DNA of 64,000 nt, from assembly GCA_028275705.1 (NCBI GenBank), contig JAPWUD010000002.1, forward strand, positions 1-64,000, in the 5' to 3' direction. This stretch comes from Desulfurococcaceae archaeon. GTDB taxonomy: Archaea; Thermoproteota; Thermoprotei_A; Sulfolobales; Desulfurococcaceae. The position numbers were made by a program, and so were the translations under genes. Shown one piece after another: positions 1 through 64,000 of this stretch (positions are counted from its first letter, which is position 1; the number at the start of each line of letters is the position of its first letter). The notes beneath the pieces are model-generated. The model was not told where the DNA came from, searched no databases, and saw only the letters and a program-made list of their open reading frames with translations.

Positions 1-16
1 GACAGCCGCCTACGTA

Positions 17-259
17 ATGGCAACTCTGTGGGGAGTAACAATGGGATGCTTCGAGACAATAATGAGAGCATCGATAGCAGACCTACTACCACCAGAAAAG
101 AGGGCTCTTGGATACGGAGTATATGGACTGGTATACGGAGCCTCATGGGCAATTGGAAGCTTCATATATGTATACCTCCTACTACAGCCCCAACCAATAC
201 CAGCAATATATGCAACAACGACCCTACTACTATCATCAATACTCATATCAAGGATCTAA
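17..259 (+). CDS. MFS transporter, C-terminal part (gene probably begins upstream of window)
   Basis: ORF with IADLLPPEKRALGYGVYGLVYGASWAIGSFIY, typical of MFS C-terminal TM helices; frame open towards the window start. Confidence 0.6.
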   Translation: MATLWGVTMGCFETIMRASIADLLPPEKRALGYGVYGLVYGASWAIGSFIYVYLLLQPQPIPAIYATTTLLLSSILISRI

Positions 260-515
260 GCATAGAATCTTAACACCCATTTTTAAATGCACCCCTAGCC
301 GTGGATGACATGGGGCTTCTGCTATTACAGCGGATTTTAGGACCATGTTCACCCCTTTTCGGGATTTAATCCGGGCCAGGTCTTCAGCCCCAACCCCTAT
401 CTAAACATCAACTTGGGGTTATATGTACAGTACTAATCATTGCTAATGGCTCAAAGACTTTAACGCTAGTCAACGAAATAAATCAAAATAATTAAGATCC
501 ATTAGCTATTCTACT

Positions 516-553
516 AATCCCCGCCTTAAAGGCATGGCTTTCAATCGTAAAAC
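516..553 (-). mobile_element. IS200/IS605-type terminal hairpin-like relic
   Basis: reverse complement gttttacgattgaaagccatgcctttaaggcgggga has the same architecture as 26884-26920 (tttacaactgaaagcttcgcctttcaaggcgggga); no transposase ORF nearby. Confidence 0.35.
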
Positions 554-737
554 ACGCTCCATAATAGCTACTCACCCCCGCTTCTACCACCATGGTGCAT
601 CTTAACCCTTAACCTCGGCTCCATACTTGATAGCATTCTTAAGGGGTAGGATGGCTATCTCTATATCGGTATTCACTATGTAGAGTCGCTGCATAGGTTT
701 TTCTCTAAGGCCTCAATAAGGATTGTTGCGGAAACCC

Positions 738-2231
738 TTAATGCATGTACATCGGTTGGTTTTCTGTGGTATCCTCAGCTATTTTCCTCCATAGCTCTAG
801 TACGTAGCCTGGTTGTATAGATCCTTTAATTAACCTATACGTCCTTGTTCCATCGCTAAGTCTCTCAGGTACTAGCAATACTGCCTTTTTACCGTACTTA
901 GATATAAACATGTGTAGGAAGTCCTGGAGGAAGGTTATGTAGAATATGTTAATACCTGAGTCGATGAGCGCTGAGACAACGTTTTCAGCCACTACAGATG
1001 CCTCAACATGGTTTGTTGAGACAAAGCTCTCATCCATTAGCACGTAGTCTCCCCTCCTAAGGCTCTCCACCAGAGATTTAAACCTCTTTACCTCCTCCTC
1101 GAACTTTCCATATGAGAACGTTCTCTCCTCCTCCCTCAAGAAATGTGTAAGCACAGTGCCAGTTGATGGAATAATAAACCTCTCTGCAGGCACGAATAAT
1201 CCTGCTCTAGTAAGCAGTATTGCTTGGCCAACACTCCTCAGGAAGGTTGTCTTTCCACCTTTATTAACGCCGGTGATTAAAACCGCGAATGAGTTATCAA
1301 CATCTAAATTAAGGCTGTTGGGCATAGGCTTCTTTGTAGATGATACTGCTAGGGATAGTGGGTAGAGGTTCTTGAAGAGAAGCTTCTTTGGATCCACCTC
1401 TGGGTATGTCTTTGGAACCCCAATCTTGTCGAGAAAGTCGCTGAGGTTTATAGCGCCAACATAGAAAGACAGTTGCTTTAATAAGTCCCTGAAGAAGCTC
1501 ATGAGCTTATCGAAAGCGTTTAAAATTGTTGTTGCAATTCTCGATAGCACCCAGTTCCTTATATCCTCTAAGATCACAACACCGGCCTCATCCCTGGGAT
1601 CAAGTCTACAAGTATACCTCTTCCCTAGGGCGAGCAATCTACTTATAGCAGAACCCTCGCTTCTGGGTATTAGAAGGACTGGATTAACCAAGTTGTTCAA
1701 AGAACCTATCTCAACTGCGAACTCTATACCGCTCCCAAAGCTTAGTATCTCGCTTATTTCTCTAGCCTTAGCTATGAACACACTGTCTATGTTTTGCGTG
1801 AGGGACTTCACTAGGCTCTTGAAGGCGCTCGACGAGAACCTTGCGTTTTTAACAACATCCAGTAGCTTTTCCAAGTAATCAATAAGAATCCTAATACCAC
1901 TGGAAGCCTCGTAGACTACGAACTTTGGATCATCAAGCCTGAATATGAATACCTCTCTATGCGCTGTATCGTAACCCTCTTTGGCTAATTGATACATTCT
2001 CAGGACTACATCCCTGTTCTCAAGGGCATCTTTAACAGCTTCCTGCCTATACCTCATAATCTCCTCTGAGCACTCTCTAGAAAGTAGAACTTCAAGCCAC
2101 GTCTCAGCAATGAGTTTATCCTCTCCTGATGCAACACTTATTATTTTGTCCAGCTCAAGATCTGCCCTAACATCCTTTGCAATACTTATCATTTGTGCAG
2201 AGCCTAGTTTTAACAGGTCAAATTCTATCAT
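738..2231 (-). CDS. MutS-related ATPase (MutS domain V-like), paralogue A
   Basis: Walker A-like GVNKGGKTTFLRSVGQ, Walker B-like YVLMDESFVSTN; overlaps the next gene by 4 bp. Confidence 0.8.
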   Translation of the reverse strand: MIEFDLLKLGSAQMISIAKDVRADLELDKIISVASGEDKLIAETWLEVLLSRECSEEIMRYRQEAVKDALENRDVVLRMYQLAKEGYDTAHREVFIFRLDDPKFVVYEASSGIRILIDYLEKLLDVVKNARFSSSAFKSLVKSLTQNIDSVFIAKAREISEILSFGSGIEFAVEIGSLNNLVNPVLLIPRSEGSAISRLLALGKRYTCRLDPRDEAGVVILEDIRNWVLSRIATTILNAFDKLMSFFRDLLKQLSFYVGAINLSDFLDKIGVPKTYPEVDPKKLLFKNLYPLSLAVSSTKKPMPNSLNLDVDNSFAVLITGVNKGGKTTFLRSVGQAILLTRAGLFVPAERFIIPSTGTVLTHFLREEERTFSYGKFEEEVKRFKSLVESLRRGDYVLMDESFVSTNHVEASVVAENVVSALIDSGINIFYITFLQDFLHMFISKYGKKAVLLVPERLSDGTRTYRLIKGSIQPGYVLELWRKIAEDTTENQPMYMH

Positions 2232-3712
2232 TTTATTGTCTCCCTCAAATCTTTATATGAAAGCCCATACTTTGATGCTATTCTAACAGCCATGTACTCT
2301 AATGGTGGTGGTCCTGGAAGTATTCTATAGGAGGGCTTTGTTGGATCCTCTGGAGAAGGCTGTGCAACTAGGCTTATTACGAAGTCTAGTGAAGCAACGC
2401 TAGGTATAAACGTCACAAATATACAGTAGCTTCTCCTCCTATCAAGCTTCTCGAGAAACATCTTCGATAACTCATAGCCCTCGTTAGATGTTGTAGTGGT
2501 GAAGAGCTCGTTAGCTATAATAAGCGTTGAGCTATCAGCCCTACGCATTATATTCACAGCCCTTACAATATCTTGCTCTAGCCTGCTCAAGCTCTCTTTC
2601 GAATCCTCTCTAACAGGGTAAGCAGTCATAATAGTGGAGAAGAACGGTATCTCAGCGCTCTCAGCTGGTACAGGTACCCCGAGCTTTGCCAAGTATGCTA
2701 GTTGGCCAAAGGATGTTGCGAAAGTGGTCTTTCCACCTCCATTCATCCCTGTAACCACGAATATTCTCCTGCGGCCATCTGTAAATATATCATTTGGTAC
2801 AGCCCCGCCTCTCTCGGCTAGAGGGATGCTGTAGAAGCTCCTGACGTCTATCCTTCCATCATCCGTGAATCTTGGTATGGTGAAGCTGTAGCCCCGGCTA
2901 ATTAAACTCTTCGCAAAGTCTATGTATACTAGGTAGAACCTAACCTCCCTAGCAAACACGGCCACTCCATCGTCAATAATCTTTGGGAACTCCTTATAAA
3001 ACCTCTCTATAGCCTCATACTCACTCCTAAAGAACTTGAAAGCACCTTCAAGTATGGCAGCGTGAATATGGCTTAAGCCGCTGCTCGTGGGGATATATCT
3101 AACCCTCCTCTCCTCGCCACCTCTAAATCTAGCGAATAATTCCTCAATAATCTTCGACAAGTCCTCGCCTTCATTAAATCTCCAGACATGTATCCTGTCA
3201 CCAACTATCCTAACCCTAATCCTGATCCTGTCCCTCGCCTTCTTAGCCTCCACAGCCTTTTCCTTCATGGCTTTGAAGAAACGACTATGAATAATTCCCT
3301 CAACATAGCTCAAAAAGCTCTTGAGGCCCTCAGACTCCACACCCAGCGACGATATCTCGCCGTAGAACGTCTCTAAAGCATCTATGTAGATTAGTGCAGC
3401 ATCCAAGTGGAGACCCAGCTTATGTGGCTCATGAGCATCTTTCTCCATCTCCAAATAGTCAACAGCCTCCCTAACCTTTTCGACAAACCGCTTAACAGCC
3501 ATGTAAACATCTTCTCGCATTAAGTCACGAAAACACATTAACCTGTAAATTACCACATCAAGACTATTGGGATGCTCTAGAAACAGATTCCACAAGAGTT
3601 CATCCCTCTCTCTACCCAGAATCTCATTGACAAGCTCCCGGATCCTCAAATCATAAAGCACATGCTCATCGACTTTAACGCCTCTAGAACCAAGGATACT
3701 CTTATAACTCAA
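2228..3712 (-). CDS. MutS-related ATPase, paralogue B
   Basis: GMNGGGKTTFATSFGQLAYLAKLGVPVPAESAEIPFF and LIIANELFTTTTSNEG; same layout as the adjacent paralogue. Confidence 0.8.
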   Translation of the reverse strand: MSYKSILGSRGVKVDEHVLYDLRIRELVNEILGRERDELLWNLFLEHPNSLDVVIYRLMCFRDLMREDVYMAVKRFVEKVREAVDYLEMEKDAHEPHKLGLHLDAALIYIDALETFYGEISSLGVESEGLKSFLSYVEGIIHSRFFKAMKEKAVEAKKARDRIRIRVRIVGDRIHVWRFNEGEDLSKIIEELFARFRGGEERRVRYIPTSSGLSHIHAAILEGAFKFFRSEYEAIERFYKEFPKIIDDGVAVFAREVRFYLVYIDFAKSLISRGYSFTIPRFTDDGRIDVRSFYSIPLAERGGAVPNDIFTDGRRRIFVVTGMNGGGKTTFATSFGQLAYLAKLGVPVPAESAEIPFFSTIMTAYPVREDSKESLSRLEQDIVRAVNIMRRADSSTLIIANELFTTTTSNEGYELSKMFLEKLDRRRSYCIFVTFIPSVASLDFVISLVAQPSPEDPTKPSYRILPGPPPLEYMAVRIASKYGLSYKDLRETIK

Positions 3713-3964
3713 TGTACTCCACCATTAAGCTAGCGCTATACAGAGACCACAGTATAGCAATAAAAACTTTAAAGCTTTTCAATGCAAGTATATAAAGAAC
3801 TATGAAGCAACATATATAACTTATTGCATTACCATGGGTGAGAATAAACCAAATGAGAATTACTCCAAATAACGTGTAAATTATTGGGATATGCCCTAAT
3901 TATAATTAATGTACTATATATTGCGAGCGGTATCGATAGAAACGGCGATATCGGCAGGGCTAAA

Positions 3965-4348
3965 TTAATGTATCTTACTCAATTTTGTTTCTTTGAGTAA
4001 TGTTAGTTCCTCCTGTGTTACTAAGTGTACTTCAAATGGAAACCACCATGGTACTCCCTTCGACTCCATACTCCTCCATAAGGCATCCAACAGCCTTGCT
4101 CTCTCGAGTCCTCTCTTAGGGACTTCTCTAAGCACTACTGCGACATCTATATCACTATCAACTGTGAGTCGGCCCTCTACAACTGAGCCAAATAAGTACA
4201 CCTCGACTTCTTCTCCAAAGACTTCTATAGCAGACTCTACTAGTGCTTTAATGTATTCACGCCACTTCAATAACTCCTTCAACCTCCAAGCCTGTACCTT
4301 TATAGCTAGATCTAGTCTAGGAGAAGACATCTTGTTCGACACCCTCAA
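3965..4348 (-). CDS. MNT-type nucleotidyltransferase domain protein (HEPN/MNT pair)
   Basis: VYLFGSVVEGRLTVDSDIDVAVVL = GSx10DxD nucleotidyltransferase motif; overlaps the upstream HEPN ORF. Confidence 0.85.
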   Translation of the reverse strand: MRVSNKMSSPRLDLAIKVQAWRLKELLKWREYIKALVESAIEVFGEEVEVYLFGSVVEGRLTVDSDIDVAVVLREVPKRGLERARLLDALWRSMESKGVPWWFPFEVHLVTQEELTLLKETKLSKIH

Positions 4349-4754
4349 TGAGTTTAATTAACTCTACAGTAGCTTCTATAGCTTTCTCCGCGTCTTCTCT
4401 CTCATAAGTCTTAGCCAAGTATCTAGAGACAACATATGCTTCTTCAATAAGCCGCAATACGTCTCTACGTCTCTCAGTGAATGAGGATACTCGTAGAGAT
4501 AGCTCCATTTTACCTAGTTCTCTAAGCGTCCTCGAGAAGACTCCGAGCAACTCTCTAACACCATGTCCGCGTGGAATAAAGCCAAGCATCCTTAATAAAA
4601 TAGACTTTAAACACAGCTGTATGGCCTGCTCACACATGAATAGCGTAGTATCATAGTCGCGTCTCTCAAAAGCTTGTTGTGCATACTCATAGAATACTCT
4701 ACAGCGCCTTCGTAAGAGCTCAGAGTGCTCTAGAGACCCCACAATCGCCACCAT
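4317..4754 (-). CDS. HEPN domain protein (HEPN/MNT pair)
   Basis: RRCRVFYEYAQQAFERRDYDTTLFMCEQAIQLCLKSILLRMLGFIPRGHGVRELL, typical HEPN helices. Confidence 0.85.
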   Translation of the reverse strand: MVAIVGSLEHSELLRRRCRVFYEYAQQAFERRDYDTTLFMCEQAIQLCLKSILLRMLGFIPRGHGVRELLGVFSRTLRELGKMELSLRVSSFTERRRDVLRLIEEAYVVSRYLAKTYEREDAEKAIEATVELIKLIEGVEQDVFS

Positions 4755-4885
4755 TTATTGGATTCTCTAGATTTATTATAAAGCTATAAGTAAAGTACTA
4801 GTTTGTAGGCATGGAGTATGCATTTATAAATCACTTTATTTGCTTATTAGTTACAGGGGTGTAAGTTAGTTACGGGGGTGCCATC

Positions 4886-5994
4886 GAGTTGCTTTTTGAT
4901 CCTAGGCCGAAGGAGTCTCGTAGTGAGTTATTTGATAGAGAGAAATAGCTAGAGTCTCTTAGCTATTTCGTGAAGTCTGGGTCTCCACTAATTCTATGTA
5001 TTGGTGTTAGGCGGATTGGTAAGACTTCTTTAATTAAGGTGTTTCTCAATGAGAATAATTATCCATACATATACATTAATGCACGGAGACTGGCAGAGTA
5101 TCAATACAGTATTCGTGGATTATACACTCTACTTGCAGAGTCTATTGCTTCATCAAGGTTTTCTAACAAACTCCTAGAGTATTTGAAAGGACTCAGAGGA
5201 GTAAAAGCTACTATTTTACATGAAGGTATTAGTATTGAATTCAACTGGAAGAGACGCGAGCCCCTTATAACCTCACTAATCGAAAAATTGAACAATTATG
5301 GAAGAGATAGAAACACTTTTTCCTCGTTGTAATAGATGAAGCCCAAGAGTTAAGGATTCTACGGGGCTATAATAGACTCGACTTCAGGCAAATAATAGCT
5401 TATAGCTATGATAACTTACACAATGTAAAGTTTATTTTAACAGGCTCCGAGGTTGGGTTAATTTATAATTTCTTAGAATTCAGCGAGTACGATAGTCCAC
5501 TATATGGTAGAGTTAGAGATGAGGTCATATTGTCAAGGTTTTCAAGAGAGGAATCCATTAAGTTCCTCGAAGCAGGATTTAATGAAGCTGGATTAAGTGT
5601 ACCGAGGAATATAATAGAGGACGCTGTAAACGCGTTAGATGGTATTCCCGGCTGGTTGGCATTTTATGGATACAAAGTCACGCAGACGAAGAGATTTGAT
5701 ATACTGGGCGAGATATTAGAGGAAGCAGTGAAAGTAGCTTTGAGCGAACTAGAGAAGATAGTGAGGGCTAGTAGATACTACGGTCTCATCATGAGAGCTA
5801 TTGCCATGGGACTTAACAACTGGACCTCAATTAAAAGAGCTATAGAGGCTTGGGTGGGTGGACCAATACATAATAAAACACTCTTCAACGGTCTCAGTAG
5901 ACTAGTGGACTTAAGTGTACTTGTCAAAGAAAATGAAAAATATGATTTCGCAGACCCTGTTTATAGAGAGGCTGCCAAAAGACTAAATATCTAG
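4886..5994 (+). pseudogene. Archaeal P-loop ATPase (AAA, 'archaeal ATPase' family), disrupted
   Basis: LLFDPRPKESRSELFDREK*LESLSYFVKSGSPLILCIGVRRIGKTSLIKVF has an in-frame TAG; a frameshift near 5322 precedes FLVVIDEAQELR; C-terminal winged-helix part in ORF 5530-5994. Confidence 0.8.
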
Positions 5995-6043
5995 TAGTTC
6001 TTGATCTAGTCAGTCTCTCTGATTGAGAGTGTTTTTGAGAGTT

Positions 6044-6817
6044 CTAGAGGACATTGTAGTAAAGTTTAAACCCGTTTTCAATTCTTTCTACTCTAGCTAC
6101 TTTTATATATCCTACCTCTCTTGTGTTTATAACGTGTGTTCCCGTGCATGGTATAGCATTTATCCCCTCTATTTCAACTATTCTATAGAGATCTCTTGCC
6201 GGCAGCCTCTGGAGATTTGGCGCGTTATATGTTCTCCTCGTTAGTTCCCATGGTTCAACCCAGTACGTCTTGACAGGCTTAGAGCTCTCGACAACGTCAT
6301 TAGCATACTTCTCGATGATGGGCAAGTCGCGACTTTCAGGTAGAAACCCAGCTTCATATACAACGTAAGACTCCGGCGGCCCGTGATTAGCGTCAAGGGT
6401 ATTTAATACTCTTCCATAGGTCTTCATAACTGCGTAGTCTAATATGTGTCCAGCTGTGTGCAGCCTCATCGTGTGATATCTATGATTCCAGTTGATCAAC
6501 TGCCTAGCAACTATATCTTTCTCAAGAGAGCCATTGATTAATCTACCATAGTGGACAATTACTTCTCCAAACTCCAATGCCTTTAAAACCTCGAATTCAA
6601 ATTCCTCACCCACTACAAATCCAGTATCGCTTGGTTGACCACCACTCCTAGGGTGGAAAATAGTCTTATCGAATACCACGTAGTATTTATTGCCTTTCTC
6701 GAGTACATAGTCTAATACTCTAGCATCTAATTCCTTAACATAAGAGTCTTCAAGGTAAACCCTGCTGGTTGAGGGTTTTCCTTTTACCCATGAGTAAAGA
6801 TTAACCATAACTACCAC
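6044..6817 (-). CDS. alaX: Alanyl-tRNA editing protein AlaX
   Basis: FHPRSGGQPSDTG, HTAGHILDYAV and CTGTHVINTREVG editing-domain motifs. Confidence 0.9.
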   Translation of the reverse strand: MVVMVNLYSWVKGKPSTSRVYLEDSYVKELDARVLDYVLEKGNKYYVVFDKTIFHPRSGGQPSDTGFVVGEEFEFEVLKALEFGEVIVHYGRLINGSLEKDIVARQLINWNHRYHTMRLHTAGHILDYAVMKTYGRVLNTLDANHGPPESYVVYEAGFLPESRDLPIIEKYANDVVESSKPVKTYWVEPWELTRRTYNAPNLQRLPARDLYRIVEIEGINAIPCTGTHVINTREVGYIKVARVERIENGFKLYYNVL

Positions 6818-6923
6818 GATTTATAATCGGCTCTCAGAGGTTACTCAAGGCATGGAGAATATTTAGAACAAGATAATAAAAATTAATTACAGGTAATTAC
6901 CTCGGAGAGACTTTATTACTCTA

Positions 6924-8408
6924 TTAAATCTCACCTAGTTGTTTCCTGTATACTTCTAGTAGTCTTAATCCCCAGTTGCCTTGGTCGATTAGAATCCCCT
7001 CGAAGAATCTTAAAACTGGCGGCTCATAGATCCAATTAAGACCCTTTATTATATCTCTATTTTCAAGCAACCACGTTAACCTGTCTACTAGGTAATCTAA
7101 GTGATCTTGTAGATAAGTTTTTCTAGGCATAGCTAATCTAACTAAGTCTAGTTGAACGGGTATTTCTCTCCACGTTTCTGGGTCTCTATCCATTGATAAT
7201 TGACCTCTCTCCATACCTCTAATACCAGACACTAAGTATAGTGCACATACTAGAGCTCCTGCTGGGTAACCTCCCTCCTCACCACTGGGGATCAATTGTA
7301 CATGCGGTAGAAATCTTCTAGCATCCACGTGTACTCCGAGACCACCAGGGGGCTTTACGACAGGTATCCCCCGCTCATCAAGTTTTTTAACAGTGTACTC
7401 TATTTGCTCTAATTCATAGAATGGGAGATCATCGTTGAAAGCCATTTTCAAGCCATCTATTAACATTGCAATTTCTTTCAGACTCATACCTCCATAACTC
7501 GTATGTCCTTCGAATACTACTTGCCAAGACCTAACCTCCTCATATAACCTCTCATCTCCCTTAATAGTTATAAATCCCCCGCGAACATAGAACCCTTTTC
7601 TAGCACTTGCATATGCTACATCAGTTAACTCCATGAGCTCATAAATGATTTCACTAGCGGATTTCCCCATAGCCATTGGATCACGCTTCTTCATTAGAGC
7701 TATTTGCCAGTCAGCCATACTTATGTCTGCGACTAATGGTAGTCCATACTTATCGCATATCTCCCTTGTCTCATAGTAGTTCTTCATACTGAATGGTTGC
7801 CCACCAAGGAGATTCGAAGCATACTCTATTCTAACAGCTGCTATGTTTTCAGGACCTAGTCTCTTTACTTCATCTTCGAGTTTAGATGTGTCTATATTTC
7901 CTTTGAACTGACATTGGTTTTCTGGATCAAAGGCCTCTGGTACGGGTAGTTCAATCATTCTACCTCCATAAACTCTCTCAACAATTGCCCTCGTAGTTGT
8001 GAAATGTATGTTTGTTAATACGTATGGTTTTTTACCATTCTTCATCAATGCTTTAAAAACTAAGTTTTCAGCTGCTCTACCTTGATGAGCTAGAATAAGG
8101 TATTTGTGTGGGAAGAACTCCTTAAATGCATCGATCAATTTATAATATGCTCTATTTCCAGCGTATGCGTCCTCTAACCCCAGTCCAAGCATATCGGATA
8201 ATTGCTCTAAACTAATTGCATTGACTCCACTATCTGTTAACATATCTATATACACTTTTTCAACGGGTATTCTAAATGTATTCCAACCACTATCTTTTAA
8301 CACAGCGTATCTCTCGCTTAGAGTTGGTAGTCTTAACTTCTGGAATACCCGAATTCTAAAATCAGAAACGTAAAATGAGTTTCCTTCACTATTCTTCAAG
8401 TATACCAC
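6924..8408 (-). CDS. Tryptophanase / tyrosine phenol-lyase family beta-eliminating lyase
   Basis: IDMLTDSGVNAISLEQLSDML, HQGRAAENLVFKALM, ADISMADW, ASARKGFYVRGGF; PLP fold type I tryptophanase family. Confidence 0.85.
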   Translation of the reverse strand: MVYLKNSEGNSFYVSDFRIRVFQKLRLPTLSERYAVLKDSGWNTFRIPVEKVYIDMLTDSGVNAISLEQLSDMLGLGLEDAYAGNRAYYKLIDAFKEFFPHKYLILAHQGRAAENLVFKALMKNGKKPYVLTNIHFTTTRAIVERVYGGRMIELPVPEAFDPENQCQFKGNIDTSKLEDEVKRLGPENIAAVRIEYASNLLGGQPFSMKNYYETREICDKYGLPLVADISMADWQIALMKKRDPMAMGKSASEIIYELMELTDVAYASARKGFYVRGGFITIKGDERLYEEVRSWQVVFEGHTSYGGMSLKEIAMLIDGLKMAFNDDLPFYELEQIEYTVKKLDERGIPVVKPPGGLGVHVDARRFLPHVQLIPSGEEGGYPAGALVCALYLVSGIRGMERGQLSMDRDPETWREIPVQLDLVRLAMPRKTYLQDHLDYLVDRLTWLLENRDIIKGLNWIYEPPVLRFFEGILIDQGNWGLRLLEVYRKQLGEI

Positions 8409-8858
8409 GAGGAGATCGCCTCTTTAGCTCTCGTGATAGATCTTATATCTCTAAGAAATTCGTTGTTTCTATTTATAAATGATCGTGGTCTAAGATATTT
8501 TCTTATAAAGTCACGCGTTCTACATGTATGGATCAATATTGGTGCATCTATGTCACCTAAAAATTTCAAATAATTAGTGGGTTTAAAAATCTTATGTTCT
8601 TGTAGAGACCATGTACTAATATATACGTTGGTTGGCTATCCCCAAATAAATGAATTTATGTAAGGACAAATATAAAATTATAGCTTACAAATGAAACCTA
8701 AGTCCATTTACACGCTCTCTACTTAAATCCTAGCGAACGCAAATCTCTCATTTACTCTGAATGGAAAGTCGTAGATATTTAAACTTAGACACCATGAGTG
8801 AAAATATAATGCAGGAATTGCACCATATTATTTGAAGTTATTGGAGTGATTGCACTAA

Positions 8859-9611
8859 TTAATAATTAAGTCCTCTTGAACTTTCATGCGGTATTGACTC
8901 TTCTTGTAGTTTCTTGGAGCTTCTAGATATGAGTTTTCGAGCTAGCTCTATGTGCTTAATCAATGTGTTAAATGCACGTAATAGATCTTTTTTTGAGACA
9001 ACGATCACGGTATCTGTGTAGGATGAGCCTATGTGAATTATGTTTACTCCATTTTGAGCCAAGACACCTGTAATGTAAGCAACTACGCCGGGAACCCACA
9101 TGATCTCGCGAGGGCTCGTCGCCGTGATCGCCGCTAGATCTCTCTGAACCTCTATAATCTCATTATGATCGACTATTCTCAATATGTCGCTTGTCGCCTC
9201 CTCATCTAGTACTATTGTTATAGCAGGGCCGCTCTGAATCATTATTGCAAACCTAGCCTTCAGTGATATCTCGGGCATAGTATCTATGATGTCTTTGAGT
9301 TGAGTACTCCTAACTATGACTACAGCAACACCTGTTTTAGCCTCTACACGAGTGTTAGCAATAATACTTAATACATCTCTGCTAGCGAGTAGTGGCGTCT
9401 CCCTTATTTTAGACCTCAGTCTTATTAACGCCATTTTAATAGAGCTCTCCGAGACTTCAAACCCCGAAATAGTGGATAAGACAGGTTTGAATTTTCTCGC
9501 TAACTTGGAGTAATTCAATACACCTGCTTCAAGACATCGATACAGAGACGGCTCACTTAGTAAGATCTCGCGAACCATGCCAGCTACACTATTTTCTCCC
9601 ATATATTCCAT
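8859..9611 (-). CDS. ACT-domain-like regulatory protein (start chosen at MEYMGEN within ORF 8859-9731)
   Basis: VPGVVAYITGVLAQNGVNIIHIGSSYTDTVIVVSKKDLLRAFNTL resembles an ACT domain; adjacent to argH. Confidence 0.7.
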   Translation of the reverse strand: MEYMGENSVAGMVREILLSEPSLYRCLEAGVLNYSKLARKFKPVLSTISGFEVSESSIKMALIRLRSKIRETPLLASRDVLSIIANTRVEAKTGVAVVIVRSTQLKDIIDTMPEISLKARFAIMIQSGPAITIVLDEEATSDILRIVDHNEIIEVQRDLAAITATSPREIMWVPGVVAYITGVLAQNGVNIIHIGSSYTDTVIVVSKKDLLRAFNTLIKHIELARKLISRSSKKLQEESIPHESSRGLNY

Positions 9612-9693
9612 AATTAAACACCAATCTGCCGAGAACACAGGGAAGTGAATGGCTGAAAGCCTTAAATAATTTTTGATACTCATGGAGCTATTA

Positions 9694-11076
9694 CTATGAA
9701 TGCAGCTTAAGCAGTTTATTACCACACTCACTGAGATTTTTAATCAGCTTACTCAGAGTCTCTTCATCCTCTCTAATGAAGCCCTCATACTCACTCATAG
9801 CTTCTTTCAGTTTTACAGCTACTGGTTTCGCCAAAGCTAGTTTTTTAACATCAATGTTTAACTCACTAACAACCCTGCCTTCCTTAATGAGTTCTCCAAT
9901 CTCAAAGTATACTTGTCTAGTCGGCTTTTTCGACTCAATAGAAACATACTCTACAAACTCCGCACTCCAGCAGGTTGTGTTAGTAACTAGAGAATCTAGG
10001 GTCTCTGGGCATATCTCTAAGCGTTTAATAAAATCTCCAACTATCCTCAATGTGTCAATAGACGTCTTTACAGTCTCCATGAACACTTTATTAAGCTCTT
10101 GAAGCTCTAAGTTATAACCATATGGGAGGGAACTATAAGTTGAGATCGCGGATGTTAAAAAGCCTAGAATCAAGTTTGCCTTGGCTCTTGCAACTTCAAG
10201 CGTGACTAAGTTTCGCTTGTGAGGCATTATACTACTAGTTGCCACATGCTCTACAGGCGGCTTAATGGCATCTCGTGCGTATAGATTTAACATGAACATA
10301 TTCTCAGCTAATCTACTGATCTCAGATAAAAGTAGAGCAATGTCAGAGAGTGCGTGGAGTAGGAATAACCTAGAACCAGTTGCATAGTATGGTGGGATTT
10401 GTGACTCATTTAAACATAGGTTTTCAGCGAGTAATTTAAAGTCGTGATCTACGAGAGTCCCAGCGGCAGGGCCTGCTCCTAAAGGGTTCTCGGTAAGTAA
10501 GTCTAAATTACTTATTATTATTCTCCAAAGCTTTGTATAAGTGTGTAGATGGGATAGGAAGTATATTGAGGCATCACCACACTGAGCGATCTGTCTATGT
10601 GTGAAGTAGGGGATTATAATGCCGCTATACCTCGCCGCTTTCTCTAAAAGGGCTTTTCGTAGTTTGAGGAGTTCTACGAGTAGCTCTATTAATTTATCTC
10701 TTATGTAAAGCCTAAGTACTGCTGCCACGTGGTCGTTTCTACTCCTACCCAAAGCTAGATAGCCTGCCACGGCTCCTACTTTATGGTGTAAGTATGACTC
10801 TAAAGCTTCAAAAAAGTCTTCGTAGATCAAGTTTTCGTGTTTAACCCATTTGTAAACATCCTCGCAATTGGATTGAATGAGTCCCACTAGTTCACTCTCT
10901 AATTTAACAGCGTCTTCATTGATCGGTATATAGCCTTTTGAAATAAGGCTCTTTAGGTGAGCCAAGTAGACCATTGAAATATACTTAGCTAGTTCTCTGT
11001 CGTCCTCCATGCTAGATATATAATTCTCAACATCGTGCTGGGAACCACCTATGAGAGACCTATATCTAAGAACCAC
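9694..11076 (-). CDS. argH: Argininosuccinate lyase
   Basis: [43 protein letters not shown]. Confidence 0.95.
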
Positions 11077-12262
11077 GCCTACTTCTCACCGATTGAGCTG
11101 TGAGAGCGTATAATCCATGTATTGTTATAAAGCCACGTGCTTCGCAGTCGGATGGATACCAGCCTTTATCATAGTCTATTACGTGCTGAGAGTATAGAGA
11201 GTATGGACTATCTCTACCAACGACACGTAGACCCCCTTTATACACCTTTAATTTAACCACTCCTGTGACGTTCTTGTTCATGGAGTTTATAGCTACCTCT
11301 ATATGCTCTCGTAGAGGGTCTATCCATAAGCCCTGATATACAAGATCTGCCCATAGCTCATCAAGATGGTTCTTAAGCCTCAGCTCTCTTGGTGTTAAAA
11401 CCATTCTCTCAAGGTCTTTGTGTGACTCAATGAGGGCTAGTGCAGCGGGTGCTTCGTAAACCTCTCTACTTTTAAGTCCAACTACTCTACTTTCTATGAA
11501 GTCTATTCTACCGAAGCCTTGTAGACCAATTAACTTGTTTAGCTTCATAACTAGACTTGCAGGGCTTAATCTATCTCCATTTACGGCTACTGGTACACCC
11601 TCTTTAAACTCAACCTCTACATATAGTGGTTTATCTGGAGCGCTCTCCGGAGAAGTAGTCCAAGAGAACGCCTCCTCTGTTGGTTCTATGAGTGGATTGT
11701 CCAATTCCCCGCCTTCTATACTTCTAGACCATAAGTTTTCATCAATGCTATACTTTTTATGTGCCCCACGTGGTTCAAACCCGTATTGTTTAAGAATCTC
11801 TAGGCTCTTAGCCCGAGACAATCCAAGCTCTCTTATAGGTGCAATTACCTTAATATCCGGCTTTAGATATGCTCTTAGCGTTAAGTCAAATCTAACTTGG
11901 TCATTTCCTTTACTTGTACAGCCATGTGCAACAACATCGGCACCCTCCTTGATGGCTACTTCAGCTACTTTCTTCGCTATTAGAGGTCTAGCTAAAGCGC
12001 TTCCAAGCGGGTACTTTCCCTCATAGAGAGCATTGGCTTTTATAGCTCTAAATATATATTCCTCTGCAAACTCTTCTTTAGAGTCAATTAGGTAGTGTTT
12101 ATTAGCTCCTAGTTTGTAAGCCCATTCTTCAACACCCAGTAGATCCTCCTCCTGGCCGACATCGACGGTTACAGTGATCACTTCGGCTTCATACTTCTTC
12201 CTGAGCAATACAACTATAGTTGAAGTGTCGAGACCACCTGAAAACGCAACTACAGCCTTCAA
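11066..12262 (-). CDS. argG: Argininosuccinate synthase
   Basis: [52 protein letters not shown]. Confidence 0.97.
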
Positions 12263-12611
12263 TACTAAACACCGTGTGCTAAATCATTACTTGGAACATG
12301 CTTATAACGAGCTAAAGATAAATCATAACGAATTTGGATATGGATAGTTACAAATAGCACACTATGTTCTATTAGGGAGCTCTCGAAGAACGCTCAAGTA
12401 CATCCACGACGCAGGCAGCAAGTAATACTCAGTGCTATTAGATAAAGAACAACCCTGATCTCTAGAAAGCTTGATCAGAGATATTATGGACAACTATTTA
12501 CTAATTACAAAGTAAACTCCCATCAAACCCCGATTTTAACGCGGGGGTTTATAAATGAACAAGTCATTTTAGGTTTATTTATTAAGGATAGGTAGTTTAA
12601 AGGACAAGAGC

Positions 12612-13469
12612 GTGGTGTTGAGCGTGAAGCTGTGTAGTGGTACAACTATATCTGTGATTGGAGCTGGTAGAATAGGGTCCGCTATTATAAGTTCGTTGAG
12701 GAATCACTGCGGAGATAGCATTAAGATCATTGCAACAGGGCGTAGAGAGGAGACATTAGAGAGAGCTGGGAAACTCGGCGCTCTAGCGATCAGGGATAAT
12801 AAACAAGCAGTGGGAGAGGCGGACATGATTGTACTCAGCGTGAAGCCGCATCACTTCCCTGACGTAGTGAAGCAAACTGGTAGAGATGTTTGGAGGGGTA
12901 AGTTAGTTGTGTCGGTAATGGCAGGTGTCAAAGTGAAAACTCTTGCAACTGCTATGCCTGGAGCCGAGGTATACCGGGCCATGACAAATATCAATGTACT
13001 CGTTGGAAAGGCTTCGACAGCCGTTGCAAACCCCGAGAACGACTCACCTAGTAAGCTAATTGTTGAGGAGTTATTTAGATGTATGGGTGAAGTGTACTGG
13101 GTTCCCGAGGAATACCTAGACGTGTGGACAAGCCTGGCTGGAAGCGGTCCTGCATTCATAGCGGAGATCGTCGATGCGCTTGTCCTCGGAGCAATGGCTT
13201 CCGGGATGCCAAGAGATCTAGCATACAAAGCCACATTAGATGTACTAGAGGGGACTGCTATACTTCTAAGAAACGCAAATAAACACCCAGCTACAATAAG
13301 AGACGAGGTTATAACACCAGCTGGAACTACAATAAGGGGTATTATGGTAATGGAGTCTGAAGGTATAAAATCAGCGTTGATGAAAACTATAGAAGCAACG
13401 TATAGGAGGTCTATAGAAATAGGTATTGAAATAGACCAATACGTCAAGAAAGAATTAAATATATCCTAA
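12612..13469 (+). CDS. proC: Pyrroline-5-carboxylate reductase
   Basis: VIGAGRIGSAI, LSVKPHHFPDV, AGSGPAFIAEIVDAL, TPAGTTIRGI. Confidence 0.93.
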   Translation: MVLSVKLCSGTTISVIGAGRIGSAIISSLRNHCGDSIKIIATGRREETLERAGKLGALAIRDNKQAVGEADMIVLSVKPHHFPDVVKQTGRDVWRGKLVVSVMAGVKVKTLATAMPGAEVYRAMTNINVLVGKASTAVANPENDSPSKLIVEELFRCMGEVYWVPEEYLDVWTSLAGSGPAFIAEIVDALVLGAMASGMPRDLAYKATLDVLEGTAILLRNANKHPATIRDEVITPAGTTIRGIMVMESEGIKSALMKTIEATYRRSIEIGIEIDQYVKKELNIS

Positions 13470-13555
13470 GATGCAAATATGGTTAAATCTAGCGAGAATA
13501 CCTCAACTATGCACAATACTTATGGCAATTATGCATAACTGAGTAATACGCTTAA

Positions 13556-14557
13556 CTATTGCTGTAAAACCTCCCTGATCTTCCTCTTTATATCAAAAAC
13601 TAATTTATCTAGTTTTCTGTGTTTTCCTCTCACGAGTATATAGTGGAAGCTTGTCCAGTATTTTCCACCCGATCTTTGCAACTCAGATAAGTTTTTCTCT
13701 ATAAGGCCCCATTCTATTGCGGTGCTCCTCGTTAAATCCCATACATACCTCTTAACCTTCTCCTTATTCGCTATATTTAATAGCCTCAAGTCGAGAATAG
13801 CTTTTAGAATATCGTGTAGATTGAACTCTAAATCCCCGCCGAAATCCCAGCCTACTTTATATACTATTTTAGATGCTAGTTGATACTCGAGATCAGTTAT
13901 AAATAGCTTAGAGCTACCCAGTTCAAATGGGAGATCCACATTGAGCTCTGCTCTTGGATAATTAACACTCATCGATACTTCAAACCTAATAAAGTCTACT
14001 TTGGCATCGCGTACTCCAATAGTGCTTTCAAATATTTTCCTCAACTTATTAATTATACTGAGGTCTAGATCAATCCCGCTCACAGACTTTACATATCTAT
14101 AGAATTCTAAACCACTCCACCTCATAATAGCGGGGATTCTCAAGGATAATACGTTGGGAAAATAGTCTTTTTCAGCATCATACTCCACGGTTAGTAACGT
14201 TAAACACTTGTCCTCGTCTATAGGGAGACATAGTGGATATTTCTCGGAGAGGTATTTATTAAACTTAATCATCTCGCTGAGTAAAACCCTCTTATTACTA
14301 ACTCTTTTACTCCACGCTGAGTCCAAGTCGAATGTAAATCGTGGTGCATCTACACTAGGCATGAATATATAGTTTAATACTGCGCCACCACCAAACTGTA
14401 TTTTATCCCCGAAGAACTCCTGAAGCTCCCTCATGGTGAGAACTATGTAGTAAACCCTCTCCAGGCTAAACAAAACCTGGTTTAAATCACCTTCTCCAAG
14501 CTCTATTTGACCCTTGAATCTATTCAATTCTTTATTTAAAACACTAATACTCGGCAC
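13556..14557 (-). CDS. AbiEii-like nucleotidyltransferase (putative toxin)
   Basis: IQFGGGAVLNYIFMPSVDAPRFTFDLDSAW: GG..L and D.D motif arrangement of AbiEii/DUF1814-type proteins. Confidence 0.7.
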   Translation of the reverse strand: MPSISVLNKELNRFKGQIELGEGDLNQVLFSLERVYYIVLTMRELQEFFGDKIQFGGGAVLNYIFMPSVDAPRFTFDLDSAWSKRVSNKRVLLSEMIKFNKYLSEKYPLCLPIDEDKCLTLLTVEYDAEKDYFPNVLSLRIPAIMRWSGLEFYRYVKSVSGIDLDLSIINKLRKIFESTIGVRDAKVDFIRFEVSMSVNYPRAELNVDLPFELGSSKLFITDLEYQLASKIVYKVGWDFGGDLEFNLHDILKAILDLRLLNIANKEKVKRYVWDLTRSTAIEWGLIEKNLSELQRSGGKYWTSFHYILVRGKHRKLDKLVFDIKRKIREVLQQ

Positions 14558-14633
14558 TATCTTCTCTAATTGTCTCTCAAAGTCCTTTAGTAAATCCAGT
14601 TAAACCACCAGGAGTAAAGTAATATATGATTAG

Positions 14634-15458
14634 TTAAATTCTCCGCGATTCAATAATACTAGAGTCTACGAGGTAGGGAGTGATTGCTACCAATCGATCA
14701 ACAAGTTCTTCACTCACCAAGCTATATAAATTCACCTTTAATGGTGGTCTCCAACCACTCAGAGTTGAGTAGTAGGCTATTGCTGTAGCGATTCTCCTCC
14801 TACCCTTGGGTGTTGTTTTCTCCAATAGTTTGTCCATGTCAAATAGGCTACTCTTCAACAATACATCGGGTAGAAAATCCTCCCATGTAGGCATGTATGA
14901 AATTAAGTCGGCATACGATTGCTCTATTGTTGCATGCGTCAAGTAGCTATCCCAAGAGTACTTGTACTCTCTACCCCGTAGACTAGAATATACGACAAAC
15001 ACTCTATTCCTACTGCCTGGTCTCCTCCTAGAGCTTAAGTTTATAAATCCGCTTGGGAGATTGATCCTCCCCCGTAGCTTTTTATCTACAACTAGAAGAG
15101 TAGGTGTTAATCCAAACCAAGATTGTAGCATAGGCTGCGATACGTAGTACATTGTATCCGGTAAAACATGCCTAATAAACTCTAGTTCCCTACTCCTCCA
15201 CGGCTCTGGGTTTGGAAGCAACTCTAATATAGACTCAAATATCTCGAGCCCTCTACTTGATAGCACGTAGCCATGATCATTCTTTAATGCAATACCAAAA
15301 TCTACTAGTCTTCTCAGAAACCTATAAGTTTCAGATAAGTTAACTCCATAAACTCTTGCAATGCTACGGGGATTTACAGGTAGACTAAATCTACTAGCCT
15401 TAACTAGACATATTAATACAGCCGCTCTAACTTTACTACCCAAAAACTCAATAATCAC
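14634..15458 (-). CDS. Winged-helix protein, probable AbiEi-like antitoxin/regulator
   Basis: N-terminal HTH (SIARVYGVNLSETYRFLRRLVDFGIALKNDHGYVLSSRG), located directly upstream of the AbiEii-like ORF. Confidence 0.5.
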   Translation of the reverse strand: MIIEFLGSKVRAAVLICLVKASRFSLPVNPRSIARVYGVNLSETYRFLRRLVDFGIALKNDHGYVLSSRGLEIFESILELLPNPEPWRSRELEFIRHVLPDTMYYVSQPMLQSWFGLTPTLLVVDKKLRGRINLPSGFINLSSRRRPGSRNRVFVVYSSLRGREYKYSWDSYLTHATIEQSYADLISYMPTWEDFLPDVLLKSSLFDMDKLLEKTTPKGRRRIATAIAYYSTLSGWRPPLKVNLYSLVSEELVDRLVAITPYLVDSSIIESRRI

Positions 15459-15626
15459 AGCAGAACACCCCTATAGTTTTTCATACCAAAAGATGGTAAT
15501 AAATTTTATTGAGAAGATCTATTTACAAAACGCGCAATTTAGGCAATAGTAGTATAAAGTACAGTTCAAAAATATAGCGATCACTAGAAATTAACCTCTG
15601 AAAAATAGGGGGTTCAAGGTGGTTGA

Positions 15627-16247
15627 ATGCATTGGATGGACATTGGTTTTCTAGAGACATTTCTAGAGGTCCTTACCCTTATTGAGGAGAATTCAAGGAG
15701 ACTTAAGATTGCACCCATTGAACGAGAAGACGGGCTTATTCTAGCTTCTCTATCTTATTATATCGCGTCATTAGGCGGATCAGTATTTATTGACGCTGGC
15801 GCTGGAATTGGATACTCAACTGCGTGGATGCTATACGGGATTTCAGGGCTGCCAATCCGTAAAAAGATCTTTCTATACGCAATTGAAAAAGATCCTCATA
15901 GATATGTCAACCTGGAGGAAAACATCGAGAAGCTGAAGAATTTGCTACCCCAAGATTCTCACTTAATAGAAGTCAACGCCTTGAACATTGATGCTTTAGA
16001 CTTCCTTAGAGCGGAGGATCACCCAATAGATATGATATTCGTAGATATAGCAAAGAAGCAGTATATAGAAGTCTTAAAAATATTACCCATGAAACTAAGT
16101 AAGATAGGTTTAGGGGTTTTCCACAATGCATTAAAACCAGGACTAGATGAGGAAACTAGAGAGTTTCTAGAAAGACATAAAGAAGAACTATTATATCACA
16201 TAGTCTCAACGAGACTAGGGCTTTTAATGGTAAAGAGAACGGTGTGA
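15627..16247 (+). CDS. Class I SAM-dependent methyltransferase (O-methyltransferase-like)
   Basis: VFIDAGAGIGYSTAWM, YAIEKDPHRYVNLEENI, IDMIFVDIAKKQYIEVLKIL. Confidence 0.75.
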   Translation: MHWMDIGFLETFLEVLTLIEENSRRLKIAPIEREDGLILASLSYYIASLGGSVFIDAGAGIGYSTAWMLYGISGLPIRKKIFLYAIEKDPHRYVNLEENIEKLKNLLPQDSHLIEVNALNIDALDFLRAEDHPIDMIFVDIAKKQYIEVLKILPMKLSKIGLGVFHNALKPGLDEETREFLERHKEELLYHIVSTRLGLLMVKRTV

Positions 16248-16326
16248 AGATTAATAATATAACTCAAGACCAATACCTACAGAAGCCATGTTCTTGTAGT
16301 CATCTAAAACTCTGGACTCATCTATA

Positions 16327-17405
16327 TTAAAGCTCTCTCCAATACATTACCAATGACTCTGAAACCCTCTTCTCCACACTAACCACCCGCGGATCCTCGA
16401 AAGCTGGCTTCCAAACACCTTCCCAAAGTGTATCAGTTATTACTAATAATGCGGCTGATTCTACTTTTCTATAGATTGATAGTGAAAATATCGCAGAGCA
16501 CTCCATATCTACCGCGAGCACCCCTATTTTGGAGTATGCATGAACTTTACTCGGCGTCTCCCTGAATAGTGCATCTGTTGTCCAAACACCTCCCTCTTTA
16601 AATGGAATACCTACTTTACTTAGTAGTTCTTTAATGGATTTTAAGAGGTCGAGTGATGGCTTGGCAATGACGCTTGGTGGTAAATAGTGGTAGCTTGTCC
16701 CCTCCTCTCTAATAGCAAACGTTGGAACAATCAATTCCCCCTATTCCAGCAATAGGATTTAATGAACCAGCCTCACTGAGAACTAGGAATCTCCTTATTC
16801 CAGCAGCAATGAGGATTTCCAATAAGGATACAGCTACCGGGGCACCAATATATGATTGAAAAACCCCTAGTCCATCTCTAGTAGCGAAGAAGCATCTAGC
16901 ACCAATGATACCTCTATCTTTTTCTATAGCTAATTCACTTAACGCCGTCGTGAAACTGCTTTGTTTTTCTTAAAGGTTTATAAGGGTTGTTGATGCTTCC
17001 TCTACTGGGGCATGCCTCGAGATGCGGGTGTATCGTGGAGACCCAAGAGAGGCGTGTTTTGAGGGAGGAATACAGGATGCGGGGGTTTCCCCACAGTAAT
17101 GACCCAGAGGAAACAATGAAGGGGGAGCTGTGGGTGGGGGTTACCCAGAGCGGGTGGAGCCCTGTGACATGGATCCCGGTGAAAAGGGATCCCGAGGGCT
17201 GTGAAGCCAAGGGAAGAGGGCTTAATAACAAGCAATAACAAGCCCAATGAAACCCAAACCCCACCGACTTCATCCAGTCGTAAAAGCGACTACTAAAAAC
17301 TACTATAGCTAATTTCACAAAACCTAGATCTCTTGGTGCAAAGTATTCGGGTTTAGTGATTGACTCCTCAGTTGAAAACCACTCCATGATCTCCACAATA
17401 CACAA
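16327..17405 (-). pseudogene. Nucleoside (uridine/purine) phosphorylase, interrupted by a ~260-nt element and by a frameshift in a G run near 16740
   Basis: C-terminus IVPTFAIREEGTSYHYLPPS...VDMECSAIFSLS; middle FTTALSELAIEKDRGIIGARCFF...LVLSEAGSLNPIAGIG; N-terminus ITKPEYFAPRDLGFVKLAIVVFSSRFYDWMKSV separated by ~300 nt of non-homologous sequence. Confidence 0.75.
16984..17245 (+). other. GC-rich structured insertion / possible RNA element inside the phosphorylase gene
   Basis: Ends complementary (gggttgttgatgctt 16984-16998 / aagcaataacaagccc 17230-17245); internal hairpins catgcctc/gaggcgtg and agccct..ggatccc ggtgaaaa gggatcc..agggct; TATA-like ggtttataagg at its + strand start. Confidence 0.55.
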
Positions 17406-17568
17406 TAAATATACTTAAAATAATGCCTGGTGCAATAAAGTAGAGCGAGCATTTAAATATTTTTCCAGTGTAATGGCTAATACTGGCATATTGAGTTAGA
17501 CTCCTCTCGAGTTTAGAAACACAGTCAATTACTCTCAATAGACGCATTCTAATGATGTTTAGATTGTT

Positions 17569-18085
17569 CTAAGTGCAAGGGCCAAGCCATGGAGCTATTA
17601 TCTCATACCTCCATTTACGCTTCAATTGGTTCCAATTATCAATAAACCACCACGGAACTTTCGGGTTTTTAACAATATCGTAGTAATTATATGGTTTAAT
17701 ATCAAGAACAGGGGTTCCTGTCCACGCATCTAACTCCTTAACTCTAATTAAGGGTTTCTCAATAGAGACAAGCTCAACAACAGTAACACCAATAGGGTTT
17801 GGTCTATTCGGAACCTAGTGGCGAAGATCCCCACTAATGGGTAGTTCTCAATACCCATGGTCTGCCTTTAAGCTTAACTCCTCTAGCTTCATGCATTTAG
17901 TAAATAATTATGATGTGTGAGTACTCTTCAAGGCCTTTAAGACCCTCGGTATATTCCTCGAAAACCTTAATAGTTGAGATTAATTCAAACCTAGATTTAG
18001 TAACACTAGAATCTATTGGTTTATTAAGGCCCTCAACGACAACACCAATGGGCTTAAGGCACATGGTAGAGTTCAAGTAATGCAC
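17569..18085 (-). pseudogene. TsaA/TrmO-like (tRNA m6t6A methyltransferase family), decayed
   Basis: CLKPIGVVVEGLNKPID...GLEEYSHIIIIY*MHEARGVKLKGRP, then PLVGIFATRF and PNRPNPIGVTVVELVSIEKPLIRVKELDAWTGTPVLDIKPY lie in different frames; in-frame stop plus at least two frameshifts. Confidence 0.8.
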
Positions 18086-18173
18086 CTATTCTTAAATCGA
18101 TATGTAAACAGGAATTGTTTTTCATAAACGAGTATGTATTGGAGGTAAAACATGAAATTTTAAATAGAATTCG

Positions 18174-19148
18174 TTATTTCTTCGCGAATAGCCAGCATGC
18201 AACAAAGCGCTCGGGTTCTACTTCTATTAATGTTGGCTCTTGCCTTCTACATTGTTCAGTGGCGAAGGGGCATCTTGGGTGGAATCTACAGCCTGGTGGT
18301 GGATTAATTGGAGAGGGTGGCTCCCCTCTAATGATCATTCTCTCCCTAGACCTGGAGGTTTTAGGGTCGGGTATTGGGACGGATGCTAATAGGAACTTAG
18401 TGTATGGGTGTAGTGGTTTCTCGAATAACTGGTCCGAGGGCCCTATCTCCACGATTTTTCCAAGGTACATTACAGCCATTTTACTACTCATGTACTTGAC
18501 GACGCTTATATCGTGGGATATAAACATGTATGTTAGTGAGAACTTCCTCTGCAGCTCCTTGAGTAGTTCTAGTATTTGTGCTTGGACGGATACGTCTAGA
18601 GATGATGTTGGTTCATCTAGAACTATGAATTTAGGCCTTGTTATAATAGCCCTCAGTATGGCGACTCTTTGCTTCTGCCCACCCGATAATTCATGCGGGT
18701 ATCGATATAAATGTTCTTTTCCAAGGCCTACAAGCTCCATTTGCCTAACTAAGAACTCCTCTTCGTCTCCAACGCTTATCTTATGGAATCTCACGGGTTC
18801 TAGTAGAATGCTCGCAATAGTCATCTTTGGGTCTAGGCTAGTATGGGGGTCTTGAAAGACCATTTGTGCATTTCTCCAATACTCCTTTAGCCACTTACCC
18901 CTTGCCTTTGTAACATCTCTCCCCTCAAAGAATATCTTCCCCGATGTTGGCTCTATTAGTTTCAATACCAATTTACCTAGAGTTGTTTTCCCACAACCAC
19001 TCTCTCCAACAACTCCAAGCGTTTCACCCCTCTTAACGCTAAAATCTACTCCATCAACCGCCCTAACTTTCTTCGTTAATGAACCTCTCACCCTGAAGTA
19101 TTTTTTAAGTGCTTTAACCTCGAGTAAAATATCCATACTCAATTGCAA
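18174..19148 (-). CDS. Oligopeptide/dipeptide ABC transporter ATP-binding protein (OppF-like)
   Basis: GESGCGKTTLGKL, LSGGQKQRVAILRAI, C-terminal GCRFHPRCPFATEQC oligopeptide ABC signature. Confidence 0.93.
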   Translation of the reverse strand: MQLSMDILLEVKALKKYFRVRGSLTKKVRAVDGVDFSVKRGETLGVVGESGCGKTTLGKLVLKLIEPTSGKIFFEGRDVTKARGKWLKEYWRNAQMVFQDPHTSLDPKMTIASILLEPVRFHKISVGDEEEFLVRQMELVGLGKEHLYRYPHELSGGQKQRVAILRAIITRPKFIVLDEPTSSLDVSVQAQILELLKELQRKFSLTYMFISHDISVVKYMSSKMAVMYLGKIVEIGPSDQLFEKPLHPYTKFLLASVPIPDPKTSRSRERMIIRGEPPSPINPPPGCRFHPRCPFATEQCRRQEPTLIEVEPERFVACWLFAKK

Positions 19149-19157
19149 CCACCCCCA

Positions 19158-20210
19158 TTACTTCTTCTCGAGAAGCCAGCAGGCAGCTCCATGTCCATCC
19201 TCAACCTCGATCATTGGCGGCTCTACACGACTACACTTATCAATAGCAAATGGGCATCTAGGCTGGAATCTACAGCCAGGTGGTGGATTAATTAGCGATG
19301 GAACTATTCCCGGTATTGACTCTAGTTTTTCAATTCTCTTCGTGGGGTCGGGCACTGCCCTTAGTAATAACTTAGTGTATGGGTGTTGTGGATTATAGAA
19401 TATTTGCTCGACAGAGCCTTCTTCAACGATTTTACCAGCATACATTACGTACACTCTATCCGCTACATCCGCAACTACGCCTAAATTATGCGTGATTAAT
19501 ATAACACCCATTCTATACCTCTCCTGTAGCTTCCTCATTAAGTCTAGTATTTGAGCTTGTATAGTAACATCTAAGTTAGTAGTTGGCTCATCCGCGATCA
19601 ATAGTCTCGGAGTATTTGATAAACTAATAGCTATTACACTTCTCTGCCTCATTCCACCAGACATTTCATGTGGGTAATTCTTAACCCTCACCTCAGGGCT
19701 TGGTATGAGGACTTGCCTCAGTAAATCAATTGCTTTTTTCAAAGTCTCTTTTTTCACAGCGTTCTTTGAGTGCGCCTTTATCGTCTCATGGATGTGGTAG
19801 CCAATAGTATATAGTGGATCTAGTGAAGATGTTGGATCTTGGAATATATATGCTATTTCATTCCCCCTTATCTGCCTTAAAGTCTCAGGATCTAGTTTTA
19901 GTAAATCTACAACCTGGCCGCTACGCCTTCTAAATAATACACTACCACCCTCAATCCTCCCAGGAGACTCAATCAGCCTTGTAATAGCCCTTGTAGTAAC
20001 TGATTTACCACAGCCAGTTTCACCTACGAGCGATATTGTTTCACCCTCCTTCACGTAGAATGAAACACTCGACACTGCGTGTACAACCCCAGCGTAAGTG
20101 TAGAATTTCACCACGAGGTCTTTCACCCTAAGAATCTCCCCCTCCCCTAGATCAAGCCTCTTCTCCACGATATCACCCACGCTTCTCCTTCTTCTCAAGT
20201 CTATACTCAA
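19158..20210 (-). CDS. Oligopeptide/dipeptide ABC transporter ATP-binding protein (OppD-like)
   Basis: GETGCGKSVTTRAI, MSGGMRQRSVIAIS, GCRFQPRCPFAIDKC. Confidence 0.93.
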   Translation of the reverse strand: MSIDLRRRRSVGDIVEKRLDLGEGEILRVKDLVVKFYTYAGVVHAVSSVSFYVKEGETISLVGETGCGKSVTTRAITRLIESPGRIEGGSVLFRRRSGQVVDLLKLDPETLRQIRGNEIAYIFQDPTSSLDPLYTIGYHIHETIKAHSKNAVKKETLKKAIDLLRQVLIPSPEVRVKNYPHEMSGGMRQRSVIAISLSNTPRLLIADEPTTNLDVTIQAQILDLMRKLQERYRMGVILITHNLGVVADVADRVYVMYAGKIVEEGSVEQIFYNPQHPYTKLLLRAVPDPTKRIEKLESIPGIVPSLINPPPGCRFQPRCPFAIDKCSRVEPPMIEVEDGHGAACWLLEKK

Positions 20211-21285
20211 TTGCCCTCCTCGTTCTAGGGTCTAAGACGTCTCTTAAAGCATCACCTAGAAGATTCCACCCTAATGCCATAGTTAATAGTACAATGCCTA
20301 AGTATATAACCACGTGGCTACTGCTCTCCGGGAACCAGTACCCAGCCTTTGATATAATAAACCCCAGCTCAGGGACGGGTTCTTGCGGGCCAAGACCTAG
20401 GAAAGAGAGTGCTGCAGCAAATAGAGTTGCTGTTGCAATGTCAAAAGTCATCATTACCAATATAGGTGATATAACATTTGGCAATATGTGTTTAAACAGT
20501 ATACTCCATGTTGATAGACCAGATAGTTTCGCAGCCTCAATGAATGGCATTTCCCTCACGGATAATACACTGCCACGCACTATTCTAGCATAGCCAGGCC
20601 ACCATACAATCACCATGGCTAGCCATATAGATATCAATGCTGCTATTTGAGCATACTCCTTCTCTCTGAGGCCGAATAGTCCGGCGAAGAATGCACGTAG
20701 TAAATCATTTGACTCGAGTAATCCACGTATCCTCTGGGGTAGAATGGATGCAAATGCTATTGCCAGCACCAAGCCTGGGAAAGCTAGGAATATATCGGTG
20801 AGTCTCATTATTACTTCATCAATTAATCCACCCTTATAGCCAGCTATTAAACCAAGTATTATTCCAAGTGGTGCACCAAGTAAGACCACGACTATAGATA
20901 TGACAAATGATATTCTTACACCATAGAGTGACATTGCAAGTAGGTCTCTACCCCACTCATCAGTGCCGAGTAGTGGTGAGCCAGAGCATGAAGGGGGTAG
21001 GCATGGAGGCATGTACCTATATGTCTCGTTAATAACTATTTTATACTCCCAGTATGGCTCCCAAGAAATCATAGGTCCTATAACTGCTAGTATAAATGTT
21101 ATGAAGACTATTAATCCACCAATAACACCTATAGGCGACTTACTATATGCGTACGCCATTAACTCCCATTCACGTATACGCGATGAGTTCTTCTGAATCC
21201 ACCCTCCTGATATTCTCTCCCTCATACCTGCATATATCCATATAAGCTTCTTTAGAAACCTATATATAAACTCCACTTGCACCAC
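20173..21285 (-). CDS. Oligopeptide/dipeptide ABC transporter permease (OppC-like)
   Basis: LLGTDEWGRDLLAMSLYGVRISF, EAAKLSGLSTWSILFKHILPN. Confidence 0.93.
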   Translation of the reverse strand: MVQVEFIYRFLKKLIWIYAGMRERISGGWIQKNSSRIREWELMAYAYSKSPIGVIGGLIVFITFILAVIGPMISWEPYWEYKIVINETYRYMPPCLPPSCSGSPLLGTDEWGRDLLAMSLYGVRISFVISIVVVLLGAPLGIILGLIAGYKGGLIDEVIMRLTDIFLAFPGLVLAIAFASILPQRIRGLLESNDLLRAFFAGLFGLREKEYAQIAALISIWLAMVIVWWPGYARIVRGSVLSVREMPFIEAAKLSGLSTWSILFKHILPNVISPILVMMTFDIATATLFAAALSFLGLGPQEPVPELGFIISKAGYWFPESSSHVVIYLGIVLLTMALGWNLLGDALRDVLDPRTRRAIEYRLEKKEKRG

Positions 21286-21289
21286 CCCA

Positions 21290-22348
21290 CTAGTATCGTA
21301 TCCGTGGGTCTATTAACGCATACAGTATGTCTACAACGAGGTTTACTGTAACGTAGACTATAGCCACTAGGAACGTACACGCAATTATTACTGGGAAGTT
21401 AAGCCTCATAATGGCTTCATACATATACCTACCGATCCCGGGTATATTGAAGACTGTCTCAGCTATTATAGCTCCAGATAGTAAACCACCAAAGTTTAAT
21501 CCAAGGACAGTGACAACTGGAACCATTGCGTTTTTAAGTGCATGCTTCCAAACAGATAATCTACGTAACCCCCTAGCCTTCGCATACACTATGAACTCTG
21601 CACTTAAAGCATCAAGCAAGCTATTCCTAACTATTCTAGCAATAAATCCTCCATTCAGTAAACCCAGCGCGAGACCCGGCAAGTACAGTCTTCTAAATGT
21701 ATCACCTACAACGTTGAATTCACCGCACATTATACCTGCAAACATTGGTACCTTTCCGAAGGCTGCTGCAACGTGCCCTATAACGGGTATAGTCTGAGGT
21801 AGCGAAGCAATAGTTATTTTACAATCTAGTGTTGGCTCTGGTATACCAGCTAAGTATGTTGTTCGAATATTGACAAATAAGAGTAGTATTAGGAAGTAGT
21901 ATAGTACGAAGGCTGGTAGAGAGCTCCCCACTAGTGCCATGATCCTTACAGCGAAGTCCAATGGCGTATCCTTAAATACAGCTGCGAGAAGACCTAGAGG
22001 AATTCCTATTGCTACAAGAAATAGAAAGCCTATTATTGCAACCTCTACTGTAACACCGAATCTCTCTGATATTTCATCAAAGACATTTCTATGTCTAACA
22101 GGATCTTCCAATTGACCTGTAAGTAGCTCCTGCATGAGGAATGTGAATTGCTCATACCAGGGAGCATTAAATTTATACTTTGCCTTAATCTGCTCTAGTG
22201 TCTGGGGGTTCATCAACTTCTCTCCAACCCAGGCTCTTACAGGGTCTGTTGGTATTGCATAAGCAATGAGATACGTTACAAGCAGTACACCGAGTAGGGT
22301 TGGAATAAACGTTATTAATCTCCTAGCAATGAATGAACCTAACCCCAC
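21290..22348 (-). CDS. Oligopeptide/dipeptide ABC transporter permease (OppB-like)
   Basis: YAKARGLRRLSVWKHALKNAMVPVVTVLGLNFGGLLSGAIIAETVFNIPGIG. Confidence 0.93.
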   Translation of the reverse strand: MGLGSFIARRLITFIPTLLGVLLVTYLIAYAIPTDPVRAWVGEKLMNPQTLEQIKAKYKFNAPWYEQFTFLMQELLTGQLEDPVRHRNVFDEISERFGVTVEVAIIGFLFLVAIGIPLGLLAAVFKDTPLDFAVRIMALVGSSLPAFVLYYFLILLLFVNIRTTYLAGIPEPTLDCKITIASLPQTIPVIGHVAAAFGKVPMFAGIMCGEFNVVGDTFRRLYLPGLALGLLNGGFIARIVRNSLLDALSAEFIVYAKARGLRRLSVWKHALKNAMVPVVTVLGLNFGGLLSGAIIAETVFNIPGIGRYMYEAIMRLNFPVIIACTFLVAIVYVTVNLVVDILYALIDPRIRY

Positions 22349-22436
22349 TCTCCAATCACCCCTTTAGAATACTAAGTAGATGGGATTATAAAGTAGTTAG
22401 AGGGATGTAGGTGGGGAAAATAAAAAAGATTCTGGT

Positions 22437-24689
22437 TTATGGCTTGGGCTTATAACCGTATAGTTGCTCCCACAGAGTTGCATTCCAGTAGTATGGATTG
22501 ATCTTCAGTATTATGTAAGCATCCTCCTTGTAGTCGGCTACATAGTATGGACCCGTCGATATAGGGTAGTCTTTCAACTTCTTATAAGTCTCGTCTTCTT
22601 CTCCCTCTATTACATATTTAGCCCATGCGGATGGATTCTTGCCATTATTTGAATCAGTAATTGCCGCCTGGTATTTGTCTCCGAGAGCATACTCCATTGA
22701 TATTACACTAGCTACACCAGTTGTCAATATGTGCAGTATTGGCGTGTATGGGAACTTTAGCTTTAATTTAACTACTCCCGCTGTTGTACCAGTGTAGTTA
22801 AATACACCCAGGAGCTCCTTCATAGACTTTACTTCTTTAGAGGCACCGTGGTAGACTGCTACTAGTCCCTGTGATAGTATTTGTTCAAACTCAGACTCGC
22901 TGAGCACCTGGGATGCGTTTACATCTATGAAGCTATCTATCATCCACTGAGGGCCTCCCGGTAGATTAACTCTCACTGCTCTCCACAGAGTGAATAATAC
23001 ATCTGTTGCGTCAATGGGATAAGTCTTTTTGTTCCATGGATCATACGCTACCACACCTCCACGAATGACTAAATACAACTCATCTCCAGCCTTGTTGAAA
23101 GCCCAGGCTACTGCAAGCTCTGGCTCTGGCTCTATGTTCTCGTAGTAGTATGTTATTGGCTTTGAGTATATTTGGTCAAAGATCTCCCAGCCAAAGCTCT
23201 CATAGCTCTTAGCGGCATCGAATGTGTCTGGCCAGCCGATAGTGGCTATAACCATGGTCTTAGGATCGTTCTTTATACCCTGCACACCAGTATCCGCTAC
23301 GGGGGCATTGGGGTCTTCGTAGACTAAGTCATATCTAGCAAACTTTGTAAGTGGATAGTACATATTGAGTACCCAACTACCATACTCTCTACCAGTTAAT
23401 GCCTGACCCATCATTATCATTGGGGCCTCATTATTGAACACTATTACAGCCGCGTTAATTATAGCTTCCCTAACCTTAGGGTCAAGTACTCTCTGAGATA
23501 GCTTACACAGTGCACTCACCGGAACATCTTTCCAACCTGGAGAACCAATAGTTACTTGTGCAATGGGGTTTTCCCAATTCTTCTTTGTTTCCTCCTCGTC
23601 TAATACGTATCCAACTACAAGTAGTGGCTTGTTCGTTGGGCCGCTATATGTTGCGCCAGTTCCCTGCGGGCCTATGACAACTATGTAGTTCGGGGTGTCA
23701 ACGTATCTCTCTACCTTAGATAGGTATTTCCCAACGTCGCCAGGTGCCACGTTCTCCCAGTATTTGAGGTCAGTGAACTCTGCGCCACCCCACACGAATG
23801 GCATTAAGTAGTTATCTGGGTCTAGGTAGTCTGGTATCCACCCAAGTAAGCCAACATCGAAGTTGAAGTGGTCCATTTTATCTAGGTATTCAGGCCAGCT
23901 TAGTGCTTGAACAATTACATTGAATCCTAATCTAGCCCACTCGTTTTGAACTAGTGCAGCTATTTGTGCTCTAGCAGTGTTTCCAATGTTGTAGTATATT
24001 GTTATTGTGTATTTTGATGGGTCGAAGCCTCTTTCAGCTTTCAATTTATTGATTATCTCCTGTGCTTTTGTTCTATTATACTCGTACTTTACGATTCCAT
24101 ACTCGGTGTAGCCCATCATGCCTTTGGGTACAATAGTGTATAGTCTTGTGTATAGACCTCCGAATACAGAGGTTAATATTGTGTCGTAGGGAACAGCCCA
24201 CGCTAGTGCTTGCCTAACCTCGGGTATATTGAATGGCTCTCTCATAGTGTTCAATATAATGTGCTGAATCGTCAATCTAGGCTTTGACGGATCTGGCTCT
24301 AAGACTAAGTAGAAGTTTCCAACGGGGGTTCCATTTAGATCCTTCCACCTAGATGGAGTGACCACAGCGATGTCCGCTACTCCTGCTTTGAATAATTGAA
24401 TTCTAGTCATTTCTTCATTTGATATGATGTAAAGTATTGTCTCATGGAGGCTATATCGTGGAGCGGGAGGCGTAGTTGGAGTAGTGGGTGTTGTAGGTGT
24501 GGTGGGGGTAGTTGGAGTCGTAGGAGTGGTCGGAGTGGTTGGTGTTGTAGGAGTTGTTGGAGTAGTGGGAGTAGTGGTTGCTGGAGGAGGCGCAGGTGGA
24601 CGTTGTAGTATTATTACACCTGCAACAATGGCAATAATTACAATTATTATTCCTATTAATGCTATTGTACGAGTAGCTACGGCCTTCAT
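22437..24689 (-). CDS. Family 5 extracellular solute-binding protein (oligopeptide-binding), membrane-anchored with Thr/Pro linker, apparently circularly permuted
   Basis: N-terminal TM helix + (TTP)n linker; IQHIILNTMREPFNIPEVRQALAWAVPYDTIL and LGWIPDYLDPDNYLMPF occur before IEPEPELAVAWAFN and STGPYYVADYKEDAYIILKINPYYW. Confidence 0.85.
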   Translation of the reverse strand: MKAVATRTIALIGIIIVIIAIVAGVIILQRPPAPPPATTTPTTPTTPTTPTTPTTPTTPTTPTTPTTPTTPTTPPAPRYSLHETILYIISNEEMTRIQLFKAGVADIAVVTPSRWKDLNGTPVGNFYLVLEPDPSKPRLTIQHIILNTMREPFNIPEVRQALAWAVPYDTILTSVFGGLYTRLYTIVPKGMMGYTEYGIVKYEYNRTKAQEIINKLKAERGFDPSKYTITIYYNIGNTARAQIAALVQNEWARLGFNVIVQALSWPEYLDKMDHFNFDVGLLGWIPDYLDPDNYLMPFVWGGAEFTDLKYWENVAPGDVGKYLSKVERYVDTPNYIVVIGPQGTGATYSGPTNKPLLVVGYVLDEEETKKNWENPIAQVTIGSPGWKDVPVSALCKLSQRVLDPKVREAIINAAVIVFNNEAPMIMMGQALTGREYGSWVLNMYYPLTKFARYDLVYEDPNAPVADTGVQGIKNDPKTMVIATIGWPDTFDAAKSYESFGWEIFDQIYSKPITYYYENIEPEPELAVAWAFNKAGDELYLVIRGGVVAYDPWNKKTYPIDATDVLFTLWRAVRVNLPGGPQWMIDSFIDVNASQVLSESEFEQILSQGLVAVYHGASKEVKSMKELLGVFNYTGTTAGVVKLKLKFPYTPILHILTTGVASVISMEYALGDKYQAAITDSNNGKNPSAWAKYVIEGEEDETYKKLKDYPISTGPYYVADYKEDAYIILKINPYYWNATLWEQLYGYKPKP
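24478..24592 (-). repeat. (Thr-Thr-Pro)n coding repeat (linker of the solute-binding protein)
   Basis: tandem 9-nt units, + strand ggtgttgtaggagt...; translates to TTPTTPTTP... Confidence 0.9.
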
Positions 24690-25050
24690 ACGGATTACCC
24701 ATTTATTTTAACTCTACTACAGATTTATAAATATATCTGCAACTCTACCGTTTAAAGATCAACGTGGTTTAATTACACTGAATACTTATAAGCTCTATTC
24801 TAAACTCCCAGCGGGTTATTCGTGAAGATAGCACGGTGTCTTTTCGGAGTGCATGATACATTTAGTACTATATTGAAAAAGAAAACATAGAGTCCACGCC
24901 TGTATTACGTAGAATAACCTCTAACGGGTATTTAGGGAATGGCTTACCTTCGCAATATGTGAAAGGAGATTAGGAAATTTCGCGGAGCCATTTGGGGTGC
25001 GTTTAGTGAACTATACTTTTACCTGCTATAGGATGATTAAAAATATGTCT

Positions 25051-25690
25051 TTAAATAAGTGTTGTTTGCCATAGGTTTTCTAGTAGACCTTGTATTTTAA
25101 GTACATCAGCATTTTTCTCCCTAATTGTCTTCAGGTGTTGCCAGTCTTCAGTGGTTAATGGCTCAACTGTAGTCTCGCTTCTGAGTTTTCTATATAGGCT
25201 TACTGTTTCATTGTAACCCTTCTCATTTAATGGAATTGTAATGAATGTGTGGTAGGATAGTGTTGTCCTAAAAGCCCGTGGTATTTCAATTGTTAAGTGT
25301 AGTATTATGAAGTCTTCACCCGATTTTGCCCCTGAATTGTAGAATACTTTCTTGGCTAGCGCGTAGAATAGCGTAGTTGGTGTAAATAATGCTAGTGAAA
25401 TAGCCTTAATATAGTCTCCTATTTTAATGGTTGCCTTCATGCTTAATTCGTCTAGAACAGCTTTCGCGCGATCTCTATCCAACTCCTCGAATTTATACCC
25501 GTGGTCAATGAGTATCTTCAAAAATGGCTTTCTACTTAGAAGTCCTAGACCATGTTTCTTCTTTAATTCACTAAAGAACTTGTCGTTTGTAAAGACAATA
25601 TATGGTCTATACCCCTCCGAGTTCGTGGTTTACACCAATACTACAGCCAATACAGTCCTTAATAAACCTAACTCTTTCATGATTGATCTT
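25051..25690 (-). pseudogene. Frameshifted hypothetical gene
   Basis: MKLFKINHERVRFIKDCIGCSIGVNHELGG then, after a 1-nt shift in a G run near 25615, YRPYIVFTNDKFFSELKKKHGLGLLSRKPFLKILIDHGYKFEELD... Confidence 0.55.
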
Positions 25691-25859
25691 AAAGAGTTTC
25701 ATTGATTTAACTATAGTCTCAGCACTAAATGTTGTAAGTTGTATTGCAAAGCAATAATTTACTCTTTTTAACTATTTAATGAAGTTGTTATGGAGTAAGC
25801 GTATGGATCTCTTATTTACTTAAAGTCACCTCTCCTAACACTTACTATTCACGTAGACA

Positions 25860-26522
25860 ATGTATTATGGAGTCTTGTTATTTATCAGCATCTTCAATGT
25901 GAATCCTCAATGTGGGGTTTTATTGGGTTGCACACTGTTTTCACTGCTTAGAGCTAATCGTGGTAATGGCGATCTCTCGGATCTTAGGAAAAAAGTTGAA
26001 GAGCTTAGTGTTGAGCTAAAAGACGTGAAGAAAATAACTAGTGATCTAAGTGAGAAAATAGATAAGCTTGCAAATTCCCTAAACGATCTATCTAGAGAAG
26101 TGGGGAAGCTAGGCGAGGTAGTGGGTTTTATGATTGAAGATGTTGCTCGAACAATGCTACCACTATGGCTGGGTAGATACATGGGGGTTAAAGTAGATAG
26201 CCTCAATAGGGCATTCTTCGAGGTTGACGGGAAGACAGTTGAGGTAGATCTCTACGGGGAGGGTTTTGACGAGAAGGGTTTGGGTAAAGTAATTGTCATA
26301 GGTGAGGTCAAGTCGAGAATTCACGGTGTTGATGTAAAGTCATTCCATGAAAAGGCATTAAGGCTCCTAAAGGAATTTAAAAACCCATCTACATACATAT
26401 TAGTGTTATTCGGGCTTTACACACACCCAACAGCAGAAGCAGAGGCATTACGCAGAGGAGTAATAATTGTCACCCCATACAATAGTATTCAGGGAGCAGC
26501 GAAGACGAACAATACATTGTAA
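25860..26522 (+). CDS. Coiled-coil plus PD-(D/E)XK-like nuclease domain protein (DUF3782-like)
   Basis: coiled coil VEELSVELKDVKKITSDLSEKIDKLANSLNDL then VDLYGEG...VIVIGEVKSRIHGVDVKSF (D...ExK). Confidence 0.65.
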   Translation: MYYGVLLFISIFNVNPQCGVLLGCTLFSLLRANRGNGDLSDLRKKVEELSVELKDVKKITSDLSEKIDKLANSLNDLSREVGKLGEVVGFMIEDVARTMLPLWLGRYMGVKVDSLNRAFFEVDGKTVEVDLYGEGFDEKGLGKVIVIGEVKSRIHGVDVKSFHEKALRLLKEFKNPSTYILVLFGLYTHPTAEAEALRRGVIIVTPYNSIQGAAKTNNTL

Positions 26523-26653
26523 TACAATCACCATTCTATTAGAATGTATTACTTGAACAATAATAATACAAAAATATAGATAAAAATACCCATGAGAAAA
26601 TCCCGTATTACAAAACATTACCTTTAAATATGAACAAGTGAGAAAATAAAAAT

Positions 26654-26836
26654 GGTGTACCGGGTCCCAGACCCAATCTGTAGGTGCCGGGTACAAGCAG
26701 CTCCGTAAGCTTGTAGCCGGGTTCCATACGGGTACCCAACTCGGGAAACCGAGTTGGATACCTGTGTGGTCCCGGTTGCACGCTTACAGGGTTGCTTGTA
26801 CCTAGTACCTACAGATAGGGGATAACCTGGTACACC
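26654..26836. ncRNA. Rod-like, nearly fully self-complementary structured element (candidate ncRNA or MITE)
   Basis: nested arms: ggtgtacc 26654-26661/ggtacacc 26829-26836; atctgtaggt 26676-26685/acctacagat 26807-26816; gtacaagca 26691-26699/tgcttgtac 26793-26801; gtaagc/gcttac; caactcgg-gaaa-ccgagttg 26737-26756. Confidence 0.6.
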
Positions 26837-26883
26837 GTTCTAATTTCTATTGCCTTATTGCTTTTACTTATAGTAATTAACCG

Positions 26884-26920
26884 CTTTACAACTGAAAGCT
26901 TCGCCTTTCAAGGCGGGGAG
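26884..26920 (+). mobile_element. IS200/IS605-type terminal hairpin-like relic
   Basis: ctttacaactgaaagcttcgcctttcaaggcgggga; counterpart at 516-553; no transposase ORF present. Confidence 0.35.
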
Positions 26921-27197
26921 GAGGTCGGACTTAGCTATAAAGGAATCCCAGTTGATTCTAGTAGTTTCTCTAGATTTTAAGATTAGATACTACTATGCCT
27001 GTGCCGACTAGGATTCTCCTGTGATCGTGATGGCAGGTGATCAAAAAGGCTTCCCGAAAACTCAGCGTGCACACTTAGCTGCGTTTAGAGAAAGCTTTGA
27101 TGCCAAAGCATCTTACATGTGTCTTTAAATAATCATATCACACATTTTTACCCGGGATCGTAGTTTGCAGTAAAAATTTATAACCCCCGCTACATTA

Positions 27198-27644
27198 TTG
27201 ACTAGTGAGGGGGAGGACTTGGGGTACTTAAAGTACTCTGTGTTAACGTTTCTCGTACTCTGCTGCTTAATGTTCTTCTTCGCGTTCTCGACTTTCGTGG
27301 CCATTGAGGTGATACGGTATGCGTTGAGCTTTTCAACTGCTTACTTTTACGCTGTGCTCGCTGTATCGGTGTTGCCCGCGCTGATCCTACACGTATACCT
27401 TAGTAAGCGCTACGGGGAGACCAGGGCTCTACCTCCTCTAGTAGCGATAGTGTTGTTCTTCGCAGTAAACTACTACTACGCGTTTAACTGGGGTCTACTC
27501 GGCTTAGAGACCACGGCCACGTTATCCCAGTTCTCTCTAGTTATTACGCTATCCACGCTCACTATCCTACTTCTAGTAAACTATGTATTTTACAGGCGGA
27601 GATCTAGAAGAGTCGAAGACTATGTAGCTGAGGTAGCCAAGTAG
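27198..27644 (+). CDS. Small multi-TM membrane protein of unknown function
   Basis: 148-aa ORF with about 4 hydrophobic segments; starts just after TTG/ACTAGTGAGG. Confidence 0.5.
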   Translation: MTSEGEDLGYLKYSVLTFLVLCCLMFFFAFSTFVAIEVIRYALSFSTAYFYAVLAVSVLPALILHVYLSKRYGETRALPPLVAIVLFFAVNYYYAFNWGLLGLETTATLSQFSLVITLSTLTILLLVNYVFYRRRSRRVEDYVAEVAK

Positions 27645-28181
27645 GGTTAAACTCTATTAGTTGCACTTTCTACACGCTTACCTAGCGAACCCGAGGTAGG
27701 AGTTTAGCCTCAAGAAAAACACATGGAGAACACAATGCTATGCAGGGGAAACATGGGAAACCAGTAGTACTACCAGAATCATCATGTTTTTCACAGTTAC
27801 TCATACTCCACTTACTCTTCTCTAGTTGCACGAGTACTCACTTATTACCAGTAATAAGGGGAGCCTGGGTGAGTTGCATTTCCAGTATTTTCCTTGATGC
27901 TTCGAGTACCTGTAGTAAACCTCTTTTCTCCTCCTCGCTTAACCCTCTCCGTATTTTTAACTGCACTTTGAGTGCTGAGAAAGGTAGCATAGCTAAGTAT
28001 ACGTGCTATATGTTTTAATAGGTATATCATATACTTTGGCTTAGTGCTTCGCTGAGGCCTATTATGTGTAGGGTGTTGGAGTGAAAATTGATCTTGGAGA
28101 ATCATTGAATTAGGGAGCGCGAACCCGGTTCCCATCCTTGAGAATCTATGCCTTGAGGTGGGTGATATAGTGGTGAAGTAA

Positions 28182-30174
<1,993 letters not shown>

Positions 30175-30179
30175 CTAGG

Positions 30180-31598
30180 CTACAGGGAGCTCACTATACC
30201 GCGTGCGGCAAGTACACCTGTGGCAGCCGCTATGTTTATACCTCGAGACAACCCCGCTCCATCACCTGCAACATAAATCCCCTCTACACTAGTCTCCATG
30301 TTCTTACCTACCTCCACTACTACGCCATAATACTTGATCTCTGGAGCGTAGATCAATGTCTGTGGGGAGGCTAAACCGGGGTAGATAACATCTAGCCTCG
30401 AGATAGCTTCAAGAATATTACTTACAACCCTATGTGGTAAAACAAGGCTAATATCCCCAGGTGTCGAGTCTCTGAGTGTTGGCGCAATAGTACTCCTAGA
30501 AATCCTCTCCCAAGTACTCCTCCTACCCCTCTCTAAGTCACCCAATCTCTGTATAATAGGCCTTCCAACACCCACTTTCGTAGCCATTCTAGCTATTGAC
30601 TTACCGAGCTCTAGTATGTCAGTGTATGGATCTGTCAACTTCAATGTAACTAATAACGCGAAGTTTGTGTTCTTAGACTTGATCTCTCTATAACTCTCTC
30701 CATTAACACCTATTGTCCCATCGCTATAATACTCCTTGATCACAAACCCCTGTGGATTTGTACAGAAAGTTCTAACCATGTCATCCCATGTTTTAGTGTA
30801 CATTACTATCTTTGGGTCGTAGTTAATACTCGTAACGTGCTCAGTAATATAGTGTGGAACTTCAACTCTAACACCAACATCTAGAACACCTGATTTAACA
30901 CTCAACCCAATAGACTCAGCAATATGCCTCAACCACTCAGCTCCTCCGCGTCCAGGGGCTAGTAGTATTCTCCTAGCTTGGAAATCGCCTCGATTTGTCT
31001 TTAACCTAAATGAACCACTAGTTTTGTCGATAGCAACAACGTTTGTGAAGCTATAGATGTCGACGCCGGATTTCTCCAAGTACTTAGTGATCTCTGAGAC
31101 TATGTTGACAACAACCTCTGTTCCAAGAATCCTCTGAGGTGTAGGTATGTACTTAGCCCCGGCCTTTGCAGCGAGCTTCTCTATTTGTCTAGCCTTCTTC
31201 GAGTCTGGTACTAGTAGACTATCTTTAGGGGCACCAAACTCCAATAATACATTGTCAACGTACTTAACCAACTCCTCGGCAGCCTCCCAGCTACCAAGTA
31301 GTTTATCAAGGTCTCCTCCAACATCTGGCCTTAAATTAACAATACCACTACTAAAAGCACCTGCACCGCCTATACCGTGTAGTACATGGCATATACTACA
31401 AGAGCCGCAATTAACGCTGTCAAGGGGTTTACGCCACCAATCATGGGTTTTAAATGCAATAGGGCACTTCCTCTCCTCAACTCTACCCCCCTTATCAAAT
31501 AACGCTATCTTCAAGTCACTACGGAGCTTTACCAACTCTAATGCAGCAAACAGGCCAGCAGGACCCCCACCAACAATGCCGACATCGTATATCCTCAC
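30180..31598 (-). CDS. FAD-dependent oxidoreductase (NAD(FAD)-utilising dehydrogenase)
   Basis: DVGIVGGGPAGLFAALEL dinucleotide-binding fold; GIYVAGDGAGLSRGINIAAATGVLAARGI. Confidence 0.9.
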   Translation of the reverse strand: MRIYDVGIVGGGPAGLFAALELVKLRSDLKIALFDKGGRVEERKCPIAFKTHDWWRKPLDSVNCGSCSICHVLHGIGGAGAFSSGIVNLRPDVGGDLDKLLGSWEAAEELVKYVDNVLLEFGAPKDSLLVPDSKKARQIEKLAAKAGAKYIPTPQRILGTEVVVNIVSEITKYLEKSGVDIYSFTNVVAIDKTSGSFRLKTNRGDFQARRILLAPGRGGAEWLRHIAESIGLSVKSGVLDVGVRVEVPHYITEHVTSINYDPKIVMYTKTWDDMVRTFCTNPQGFVIKEYYSDGTIGVNGESYREIKSKNTNFALLVTLKLTDPYTDILELGKSIARMATKVGVGRPIIQRLGDLERGRRSTWERISRSTIAPTLRDSTPGDISLVLPHRVVSNILEAISRLDVIYPGLASPQTLIYAPEIKYYGVVVEVGKNMETSVEGIYVAGDGAGLSRGINIAAATGVLAARGIVSSL

Positions 31599-32650
31599 AA
31601 CTCAACACCCAAGTCCCTAGACCTATCTACTACATCCTCTAATTCCTCACCTGTACCAATTAATACCACGGGTTTATTCAATCTAGACTCTACCTCCTCA
31701 ACCCAAGCCCTCGCATCTCTAGGTAAATCCTCCCACTTCCTAACATGCCTGGCCTCTCTAAACAACGCATCTATTTTTGTAATCGCGATTAAAGTTGCAG
31801 AATTCAGCATTAACGACCTCTCAGCTAGTTCAAAGTTAAATGGAGCCACTCTACGAAGCCTACCCGTAACAGTCCCTCTTTCAGCCAACCCCATTTTCTC
31901 AACTTCACTAGCAGGTAGCTCTCCTTCAAGAGGCCCTTCACCAACTCTCGTTACATAGGATTTGAAGACTACAACCACGTGATCTACCCTCCTAGGGCCA
32001 ACACCAAGCTCTGACAGTATTCCAGATGCTGTTGTATCTCTACTGGTTACGTATGGATATGTACCGTGGTAGAGAGATAGGAAAGTGCCTTGAGTCCCCT
32101 CAACTAAGACCCCATCACCTCTATCTAGTGCATTATTAATCAACAATGGCACATCCGTCAAGAACTTTGCTAATGCTGGGTAGTCTCTAGCCAGCTTCAA
32201 CCTCCTGAGTACACGATCCGCCATTGCAGCGCCAACACCCTGGGCTGTTGAGCCAATACTCTTAAGTATGGAGTCTCCTCTCTCCCGGTTAACATGCTCC
32301 TCTGTGATAACACCAGTGTTGTAGTCAACAAAAACTCTATCCTCTACATTCAACTCCCTTAACTCATGGAAGAACACGTCAAGTCTAATCAATGCACCCG
32401 GCGGTATTAGTAACTTAGTTGCTTTATTCACAAACCCCGCTGAAATAGTTCTAAGCTTGTACTCTCTACCATTGTAAACCACTGTGTGACCTGCATTTAT
32501 TGACCCAGTTCTCACAGCGTACTTGTAGTTCTTGGATAATGCAATGTAGCCCGCTATCTTGCCTTTACCCTCATCTCCGAAGAACCCACCAACAATTAAT
32601 GTTAACACATTGAGCCACCTACACATGTAGTTACATTCAACACGGCTCAA
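31595..32650 (-). CDS. purA: Adenylosuccinate synthetase
   Basis: VGGFFGDEGKGKIAGY, GSINAGHTV, GTQGTFLSLYHGTYPYVTS. Confidence 0.95.
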   Translation of the reverse strand: MSRVECNYMCRWLNVLTLIVGGFFGDEGKGKIAGYIALSKNYKYAVRTGSINAGHTVVYNGREYKLRTISAGFVNKATKLLIPPGALIRLDVFFHELRELNVEDRVFVDYNTGVITEEHVNRERGDSILKSIGSTAQGVGAAMADRVLRRLKLARDYPALAKFLTDVPLLINNALDRGDGVLVEGTQGTFLSLYHGTYPYVTSRDTTASGILSELGVGPRRVDHVVVVFKSYVTRVGEGPLEGELPASEVEKMGLAERGTVTGRLRRVAPFNFELAERSLMLNSATLIAITKIDALFREARHVRKWEDLPRDARAWVEEVESRLNKPVVLIGTGEELEDVVDRSRDLGVEL

Positions 32651-34205
32651 TAGTGCTAGGGGGCTTTGTTGTCACAGCGTAAGTAACCATTGTCACGTCA
32701 TCAATACTCCTAGTGATCTCCCTAGCGATCTCGTCTAGGACATCATATGGTAATTTCATGTAGTCAGCAGTCATAGCGTCAACGCTCTCAACAACTCTGA
32801 CAGTCACGATGTAACCCTGCCTCCTAGCGTCACCCTTAACCCCAACCCACATGTCATCACCTACAACCGCGAATGCCTGCCAAACCTGCCTATATAAACC
32901 ATGCTTTTTCAATATACTCTCGACAATGGCTGAGGCCTTTCTACAGATCTCTAACTTCCTCCTATTGAATTCACCTACAACTCTAACAGCGAGGCCTGGT
33001 CCTGGAAATGGGTGTCTATAGATGAAGTACTCGGGTAGCCCAATGATCTTTGCAATCTCCCTAACTTCGTCTTTATAAAGGTATTTTAAGGGCTCTAAAA
33101 CCACATACTTTTCTCTAAACCAAGATGGTAAACCGGCAACATTGTGGTGTGATTTAATCCTGTCAGATACACCCGTACCACCGCTCTCAACAATATCTGG
33201 GTATGTAGTGCCCTGGACAAATAGCTTAGCTTTAGACTCCTCCATGAATTCGTCAAAGACACGTGTAAACTCCTCACCTATGATCCTTCTACGTTCTTCA
33301 CAGTCTCGCACACCTTCAAGCTTACTGAGGAATCTATCTTGAGCATTAACCACTACCGGTTCCAACCCAATGCTCTTTAACATCTCAACCACTTCCTCAG
33401 GCTCACCCATACGGAATAACCCATGATCGACGAATAAAGGCAGGAGTCTATCGCGGAATACCCTCTTAGCAATAAATGCTGAAACAGTTGAATCAACACC
33501 TCCACTAACAGCCGCAACAACGGGGCCTTCTATATTTCTATATTTCTCGAGTTCACTCAATACTCTCGCGTAATATAAGTCACTAGTCCACGCTCTCTTC
33601 AAGCGGGCAATACCTATAAAGTTATCGAGGAGTCTAAGTCCTTTAGGCGTGTGCGCTACTTCCGGGTGGAATTGCACTGTATATATTGGTGCATTCAATG
33701 CTTTAATTCTCAATGCCGCTATATAATTATTCTCCGATACAGCGAGTACTACGCTATCCTTAGGGGGCTCAACTACGCAGTCCCCGTGGCTCATCCAAGT
33801 ATACTCCTCCCCACTCCAGCCAACGAAGAGAGGATCACTAGTTAAAATCCTCACTCTTACACGTCCATACTCACTACACCCCGACTTTACAACCCCTCCA
33901 AGGATTTTAGATACCAATTGATGCCCAAAGCAAATACCCAGTATGGGTTTGCGTTGATCCCTTAACAACCTCGCAACTGCGTCCTCTAAATCTCGAGAAG
34001 ACTCAAGTACACTCCTATGACTACCCGATAAGACTATTGCATCATACCTAGAGACATCTAACTGGGATACCCTATTATAAGGCACTATAACAGTTAACAC
34101 ACCCAGCATTCTAAGTCTTCTTGAAATAAGGTGTGTGTATTGCCCGCCAAAATCCACTATTAAAACAGTTCCTCCAGGTATATGGAATTCTTCACTCCAC
34201 GTCAT
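32637..34205 (-). CDS. guaA: GMP synthase (glutamine-hydrolysing, fused amidotransferase + synthetase)
   Basis: ILGICFGHQLV, VQFHPEVAHT, AAVSGGVDSTVSAF, RHPFPGPGLAVRV. Confidence 0.96.
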   Translation of the reverse strand: MTWSEEFHIPGGTVLIVDFGGQYTHLISRRLRMLGVLTVIVPYNRVSQLDVSRYDAIVLSGSHRSVLESSRDLEDAVARLLRDQRKPILGICFGHQLVSKILGGVVKSGCSEYGRVRVRILTSDPLFVGWSGEEYTWMSHGDCVVEPPKDSVVLAVSENNYIAALRIKALNAPIYTVQFHPEVAHTPKGLRLLDNFIGIARLKRAWTSDLYYARVLSELEKYRNIEGPVVAAVSGGVDSTVSAFIAKRVFRDRLLPLFVDHGLFRMGEPEEVVEMLKSIGLEPVVVNAQDRFLSKLEGVRDCEERRRIIGEEFTRVFDEFMEESKAKLFVQGTTYPDIVESGGTGVSDRIKSHHNVAGLPSWFREKYVVLEPLKYLYKDEVREIAKIIGLPEYFIYRHPFPGPGLAVRVVGEFNRRKLEICRKASAIVESILKKHGLYRQVWQAFAVVGDDMWVGVKGDARRQGYIVTVRVVESVDAMTADYMKLPYDVLDEIAREITRSIDDVTMVTYAVTTKPPSTIEPC

Positions 34206-34303
34206 AGTGTACTTAATACAATGTAGGGTTAATAAATAAATGAGAATATATCGTGGTTAACCACGCACCATACACTCCGTTCTGTAAACTCAGTAGACGA
34301 CTA

Positions 34304-35215
34304 TTATATATATTTAGAGAGAAAGCTTAATAGTCTCTCCGCATACTCACTACTGTGTCTTTGCCATGCTTCAACATGCTTTGAGTCTACAAACCACGCC
34401 TCAACATTTGGAGATGACTTCTTTAATTCCTCGTAGAGTGCTTTGTACTCATCAATTGTTATTAAGTGATCTCTCAATGGAACCACCATTAAAACAGGGG
34501 CTTTAACTCCCTTGGCATACATAGTTATCAGCAATTCTCCAAGTGAAAATCCAACTCTAGCCTCGACAATCTTAATCACTAGTAGATAACTCAAACGCAG
34601 CATGTAGCCCACGAAGCCTTTGATTCTACTTACTAATCTCCTACCTGAAGATACTATATTAACATATGGACTATCAACTACAACGGCGTCAACTAGAGTC
34701 TTTGCTGCAGTTATTATTGATATAGCACCACCCATCGAGAATCCATAAATAGCGATCTTCTTAAACCCTCTATTTCTAAGTAGATTTACAATTTCTGCCA
34801 CATCATCTGATTCTTTGTAACCCAGTGTAGTGATCTCACCTCCACTCTCACCATGGGCTCTCATGTCGACAACTAGAACACTATATCCTCTTTCTCCAAG
34901 AACTTTCATGGCTGGCTTTATGCAGCAATCATCCCACTTACTAGAATTAAGCCCATGGATCAATACTATTGCTTTTTCTCCACTTCCTTTAACAAGCCAA
35001 CCTTTTAAATCAACGCCATCCCTCGTCTTGTAAATGAAGTCTTCATATTCGAACCCCAGATCTCTAGGTGTCCACGATAATATGATCCTTTGCGGTTTAA
35101 CCATTTTACCAGTAGCCAATATTGAAAAGGCCGTCAATAGTGCTATGATAATTATTAGTAACGCTAATATAATTGATAATATTAGAGTAATCGAATATAC
35201 CAAGAGAAACCCCAT
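34304..35215 (-). CDS. Alpha/beta hydrolase with N-terminal TM anchor
   Basis: VLIHGLNSSKWDD, IYGFSMGGAISI (GxSxG), D and H residues at C-terminus. Confidence 0.85.
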   Translation of the reverse strand: MGFLLVYSITLILSIILALLIIIIALLTAFSILATGKMVKPQRIILSWTPRDLGFEYEDFIYKTRDGVDLKGWLVKGSGEKAIVLIHGLNSSKWDDCCIKPAMKVLGERGYSVLVVDMRAHGESGGEITTLGYKESDDVAEIVNLLRNRGFKKIAIYGFSMGGAISIITAAKTLVDAVVVDSPYVNIVSSGRRLVSRIKGFVGYMLRLSYLLVIKIVEARVGFSLGELLITMYAKGVKAPVLMVVPLRDHLITIDEYKALYEELKKSSPNVEAWFVDSKHVEAWQRHSSEYAERLLSFLSKYI

Positions 35216-35499
35216 TAAATATATTTCCTAAGAAGGCTTATAATAATTAAAGTAGAACAAAGCATTATATTAATAGTTTCTACATAATAAACAATTCATT
35301 TTCCTTGTCATGATTTATGTGGATTTTATACTGACCAAGAGATGGGGTTAACAATCTTAACGATGTAATATAGTAAGTAAGATATAACACTCTGCATACA
35401 AACGATATAAGCGCCTACAAAGTACATATAGTGAAAAGTATACAATATCTATTCAAGCATAATTATGTAAATTAAGAAGATTCATGCAAACCCAGTAGC

Positions 35500-35810
35500 T
35501 ACAAAACCATCACATTAATAATTATAGTCGCCATTCTCACCGTAATTGTTGGAGTATTGATAGGATACATTATGTAAATAGACCCACCGAGATAACAATG
35601 CCAACAGCACCAACAAAGGTAGAAATGACTTTTATATTCCTAGGTAGTATCACCGACACAGCTTGGAACGAGGCTGGATGTAGAGCAACGGAGGCTTTTA
35701 AGGGTTAACCCCCGAGGTAGAGGTTGCATTGGTTCAAGGGGGTCTATGACCTGGCTAACTCAGCGAACCATACTATAGAGAGTCCACATGATGGATTGTA
35801 TTATAGATTT
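35500..35810 (+). pseudogene. Remnant of a BMP-family (Med-like) substrate-binding lipoprotein
   Basis: signal/TM LIIIVAILTVIVGVLIGYIM*, then PTAPTKVEMTFIFLGSITDTAWNEAGCRATEAFKG and (shifted) LTPEVEVALVQGVYDLAN. Confidence 0.5.
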
Positions 35811-35933
35811 AAGTTAAATATTATACTCCTCTCAGTAATGTATCTAACGCATCAATTAAAAATAGAGTAGAGAACCCCCTAGAAGACTATTAATGTGTGA
35901 AATAATTTATTAATATAACTCCTAATATCTAGT

Positions 35934-37214
35934 GTGAAGGTGATAATTTTGAAAATCGTGATTGCTAGCTTCGCCTCGGGCTTGCATGGTGGCAGCTACT
36001 ATGAGCGTATTCATGAATTATTCAAAAAACACTTTGACAAAGCGAATGTATCTTTAGAGTTCACTCCTATTATTACAACACTAGATGAGGCAGGAAAAAT
36101 GGGAGATGAATATAGGGGTAGTCTCCCAATTTTAATTGCATTAACTGGTGGAACAAGTAGATTGATGAAGGAGTTTACTACAGCTGGTGATTATTCAAGA
36201 GTGATCCTAATTGGACACGGAGACCACAATAGCCTACCGTCTGTTATAGCGGCGAGATCTAGGCTTGATATTGAGGGGGTGTGGAGCTGGATCTACCACT
36301 GTAAGAGGCCTGATAGCCCCGAGTGCGGTGCAGTGATAGATGAGGCTGTAAAGGTAGCCATGGCTGTATCGAGGCTCATTGGTTCAAGGGTTCTATTGGT
36401 CTCCGAGACAAGTGAGAAAACAGATGAAGTAGAGGACTTTGAAAACAAGTTTGAAGCCTCTGTCGATGTATTAACAATTAACCAGGTGTCATCAAGACTG
36501 GGAGAAGCTGATGAAAAATTAATGAGGCACTTTTATGAAGTTGTAGAGAAGTATGAGTTTAATGCACCAAGAGATATGTTGGAACATGTAGCGAGGCTCT
36601 ACGCCATCCTCAAGTCTATGGTGGAGGAGAATGGATATGCAGGTATAGCAGTAGATTGCTTCACATACTTATTGAAATACAAGGTGACTCCATGCCTAGC
36701 ACTCTCTCTACTAAATGGTGATGGAGTACCAACGGCCTGCGAAGCAGATCTCGGCGCTCTAGCACTAATGATTATATCTAGGGAGTTAATAGGGTATACA
36801 GGGTGGATTGCGAATACATCTGTCTTTAGAGGTAATAGAATATACCTATCCCACTGTACAATAGCATATAATATGATCACGTCTGGTAAAGTACTAACAC
36901 ACTTTGAGTCAGGCTACCCATATGGTTTATCGGGTAGACTACCACCGGTGACGTACACTATAGCTTCTATGAGTAAAGATTACTCAATAATAGCCATTGA
37001 CACGGGGAGAGTGACGTCCAGCGGGTTGCTATACGATTCAATGTGTAGAACACAGGCAATTTTCGAAGTGGACTACAATACCGAGGAAATACCACTATAT
37101 GCCCCCGCTAACCACCACTTACTAATACCAGGAGATGTTAAAAACTTATTTAAAGCAGTTGCATCCCTACTGGGATTAGACTACGTCGAGTACCGTGAAC
37201 TATTCAAAAAATAG
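35934..37214 (+). CDS. L-fucose/L-arabinose isomerase-like protein
   Basis: ALTGGTSRLMKE, ILIGHGDHNSLPSVIAA, GIAVDCFTYLLKYKVTPCLALSLLNGDGVPTACEADLGAL. Confidence 0.7.
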   Translation: MKVIILKIVIASFASGLHGGSYYERIHELFKKHFDKANVSLEFTPIITTLDEAGKMGDEYRGSLPILIALTGGTSRLMKEFTTAGDYSRVILIGHGDHNSLPSVIAARSRLDIEGVWSWIYHCKRPDSPECGAVIDEAVKVAMAVSRLIGSRVLLVSETSEKTDEVEDFENKFEASVDVLTINQVSSRLGEADEKLMRHFYEVVEKYEFNAPRDMLEHVARLYAILKSMVEENGYAGIAVDCFTYLLKYKVTPCLALSLLNGDGVPTACEADLGALALMIISRELIGYTGWIANTSVFRGNRIYLSHCTIAYNMITSGKVLTHFESGYPYGLSGRLPPVTYTIASMSKDYSIIAIDTGRVTSSGLLYDSMCRTQAIFEVDYNTEEIPLYAPANHHLLIPGDVKNLFKAVASLLGLDYVEYRELFKK

Positions 37215-37311
37215 TCTTTCTATTAATTGACATAGTGTAGCAGAGGGAGTGTTTTTAAGCCAGGTAATTTTCCAGACATCCTAGATTTTAGTAGTTTTAA
37301 ACAATATTTAA

Positions 37312-38064
37312 TCAACGTATTAAACTACGTAGATTCTTGTATATGGCTTTTACGTAACTAAATACTTCTTCATTCAAGAGCTTCTCAATACTTCCAATGG
37401 ACTCCTCCAATCTGCTAAGATAAGGTATGAATCCGAGGTATAGTAGTCTCCTTTCTTCAGCATAGGGACGTAGTACTCCACTACCCATGTTTTCAATAAA
37501 TAAGATCTCTTCATAACCAGTTTCTCTCAATATATCTACGAGTCTATCAATAGCTCTCCTAGCGAGTTTGCTTGGAGTTGCAACTATAATGGGTTTCACC
37601 CTCCTCCTCAATCTATATAGTATATCCAAGTGCTCATCACCTATTCCCGGAGGTGTATCTATATAGAGGTTTTCTACGCCATTCCATCTTATAATAGCCA
37701 GAACTTCCCATAATGCATTACTTGCCTCTCCACCCCGTAGTGCTATTGGGTTATCCATAGTGTATGAAACAATAGTGAAGTAGTATAGATTATCAAAAAC
37801 CCTGTATGGCTTAACACCCTTCTCTTCTATGTATTTAATAACCCGGGGGTCTAGGCCGAGAATTATGTGTGTTGATGGATTAACGAAGTCTAGGTCGAGG
37901 AGACCGGTTGAATGCCCCTCTAAACTACTAGCGATGGATAGTAGTGTTGAAATGGTTGTTTTTCCCACTCCACCCTTACTGCTAACAACTAGATATACTG
38001 ATCTCGGTGATTCGAGGTTTTTAATAGCTTTTAGTACGCGGGGATCTTCAATCACGGTCTTCAA
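37312..38064 (-). CDS. MinD/Mrp-type P-loop ATPase, candidate ATPase-type nickel-insertion partner of HypA
   Basis: VVSSKGGVGKTTISTLLS deviant Walker A; YIDTPPGIGDEHLDIL; overlaps hypA by 17 bp. Confidence 0.8.
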   Translation of the reverse strand: MKTVIEDPRVLKAIKNLESPRSVYLVVSSKGGVGKTTISTLLSIASSLEGHSTGLLDLDFVNPSTHIILGLDPRVIKYIEEKGVKPYRVFDNLYYFTIVSYTMDNPIALRGGEASNALWEVLAIIRWNGVENLYIDTPPGIGDEHLDILYRLRRRVKPIIVATPSKLARRAIDRLVDILRETGYEEILFIENMGSGVLRPYAEERRLLYLGFIPYLSRLEESIGSIEKLLNEEVFSYVKAIYKNLRSLIR

Positions 38065-38440
38065 CCCTGATCTCGCTAATTCCCCTCCCTCTTACAATCT
38101 CGAAGTCTATGCTTCCACACCGTGGACACCTATAGTAGGCGTATATGGATTCGGGGAGGAAGTGTATTGACTCCCTCACATCTTGGCTCATACTTGAAGG
38201 ATCTACTCTCCACTCGTACCCGCAGGTCCTACACTTTAGTAGCGGCTCCTCCTCAATTATCTCTATTTCACTAATTTCTAGTCCACGCTCCTTGATCAAC
38301 TCTCTCAGTGCAAACTCCAAAACCTCTTCATCAATAGACTGTAAAGCACCCGTCTTTACAACTAGTTTCCTCCCTCTCTTAACACCTTGGTTCTCAATGT
38401 AGAGTATAATGGCTTCTGCAAGAGCCCATTCATGAACCAA
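38048..38440 (-). CDS. hypA: Hydrogenase/nickel maturation protein HypA
   Basis: starts MVHEWALAEAI; CRTCGYEW...YRCPRCGSIDFEIVRGRGI zinc site. Confidence 0.9.
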   Translation of the reverse strand: MVHEWALAEAIILYIENQGVKRGRKLVVKTGALQSIDEEVLEFALRELIKERGLEISEIEIIEEEPLLKCRTCGYEWRVDPSSMSQDVRESIHFLPESIYAYYRCPRCGSIDFEIVRGRGISEIRVEDRD

Positions 38441-38501
38441 TACCTTCCACCCTTTAGATATAAACCTAGAGGGCTATTGTTAAATAAACTTGGTGGTGTA
38501 A

Positions 38502-39785
38502 TTGAGTGGAGGTAGGTCTAGTAGAATTGAGGGTTTCTACAAACTACCATACGAGGAGAGAGTAAAAATTGTTAAGGAGTGGGCTGGTTTAACAAGCGAG
38601 GATGTAAACGCACTGACAAACTTTGGTAATTTACCAAGGGATATTGGAGAGAGAATGATTGAGAACGTTATTGGTGCTATGTCGTATCCATTCGCAGTAG
38701 CGGTGAACTTCTTGATTAATGGTAGAGACTACTTGGTTCCAATGGTTATTGAGGAGGCGAGTGTTGTAGCAGCTGCAAGTAATGCAGCGCGGATGCTTAG
38801 ACATGGAAAGGGCATAGTTGCTGAGGCTGGGCCACAGGAGATGATTGGCCAAATACACATAGTTAATACAATGGCTCCACACGCTAAAGCCGCTAGAATC
38901 ATTGAGCACAAGCAGGAATTACTGGAATACGCGGCGCAACAGGACCCAATACTAGTCAAGAGTGGTGGTGGTCCAAGAGACATTGAGGTTAGAGTAGTTG
39001 ATACGAGGAAGGGGCCTGTCATAGTAGTGCACCTAATTGTGGATGTAAGAGATGCTATGGGTGCAAACGCTGTTAACACCATGGCTGAGGCAATTGCACC
39101 ACTACTCGAGAAAATAACGGGTGGGCAGGCGAGGCTGAGGATAATATCAAACTATGCAACTAGGAGAGTAGTCAAGGCATGGGCAAGGACCCCGGCTGAA
39201 AATGTTGGTGGATTAGAAGTAGCGAAGAGAATAGAAGAGGCGAGTATAATAGCTGAGGCCGATCCATACAGGGCTGTTACACACAATAAGGGAATTATGA
39301 ATGGAATAATAGCAGTTGCACTCGCCACGGCACAAGACCACAGAGCTATTGAGGCTGGAGCACACGCCTACGCTGCTAGATCAGGAGTCTACAAGCCACT
39401 TAGCACATGGGAGGTTGATGAAGAGGGTTTTCTAAATGGATACCTAGAACTACCACTACAAGTAGGGGTTATAGGTGGCGCTACAAAAGTGCATCCAATC
39501 GCGAGAATAGCCCTCAAGATCCTAGGGGTTTCATCAGCCAAGGAATTATCTGAAGTCATGGCTGCTGTTGGATTAGCGCAAAACCTAGCTGCGATTAGAG
39601 CATTGGTAACTGAGGGTATTCAAAAGGGTCATATGCGGCTTCACGCGAGGAATCTCGCTGTAATGGCTGGTGCTACTGGGGATTTAATAGACAAGGTGGC
39701 GGAGAGAATGGTTAAAGATGGTAGGATTAGGTTCGACTACGCGAAGGAGCTTGTTGAGAGGGCTTTGAGGGGGGAGCAGATCTAG
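38502..39785 (+). CDS. Hydroxymethylglutaryl-CoA reductase, class II-like
   Basis: SRIEGFYKLPYEERVKIV, MIENVIGAMSYPFAVAVNFLINGRDYLVPMVIEEASVVAAASNAARM, DAMGANAVNTMAEA. Confidence 0.9.
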   Translation: MSGGRSSRIEGFYKLPYEERVKIVKEWAGLTSEDVNALTNFGNLPRDIGERMIENVIGAMSYPFAVAVNFLINGRDYLVPMVIEEASVVAAASNAARMLRHGKGIVAEAGPQEMIGQIHIVNTMAPHAKAARIIEHKQELLEYAAQQDPILVKSGGGPRDIEVRVVDTRKGPVIVVHLIVDVRDAMGANAVNTMAEAIAPLLEKITGGQARLRIISNYATRRVVKAWARTPAENVGGLEVAKRIEEASIIAEADPYRAVTHNKGIMNGIIAVALATAQDHRAIEAGAHAYAARSGVYKPLSTWEVDEEGFLNGYLELPLQVGVIGGATKVHPIARIALKILGVSSAKELSEVMAAVGLAQNLAAIRALVTEGIQKGHMRLHARNLAVMAGATGDLIDKVAERMVKDGRIRFDYAKELVERALRGEQI

Positions 39786-39796
39786 TATATCCACAG

Positions 39797-41065
39797 TTGG
39801 AGCTCAGTATGCTCAGTGGCTTCAAGAAGCAATTGGGGGTATTGAGAGATAGCTTTAGAGAACTAAGAGAGGTATTCAAAGGAAATGTTGGAGTAATGGC
39901 TTTATCATGGTTTTTGTTTTCCCTTACAGGCTCTTTGATAAATCCCTTCTTCGCTAAGTATGCTAAAGACCTTGGCGCTGGAGATTATGAGATCGCGTTA
40001 ATGAGGAGCCTCGGATCTCTCGCCCTAGCACTATCCATAATACCAGGCGGACTACTAACAGACTACCTTGGGAGAGTGAGGATTATAATTATTGGTACGG
40101 GTATGGTTACAGCAGCGCAATTCCTATATGCTACCTCACCTGATTGGAGGTGGCTTACAATAGTATATGTATTTGACAGTGCATCTCACTTTTATCAACC
40201 AGCATTGACAGCTATAGTAATGGATTCTCTAAGTAGGGGGAGGGAGTTCAAGGGGTTCTTAGCGTTAAATATTGCCACATCCATGCCTGGATTATTCATG
40301 CCTATTATTGGGGGTTTCTTATATGAATTCATAGGGTCTATGGGTATTAGATATGGTTTCCTAGTACAGGGCTTGGTCTCCCTAGTAGTCTTAGTTCTAA
40401 GAGTGAAGTCTCTTAGAGAAACGTTTAAACCAAGAGATAGAGACTTCTCGGGGTTAATATTTGAGCTCGCAGGATATAGAGGGGTATTATCAAAAGCTCT
40501 GAAACTATATGTATATACATCTATTCTCTGGCAGGTTTCAATGGGTGTTGTAAATACCTACATGGCACTCTACGTTATAGATGTCCTCGGGTTAAAGCCC
40601 CACTACTGGGGCTTGATCTCATCCATATCGACACTTGGGTCTATAGCGTCTTCACTACTTTTAATCGGTAGTAAAATTAGCATTGAGAAGTACACTCTAG
40701 CATCCACCCTTATATTGTCAACTTGCTTATTCCTATACGCAGTACCCTCATATATACAGAGTATTCTTGCCTCATTAACCACATTGTTAATTACGTCGGT
40801 AGTTTCAAGTATATTCTCAAATATCCTTAGCTCTAGTCTATCGGCAATTCTAACAAGGATACTTCCAATTGAGTTAAGGGGTAGGGCAGTGGGTATACAA
40901 AGACTCCTAGATAACCTAGGTGCATCCGTGAGCTCTCAAATCGCTGCTCTACTATATACTAGCCTTGGCCCGGCGAGGTCTCTCATAGCGTCGGGGTTTA
41001 TAGGTCTTGGTAGTAGTCTATACTTATACACTATACTCTCACGTAGATCAATAGTAAGCTCGTAG
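39797..41065 (+). CDS. MFS transporter
   Basis: about 12 TM; NPFFAKYAKDLGAGDYEIALMRSL, GGLLTDYLGRVRIIIIGT. Confidence 0.85.
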   Translation: MELSMLSGFKKQLGVLRDSFRELREVFKGNVGVMALSWFLFSLTGSLINPFFAKYAKDLGAGDYEIALMRSLGSLALALSIIPGGLLTDYLGRVRIIIIGTGMVTAAQFLYATSPDWRWLTIVYVFDSASHFYQPALTAIVMDSLSRGREFKGFLALNIATSMPGLFMPIIGGFLYEFIGSMGIRYGFLVQGLVSLVVLVLRVKSLRETFKPRDRDFSGLIFELAGYRGVLSKALKLYVYTSILWQVSMGVVNTYMALYVIDVLGLKPHYWGLISSISTLGSIASSLLLIGSKISIEKYTLASTLILSTCLFLYAVPSYIQSILASLTTLLITSVVSSIFSNILSSSLSAILTRILPIELRGRAVGIQRLLDNLGASVSSQIAALLYTSLGPARSLIASGFIGLGSSLYLYTILSRRSIVSS

Positions 41066-42059
41066 TTGAAACAATCAACTGGAGTAGTGTAATGAATAAA
41101 ACCACGTCTTTCTCAAAGCACTTACCCCTCAGCCTACTTACAGCCTTGATCGCGACGTGGGTGATACTGTAGGACTTATCATATGGAGGTAGCAAGGATC
41201 CATCCGGTTGAACTCTCCCAAAGTTCTCCTTGTAGACGCCATTCATTAATCCCCTCATGAATAGTGCTAATTCAATAAAGTATAGTGTGAATGATGATAC
41301 TGCATACTTCTCGAAGTTCCAGTATATAGCTAGTGAAGCATATAACGCGCCAAATCCATATGTAAATGAATTCCCTGGAAAGCACTTTGCCGGGTACTTA
41401 TTGTATAGTAGGAATATCGATATAGACGCTATAACTGGTGCTATTACATATAGTGCATCAATTCTATTAGTGGCGACAACGAGAATGACTGTAGTTGATA
41501 GTATAATCAAAGCCTGAGTAGCCTCTAAGCCATTATAACCAGCAATCATGTTGAATGCATTTGCAGCCCCTAAGACACCAATTGGAACAACTAGGAGAGG
41601 GTATAGTAAACCAAGCTCTAGTGTTCCAATGATTGGTAGTTCAATGACACTAGTACCGGCTTTAACAACCATTAATGGAAGAGCAACAGGGATTGTGAGA
41701 AACACTCTTTTCAGCGGGGTAATACCCTTCTTCCAGCCAAGGAGATCGTCGAAGAAGCCGAGTAGTCCCGCTAATAGTAGCGTAGTTGTTATGGATAGTA
41801 ATGGAATAACATCTAATCTAGCATCTCCATACCTCTCTATAGCTATATACACCATTATGCCGAAAACCGTTGAGAGAATAACCCATAGTCCACCAGCCTC
41901 AGCTACGTAGACCTCTCCCGGTTTATTCATGTCTCGACCAGTGAATCCAAGTCTATGAGCAGTCTTCAGCCACCAATCCATGAGTACCTTTGTTGAAACC
42001 GCGGAGACCAATATGGGCATCAATAAGTCAATCAATACTACTCCACCTGCTCCCTCCAC
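41031..42059 (-). CDS. UDP-GlcNAc:dolichyl-/polyprenyl-phosphate GlcNAc-1-P transferase family
   Basis: GFFDDLLGWKKGITPLKRVFL, NAFNMIAGYNGLEATQA; multi-TM MraY/WecA/Alg7 family. Confidence 0.88.
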   Translation of the reverse strand: MEGAGGVVLIDLLMPILVSAVSTKVLMDWWLKTAHRLGFTGRDMNKPGEVYVAEAGGLWVILSTVFGIMVYIAIERYGDARLDVIPLLSITTTLLLAGLLGFFDDLLGWKKGITPLKRVFLTIPVALPLMVVKAGTSVIELPIIGTLELGLLYPLLVVPIGVLGAANAFNMIAGYNGLEATQALIILSTTVILVVATNRIDALYVIAPVIASISIFLLYNKYPAKCFPGNSFTYGFGALYASLAIYWNFEKYAVSSFTLYFIELALFMRGLMNGVYKENFGRVQPDGSLLPPYDKSYSITHVAIKAVSRLRGKCFEKDVVLFITLLQLIVSTTSLLLIYVRV

Positions 42060-42754
42060 TCAGTGTTGAATAATGCATAGATCTCCTGAGCCCTCTTCTC
42101 TCCAACGCCCTCGACACTCATTAATTCATATATAGATGCGTTAGCAATACTTCTAAGAGTCTTAAACCTCTGTAGAAGCCTACGAGCTATTGTAGGCCCC
42201 ACTAAACCCTCAGCTACGTATAAAATCCTCTCCTCAATACTCATAGGCTTCCTCTCAACTCTCATCCTCACAACTCTCTTCTCCTCTGTTTTACCTAGAC
42301 TCTTAGATTTAGCCACTATCCACGCTATAGTGGCTTCTTTACTCGGAGTGAATAAAACGGGGATTTCGAGCTCTAGGATTATAGTATCTAGAACTCTGAG
42401 AATGCTCTGTATTTTCCAATCTCTATATACTTCGAGGTCTTCGAGAGAGCCCTCTATGAGGATCAATGGTTTGTGTCCATCAACTCTTGCAGCTTCCTTC
42501 AATAACCTAGACTGCTCCCAGACTCTATTGTCTCTAATACTATTCGCGAAGTCGTCAACGCTCTTCCTCTCAACTAGGATTGATTGCTTACTTGGGGGAG
42601 CTAGTAGTAGGAAGTCTCCTGCTTGTAGTGCTTGTACAGCTACTCTAAGGCCTTCCCTTGTTAGCATAGACTTGAACTCTGGGTGTTTTGCATCCTCTCT
42701 ACTATCAATAATGACGTCTACTGGGACAAGTAGTTTAATAGACAATGAAGCCAC
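42038..42754 (-). CDS. xpf: XPF/Mus81-family endonuclease (ERCC4 nuclease + HhH2)
   Basis: IDSREDAKHPEF...LVERKSVDDFANSI (ERKxxxD); C-terminal HhH SVEGVGEKRAQEIYALF. Confidence 0.93.
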   Translation of the reverse strand: MASLSIKLLVPVDVIIDSREDAKHPEFKSMLTREGLRVAVQALQAGDFLLLAPPSKQSILVERKSVDDFANSIRDNRVWEQSRLLKEAARVDGHKPLILIEGSLEDLEVYRDWKIQSILRVLDTIILELEIPVLFTPSKEATIAWIVAKSKSLGKTEEKRVVRMRVERKPMSIEERILYVAEGLVGPTIARRLLQRFKTLRSIANASIYELMSVEGVGEKRAQEIYALFNTEWREQVE

Positions 42755-42776
42755 CGTTAATTACTCAGTGTTATTA

Positions 42777-44096
42777 TTATGGTTGTGGTTTAAAAGACAC
42801 ATATCTCCAATGCATCAACAGCAGCAATATTACTAGTAGTATTATAAATCCCAAGGCAACCATTAAAGTTGTTGGAAACTTGAATTTTGGAAGTCGAGTG
42901 GTTAGTGTTGGCGTGTTAGTCGTGTACTCTGGCGGAGTATTGGTGGTGGGTGTCTCGACTGGTTGTGGTGTTCTAGTCTCTATTGGTGTTGTCGTCGTCG
43001 TGGTGGTGATATATCCTGCCTTTGAGTAGAGGAATGAAAGTGCTTTCTCCAATAATTCCTCTCCACTAAATAATGACTTATACTCCTCCTCGTTGAATAC
43101 CGCGAATACCTGTGTGGCATTTAGTTTTCTATGGAGCTCTAAAAACTCCTCAACTTCTTCGCGTGGTACTTCAATTATGGTAGTGTATGATTCAAAGATA
43201 AATGGGTATACAAGCATTGATCCCGCTAGGAAGTCTGTGGATAGCCAGCCATATCCGGGTATGTAGGCGTATAGGAATGCGTGGGGTCCGTTGTTTAAGA
43301 ATGTATATTTGGCTTTTTCAATGGGGATTGTTATGTTGAGTCCCTTTACGTATAGGTAGCCAGAGGCCTGTACAGCTGGTATATTGTAGTGGTATAGCAT
43401 ACTTGCAAGTACTCTCGTTAAGTCATCGCAATCACCTCTCCTAGAATCAACAACCTCATCAATACTCCTAGGTGTAGCAGATGGATCGTAGGTAAAGTAG
43501 ACTCCATACACAAAGTATGCGCTTGTAGAGACTAATCCTAGTGTGCTTAAATCGCTCGTGCTCAAGCCGTAATGACTCCTCAACCAATCCTCATATGCAG
43601 GTATAACTACTTCTTTAACTTTCCTATTCCCCTGCCCAATGTAGTCACGCTTGATCTCCTCGGGTATGGAGTTGTTGCCAAATGGATTAATCCTTGGGTC
43701 AATTAATCCAGATCTTAGGGTATTAAGGGCATCATCCATAGATCTACCGCAAACTTCAACTCTTACAATGAAGAAACCAGTGTAGCTAGAGCCCTCAGAG
43801 ACATTGAAATAATAATAGTTGGTAGAAGAGTTAAAGTCCAAGTTATATGCAAGAATAGGTGTAACGGTTTGATTAAAACCACCAATCAAGGAAATATTCT
43901 GCGGAGTCTCCAATACAAGTGTATCATTAACACCCGACTCATAGACAACAATACCGTTGAAAAAGTAGAATACACTACACTCAAAACCACTAAAAGACTC
44001 TTCATTGACAATGGGGGTGAAGAACTCAACGATCATAACCATTAATAATACCAAGCAATGAAGCCTCGGCACAAACAAAACACCCTCATATACCAA
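42777..44096 (-). CDS. Secreted/membrane-anchored transglutaminase-like protein
   Basis: RRGDCDDLTRVLASMLYHYNIPAVQASGYLY, Thr/Pro-rich stalk and C-terminal TM helix. Confidence 0.85.
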   Translation of the reverse strand: MVYEGVLFVPRLHCLVLLMVMIVEFFTPIVNEESFSGFECSVFYFFNGIVVYESGVNDTLVLETPQNISLIGGFNQTVTPILAYNLDFNSSTNYYYFNVSEGSSYTGFFIVRVEVCGRSMDDALNTLRSGLIDPRINPFGNNSIPEEIKRDYIGQGNRKVKEVVIPAYEDWLRSHYGLSTSDLSTLGLVSTSAYFVYGVYFTYDPSATPRSIDEVVDSRRGDCDDLTRVLASMLYHYNIPAVQASGYLYVKGLNITIPIEKAKYTFLNNGPHAFLYAYIPGYGWLSTDFLAGSMLVYPFIFESYTTIIEVPREEVEEFLELHRKLNATQVFAVFNEEEYKSLFSGEELLEKALSFLYSKAGYITTTTTTTPIETRTPQPVETPTTNTPPEYTTNTPTLTTRLPKFKFPTTLMVALGFIILLVILLLLMHWRYVSFKPQP

Positions 44097-44120
44097 GTAT
44101 CCCCAATATCCACTAATTAA

Positions 44121-44670
44121 CTTTCAATTCTTTGTATTGTATTCTTGATACAGCTAAAGCCGGAACACGTGGTGCCACGTGAGATAGACTTTCAATTCTT
44201 TGTATTGTATTCCTCCGTTTACTTCATGGAGCTATCTGCAAACAAGCCAATACTTTCAATTCTTTGTATTGTATTCGATTTATACCGATAAAGTACTCCT
44301 TCTACAACTGCCCGTATCTTTCAATTCTTTGTATTGTATTCTGGAACAACATAGCGTATCCAATCGTATCATACACTATTGATGTGCTTTCAATTCTTTG
44401 TATTGTATTCAGGAGAAGGGGAGAATGCCCGGTTACTATGCTTATATCTACTCTTTCAATTCTTTGTATTGTATTCCGGGTGAGAAGTAAATGGCAGCTG
44501 CAACCCCAACCACTGAAGCTTTCAATTCTTTGTATTGTATTCCCTTGGTTTTAGGCGTGGGAGGTGTAAAAAACAAACCAGTACTTTCAATTCTTTGTAT
44601 TGTATTCAATCATATCAGCTGTAATACTAGCATACATAGCTTTAAACTTTCAATTCTTTGTATTGTATTC
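44121..44670 (-). CRISPR. CRISPR array: 9 identical 24-nt repeats, 8 spacers of 39-45 nt; probable transcription on - strand
   Basis: CTTTCAATTCTTTGTATTGTATTC (rc GAATACAATACAAAGAATTGAAAG) at 44121, 44189, 44253, 44318, 44387, 44453, 44519, 44584, 44647; ATTGAAAG end matches crenarchaeal crRNA 5' handles. Confidence 0.98.
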
Positions 44671-44749
44671 TAAGCTTGATCCTTGACGTGAGTTTCTTAA
44701 TATTGGATTCATGTCTCTATTAGTGTGGATGGGTTTATAAGCTTTACTC
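44671..44749 (-). promoter_or_regulatory. CRISPR leader-proximal region with TATA-like box
   Basis: adjacent to the last (+ strand) repeat; rc reads aaagcttataaaccc...gtcaaggatcaagctta-[repeat]; duplicated at 53238-53316. Confidence 0.75.
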
Positions 44750-45018
44750 ATGGTGATCATGGGGGTCTGATCAAAAGAGATCATGGATATAGATCATATA
44801 GAATCCCTGGCTTTCAGGGATGATCTCTCTTGTCTCTGTGCTGTATTTTCTTATTTTGTTTATGTGTTGGTGGTTTTGTACTGTTCTCTTCTATTCTGGG
44901 TGATTGCATGGATTCCTTGATCTTCCCTTGTTTTTAGGGAATTTTGTATTACTGTTCTGTAGTTAAGGGATTTGTATACGTTATTGAACTATTTGAACTA
45001 GATTCTCTGCAGACTCCT

Positions 45019-45882
45019 CTACTTATTAATAATAGAGACATCTCCTACTACTTGGTGTGTTCTCGGACCGATGTTTCTTATTTTCCTTATATTTTCAACG
45101 CTGTACTTGGCGCCTAATTCGCGTAGTTTGTCCTCTATTATACTCTTTGCTTTAATTCTCCAGTGTTCGTTTTTCCCTGTGTATACGTGTAGGTATATGT
45201 GTATCCACCTTCTGGTATCTCTCAGGGCTTTCAACGCGTATGGTAGGTACTCTAGTGCTAGCTCTGGGTATGGCATGAGGACTCGGTCTGCTACCCCTAC
45301 GAGTTTCTCCTCTATTACTCGCTTTGCATCTCCCAGTATTGGCTCTACTACCCCCTTTACTTTATTCAACTCTATGTTTTCAACCATGTAGTTGTATGCG
45401 TGTGGATTAATATCTATACTGTAGACCAGCCTTGGCTTAGAGTACTTAGCTATTATTATACTGAACAACCCAGCTCCAGCAAACATGTTTACAACTACCT
45501 CCCCCGGCTTAACAAGCCTCGCAACTCTAATGTGCTCGTAGTTTAGTGAGGGGGATACATAGACTTTATTAATATCCACCCTGAATAGACAACCATGCTC
45601 GCGGTAAATAGTTTCACTCCTCTCCTCTCCAGCAAGCCATACATGCCTCCTAAGTCTATACTCTCCTAATACCCCGGGTATTGCAGCCCAAACACTCTTA
45701 ACATATGGTAGCCTCCTAATCAACTCCTCTGCGAGGGGTTTGAGATCTCGTGGATCCATGCCGAGAGGTGTTCTAATAAGGGCAATATCCCCAATAAACT
45801 CCACTCTCCTCCAAAGCCTCGATGCATAATCCTCCCCAAGCACCTCTCTGGCAATTCTCTTCAATAAATCTCCACGCGTCAA
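45019..45882 (-). CDS. trm5: tRNA (guanine37-N1)-methyltransferase Trm5 family
   Basis: LNYEHIRVARLVKPGEVVVNMFAGAGLFSIIIAKYSKP, YSIDINPHAYNYMVENIELNKV, RVLMPYPELALEYLPYAL. Confidence 0.88.
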   Translation of the reverse strand: MTRGDLLKRIAREVLGEDYASRLWRRVEFIGDIALIRTPLGMDPRDLKPLAEELIRRLPYVKSVWAAIPGVLGEYRLRRHVWLAGEERSETIYREHGCLFRVDINKVYVSPSLNYEHIRVARLVKPGEVVVNMFAGAGLFSIIIAKYSKPRLVYSIDINPHAYNYMVENIELNKVKGVVEPILGDAKRVIEEKLVGVADRVLMPYPELALEYLPYALKALRDTRRWIHIYLHVYTGKNEHWRIKAKSIIEDKLRELGAKYSVENIRKIRNIGPRTHQVVGDVSIINK

Positions 45883-45885
45883 ACC

Positions 45886-46557
45886 CTAAGAACCCCTATA
45901 ATACCTACAATAATCCCTCACAACGCAAACACTACACAACGGCTCCCTAGCTCTACAAGTCTCTCTACCATGCGTTATTAAAAGCAAGTGGAGTGGGAGG
46001 TACAAGTCAATAGGTGTATTACTCATCCAGAAACCCCTGATCTCCTCGTAGTCCCTCCTAGATGTAAAACCCATTCTCAGAGTAATTCTAGCTATGTGGG
46101 TGTCAACTGGAAATGTTGGCGCATTAAACCACATGAGTAATAATACATCAGCTGTTTTAGGCCCAATGCCAGGCAACTCCATTAAAAACCTACGTGCATC
46201 CTCAACACCATGCTCTCTAATAAACAACTCTACGCGTGATTCAATATCCCTCTCAATAAAGGCTCTTGCCAATTCAATTATTTTTAATGCTCTTTGATGC
46301 TGCATACCCGCCGGTTTAATTAAAGCAGAGATCTCCTGTATACTCAGCTTTAACACCCTAGTAGGCGTTAACTCGCCAATGGTCTCCACAAGTGCTCTAT
46401 AGGCTCTCCAGGCATTTTCATCGCTTGTATTTTGGCTTAGCAATACACCAACTGTGAATTCAAATAGTGTTAAACCACGAAGCCTCGGCGCAATGAAATC
46501 CTCTAGGTTTAATGCATACCTACTAGATAGCTTTTCATATATTAACTTACCAATCAA
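45886..46557 (-). CDS. nth: Endonuclease III family DNA glycosylase
   Basis: LLSQNTSDENAWRA, LPGIGPKTADVLLLMWFNAPTFPVDTHIARITLRMGF; C-terminal 4-Cys cluster CRAREPLCSVCVVRDYC. Confidence 0.92.
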   Translation of the reverse strand: MIGKLIYEKLSSRYALNLEDFIAPRLRGLTLFEFTVGVLLSQNTSDENAWRAYRALVETIGELTPTRVLKLSIQEISALIKPAGMQHQRALKIIELARAFIERDIESRVELFIREHGVEDARRFLMELPGIGPKTADVLLLMWFNAPTFPVDTHIARITLRMGFTSRRDYEEIRGFWMSNTPIDLYLPLHLLLITHGRETCRAREPLCSVCVVRDYCRYYRGS

Positions 46558-46642
46558 TGCCTATAACAGCCCCCGTCAATTAAATATAAACACGTTCAAA
46601 GGGCTACATGTAAAAAGGGAGGTGAAGAGCTATTCCATGGAT

Positions 46643-47986
46643 TTATGGATAAGCCCTCTCCCTGAATCTAGGGAACGGGATCGTCTCTCTTATGTGGTCT
46701 AACCCAGTAATCCACATTACAACTCTCTCTATTCCAAGACCGAATCCACTGTGTGGTACTGAGCCATACTTCCTCAAGTCGAGGTACCACTTATACTCAT
46801 CGGGGTTTAAACCCTGCTCAACTAGCCTCTGGTATAGTGTATTGTAGTCATCTTCTCTCTCACCCCCACCAATTATCTCTCCATAACCCTCAGGCGCTAG
46901 TACATCGAATCCCAGTACAACCTCCGGTCTAGACCTATCTAGCTTCATGTAGAAGCTCTTAATGTTCCTGGGGAAGTGCGTTAAGTGTATGGGTGTGTCA
47001 AACTCCATTGTTAAGACTCTCTCCTCGTCTGCACCGAGATCGTCACCCCACTCTACATTTACTCCCTTCTTCTGGAGGATCTCTATTGCCTCATCATACT
47101 TAACTCTAGGGTATGGTGTGTTAAGTGCTTTCTTCAACTTCTCAATGTCCCTACCTAAGTCTATGAGCTCACTCCTCCTCTCCTCCAATACCCTCTCAAC
47201 AATGTATGATACAAGCCCCTCAGCATCCCTCATCATGTCATCCATGTGGTACCAAGCCGCTTCAGGCTCTAAATGCCAGTACTCTGCTAGATGCCTCCTA
47301 GTCCTAGACTTCTCAGCTCTAAAACTCGGTGTTAAACTAAACACTTTCTCTAGTACATATATTAATGCCTCTAAGTACAATTGAGCACTCTGACTTAGAT
47401 AAGCCTTTGAACCAAAGTAGTCTATTGGGAATAGTGTTGCACCACCCTCACAAGCACTCGCAGTTATTATTGGTGGAGTGACCTCCCAGTAGCCATGGTT
47501 AATGAAGTACTCCCTCCCCGCTTTTAGAACAGTGTGCTTGATCTTGAAGATCTTAGAGTACTTGGGGCTCCTAATCCACAAGTGTCTATTGTCAAGGAGG
47601 TAGTCAATACCCTCACCACCCTTAATCGGGAAGTCTCTACTATACCCAATAATACTGAAGCTATCAGCTTCAACCTCGAACCCGCCAGGAGCCCTCTCAG
47701 ACTTCCTAACAACACCGCAGACTACTACACTAGCCTCTAGGCCAATGTCCTTTAACTCATCAACAAGGGGATCTCCAAGCCTTGAGGCATCTACAACTAC
47801 TTGTATGACACCACTAGAATCCCTAACTCTAATAAAGGCCTTCCTACCAACAACACTCCTCCTATAAATCCAACCCCTAATACAAACCCTCTCGCCGACT
47901 TTCTCTTCACTAAATAATTCTTCGATTCGACTATACTCCAATGACTTACACACCCATGTACTTCTATAGAATAATGAAAAATCCAA
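46643..47986 (-). CDS. asnS: Asparaginyl-tRNA synthetase
   Basis: OB-fold VCIRGWIYRRSVVGRKAFIRVRD; class II motif 2 FRAEKSRTRRHLAEYWHLEPE; motif 3 HSGFGLGIERVVMWITGLDHIRETIPFPR. Confidence 0.88.
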   Translation of the reverse strand: MDFSLFYRSTWVCKSLEYSRIEELFSEEKVGERVCIRGWIYRRSVVGRKAFIRVRDSSGVIQVVVDASRLGDPLVDELKDIGLEASVVVCGVVRKSERAPGGFEVEADSFSIIGYSRDFPIKGGEGIDYLLDNRHLWIRSPKYSKIFKIKHTVLKAGREYFINHGYWEVTPPIITASACEGGATLFPIDYFGSKAYLSQSAQLYLEALIYVLEKVFSLTPSFRAEKSRTRRHLAEYWHLEPEAAWYHMDDMMRDAEGLVSYIVERVLEERRSELIDLGRDIEKLKKALNTPYPRVKYDEAIEILQKKGVNVEWGDDLGADEERVLTMEFDTPIHLTHFPRNIKSFYMKLDRSRPEVVLGFDVLAPEGYGEIIGGGEREDDYNTLYQRLVEQGLNPDEYKWYLDLRKYGSVPHSGFGLGIERVVMWITGLDHIRETIPFPRFRERAYP

Positions 47987-48032
47987 GTTATTAAGGATTA
48001 ACGGTAATTTCTAACACTATACAATTATTTCA

Positions 48033-48572
48033 CTATGGTAGTCTCCTAGCCATTACGTAGGCGTCTTCTCCATCTAGGTAGTAATTCCTCTCTGTTTTAA
48101 CCACGCGGTATCCCAGCTTCTCATATAGTGATATTGCTGGTTTATTTGAAACCCTTACCTCTAAGTATGTCTCACCACACTTGTAGTCCTCATACATGGT
48201 CTTCATTGCGTAGGCCATTAATACATAGCCCAAGCCCCTACCCCTGTGCTCGCTCAATACAGCAATACTAACCACGTGTCCCGACCTCACCAGCCAGTGC
48301 TTGAAGAAGCCTGGCTTTGTCTCAATTCTATTCATTATGTAGCCTACAACCTCCCCCCTTGGAGATACTGCAACATAGAAGGCTTTTCCATAATCCTCGA
48401 GTAGCTCCTCGTAGAAAGACCTTGGATAGTGCTCCGGTAGAGATACCTCGTTAATACCTATAACACTGTCTAGATCCCTGTACTCAGCATGCCTCACAGT
48501 GTAGCCTATAGCCCTCTCTCTAAGCCTCCTCTCCGCTTCTTCATACACTTGATATATACTTGGCTCACTCAT
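48033..48572 (-). CDS. N-terminal/ribosomal-protein acetyltransferase (RimI/Ard1-like GNAT)
   Basis: VVSIAVLSEHRGRGLGYVLMAYAMKTM, YLEVRVSNKPAISLYEKLGYRVVKTERNYY. Confidence 0.9.
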   Translation of the reverse strand: MSEPSIYQVYEEAERRLRERAIGYTVRHAEYRDLDSVIGINEVSLPEHYPRSFYEELLEDYGKAFYVAVSPRGEVVGYIMNRIETKPGFFKHWLVRSGHVVSIAVLSEHRGRGLGYVLMAYAMKTMYEDYKCGETYLEVRVSNKPAISLYEKLGYRVVKTERNYYLDGEDAYVMARRLP

Positions 48573-48592
48573 AAATATACCCTTTTCATGCT

Positions 48593-49861
48593 ATGTTATT
48601 AGAGGAGGGATTATTTATGGGTTTTAAACCAGGGACGTTGTCTGAGGAGATTCAATTACAGCCAGTACAGACACTACGAGGTAAGAACATCGTATTAGGA
48701 GTTACAGGCTCCTCTGCAATATATAAGTCGATAGATCTAGCGCGTAGATTAATTAGAATGGGTGCAACTGTGAGGGTTGTGATGACGAGGTTTGCCACGA
48801 GGCTGATCTCACCTGATCTATTCCACTGGGCTACTGGTCAAAAACCACTCGTTGAAATGACTGGTGAAACAGAGCACATAGATCTCACAAAGTGGGGTGA
48901 TGCACTAGTAGTGGCTCCTGCAACATTGAATACTATGTCTAAAATTGCACACGGTGTACTAGATGAGTTACTAACACTAACAGCTGTAACTATGCTGGGC
49001 TCAGGTAAAAAAGTGATTATTGTACCCACTATGAATATTAGGTTAATGAAGACGCCACAGTACGATAAAGCAATTAAGATACTGAGAGAGGAGGGAGTAT
49101 TTATAATACCTCCGAAAATCGAAGAGGATAAAGCAAAGTACCCTCCAATAGAAGACCTCACACACTGCATAGATGCATTGATTAACAGGGGAAGAGACCT
49201 GGAGGGAGCCAGAGTACTTGTAACGGCCGGAGCAACCGTTGAGCACATAGACCCTGTGAGAGTAATAACAAATCCAAGCTCTGGTTTAATGGGTATACTA
49301 GTAGCTAGGGAAGCTGCTTGTAGAGGAGCTAGTGTAACACTAGTCCACGGCAACGTTACAGTTGAGCCACCATACATGGTTAAAACAATACGCGTAGAGT
49401 CAACTGAGGACATGGCGAGAGTTGTGAGAGATCTAACAGAGGGAGAGGAGTTCAATATAGGGGTGTTCGCAGCTGCTCCAGTGGATTATAAGCCAGTATC
49501 ACAGAGTAGTATTAAGATAAGTACGAGAGCTCATGAAAGAATCTCATTAGATCTACAAGCCACGCCTAAAGTTATTAAAAGCATAGCCAGGAGACCAGGA
49601 TACATTGTAGCCTTCGCAGCTGAAACCATGAGAGGTGAGGAATTAATTGAGAAAACCAGGGAGAAGCTCATTGAGTATGGAGCAGATCTAGTGGTAGGCA
49701 ATAACGTTTTATCAGACGTAGCGGGTTTTAGTAAACAATACTTAGATGCTGTTATCGTCACAAAGGAGGAAGTAGTGGTGAAAGGATTATTGTCAAAATA
49801 CGAGGTTGCTAGATTAATAATTGATAAAGCAGTTGGTAAAATAAAGATAGCGCCTGGTTAA
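48593..49861 (+). CDS. coaBC: Bifunctional phosphopantothenoylcysteine decarboxylase / phosphopantothenate-cysteine ligase
   Basis: VLGVTGSSAIYKSIDLARRL, VAPATLNTMSKIAHGV, VTAGATVEHIDPVRVITNPSSGLMG. Confidence 0.93.
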   Translation: MLLEEGLFMGFKPGTLSEEIQLQPVQTLRGKNIVLGVTGSSAIYKSIDLARRLIRMGATVRVVMTRFATRLISPDLFHWATGQKPLVEMTGETEHIDLTKWGDALVVAPATLNTMSKIAHGVLDELLTLTAVTMLGSGKKVIIVPTMNIRLMKTPQYDKAIKILREEGVFIIPPKIEEDKAKYPPIEDLTHCIDALINRGRDLEGARVLVTAGATVEHIDPVRVITNPSSGLMGILVAREAACRGASVTLVHGNVTVEPPYMVKTIRVESTEDMARVVRDLTEGEEFNIGVFAAAPVDYKPVSQSSIKISTRAHERISLDLQATPKVIKSIARRPGYIVAFAAETMRGEELIEKTREKLIEYGADLVVGNNVLSDVAGFSKQYLDAVIVTKEEVVVKGLLSKYEVARLIIDKAVGKIKIAPG

Positions 49862-49939
49862 AAAGAGGATTTATTAGATGTTAGTTACTTAACGCTCCAG
49901 CTCTTACTGGGATCAAATTCAACGCCTCATTTTTGAGAA

Positions 49940-51424
49940 TTATGTTTTCTTCACCCACTTAAATAATCCATATTTCTTCTCCTGACTCGGTCTTACGTAT
50001 TCTCGTGTTTTATGCACTTGTCCTCTTTCCACACCCTCATTTCCCGTCTCTTCGTCTGCGAGCTCCTTGACTACTAGCTCTATGAAGTGATCTCTGACTG
50101 GCTCATAGGCTTTCTCATAGAATTTTACGGGGTCTTCTAGTACCTGGCGTGGAAACCTACTTAGGTATTTTAAGGCGGCTTCCCACGCTAGCTCGTATGG
50201 TATAACTCCCTCTATTTTATTAGTGATGTTTCTATCGTAGTCTTCTGGGAGTTGCTCTTTATCGCCTATAATGAAGTAGCCTCGTGGCGATACAAATGCA
50301 CCCTCACCTAAAACCTCCTCTTGTACTCTCGATTTGTCACTAGATTGCACGCTGCTCTCGGTATTGATATCTACAATGTCTATGTATAGGCGTTTTGCAT
50401 TCTTAGGTATGTAGCCTCTACCATAGTGTTTAGCCCATGCATAGAATATTGCACGGTTCAACCCAAAGCTCTTAGCTTTCTCTAAATCCCCGTGTAGTAG
50501 GTAGTATCGAGCGGCCTGGAGTAAACCCATTACTTGAAACCTACCGATCTTACCCCCCGGAGCACGTGGCACCCCACCACTCACTTTCCTCGGAGATGAC
50601 TCAACTAAACCCACTCTCGAGTGCACTTGACTCATTACATTAATCCTCTTCAGTGCTTCCAGTGCGAGTGCATCGCCTTCACCCTCTTTAAAAACACGCC
50701 ATGCACTTGGATCGTGTTTAAACGACCCCGGATCAACCCATCCAGGCTCAAAGCTATTAATGGCGCTTGGCTTAAAGCAGACGGCCACAGCGTCTCTCCT
50801 ACGGTGTAGTGAGAGTGGAATTGTGAAGACTCTCTTAATATCCACAAGGTTCTCCACTTTCACACCACTACTCCTAGCCAACGGCTCAATTTTATCCCTA
50901 GTCTCCCTCAAGACGTACTCAACAATTGAGTATGCTATATTGAGTGAATTGTATTTTGAGAGGATCTCCCTGGAGAATGCCTTCTCATTTATTCTAACGT
51001 GTGCGCCTTCACCACTCCACAATATGTAAACGCTCTCCTCTAATCCATGCCTCTCTAGGTAGTCAATTATTAAGCTAGCTACATCGAGAACGCTCCTGTA
51101 TTTATCCAGTGAGCCGTCGATATCGAAGAATGGAGTAGTGTACGCTATATTTCCTAAATCATCCAGCATGGAGGTGGAAGCTAGGTTTTTGTAGACGTGG
51201 ATCGTGGCGTAGAAAGTCCTAGCATTGAGCCTCTTATACCTATTAATAAGGCCCAATACATCCCTCTCACTGCTGAGAACCAATGGTTGATCCTTGAAAT
51301 ACCTCACAAAAATCCTTCTCTCACCATAAGAACCCTCAACAGCAATCCACCTACCCCTAGAATACTCAGCAATCTCTCTTGCTACATCCCCACGACTATA
51401 GTGGCTGTAAACAACAGAGCTCAA
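49940..51424 (-). CDS. Archaeo-eukaryotic primase (PriS-like) superfamily protein with C-terminal extension
   Basis: AEP motifs: FFDIDG, WSGEGAHVRI, VDIKRVFTIPLSLHRR. Confidence 0.8.
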   Translation of the reverse strand: MSSVVYSHYSRGDVAREIAEYSRGRWIAVEGSYGERRIFVRYFKDQPLVLSSERDVLGLINRYKRLNARTFYATIHVYKNLASTSMLDDLGNIAYTTPFFDIDGSLDKYRSVLDVASLIIDYLERHGLEESVYILWSGEGAHVRINEKAFSREILSKYNSLNIAYSIVEYVLRETRDKIEPLARSSGVKVENLVDIKRVFTIPLSLHRRRDAVAVCFKPSAINSFEPGWVDPGSFKHDPSAWRVFKEGEGDALALEALKRINVMSQVHSRVGLVESSPRKVSGGVPRAPGGKIGRFQVMGLLQAARYYLLHGDLEKAKSFGLNRAIFYAWAKHYGRGYIPKNAKRLYIDIVDINTESSVQSSDKSRVQEEVLGEGAFVSPRGYFIIGDKEQLPEDYDRNITNKIEGVIPYELAWEAALKYLSRFPRQVLEDPVKFYEKAYEPVRDHFIELVVKELADEETGNEGVERGQVHKTREYVRPSQEKKYGLFKWVKKT

Positions 51425-51608
51425 GTAGACCAGCCAGTAGAAATATCAAAGTGAAAACAGTCTTAAGCCAGAGGAGCCCACGATTCGTGAAAACAATATG
51501 TTATTGACTAGATTTAGCAGAATAGATGTTATTGTGGATAGACTGAATGCCCTATATTAGAATGAGAAAGGCACTTCTGCACACAAACCTAAGTAAATTG
51601 GTCCCAAT

Positions 51609-52472
51609 TTAATGTTCGTTATTTACCTGGGAAATTATTACTGGATTCTTAGTCATGAATTCGCTTAATGGTATATTTCTCCTCGGCCTACGCGCTATTA
51701 TAACTCCACTAAACTGAGATCTAATAGGTGCGAAGTCCACGTCTTCGAAGAAGACCCATGTAAAGGCCGCTGAAGACGCTATATCCCAGTAGTAGGTGTT
51801 TAACTCTGCTCGTTCACCTCTAGGTATACTTATATAAGCCCTCCTGGTGTACCCTGTTCTAGCATCTCTATCTACATATATATCTAGTGTAACTCCTCCT
51901 TCTTCAACTATTGGTATTAGCTCTTTAAACCCCGTTCTAATGAAAATACCGTAAACTCTATCACTTTCATCATACATGAATAAACCATTATCAACGAGTA
52001 ACTTAGACACATTTGCGAGAATTTTTAACCAAGTCCATGGATTGAAGTGTGGAGTTGTAGAACCCCACATTAATGCAATATCTTGTTTTTCAAGTTCAAG
52101 TGGCTGAGTCACATCAGTTAATAGTGTACTTGGCTCGAATCCAAGTTCTCTTAACCCATGCTTTCTAGCTTTCTCCAGTGCACTGGATCTAAGGTCTACT
52201 AGTGTTAATTTAACTTCAAACCCCTTCTCTACAAGCACTTTGGATAATCCTATACCAGCTAATCCCGTGCCACTGCAGATATCAATAATTCTAACAATTC
52301 TTCTATCCTTAAGAAATTCCTTGATCCAATTATGATTGATCAACTGCTCCATGTCTCCACGTATTTGCCTATATCTCTCAATACCTTGAGGAGTCTCGGG
52401 ATCCTCTACCCACGAGATTAAACTATACAACTTCTCTAATTCAATCTGCAAACTCATACTTATCACATGCAT
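51609..52472 (-). CDS. Class I SAM-dependent methyltransferase
   Basis: RIIDICSGTGLAGIGLSKVLVEKGFEVKLTLVDLRSSALEKARKHG. Confidence 0.8.
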   Translation of the reverse strand: MHVISMSLQIELEKLYSLISWVEDPETPQGIERYRQIRGDMEQLINHNWIKEFLKDRRIVRIIDICSGTGLAGIGLSKVLVEKGFEVKLTLVDLRSSALEKARKHGLRELGFEPSTLLTDVTQPLELEKQDIALMWGSTTPHFNPWTWLKILANVSKLLVDNGLFMYDESDRVYGIFIRTGFKELIPIVEEGGVTLDIYVDRDARTGYTRRAYISIPRGERAELNTYYWDIASSAAFTWVFFEDVDFAPIRSQFSGVIIARRPRRNIPLSEFMTKNPVIISQVNNEH

Positions 52473-52516
52473 TGGTATACGCTAGCACACTATTTATAGT
52501 TAATAGGGGATTAATG

Positions 52517-52696
52517 TGAGTAGATTTCATGGTGATTTATTGACTAGGTATACTATTGGAGAAGAGACACTTAAGCTAATACTAGAGGGTAAGGCAAGGC
52601 CGGTTAAAGGCGTGAAGTTGAGGTATGGGAAATATAGAATTGTGAAGAGATATATCGTTAAAGGAGTTGTATATGGCTGTAAGAGTGAGGGTTAAA
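52517..52696 (+). CDS. Small basic protein (59 aa) overlapping the aspartic-protease-like ORF
   Basis: GTG-initiated ORF VSRFHGDLLTRYTIGEETLKLILEGKARPVKGVKLRYGKYRIVKRYIVKGVVYGCKSEG, not in supplied ORF list. Confidence 0.5.
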
Positions 52697-53089
52697 ATAT
52701 CGAGAGGTAGTAGAGAGAAAACTCTTATCGTGCTAGTTAATAGTGGTGCTGAGAGTGAAGAACCAGTTGTAGTCGTTAGTCCTAGGGACGCCATAGATCT
52801 TGGCTTCAACCTCGAAGAATTCGACGTTGTAGAAGTAGAGTTAGCCTCTGGGAAAACCCAGGGCCTCATATCTAGGGAGAAGGTTATTCTTGAACTACTA
52901 AGTGAGAATGGTAGCACTTTATCCACTACGCAAGCCTACCTCGCCGTCGACGAAAACCTCATAGAACCCCTAATAACAGACGCCACCATTGATGAACTAG
53001 GCATAGTTATATTGAGCTTTAAGAAAGGGTTGTGGAGACATAGAAACGACCCTCCCAACATTACAAGGTATAGTGCTCTTTATAAATAA
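52667..53089 (+). CDS. Clan AA retropepsin-like domain protein with degenerate catalytic motif
   Basis: VLVNSGAESEEPVVVVSPRDAIDLGFNLEEFDVVEVELASGKTQGLISREKVILEL: D-T/S-G replaced by N-S-G. Confidence 0.65.
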   Translation: MYMAVRVRVKISRGSREKTLIVLVNSGAESEEPVVVVSPRDAIDLGFNLEEFDVVEVELASGKTQGLISREKVILELLSENGSTLSTTQAYLAVDENLIEPLITDATIDELGIVILSFKKGLWRHRNDPPNITRYSALYK

Positions 53090-53237
53090 AGCTGGATGGA
53101 ACCCTCAAACATAATCCTTATTATTAGAACATAGCGATTTAAAAGTCTCACTTACTCTAAGGCGTTGAGATAGTCAGTACGAGAGGCGAGTTGATGTATA
53201 GTTCTATTTGCATTATTGCTCATTAGGCGGTGATAGA

Positions 53238-53340
53238 TAGGAAAGCTTATAAACCCCTCCTCACTAATAGAGATGTGAATCCAATATTAAGAAACTTGCG
53301 TCAAGGATCAAGCTTAGAATCCAATACAAAGAATTGAAAG
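53238..53340 (+). repeat. Duplicated CRISPR leader segment plus one degenerate repeat (solo leader-repeat unit)
   Basis: 53242-53316 matches rc of 44671-44745 without indels; repeat GAATCCAATACAAAGAATTGAAAG at 53317-53340 differs from array repeat at 1 of 24 positions. Confidence 0.92.
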
Positions 53341-53605
53341 ATTGTTGAGGTGTTAAGAGGTGGAATTCTATTGGTGAATCGAAGTATTTCTTGTAGAGAA
53401 CGTCGTATATTCTCAGCTTTTTCTCTCTGTTCTTGAAATCCTCGGACACTATTGCAATGTCTATGTCGCTTAATCCAATACAGTAATCCCCCCTGACTAC
53501 ACTACCGAATACAAATACTCGCGCTTCTACCTCCCTATTAACTAGCTCCTTAACCTCCCTTGCTGTATCAATGTAGTTTAGAAAGTAGCTCTTTATTTTC
53601 TCCAT
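53264..53605 (-). CDS. MNT-type nucleotidyltransferase; C-terminal ~25 aa encoded by CRISPR leader/repeat sequence
   Basis: ARVFVFGSVVRGDYCIGLSDIDIAIVS; FDSPIEFHLLTPQQ then SFNSLYWILSLILDASFLILDSHLY translated from the repeat/leader. Confidence 0.85.
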   Translation of the reverse strand: MEKIKSYFLNYIDTAREVKELVNREVEARVFVFGSVVRGDYCIGLSDIDIAIVSEDFKNREKKLRIYDVLYKKYFDSPIEFHLLTPQQSFNSLYWILSLILDASFLILDSHLY

Positions 53606-53606
53606 A

Positions 53607-54005
53607 AAACCTCTTTTAGTTTCTCATATAGTTGAAAAGCTCTTTTAACCTCCTCATCGAAGAACTCCTCGTAAATATATCTTAATGAAATATATGTCCG
53701 TTCCAGGTCTCTCAGAGTGTACTTATGTTGCTCTAGAATCTCCTTAATCTCGTTTTTACCCCAAAATCCGCGAGTTCCAACAATAGTCTTCTAAGGGAGT
53801 GAGTCCGAGTATAAGAACCCTTAATCTCGAGGAGTTTTGCCTTGATCAATAGTTGGATCGCCTGCTCTAAGTGGAACATTGAAATGTCGAAATCCCCGTT
53901 CTCATAGTCTACTTCTGCGTCTCTCTTGAAAGCCTCAGCCCTCTTCAACAAGATCTCTATTTCCTCCCTCAAATCCGCCACCCCGTTTAATAAAGATGTT
54001 TTCAA
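53607..54005 (-). pseudogene. HEPN domain protein with apparent frameshift near 53755
   Basis: AEAFKRDAEVDYENGDFDISMFHLEQAIQLLIKAKLLEIKGSYTRTHSLRRLLLELADFG then, in another frame, KNEIKEILEQHKYTLRDLERTYISLRYIYEEFFDEEVKRAFQLYEKLKEVLW. Confidence 0.75.
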
Positions 54006-54019
54006 AATTACGAATACTC

Positions 54020-54931
54020 CTAGCTCTTAATCAATCCCTCAAACACTTCTATTGGCGAGCCAAAGACCTCGTGGAATTTATCATTATACTTCTCCCTGAA
54101 TAAAGCTAGAAGTTGCTTTAGTGTTCTTAATACTGGCTCATCTATTGGAGTATCCAGTGGTCTCGGTGGATAGTAGTCTAGTCCCTTCAATAAACTAGTT
54201 GCAAAATACCAAATTGTTTTATCTACTTTCCTCCCCTTTACTGGTTGACCAGAAAAACCTCTTGAATTAAAAGATGTATATATCAAGTAAACCTCGTCAA
54301 CTACAGCTGGGTATTTTAAATCACCGTTCAATAGCTCAAGGTCTAATACTTCATATCCATGTTTTGTTCTACTGGTGGACTCTACTCTAACTCCAAATAA
54401 ATCCCTAATCCTCGGGTCATAAACCAATACACGTGTTCCAGCCACTATCTCTAACCCTCCATTCTCAACCCTAACCACAGTGTTTTCTGTTGAGTATACC
54501 TTAAACCCCCGGCTCACAGCCAGAGCCGTAATAGTGCTTTTACCAGTATGAGGGTATCCTAGTAGGAGTACATTCCTCGATCCTAGATTAATAGACACAG
54601 AGTCTGTTAACACTACATACCCATTCCTGGCAAGACTCCTCGCCAACACTTGGAGTAGGAAGAATACTGGTGATTCATTTACGTATGGGTATGGTAGATC
54701 GCCCGCGACAACGTATTGATCTTCACTAATTGACGAATAGAGTTCAGATAAGACCTGAAATCCAGATCCATTTACCCAGTATACTACACTATTAGCGTTT
54801 ATGCATTGATCAACCAAGTCTAACCTCGGTAAATACCTTCTAGCAAACTCAGTTGTTAAAGAGCTATGTAAATCCCTGATTCTATCATGTACCACCTTAA
54901 TACACGTATTTAAAAGACTTAACCCTGCCAA
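54020..54931 (-). CDS. P-loop protein, HprK/PEPCK-like ATP-binding fold, unknown function
   Basis: NLGSRNVLLLGYPHTGKSTITALAVSRGFKVYSTENTVV. Confidence 0.6.
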   Translation of the reverse strand: MAGLSLLNTCIKVVHDRIRDLHSSLTTEFARRYLPRLDLVDQCINANSVVYWVNGSGFQVLSELYSSISEDQYVVAGDLPYPYVNESPVFFLLQVLARSLARNGYVVLTDSVSINLGSRNVLLLGYPHTGKSTITALAVSRGFKVYSTENTVVRVENGGLEIVAGTRVLVYDPRIRDLFGVRVESTSRTKHGYEVLDLELLNGDLKYPAVVDEVYLIYTSFNSRGFSGQPVKGRKVDKTIWYFATSLLKGLDYYPPRPLDTPIDEPVLRTLKQLLALFREKYNDKFHEVFGSPIEVFEGLIKS

Positions 54932-55131
54932 TAAGCACCCTTGTTAATCTCAATTGAGGGGAAGCTTATAAACTACATGAATATAAAGCTGTAAAAATAA
55001 TTAACCCGTGTAATTTGCATTAATAAATCGCAATAATTGCGAGTTAAGCATGAATCGATAGGTTTCAGTGTTTTGGGAGATCATGCGGGTATGTACTTCG
55101 TAGTTGAAGACCAATTGATTAGAAAAATGCA

Positions 55132-55911
55132 TTATTTGATTGATAGTGTTATTTGGGAGCTTGACAACTCCATAAGTCTCTTATTTATGAAGCGGAGGGC
55201 TTCTTGCAGGGTTCTATTATTATCGTAGTTTTTCAATATTTCCTCCAATTCACTTCTCGATTTGTTTTTCAACTCCCTAGCCTTATTGATCATTTGTGGA
55301 ATAGCTCTCACTACATTATCAACTATTGTTATATTTGCAGACCTCGCTGTTCTCGATAGTGGGTTTAAATCTATTGCTATGACTGTTTTATTCATTTTCC
55401 TTAACGCCTCGGTGCGGTCACCATCCTCTAGTGGAACCATTACAACGTCTGCTATTAGTATTCCACGGGGGCTAACACGCCTCCTCTCACTGAAGAGCTC
55501 GGGTATAGTGGCTGATGCATCCTCGCCAACCCCTAGTATCTCGGTTGCACCATGTTTCTTCAGCCAATTTGCGATTGTTTCTTCCCTTTCCCTAGTCCTG
55601 TAGAAGAGGTTTACCTCGATCTTGGCGTTCAACAAATGCGCTAACTCAACTATTTCACCTGGTACGAGTGCGGCTGTATTTCCATTCACTGATATTACGG
55701 GGTATTTAGCTAGGAGTAGAGATGCAACTGCGGCTTCAATGGCTCTAATTGCGAATTCCTGTGTAGACTCACCTATTAGGTAGTCAAAGCACTCTCCCCT
55801 TCCATGGGCAATTAAACCCTCAGCTACCACTATGCCCCGTTTAAACCCCTCAACTAGCTTTTCACGTATTATTAAGCTTTCTCTACGTGGGTGGGTTGGG
55901 GGTATGTGCAA
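55132..55911 (-). CDS. 4-phosphopantoate--beta-alanine ligase (archaeal phosphopantothenate synthetase)
   Basis: [61 protein letters not shown]; beside pantoate kinase. Confidence 0.9.
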
Positions 55912-56800
55912 TTAATACACCTACTTGAGATATAGTGGTAGGTATTGGTTTAAGCCTTTTCCTCTCTAACTCCCCGATTACTTCGCCAATGTACTCTCTC
56001 TCAACCCACATGATCAAGGCAGACTTCTTCAAGTAGTAGCTTATGATGCCATTAAGACCTGAGACTACACGTTCTACAATAGAGTAGTCAAATAGGCGAC
56101 TCGTGAACAACCTAGAGGATTCGAAGTAAACCATGAGGTCTTCTGATTCAACTACTTTCCTGAGTAATACTTCTCCATATTCACATAGACTAGTACTCAT
56201 TCTACTAAGCATACTCGGAGTCTCCTCGGCAACACCTATTGATACAGCCAATAATCTAACATCTCCACGGGGAATTACACGGTATGCATAGCCAAATCCA
56301 GGTGCCCCTGGCGATACACGTATAGCAAGCCCGCCTGTATACTCCGCTATAACGTCGCCAAGGCCTGTTCTACCCATTACTTCAAGTTTATGCGCTACTT
56401 GTAGTGCTTTGAGAATTGGTCTCCCCGCAACTGCGAATGAGTATACACTATGTGATATTAATGTAGCTGCTGAAACCCCGAAGCCTAGTCCAAGATCAAG
56501 TGGAGTATAGATGTTTGACTCTACATCAATCCCTGCCTCGCTACATACTACTTTAGACTGCTGAGTAAATACTTCCCGATTATTCAATAGTGCTCTACAA
56601 CTACCCCTTCTCCCCGTCGCCACCGCGTAAATAGATAAATTAATGCCTGCACCAATACTACCTGTTTTCAAAGGGTCATCGCTGTATATAGGTATCCATA
56701 ATCCCGAAACGTGGAGTGGTGTAATTACTTTCAAATGGACACCATGGAATATATAAACTACTTCAAGTACCTCTCCATTATTAATGGCAATAGTAGCCAT
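55883..56800 (-). CDS. Pantoate kinase (GHMP superfamily)
   Basis: [48 protein letters not shown]; overlaps phosphopantothenate synthetase by 29 bp. Confidence 0.88.
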
Positions 56801-58038
56801 CCATGCTCTACTAGCCCTAGTGCTCCCTTAATACACTCTCTCTCCGTGAATTTCGAGACATGATCACTGGTTATACCGGGAGCGTGGAAGGCTATAGGCA
56901 CGGGGTCATCGCTGTGAGACCTCTTACTCGGGGGTGTTGCATGGTCTGATGTAATGAGGATAGCGTATTTATCTAGGTACTCTAGGAGGGGCTGCACGTA
57001 GTACTCATCAATCTCCTCAATTCTCCTCCTCTTAGCCTCATAGTCTCCATCATGGCCTGGTTCATCAGGGCCCTTTAAGTGAACGTAGACAATATCATTA
57101 TCCGCAATGGCTTTCAGTGTTGCCTCAAGCCTTAACGCATAGTCCCTCCTCGGGTCTCCACTAGGTGGCTCAAGTGGAATAACGCTTGCTCCAAAAGCTC
57201 TCCCAATACCAATCTCAACCGGCATTTCAGCTAGGAAAGCGAATTTAGCACCGTACTTTTCACTCAGTGGGATAGCCCGTGGTGGTCTCCCACCAGCGTC
57301 TCTAAGTAGTAGAGAATTCGCTGGTAGTAAACCCCTCGCAACTCTCTCTCTATTCACTGGGTGATTCCTTAATAACTCAATAGTTTTCTTGAAGAATGCA
57401 TTTGCCAATTCAGCGGTTACCCTGGCCTCTTCAGAGTCCTCCAGCGGCTTTATCCACTGGACAAACCTGCTTGGATTAGAGACAGCTACACTAACCAACC
57501 CTCTCCTCTCATATGCAGGGTCATTATTACTAACCATTGGTGAAAGCCTCTTACTCCTACTCCCAATAATGACTACTGCTCTATGTCCAATCGTGGCAAC
57601 AACTCTAGCATATCCATCATAAACCCCGAGTTCTAGTCCATCAAGACTATTAGCCAACACACGTGCCTCGCTCGAGGACAAGTTCCTCCCAACTCTCCTA
57701 TCAATTATTTCAAGTGATATAGGATCCACTGTAGCGAAGTTAGCTCTAAAGGCTACTTCATACCCCTCCCTGATCTCTAATCCAGCACCTAAAGCCTCTA
57801 TCGGACCCCTACCCGTGTAGACCTCGTGGGGGTCGTAGCCAATAATAGATATAACTGCCTCATCGCTCTCAGGGGCAATACCCCTACCAATAGTGTACAT
57901 TACACCACAAACCCCTCTCTTTGCAACTTCATCTAATCCAGGTTTATGTGCTAGCTCGAGTGTTGTAGTGGGGTCACTTAAGCTATCAGCTGCTCCATCA
58001 ATCACTAGGTATATTAGTTTATACTTCAATCTAATCAC
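56758..58038 (-). CDS. apgM: 2,3-bisphosphoglycerate-independent phosphoglycerate mutase (archaeal type)
   Basis: YLVIDGAADSL, PESDEAVISIIGYDPHEVYTGRGPIEALGAG, HLKGPDEPGHDGD, LITSDHATP. Confidence 0.93.
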   Translation of the reverse strand: MIRLKYKLIYLVIDGAADSLSDPTTTLELAHKPGLDEVAKRGVCGVMYTIGRGIAPESDEAVISIIGYDPHEVYTGRGPIEALGAGLEIREGYEVAFRANFATVDPISLEIIDRRVGRNLSSSEARVLANSLDGLELGVYDGYARVVATIGHRAVVIIGSRSKRLSPMVSNNDPAYERRGLVSVAVSNPSRFVQWIKPLEDSEEARVTAELANAFFKKTIELLRNHPVNRERVARGLLPANSLLLRDAGGRPPRAIPLSEKYGAKFAFLAEMPVEIGIGRAFGASVIPLEPPSGDPRRDYALRLEATLKAIADNDIVYVHLKGPDEPGHDGDYEAKRRRIEEIDEYYVQPLLEYLDKYAILITSDHATPPSKRSHSDDPVPIAFHAPGITSDHVSKFTERECIKGALGLVEHGWLLLPLIMERYLK

Positions 58039-58195
58039 CCGGTTTATAATTGAATACTGGAAGAATTAAATACGTAAAATAATTGATTAAAATCAGAGTT
58101 TGACTACTCCTCTATATTACAAGTACTGATGACCTTCAAAGCAGGGTTCAATGGATGTGCTAATATAGCTATGATTCAATGATCGGGGTAAGAGG

Positions 58196-59032
58196 CTAGG
58201 TGCTGCTAGAGCTATGTTTTCTCTCATATGAGTAGAAGTAGTGTTCTCTAGATGGAAACAACCCTTTCTTAACCTCCTCTACGTATTTCCCCACGCATGA
58301 TTTAATTATTGATGATAAATCAGCATACTTCTTTGCGAATGGAGGGGGTGTCGGGGTTAATCCTAGTATATCGTGTATTACTAGTACTTGCCCATCACAG
58401 TATGGACCGCTGCCAATACATATAGTTGGTACTGAGACCTCCTTGGTAACCTCCTCAGCTACGTCGGCTGCAGTATACTCTATAACAATTGAGAATGCAC
58501 CGGCTTTCTCCAATTCTCTTGCATCCTCTATGATCCTCTCACGCTCTACATCGCTTAAACCCCTCTTTCTATACCCACCAATAAGTAGGGCTCTCTGTGG
58601 GTTTAAACCAATGTGTCCCATTACAGGAATACCTGCTCTCACGATAGCTTTCACAACGTCGGCGTATTCAGAGCCACCCTCGATTTTCACGGCTTCAGCT
58701 CCAGACTTGATCATTAGTCCAGCGTTCCACACGGCATCCTCTATACTTGTCTCATAGCTGAGGAAAGGCATATCCCCCACTACTAGTGCTCTTGGCTTAG
58801 CCCTCGCCACACTTGAAACATGTAGAAGCATCATATCCATTGATACAGGGTGTGTTGATTCAAAACCATGAACAACCATTCCAGCACTATCACCAACTAG
58901 GATTATGTCTACACCTGCTCCATCCACGAGTCTAGCTGTTATGTAGTCGTATGCAGTGATCATCGCTATTTTCTCCGATCCCTTCATTTTAACTATATCT
59001 CGCACAGTCTTCTTACTCATATTCAAAAACAA
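58196..59032 (-). CDS. panB: 3-methyl-2-oxobutanoate hydroxymethyltransferase
   Basis: MITAYDYITARLVDGAGVDIILVGDSAGMVVHGFESTHPVSMD, GHIGLNPQ, GSGPYCDGQVLVIHDILGL. Confidence 0.96.
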   Translation of the reverse strand: MFLNMSKKTVRDIVKMKGSEKIAMITAYDYITARLVDGAGVDIILVGDSAGMVVHGFESTHPVSMDMMLLHVSSVARAKPRALVVGDMPFLSYETSIEDAVWNAGLMIKSGAEAVKIEGGSEYADVVKAIVRAGIPVMGHIGLNPQRALLIGGYRKRGLSDVERERIIEDARELEKAGAFSIVIEYTAADVAEEVTKEVSVPTICIGSGPYCDGQVLVIHDILGLTPTPPPFAKKYADLSSIIKSCVGKYVEEVKKGLFPSREHYFYSYERKHSSSST

Positions 59033-59072
59033 ACACCATTTAAGAATATGCGGATTCTTAAATAAAGAATAA

Positions 59073-60017
59073 CTAAGATAATGCTAGTAGAGCCTTCTCC
59101 CTTCTAGTCTTCTCAATTAACTTAACTAGGAGAGTAATTACAGTATTTACAACTGCCCTCTCTCCAAGTGTCCTAACTACATATCCATTGATATAGTCGA
59201 CTTCAGTTATAGATCCCCGTATAAGGTCTTGAAGCATACTTGACGAGTTTTCAGCTACAGCCTCTACATTTCTATTGATATACTCAAGAAGCCTCTCCTC
59301 GCTGAATTCATAGCCATGAACTCTTGCAGCTTCAACAACCTCTCTAACAATCATTTTCGCAATCCACCGTGCCTCAGGCTCTAAGACTATTTTGTTCCTA
59401 GCCATAGTGATCGCTGTAATAGAGTTCACAACAGCGTTTAATGCTAGCTTTAGCCATCGATAGAAGTCAATGTTATTTGTTAGCCTAAAATCTAAACCTC
59501 CAGTTCTAAAAAGCGTTGCTAGCTCAAATAACTCTGGACATGGTGTTTTACGAGAGCCAGCAATGACTACTCCTCCCCCATGGTATAGAATCCTACTCCG
59601 CGAAACTCTCTCAGCGCCATAATAGACTACACCGGCAGCGACTTTACCATGGATAATGAACTCCTCTGCTTTCTCCAGGCTTCCAAATCCATTTTGAAGC
59701 ATTAGGAGGACTCCGCCTGGATCAAGTATTTTTCTCGCCAATAACAAACTCTCATCCACGTGGTATGCCTTTACAGCGTTAAATACAAAGTGGCATTTAT
59801 CAATAGGGTTGGAGGCGCTCCTAGGGGTTATAGGTACTAGTACTTCTTGACCCCGGGGTTTATCTATAACGAGTAAGCCATGATTCTCCTCGATTTCCCT
59901 AATACTCTCCAAGCTTGAATAATACACTGGAATAAACCTAACGCCACTTCTATATAGATAATAAGCGATTACTCCTCCAACCGCTCCCCCTCCAATAACA
60001 CACACTTCGTTAACCAA
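59073..60017 (-). CDS. panE: 2-dehydropantoate 2-reductase
   Basis: VIGGGAVGGVIAYYL, LLMLQNGFGSLEKAEEFI, WLKLALNAVVNSITAI. Confidence 0.9.
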   Translation of the reverse strand: MVNEVCVIGGGAVGGVIAYYLYRSGVRFIPVYYSSLESIREIEENHGLLVIDKPRGQEVLVPITPRSASNPIDKCHFVFNAVKAYHVDESLLLARKILDPGGVLLMLQNGFGSLEKAEEFIIHGKVAAGVVYYGAERVSRSRILYHGGGVVIAGSRKTPCPELFELATLFRTGGLDFRLTNNIDFYRWLKLALNAVVNSITAITMARNKIVLEPEARWIAKMIVREVVEAARVHGYEFSEERLLEYINRNVEAVAENSSSMLQDLIRGSITEVDYINGYVVRTLGERAVVNTVITLLVKLIEKTRREKALLALS

Positions 60018-60018
60018 G

Positions 60019-60903
60019 CTAATTCACCCGTATCTCGCTGAGGATCTCTAGTAGGCGGCTTGGTGAACTTGCAAATATATATGTGACAGGCTCTAAGCCC
60101 ATGCCCCCTTGATCGCATATTGCATCAGGCCTATTTACAGCTGTTATCTCGATACTCCTCCAGAATTCATCCATGCTCCTATGTGGACCCGTCTCCAATA
60201 CACTCAAACCCATTCTTCTCAGTTGATTGGGTATGTCATTAAAGTTCTTTATGTTCACTGCGTATTTAGCATTTGGATTATACCTCGCAACTATGCATAA
60301 TACACGTGCTAAATGCCTACTCCCACCATACATTGGTACTCCATATATTGCTAAACCCGTGGATGTTCTCATTATTCTACCCGTTAAGCCTATTACATCT
60401 CCAATTCCACGGGGATGTCTCGGTGCATAGACAAAATTACACCCAACTTCCGGTATGAGTTTTTCAAATCCAGGTATTGCAATGATCTTGTGGAGTAAAC
60501 CCCTATAATACTCTATTTCAGGGTCTCTTAGCTCGCCTTCAATACACATATATGAAAGTTCCTTCTTCAAAGAGCAGACAGCTCTAAGCGACAGTATATT
60601 TATAACCATGTGGGATGTTATAGTGAACTTATCGTATTGATCGCTAACTACCAGCTCTGAAAGCATTTCAATATAGTGGTCAATGAGGCTCCTCGATAAA
60701 CCAACACGGTCAAGCTCTCTATAGTAATAGACAACATCTCTCTTCAAAAGCCTACTAATCATGGGCTGAGTTATCTCTAAGTAGCGTGCAATTCTACGCT
60801 GACTAACACCCATACTACTCAATTTGTGGGCTAGAATACCCCTTAGATTCGGGAGGATTACCGTGGTTGCTACTTCGTGTACTAGCATCTCTAAATACAC
60901 CAT
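60019..60903 (-). CDS. HTH + ThiN-domain protein (ThiR-like regulator)
   Basis: HTH SQRRIARYLEITQPMISRLLKRDV; ThiN-like RMGLSVLETGPHRSMDEFWRSIEITAVNRPDAICDQGGMGLEPVTYIF. Confidence 0.82.
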   Translation of the reverse strand: MVYLEMLVHEVATTVILPNLRGILAHKLSSMGVSQRRIARYLEITQPMISRLLKRDVVYYYRELDRVGLSRSLIDHYIEMLSELVVSDQYDKFTITSHMVINILSLRAVCSLKKELSYMCIEGELRDPEIEYYRGLLHKIIAIPGFEKLIPEVGCNFVYAPRHPRGIGDVIGLTGRIMRTSTGLAIYGVPMYGGSRHLARVLCIVARYNPNAKYAVNIKNFNDIPNQLRRMGLSVLETGPHRSMDEFWRSIEITAVNRPDAICDQGGMGLEPVTYIFASSPSRLLEILSEIRVN

Positions 60904-61516
60904 TACTAATAGTTAGTAATTTATCGCGCTGCTTATCAAGCTTACTAGACACTAAGTCTGCGAGATTAATGATTTCCCTTAAAACACCTAGCTCCCCAGT
61001 AAACACCTCTTCATACTTCTCCATTTCATTCATTAAATCAATAACTCTATCTAGAGTCGTGAATACAAAGTTCTTAAAATTCTCTTTATCGAAGTGAGAG
61101 AAGTGTTCTTTCACAGCGAGTCTTCTCAGTGATTCAAGAATACTCCTTGGCTCAAGGCTTCTATACTTTATTAGTAAAGCCTTAACTCTCGGATCCCTTG
61201 TCTCAACTCCGAGAAACTCCCCGAGAACGCTTCTAACGGCTTCAATATCTGTAAACCTCCACCATGTTTGGTTTGATGAAGTATATGACTTCTCAATAAC
61301 CCCTAGTTCTTTCTCTAACACTCTGAGTATGTTAATGGGGTTGTAGTTGAAGCCCATTGAAGCAAGCTTTAAGACCAAGTGTTTATAGCTGAAGTCACCG
61401 AGTCTATGGTCTATTAAGGGGTCTTGAGCTAACTCATACATAGCTCTGAGTAAGACTACTGCCTTCTCACCATACTTCTCAGTGAAGAACTTCAGAGCAT
61501 CAATTGTATTAAGCAT
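60815..61516 (-). CDS. Hypothetical protein, probable helical/winged-helix
   Basis: 233-aa ORF upstream of the ThiR-like gene; overlaps it by about 89 bp. Confidence 0.5.
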   Translation of the reverse strand: MLNTIDALKFFTEKYGEKAVVLLRAMYELAQDPLIDHRLGDFSYKHLVLKLASMGFNYNPINILRVLEKELGVIEKSYTSSNQTWWRFTDIEAVRSVLGEFLGVETRDPRVKALLIKYRSLEPRSILESLRRLAVKEHFSHFDKENFKNFVFTTLDRVIDLMNEMEKYEEVFTGELGVLREIINLADLVSSKLDKQRDKLLTISNGVFRDASTRSSNHGNPPESKGYSSPQIE

Positions 61517-61599
61517 AGACTAAACTACCCTTGTGTAAATTAGAGTGGTATTACTATTAAATACCCATACACTCTAATTCTCCACGAGGGGTATTACAA

Positions 61600-62322
61600 G
61601 TGTCCATTATTGTGGATGTTGAGAATGTCTGGAAGGTATATGGAAAGATAGAGGCTTTAAAAGGGGTTTCTCTAAGAGTGCGAGAGGGAGAGATCTACGG
61701 ACTCGTCGGCCCTAATGGAGCCGGTAAAACCACTTTATTGAGAATTATAGCGGGGTTGGTTAAGCCAACAAGCGGATCTGTCCGGGTGGGTGGAGTAGAC
61801 CCCTATAGAGACTTCCTTGAGGCGAGGAGTTTTATTAGTTATCTCCCAGAGGAGGCAGGGACCTATGATTTCCTAACTGGTTATGAACACTTACTACTAT
61901 ACGCTAAGCTCTACGGGCTGGGGAAGAGTAGTATTGAGTATGGCGCTGAGTTATCTGGACTAGGCGAGAGATTATGGGATTTTACGAGAAACTACAGTAA
62001 GGGCATGAAGAGGAGACTTCTACTAGCGCTTGTCTTAATGACTAAGCCTCGTCTAGCACTACTAGATGAACCAACAGCTGGCTTAGATGTACACGCGAGT
62101 TTGTCAATTAGGAGAGCTATTAGGAGACATGTTGAGGGAACAAAATCAACGGTCATGGTTAGTAGCCACAACATGCTGGAGATCGAGTATTTGTGTGATA
62201 GAGTTGGATTAATATCCGGGGGTAAAATACTGGCAGAGGGTAGTGTAGAGGAGCTACTATCTAGGTACAATGCCCGCAATCTCGAAGAGGTATTTGAAGT
62301 AGCCACAGGTGGATTAGAGTGA
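61600..62322 (+). CDS. ABC transporter ATP-binding protein (ABC-2 exporter)
   Basis: GLVGPNGAGKTTLLRIIAGL, NYSKGMKRRLLLALVLMTKPRLALLDEPTAGLD. Confidence 0.93.
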   Translation: MSIIVDVENVWKVYGKIEALKGVSLRVREGEIYGLVGPNGAGKTTLLRIIAGLVKPTSGSVRVGGVDPYRDFLEARSFISYLPEEAGTYDFLTGYEHLLLYAKLYGLGKSSIEYGAELSGLGERLWDFTRNYSKGMKRRLLLALVLMTKPRLALLDEPTAGLDVHASLSIRRAIRRHVEGTKSTVMVSSHNMLEIEYLCDRVGLISGGKILAEGSVEELLSRYNARNLEEVFEVATGGLE

Positions 62323-63563
62323 GGTCTAAAGATATTATTAAAACACTTCTCTGGAAGGAGACAAGGGAAATAAGTAGAGATAGGAAATTCCTTGCTACAA
62401 TTATTACAACACCCATACTATCGCTTACAGCTATAGCTTTTCTCACAGCCACTCTACTATACTACCAGCCAACAGTCATCGCTATTGTCTCACAAGATAA
62501 TGGAGAGGGTGCTAATTGGTTTGTAAATAACGTCTTGAACTACCTCGTGGGCAGGGGATACGTGGTGAGCACTACGACAAGCCTCGAGAGTGTATTGAGA
62601 AACATGACCATAGACTTAATCGTAGTTATACCCGAGGGGTTTTCAGATAATTTGACTAGAATAGATAGAGTGTGCTATATTGAAGTAATCAAGCGCACGA
62701 GTGTATCGGAGGATAGAGTTAGTAGAGCAGAGGAAGATGTAAAAAATGTGGTTTCATCTCTTTCCCAGGCGGTTTCATCATCCAAGATCAAGGAGCTTGG
62801 ATCCAAGGCTGGTATTCCAGATATAAATGTTGAGGCTGTGCGGAACCCTATACAGGTAAAAGTACCCATCTATATATCTCCAACTGGGGAACCAGCTAAG
62901 CAAGAGGATGTATTAAGACCATTCATAGCTAGATTATTAATTCTAACATACTCATTCATAGTAACCCCAGCTGCTACATATATAGTGGACGGCATTGTTG
63001 GGGAAAGAGAGAGGAAAACCATGGAGATGCTACTAGCTTCTCCAGCTGGTTTAAAAGAACTGATTGTCTCCAAGATAATGGCTTCATCACTCATAGGATT
63101 AATATCATCTCTTTCAGACCTCGCGGGCCTACTACTATACTATGGGCTACTAGTCGTTGCTCTTGGAGCATGGTTTCTAGCAGTCTTCGACCCAGTCCTC
63201 CTATTGCTTCACTCATTTACTGCTTTTCTATCAATACTCGTAACTGTATCTATATCTCTACCATTCATTACGAGGACTAAGGGGATTAGATCAGCTAGTA
63301 ATCTCGCTAGTTTATTCTCAATCCTGGGTTTAGCTTTCTACGTAGCTGGCTGGGTAATAGACTTCTATAAATTACCAAGTGAGATTCTCAATCCACTATT
63401 AATAGTCCCGTATACACACTCTATTCTCGCCATACAGAGCTATGTATATAGAGACCTATACACATCGATTAGGAGTATAATGATACTACTCGCACTATCC
63501 ACTGTATTACTCTACATATCCCTAAAAACACTAGATAGGGAGAAAGTTCTGTTAGCTAAGTGA
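62319..63563 (+). CDS. ABC-2 type transporter permease
   Basis: starts 4 bp before the end of the ATPase; YIVDGIVGERERKTMEMLLASPAGLKELIVSKI. Confidence 0.88.
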   Translation: MRSKDIIKTLLWKETREISRDRKFLATIITTPILSLTAIAFLTATLLYYQPTVIAIVSQDNGEGANWFVNNVLNYLVGRGYVVSTTTSLESVLRNMTIDLIVVIPEGFSDNLTRIDRVCYIEVIKRTSVSEDRVSRAEEDVKNVVSSLSQAVSSSKIKELGSKAGIPDINVEAVRNPIQVKVPIYISPTGEPAKQEDVLRPFIARLLILTYSFIVTPAATYIVDGIVGERERKTMEMLLASPAGLKELIVSKIMASSLIGLISSLSDLAGLLLYYGLLVVALGAWFLAVFDPVLLLLHSFTAFLSILVTVSISLPFITRTKGIRSASNLASLFSILGLAFYVAGWVIDFYKLPSEILNPLLIVPYTHSILAIQSYVYRDLYTSIRSIMILLALSTVLLYISLKTLDREKVLLAK

Positions 63564-63579
63564 ACTTGACTCATCATTG

Positions 63580-64000
63580 GTGTCTCTTTTGGTCATTGAG
63601 GAGATCATGGAAAAAATAGAGCAAGACTACCTCCCTAGGGCTAGATGGTGGCCGTGGAAAAGCGAGTTGAGAAGAGTGGATATTCAAACATATGAATGTA
63701 CTAATAAACTACACTATTTACTATTAAGGCATGAAAACCAATTATTCCAACTACCATTAATTCAACTAGATGAAATCCCCTTGGAATTAAAACCACGTGG
63801 CTTCTGTGTAAATGGAAAATGCTTCGTTGAAGCAGAGTACACTCCATGGTATCCAGGGGAATTCCTCAAGTTATCAATGGCGGATTATAGGCAGGTCTCA
63901 ACTCCAATAAGCAATTTCACGGTTCAATCAGCGAGACCCCTTACAATGGAGTCTACAAATGCTATTGCTATGTATGAAACAAGCTGTGAGGCACTGGTAT
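63580..64000 (+). CDS. Maltokinase-like N-terminal domain protein (truncated by window end)
   Basis: MEKIEQDYLPRARWWPWKSELRRVDIQTYE resembles the N-terminal cap domain of maltokinases (LPxxRWFxxK); ORF open to 64000. Confidence 0.5.
   Translation, partial: MSLLVIEEIMEKIEQDYLPRARWWPWKSELRRVDIQTYECTNKLHYLLLRHENQLFQLPLIQLDEIPLELKPRGFCVNGKCFVEAEYTPWYPGEFLKLSMADYRQVSTPISNFTVQSARPLTMESTNAIAMYETSCEALV

Follow-up and report, generated by a model that had tools for sequence, protein, structure and literature searches.

The systems closest to the locus described here are small CRISPR arrays and CRISPR repeats that lie outside arrays. Minimal or orphan crenarchaeal arrays of subtypes I-A and III share with our locus the leader core, the TATA box and the 24-nt repeat with its ATTGAAAG handle, but our locus is spacerless, has its leader cut to 75 nt, and is fused to coding sequence. 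The CreA element of CreTA systems consists of degenerate repeats, usually two, without a leader (PMC8501985). As in CreA, an ectopic CRISPR repeat here stands beside a toxin-antitoxin gene pair; unlike CreA, it is one intact repeat with a leader core, the toxin and antitoxin genes encode proteins, and no promoter target was found. Solitary repeat units, or Racrs, pair a promoter with one repeat and are located on viruses and plasmids (PMC10651486). Our locus resembles them in carrying one repeat behind a promoter-like TATA box, outside an array and not beside cas genes, yet we found no viral, phage or plasmid relative of it. Off-target spacer integration in E. coli is said, in 2018 work by Nivala et al., to spontaneously yield new CRISPR loci that reportedly comprise a spacer and duplicated target with no leader. 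Ours is likewise a CRISPR-like locus that appears new at an ectopic site and has putative Cas1-Cas2 joining points, but it carries a leader core and no spacer. Our literature search returned no spacerless leader-repeat locus, which is not proof of absence, and to our knowledge little is known of how a genome acquires a second or third CRISPR locus that has a leader of its own.

Here, we describe such a unit at positions 53242-53340 of the window, the 64,000-nt stretch of DNA analysed, which comes from a Thermosphaera-like hot-spring archaeon (G000). The unit is real, is common to two genomes, and is recurrent in the genus. Our best reading, to which we assign a probability of roughly 55%, is that it is a spacerless CRISPR locus: an ectopic leader core and one repeat, copied or recombined as a module into an MNT nucleotidyltransferase locus.

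A leader core with a single repeat

The unit begins with a CRISPR leader core that runs from a TATA-like box to the leader-repeat junction (53242-53316, + strand; alignment A1, model R1) and ends with a single intact 24-nt repeat (53317-53340, +) whose 3' edge is the junction with MNT. The TATA-like box, CTTATAAA (53246-53253, +), is invariant in array leaders of this type and lies ~65 nt 5' of the repeat. In a BLAST search of its own genome, 53200-53400 matches C5:44644-44748 on the minus strand (91% over 105 nt, ungapped, E 2e-37) as well as leaders at C38 (90%) and C7 (86%). The C5 match falls in a related minus-strand array at 44121-44951, made up of nine repeats (44121-44670) and a leader (44671-44951), to whose leader and first repeat the unit is 91-92% identical. 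The preliminary description, which saw at 53238-53340 an indel-free copy of 44647-44749 with a repeat 23/24 identical to that of the array, is borne out: the repeat, GAATCCAATACAAAGAATTGAAAG, differs at one base from the C5 repeats (GAATACAATAC...) and agrees at all 24 positions with the repeats of arrays C7 and C38. Model R1 (102 positions) scores the unit at E 5e-28, with the unit itself among the sequences used to build the model.

The further claim that the leader had been copied holds for the repeat-proximal 75 nt and fails for the remainder of a leader of ~280 nt: array leaders of this type extend ~200 nt further (TGATCAGACCCCCATGATCACC...), and this distal part is absent from the unit. 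In contrast, the claim that the repeats stop after one copy stands, as the best match to a second repeat in the 100 nt downstream is 10/24 (shuffle P 0.98). The locus therefore has the leader of a CRISPR array, in the form of its core, but a single repeat in place of at least two with spacers between. In the Sulfolobus I-A system, Cas1 binds from -25 to +7 and Csa3a binds a distal site from -143 to -94 (PMC9456107); the unit retains the region equivalent to the Cas1 site and is without the distal Csa3a region. A search of the G000 assembly (42 contigs, three arrays) recovered neither Cas1 nor Cas10, and its only cas match is a weak Cas6-like one on C22. The C38 leader starts where its contig ends, and this assembly may therefore lack cas genes; in the sister genome G006 (Thermosphaera sp. 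Bin P8), csa3, csa1, cas1 and cas4 share a contig whose start falls within a leader, with Cas10 elsewhere. None of 54 array spacers matches the window outside its own array.

The fragmented assembly (42 contigs) and the repeated nature of leader sequences had raised the doubt that a CRISPR leader was artificially joined to MNT at 53340. The identical junction in G006 (on C47), a genome 4-6% diverged that has its own substitutions around it, removes this doubt and makes such an artefact extremely improbable. G000 and G006 differ by 5.5% over 3986 aligned bases; within these 4 kb, the longest stretch free of changes is 53242-53391 (P 0.038, assuming evenly spread changes). The unit lies in a ~4.1-kb segment (49862-54019) between CoaBC and a kinase-like gene (54020-54931; named from its P-loop only, with no Pfam match). 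This segment contains a primase-like gene, a methyltransferase, a clan AA-like protein, the leader-repeat unit and MNT/HEPN, of which the primase-like gene and clan AA-like protein were named by eye and have no Pfam match. In G002, G004, G005 and G007, the two flanking genes are only 27-86 bp apart, and thus the segment is not common to these genomes. In G003 and G002, a relative of the primase-like gene occurs in another context. Separately, the array at 44121-44951 lies between transglutaminase-like and Trm5-like genes, where four relatives have no array; its leader and that at G006:C115 (L035, 14-442) occupy the same intergenic site in opposite orientations.

The junction with MNT and the fate of the HEPN/MNT pair

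As the preliminary description held, the repeat runs straight into MNT: the very next base already belongs to the MNT coding sequence, which lies on the opposite strand (53341-53605, -; Pfam NTP_transf_2 E 7e-11). The encoded protein is homologous to Archaeoglobus AF0614 (1ylq; E 3e-22) through residue 88, the last whole codon ahead of the repeat. A related Archaeoglobaceae gene (L028) continues with WNFYKNFVKKFRKV past this break, and therefore ~14 codons of MNT have been lost from its end. We considered a clean insertion that split MNT and rejected it, as the lost tail was not found upstream of the unit. What remains is a chimeric 113-aa ORF (53264-53605, -), the same in G006, in which MNT is followed by 25 residues from the antisense of the repeat and leader. 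The partner gene, HEPN (53606-54005, -; HEPN E 3e-18), has an interrupted frame in both genomes, in G000 by a 1-nt indel near 53762 in a run of A, where a base-calling error is possible, and in G006 by a nonsense codon. In G006, MNT additionally reads GLSNID in place of GLSDID and so lacks a conserved Asp (D47N). The two domains that define a HEPN/MNT pair are thus neighbours, but intact frames and the MNT tail are missing. Codon changes in MNT between the genomes number 8 synonymous and 4 other, and because of this ratio the decay of MNT is not certain. Judged from these sequences, the toxin-antitoxin pair looks dead or dying, whereas the leader-repeat unit is unchanged. The lost tail, the broken HEPN frames and D47N argue against the functional link to HEPN/MNT drawn previously.

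A functional alternative is that the unit specifies an ectopic-repeat RNA in which MNT antisense follows a single Cas6 site; its role would be that of a repeat decoy or of an antisense regulator, either CreA-like or type III. In keeping with this, its TATA box, leader core and repeat are all intact, and the unit and the next 51 nt are unchanged between two strains 5.5% apart, while a TATA-less unit described below drifts (5/65 versus 0/99 positions changed; Fisher P 0.009, post hoc). Such an RNA would, however, have no second repeat and no notable match to the HEPN promoter, the HEPN frames are interrupted, and viral, phage and plasmid collections contain no relative of the unit; we consider this explanation quite unlikely. 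The CreA-like control suggested earlier is not supported: the second repeat (P 0.98) and promoter match are absent, and a leader with an intact repeat takes the place of a leaderless, degenerate architecture. The longest match of the spacer-like part to the region upstream of HEPN is 9 nt and lies away from the seed, and the first 10 nt of the guide recur once in the window, near 13059, which is unremarkable for so short a word. A viral origin is likewise not supported, as the repeat and leader matched nothing in viral contigs, phages or plasmids.

Recurrence in the genus

The unit in the preliminary description is one of several in the genus. Searching with R1 across the family and with the full leader across the genus, and then reading each place, we found at least five independent loci with a leader and a single repeat. 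Beyond the window unit, these are at G006:C89, at G000:C16 with its orthologue at G006:C123, at G003:C73 and at G001:C6. The orthologous unit (L033:5627-5691 in G000, L087:4322-4387 in G006) is the one missing its TATA part; it lies ~30 nt upstream of an rpiB-like gene, and its two copies differ at 5 of 65 positions. The G003:C73 unit (L091:1474-1575) lies some 1.7 kb away from a cluster of type III genes that includes Cas10, and the G001:C6 unit immediately adjoins the stop codon of trm56, a gene that is intact there. Arrays with one spacer are present at G000:C38 and G002:C2, and longer arrays at C5, C7, G006:C44 and G006:C146 and in G005 and G026. A separate locus, at G003:C28 (L047:5253-5340), has two degenerate repeats flanking a ~35-nt spacer directly upstream of CooC-like and CO dehydrogenase-like genes, and could be CreA-like or a minimal array.

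The clearest case, at G006:C89, can be compared with an allele that lacks the unit. The first 140 bases of C89 correspond to the 3' end of an MBL-fold gene in G000:C39, and the stretch from base 384 onward aligns to the far side of the same region. Between these flanks, G000 has ~1.05 kb comprising the rest, and thereby most, of the intact MBL-fold gene (Lactamase_B) and upstream DNA, and G006 has a ~250-nt unit of one repeat and ~230 nt of leader. Since truncation of the gene marks the derived state, G006 is the side on which the unit was gained. Homology between C89 and C39 ends no more than about 2 nt from the repeat edge, MNT is cut at the repeat edge, and homology between the C5 array and G006:C115 ends at the edge of the last repeat. 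Cas1-Cas2 normally joins spacers at the repeat edge. Random breaks within arrays would often leave part-spacers. Three edges at a repeat boundary, a small sample of breakpoints read post hoc, suggest that joining favours the repeat end.

The main rival to an inserted module is a collapsed array, in which recombination between the first and last repeats of an array ending at MNT removed all spacers to leave a leader and one repeat. Recombination between repeats can delete spacers and is known in Sulfolobales arrays (PMC4390879), one-spacer arrays exist in this genus, and collapse predicts exactly the observed order of leader, repeat and flank. Yet it leaves unexplained why an array should have ended at a codon inside MNT, and the repeat left behind is intact, unlike the degenerate one that terminates the C7 array. 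Moreover, the C89 form arose on the G006 side, where collapse would need gain, growth and full loss in quick succession. We regard a collapsed array as possible but on balance doubtful.

The left edge and a possible route to new sites

At its upstream edge, the unit bears a putative relic of an IS200/IS605-type transposon end (GCGGTGATAGATAGG + AAAGCTTATAA; 53226-53252, +; blastn). This stretch matches the end adjoining a Y1_Tnp gene in G006:C44 at 24-25 of 27 positions and includes part of the element's hairpin and GATRGATAGRAAAGCTTATAA. The blastn E-values (9e-4 for the window, 2e-5 for G006) come from a small sequence set, with 11 of the 27 positions belonging to a box that is common to leaders anyway; a pattern for the end was built from both sequences, making its shuffle expectation of 0.01 a guide only. 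Since leader and transposon end have the box AAAGCTTATAA in common, a switch within it would simply account for the truncation of the leader, which an IS200/IS605 end may therefore explain. As a separate observation, a dispersed ~55-bp repeat (about 25 places in G000; L037:541-620) represents the terminus of an IS200/IS605-type element that has a Y1 transposase, and some copies may lack the transposase.

Returning to the module inserted at MNT, we propose that the locus received a leader-repeat module by copying or recombination, with one side produced by a break at the spacer-side edge of the repeat, the usual Cas1-Cas2 joining point, and the other joined through an IS200/IS605 end with the common AAAGCTTATAA box. 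This event would have broken the antitoxin gene MNT, after which the toxin gene would have decayed. We found no intact MNT allele at this site, and for that reason infer insertion there by analogy. That the unit had been "captured or transposed", as first suggested, is made plausible by the replacement of part of the MBL-fold gene at C89 and by the MNT cut at the repeat edge, short of proof. Today, the TATA box can probably still drive an RNA in which the repeat, bearing one Cas6 site, precedes MNT antisense, and in principle the unit could take up spacers; on our best reading of its sequence, it is mostly inert now and perhaps still transcribed.

Our data suggest that spacerless leader-repeat units spread to new sites. 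A broader and rather improbable extension is that bare modules spread in Thermosphaera and found new CRISPR loci: the chemistry of adaptation enzymes would join them to the chromosome exactly at the repeat edge, transposon ends would sometimes assist, and host genes would be broken on arrival. CRISPR parts are seen breaking host genes here, and the locus carries a caution that a lone repeat near a toxin gene need not be a regulator. For CRISPR biology, the unit bears on the arrival of leader-repeat units at new sites and not on HEPN/MNT control. Spacerless units at new sites, one of them with an intact allele in a sister strain, offer concrete places to study how CRISPR loci are gained.
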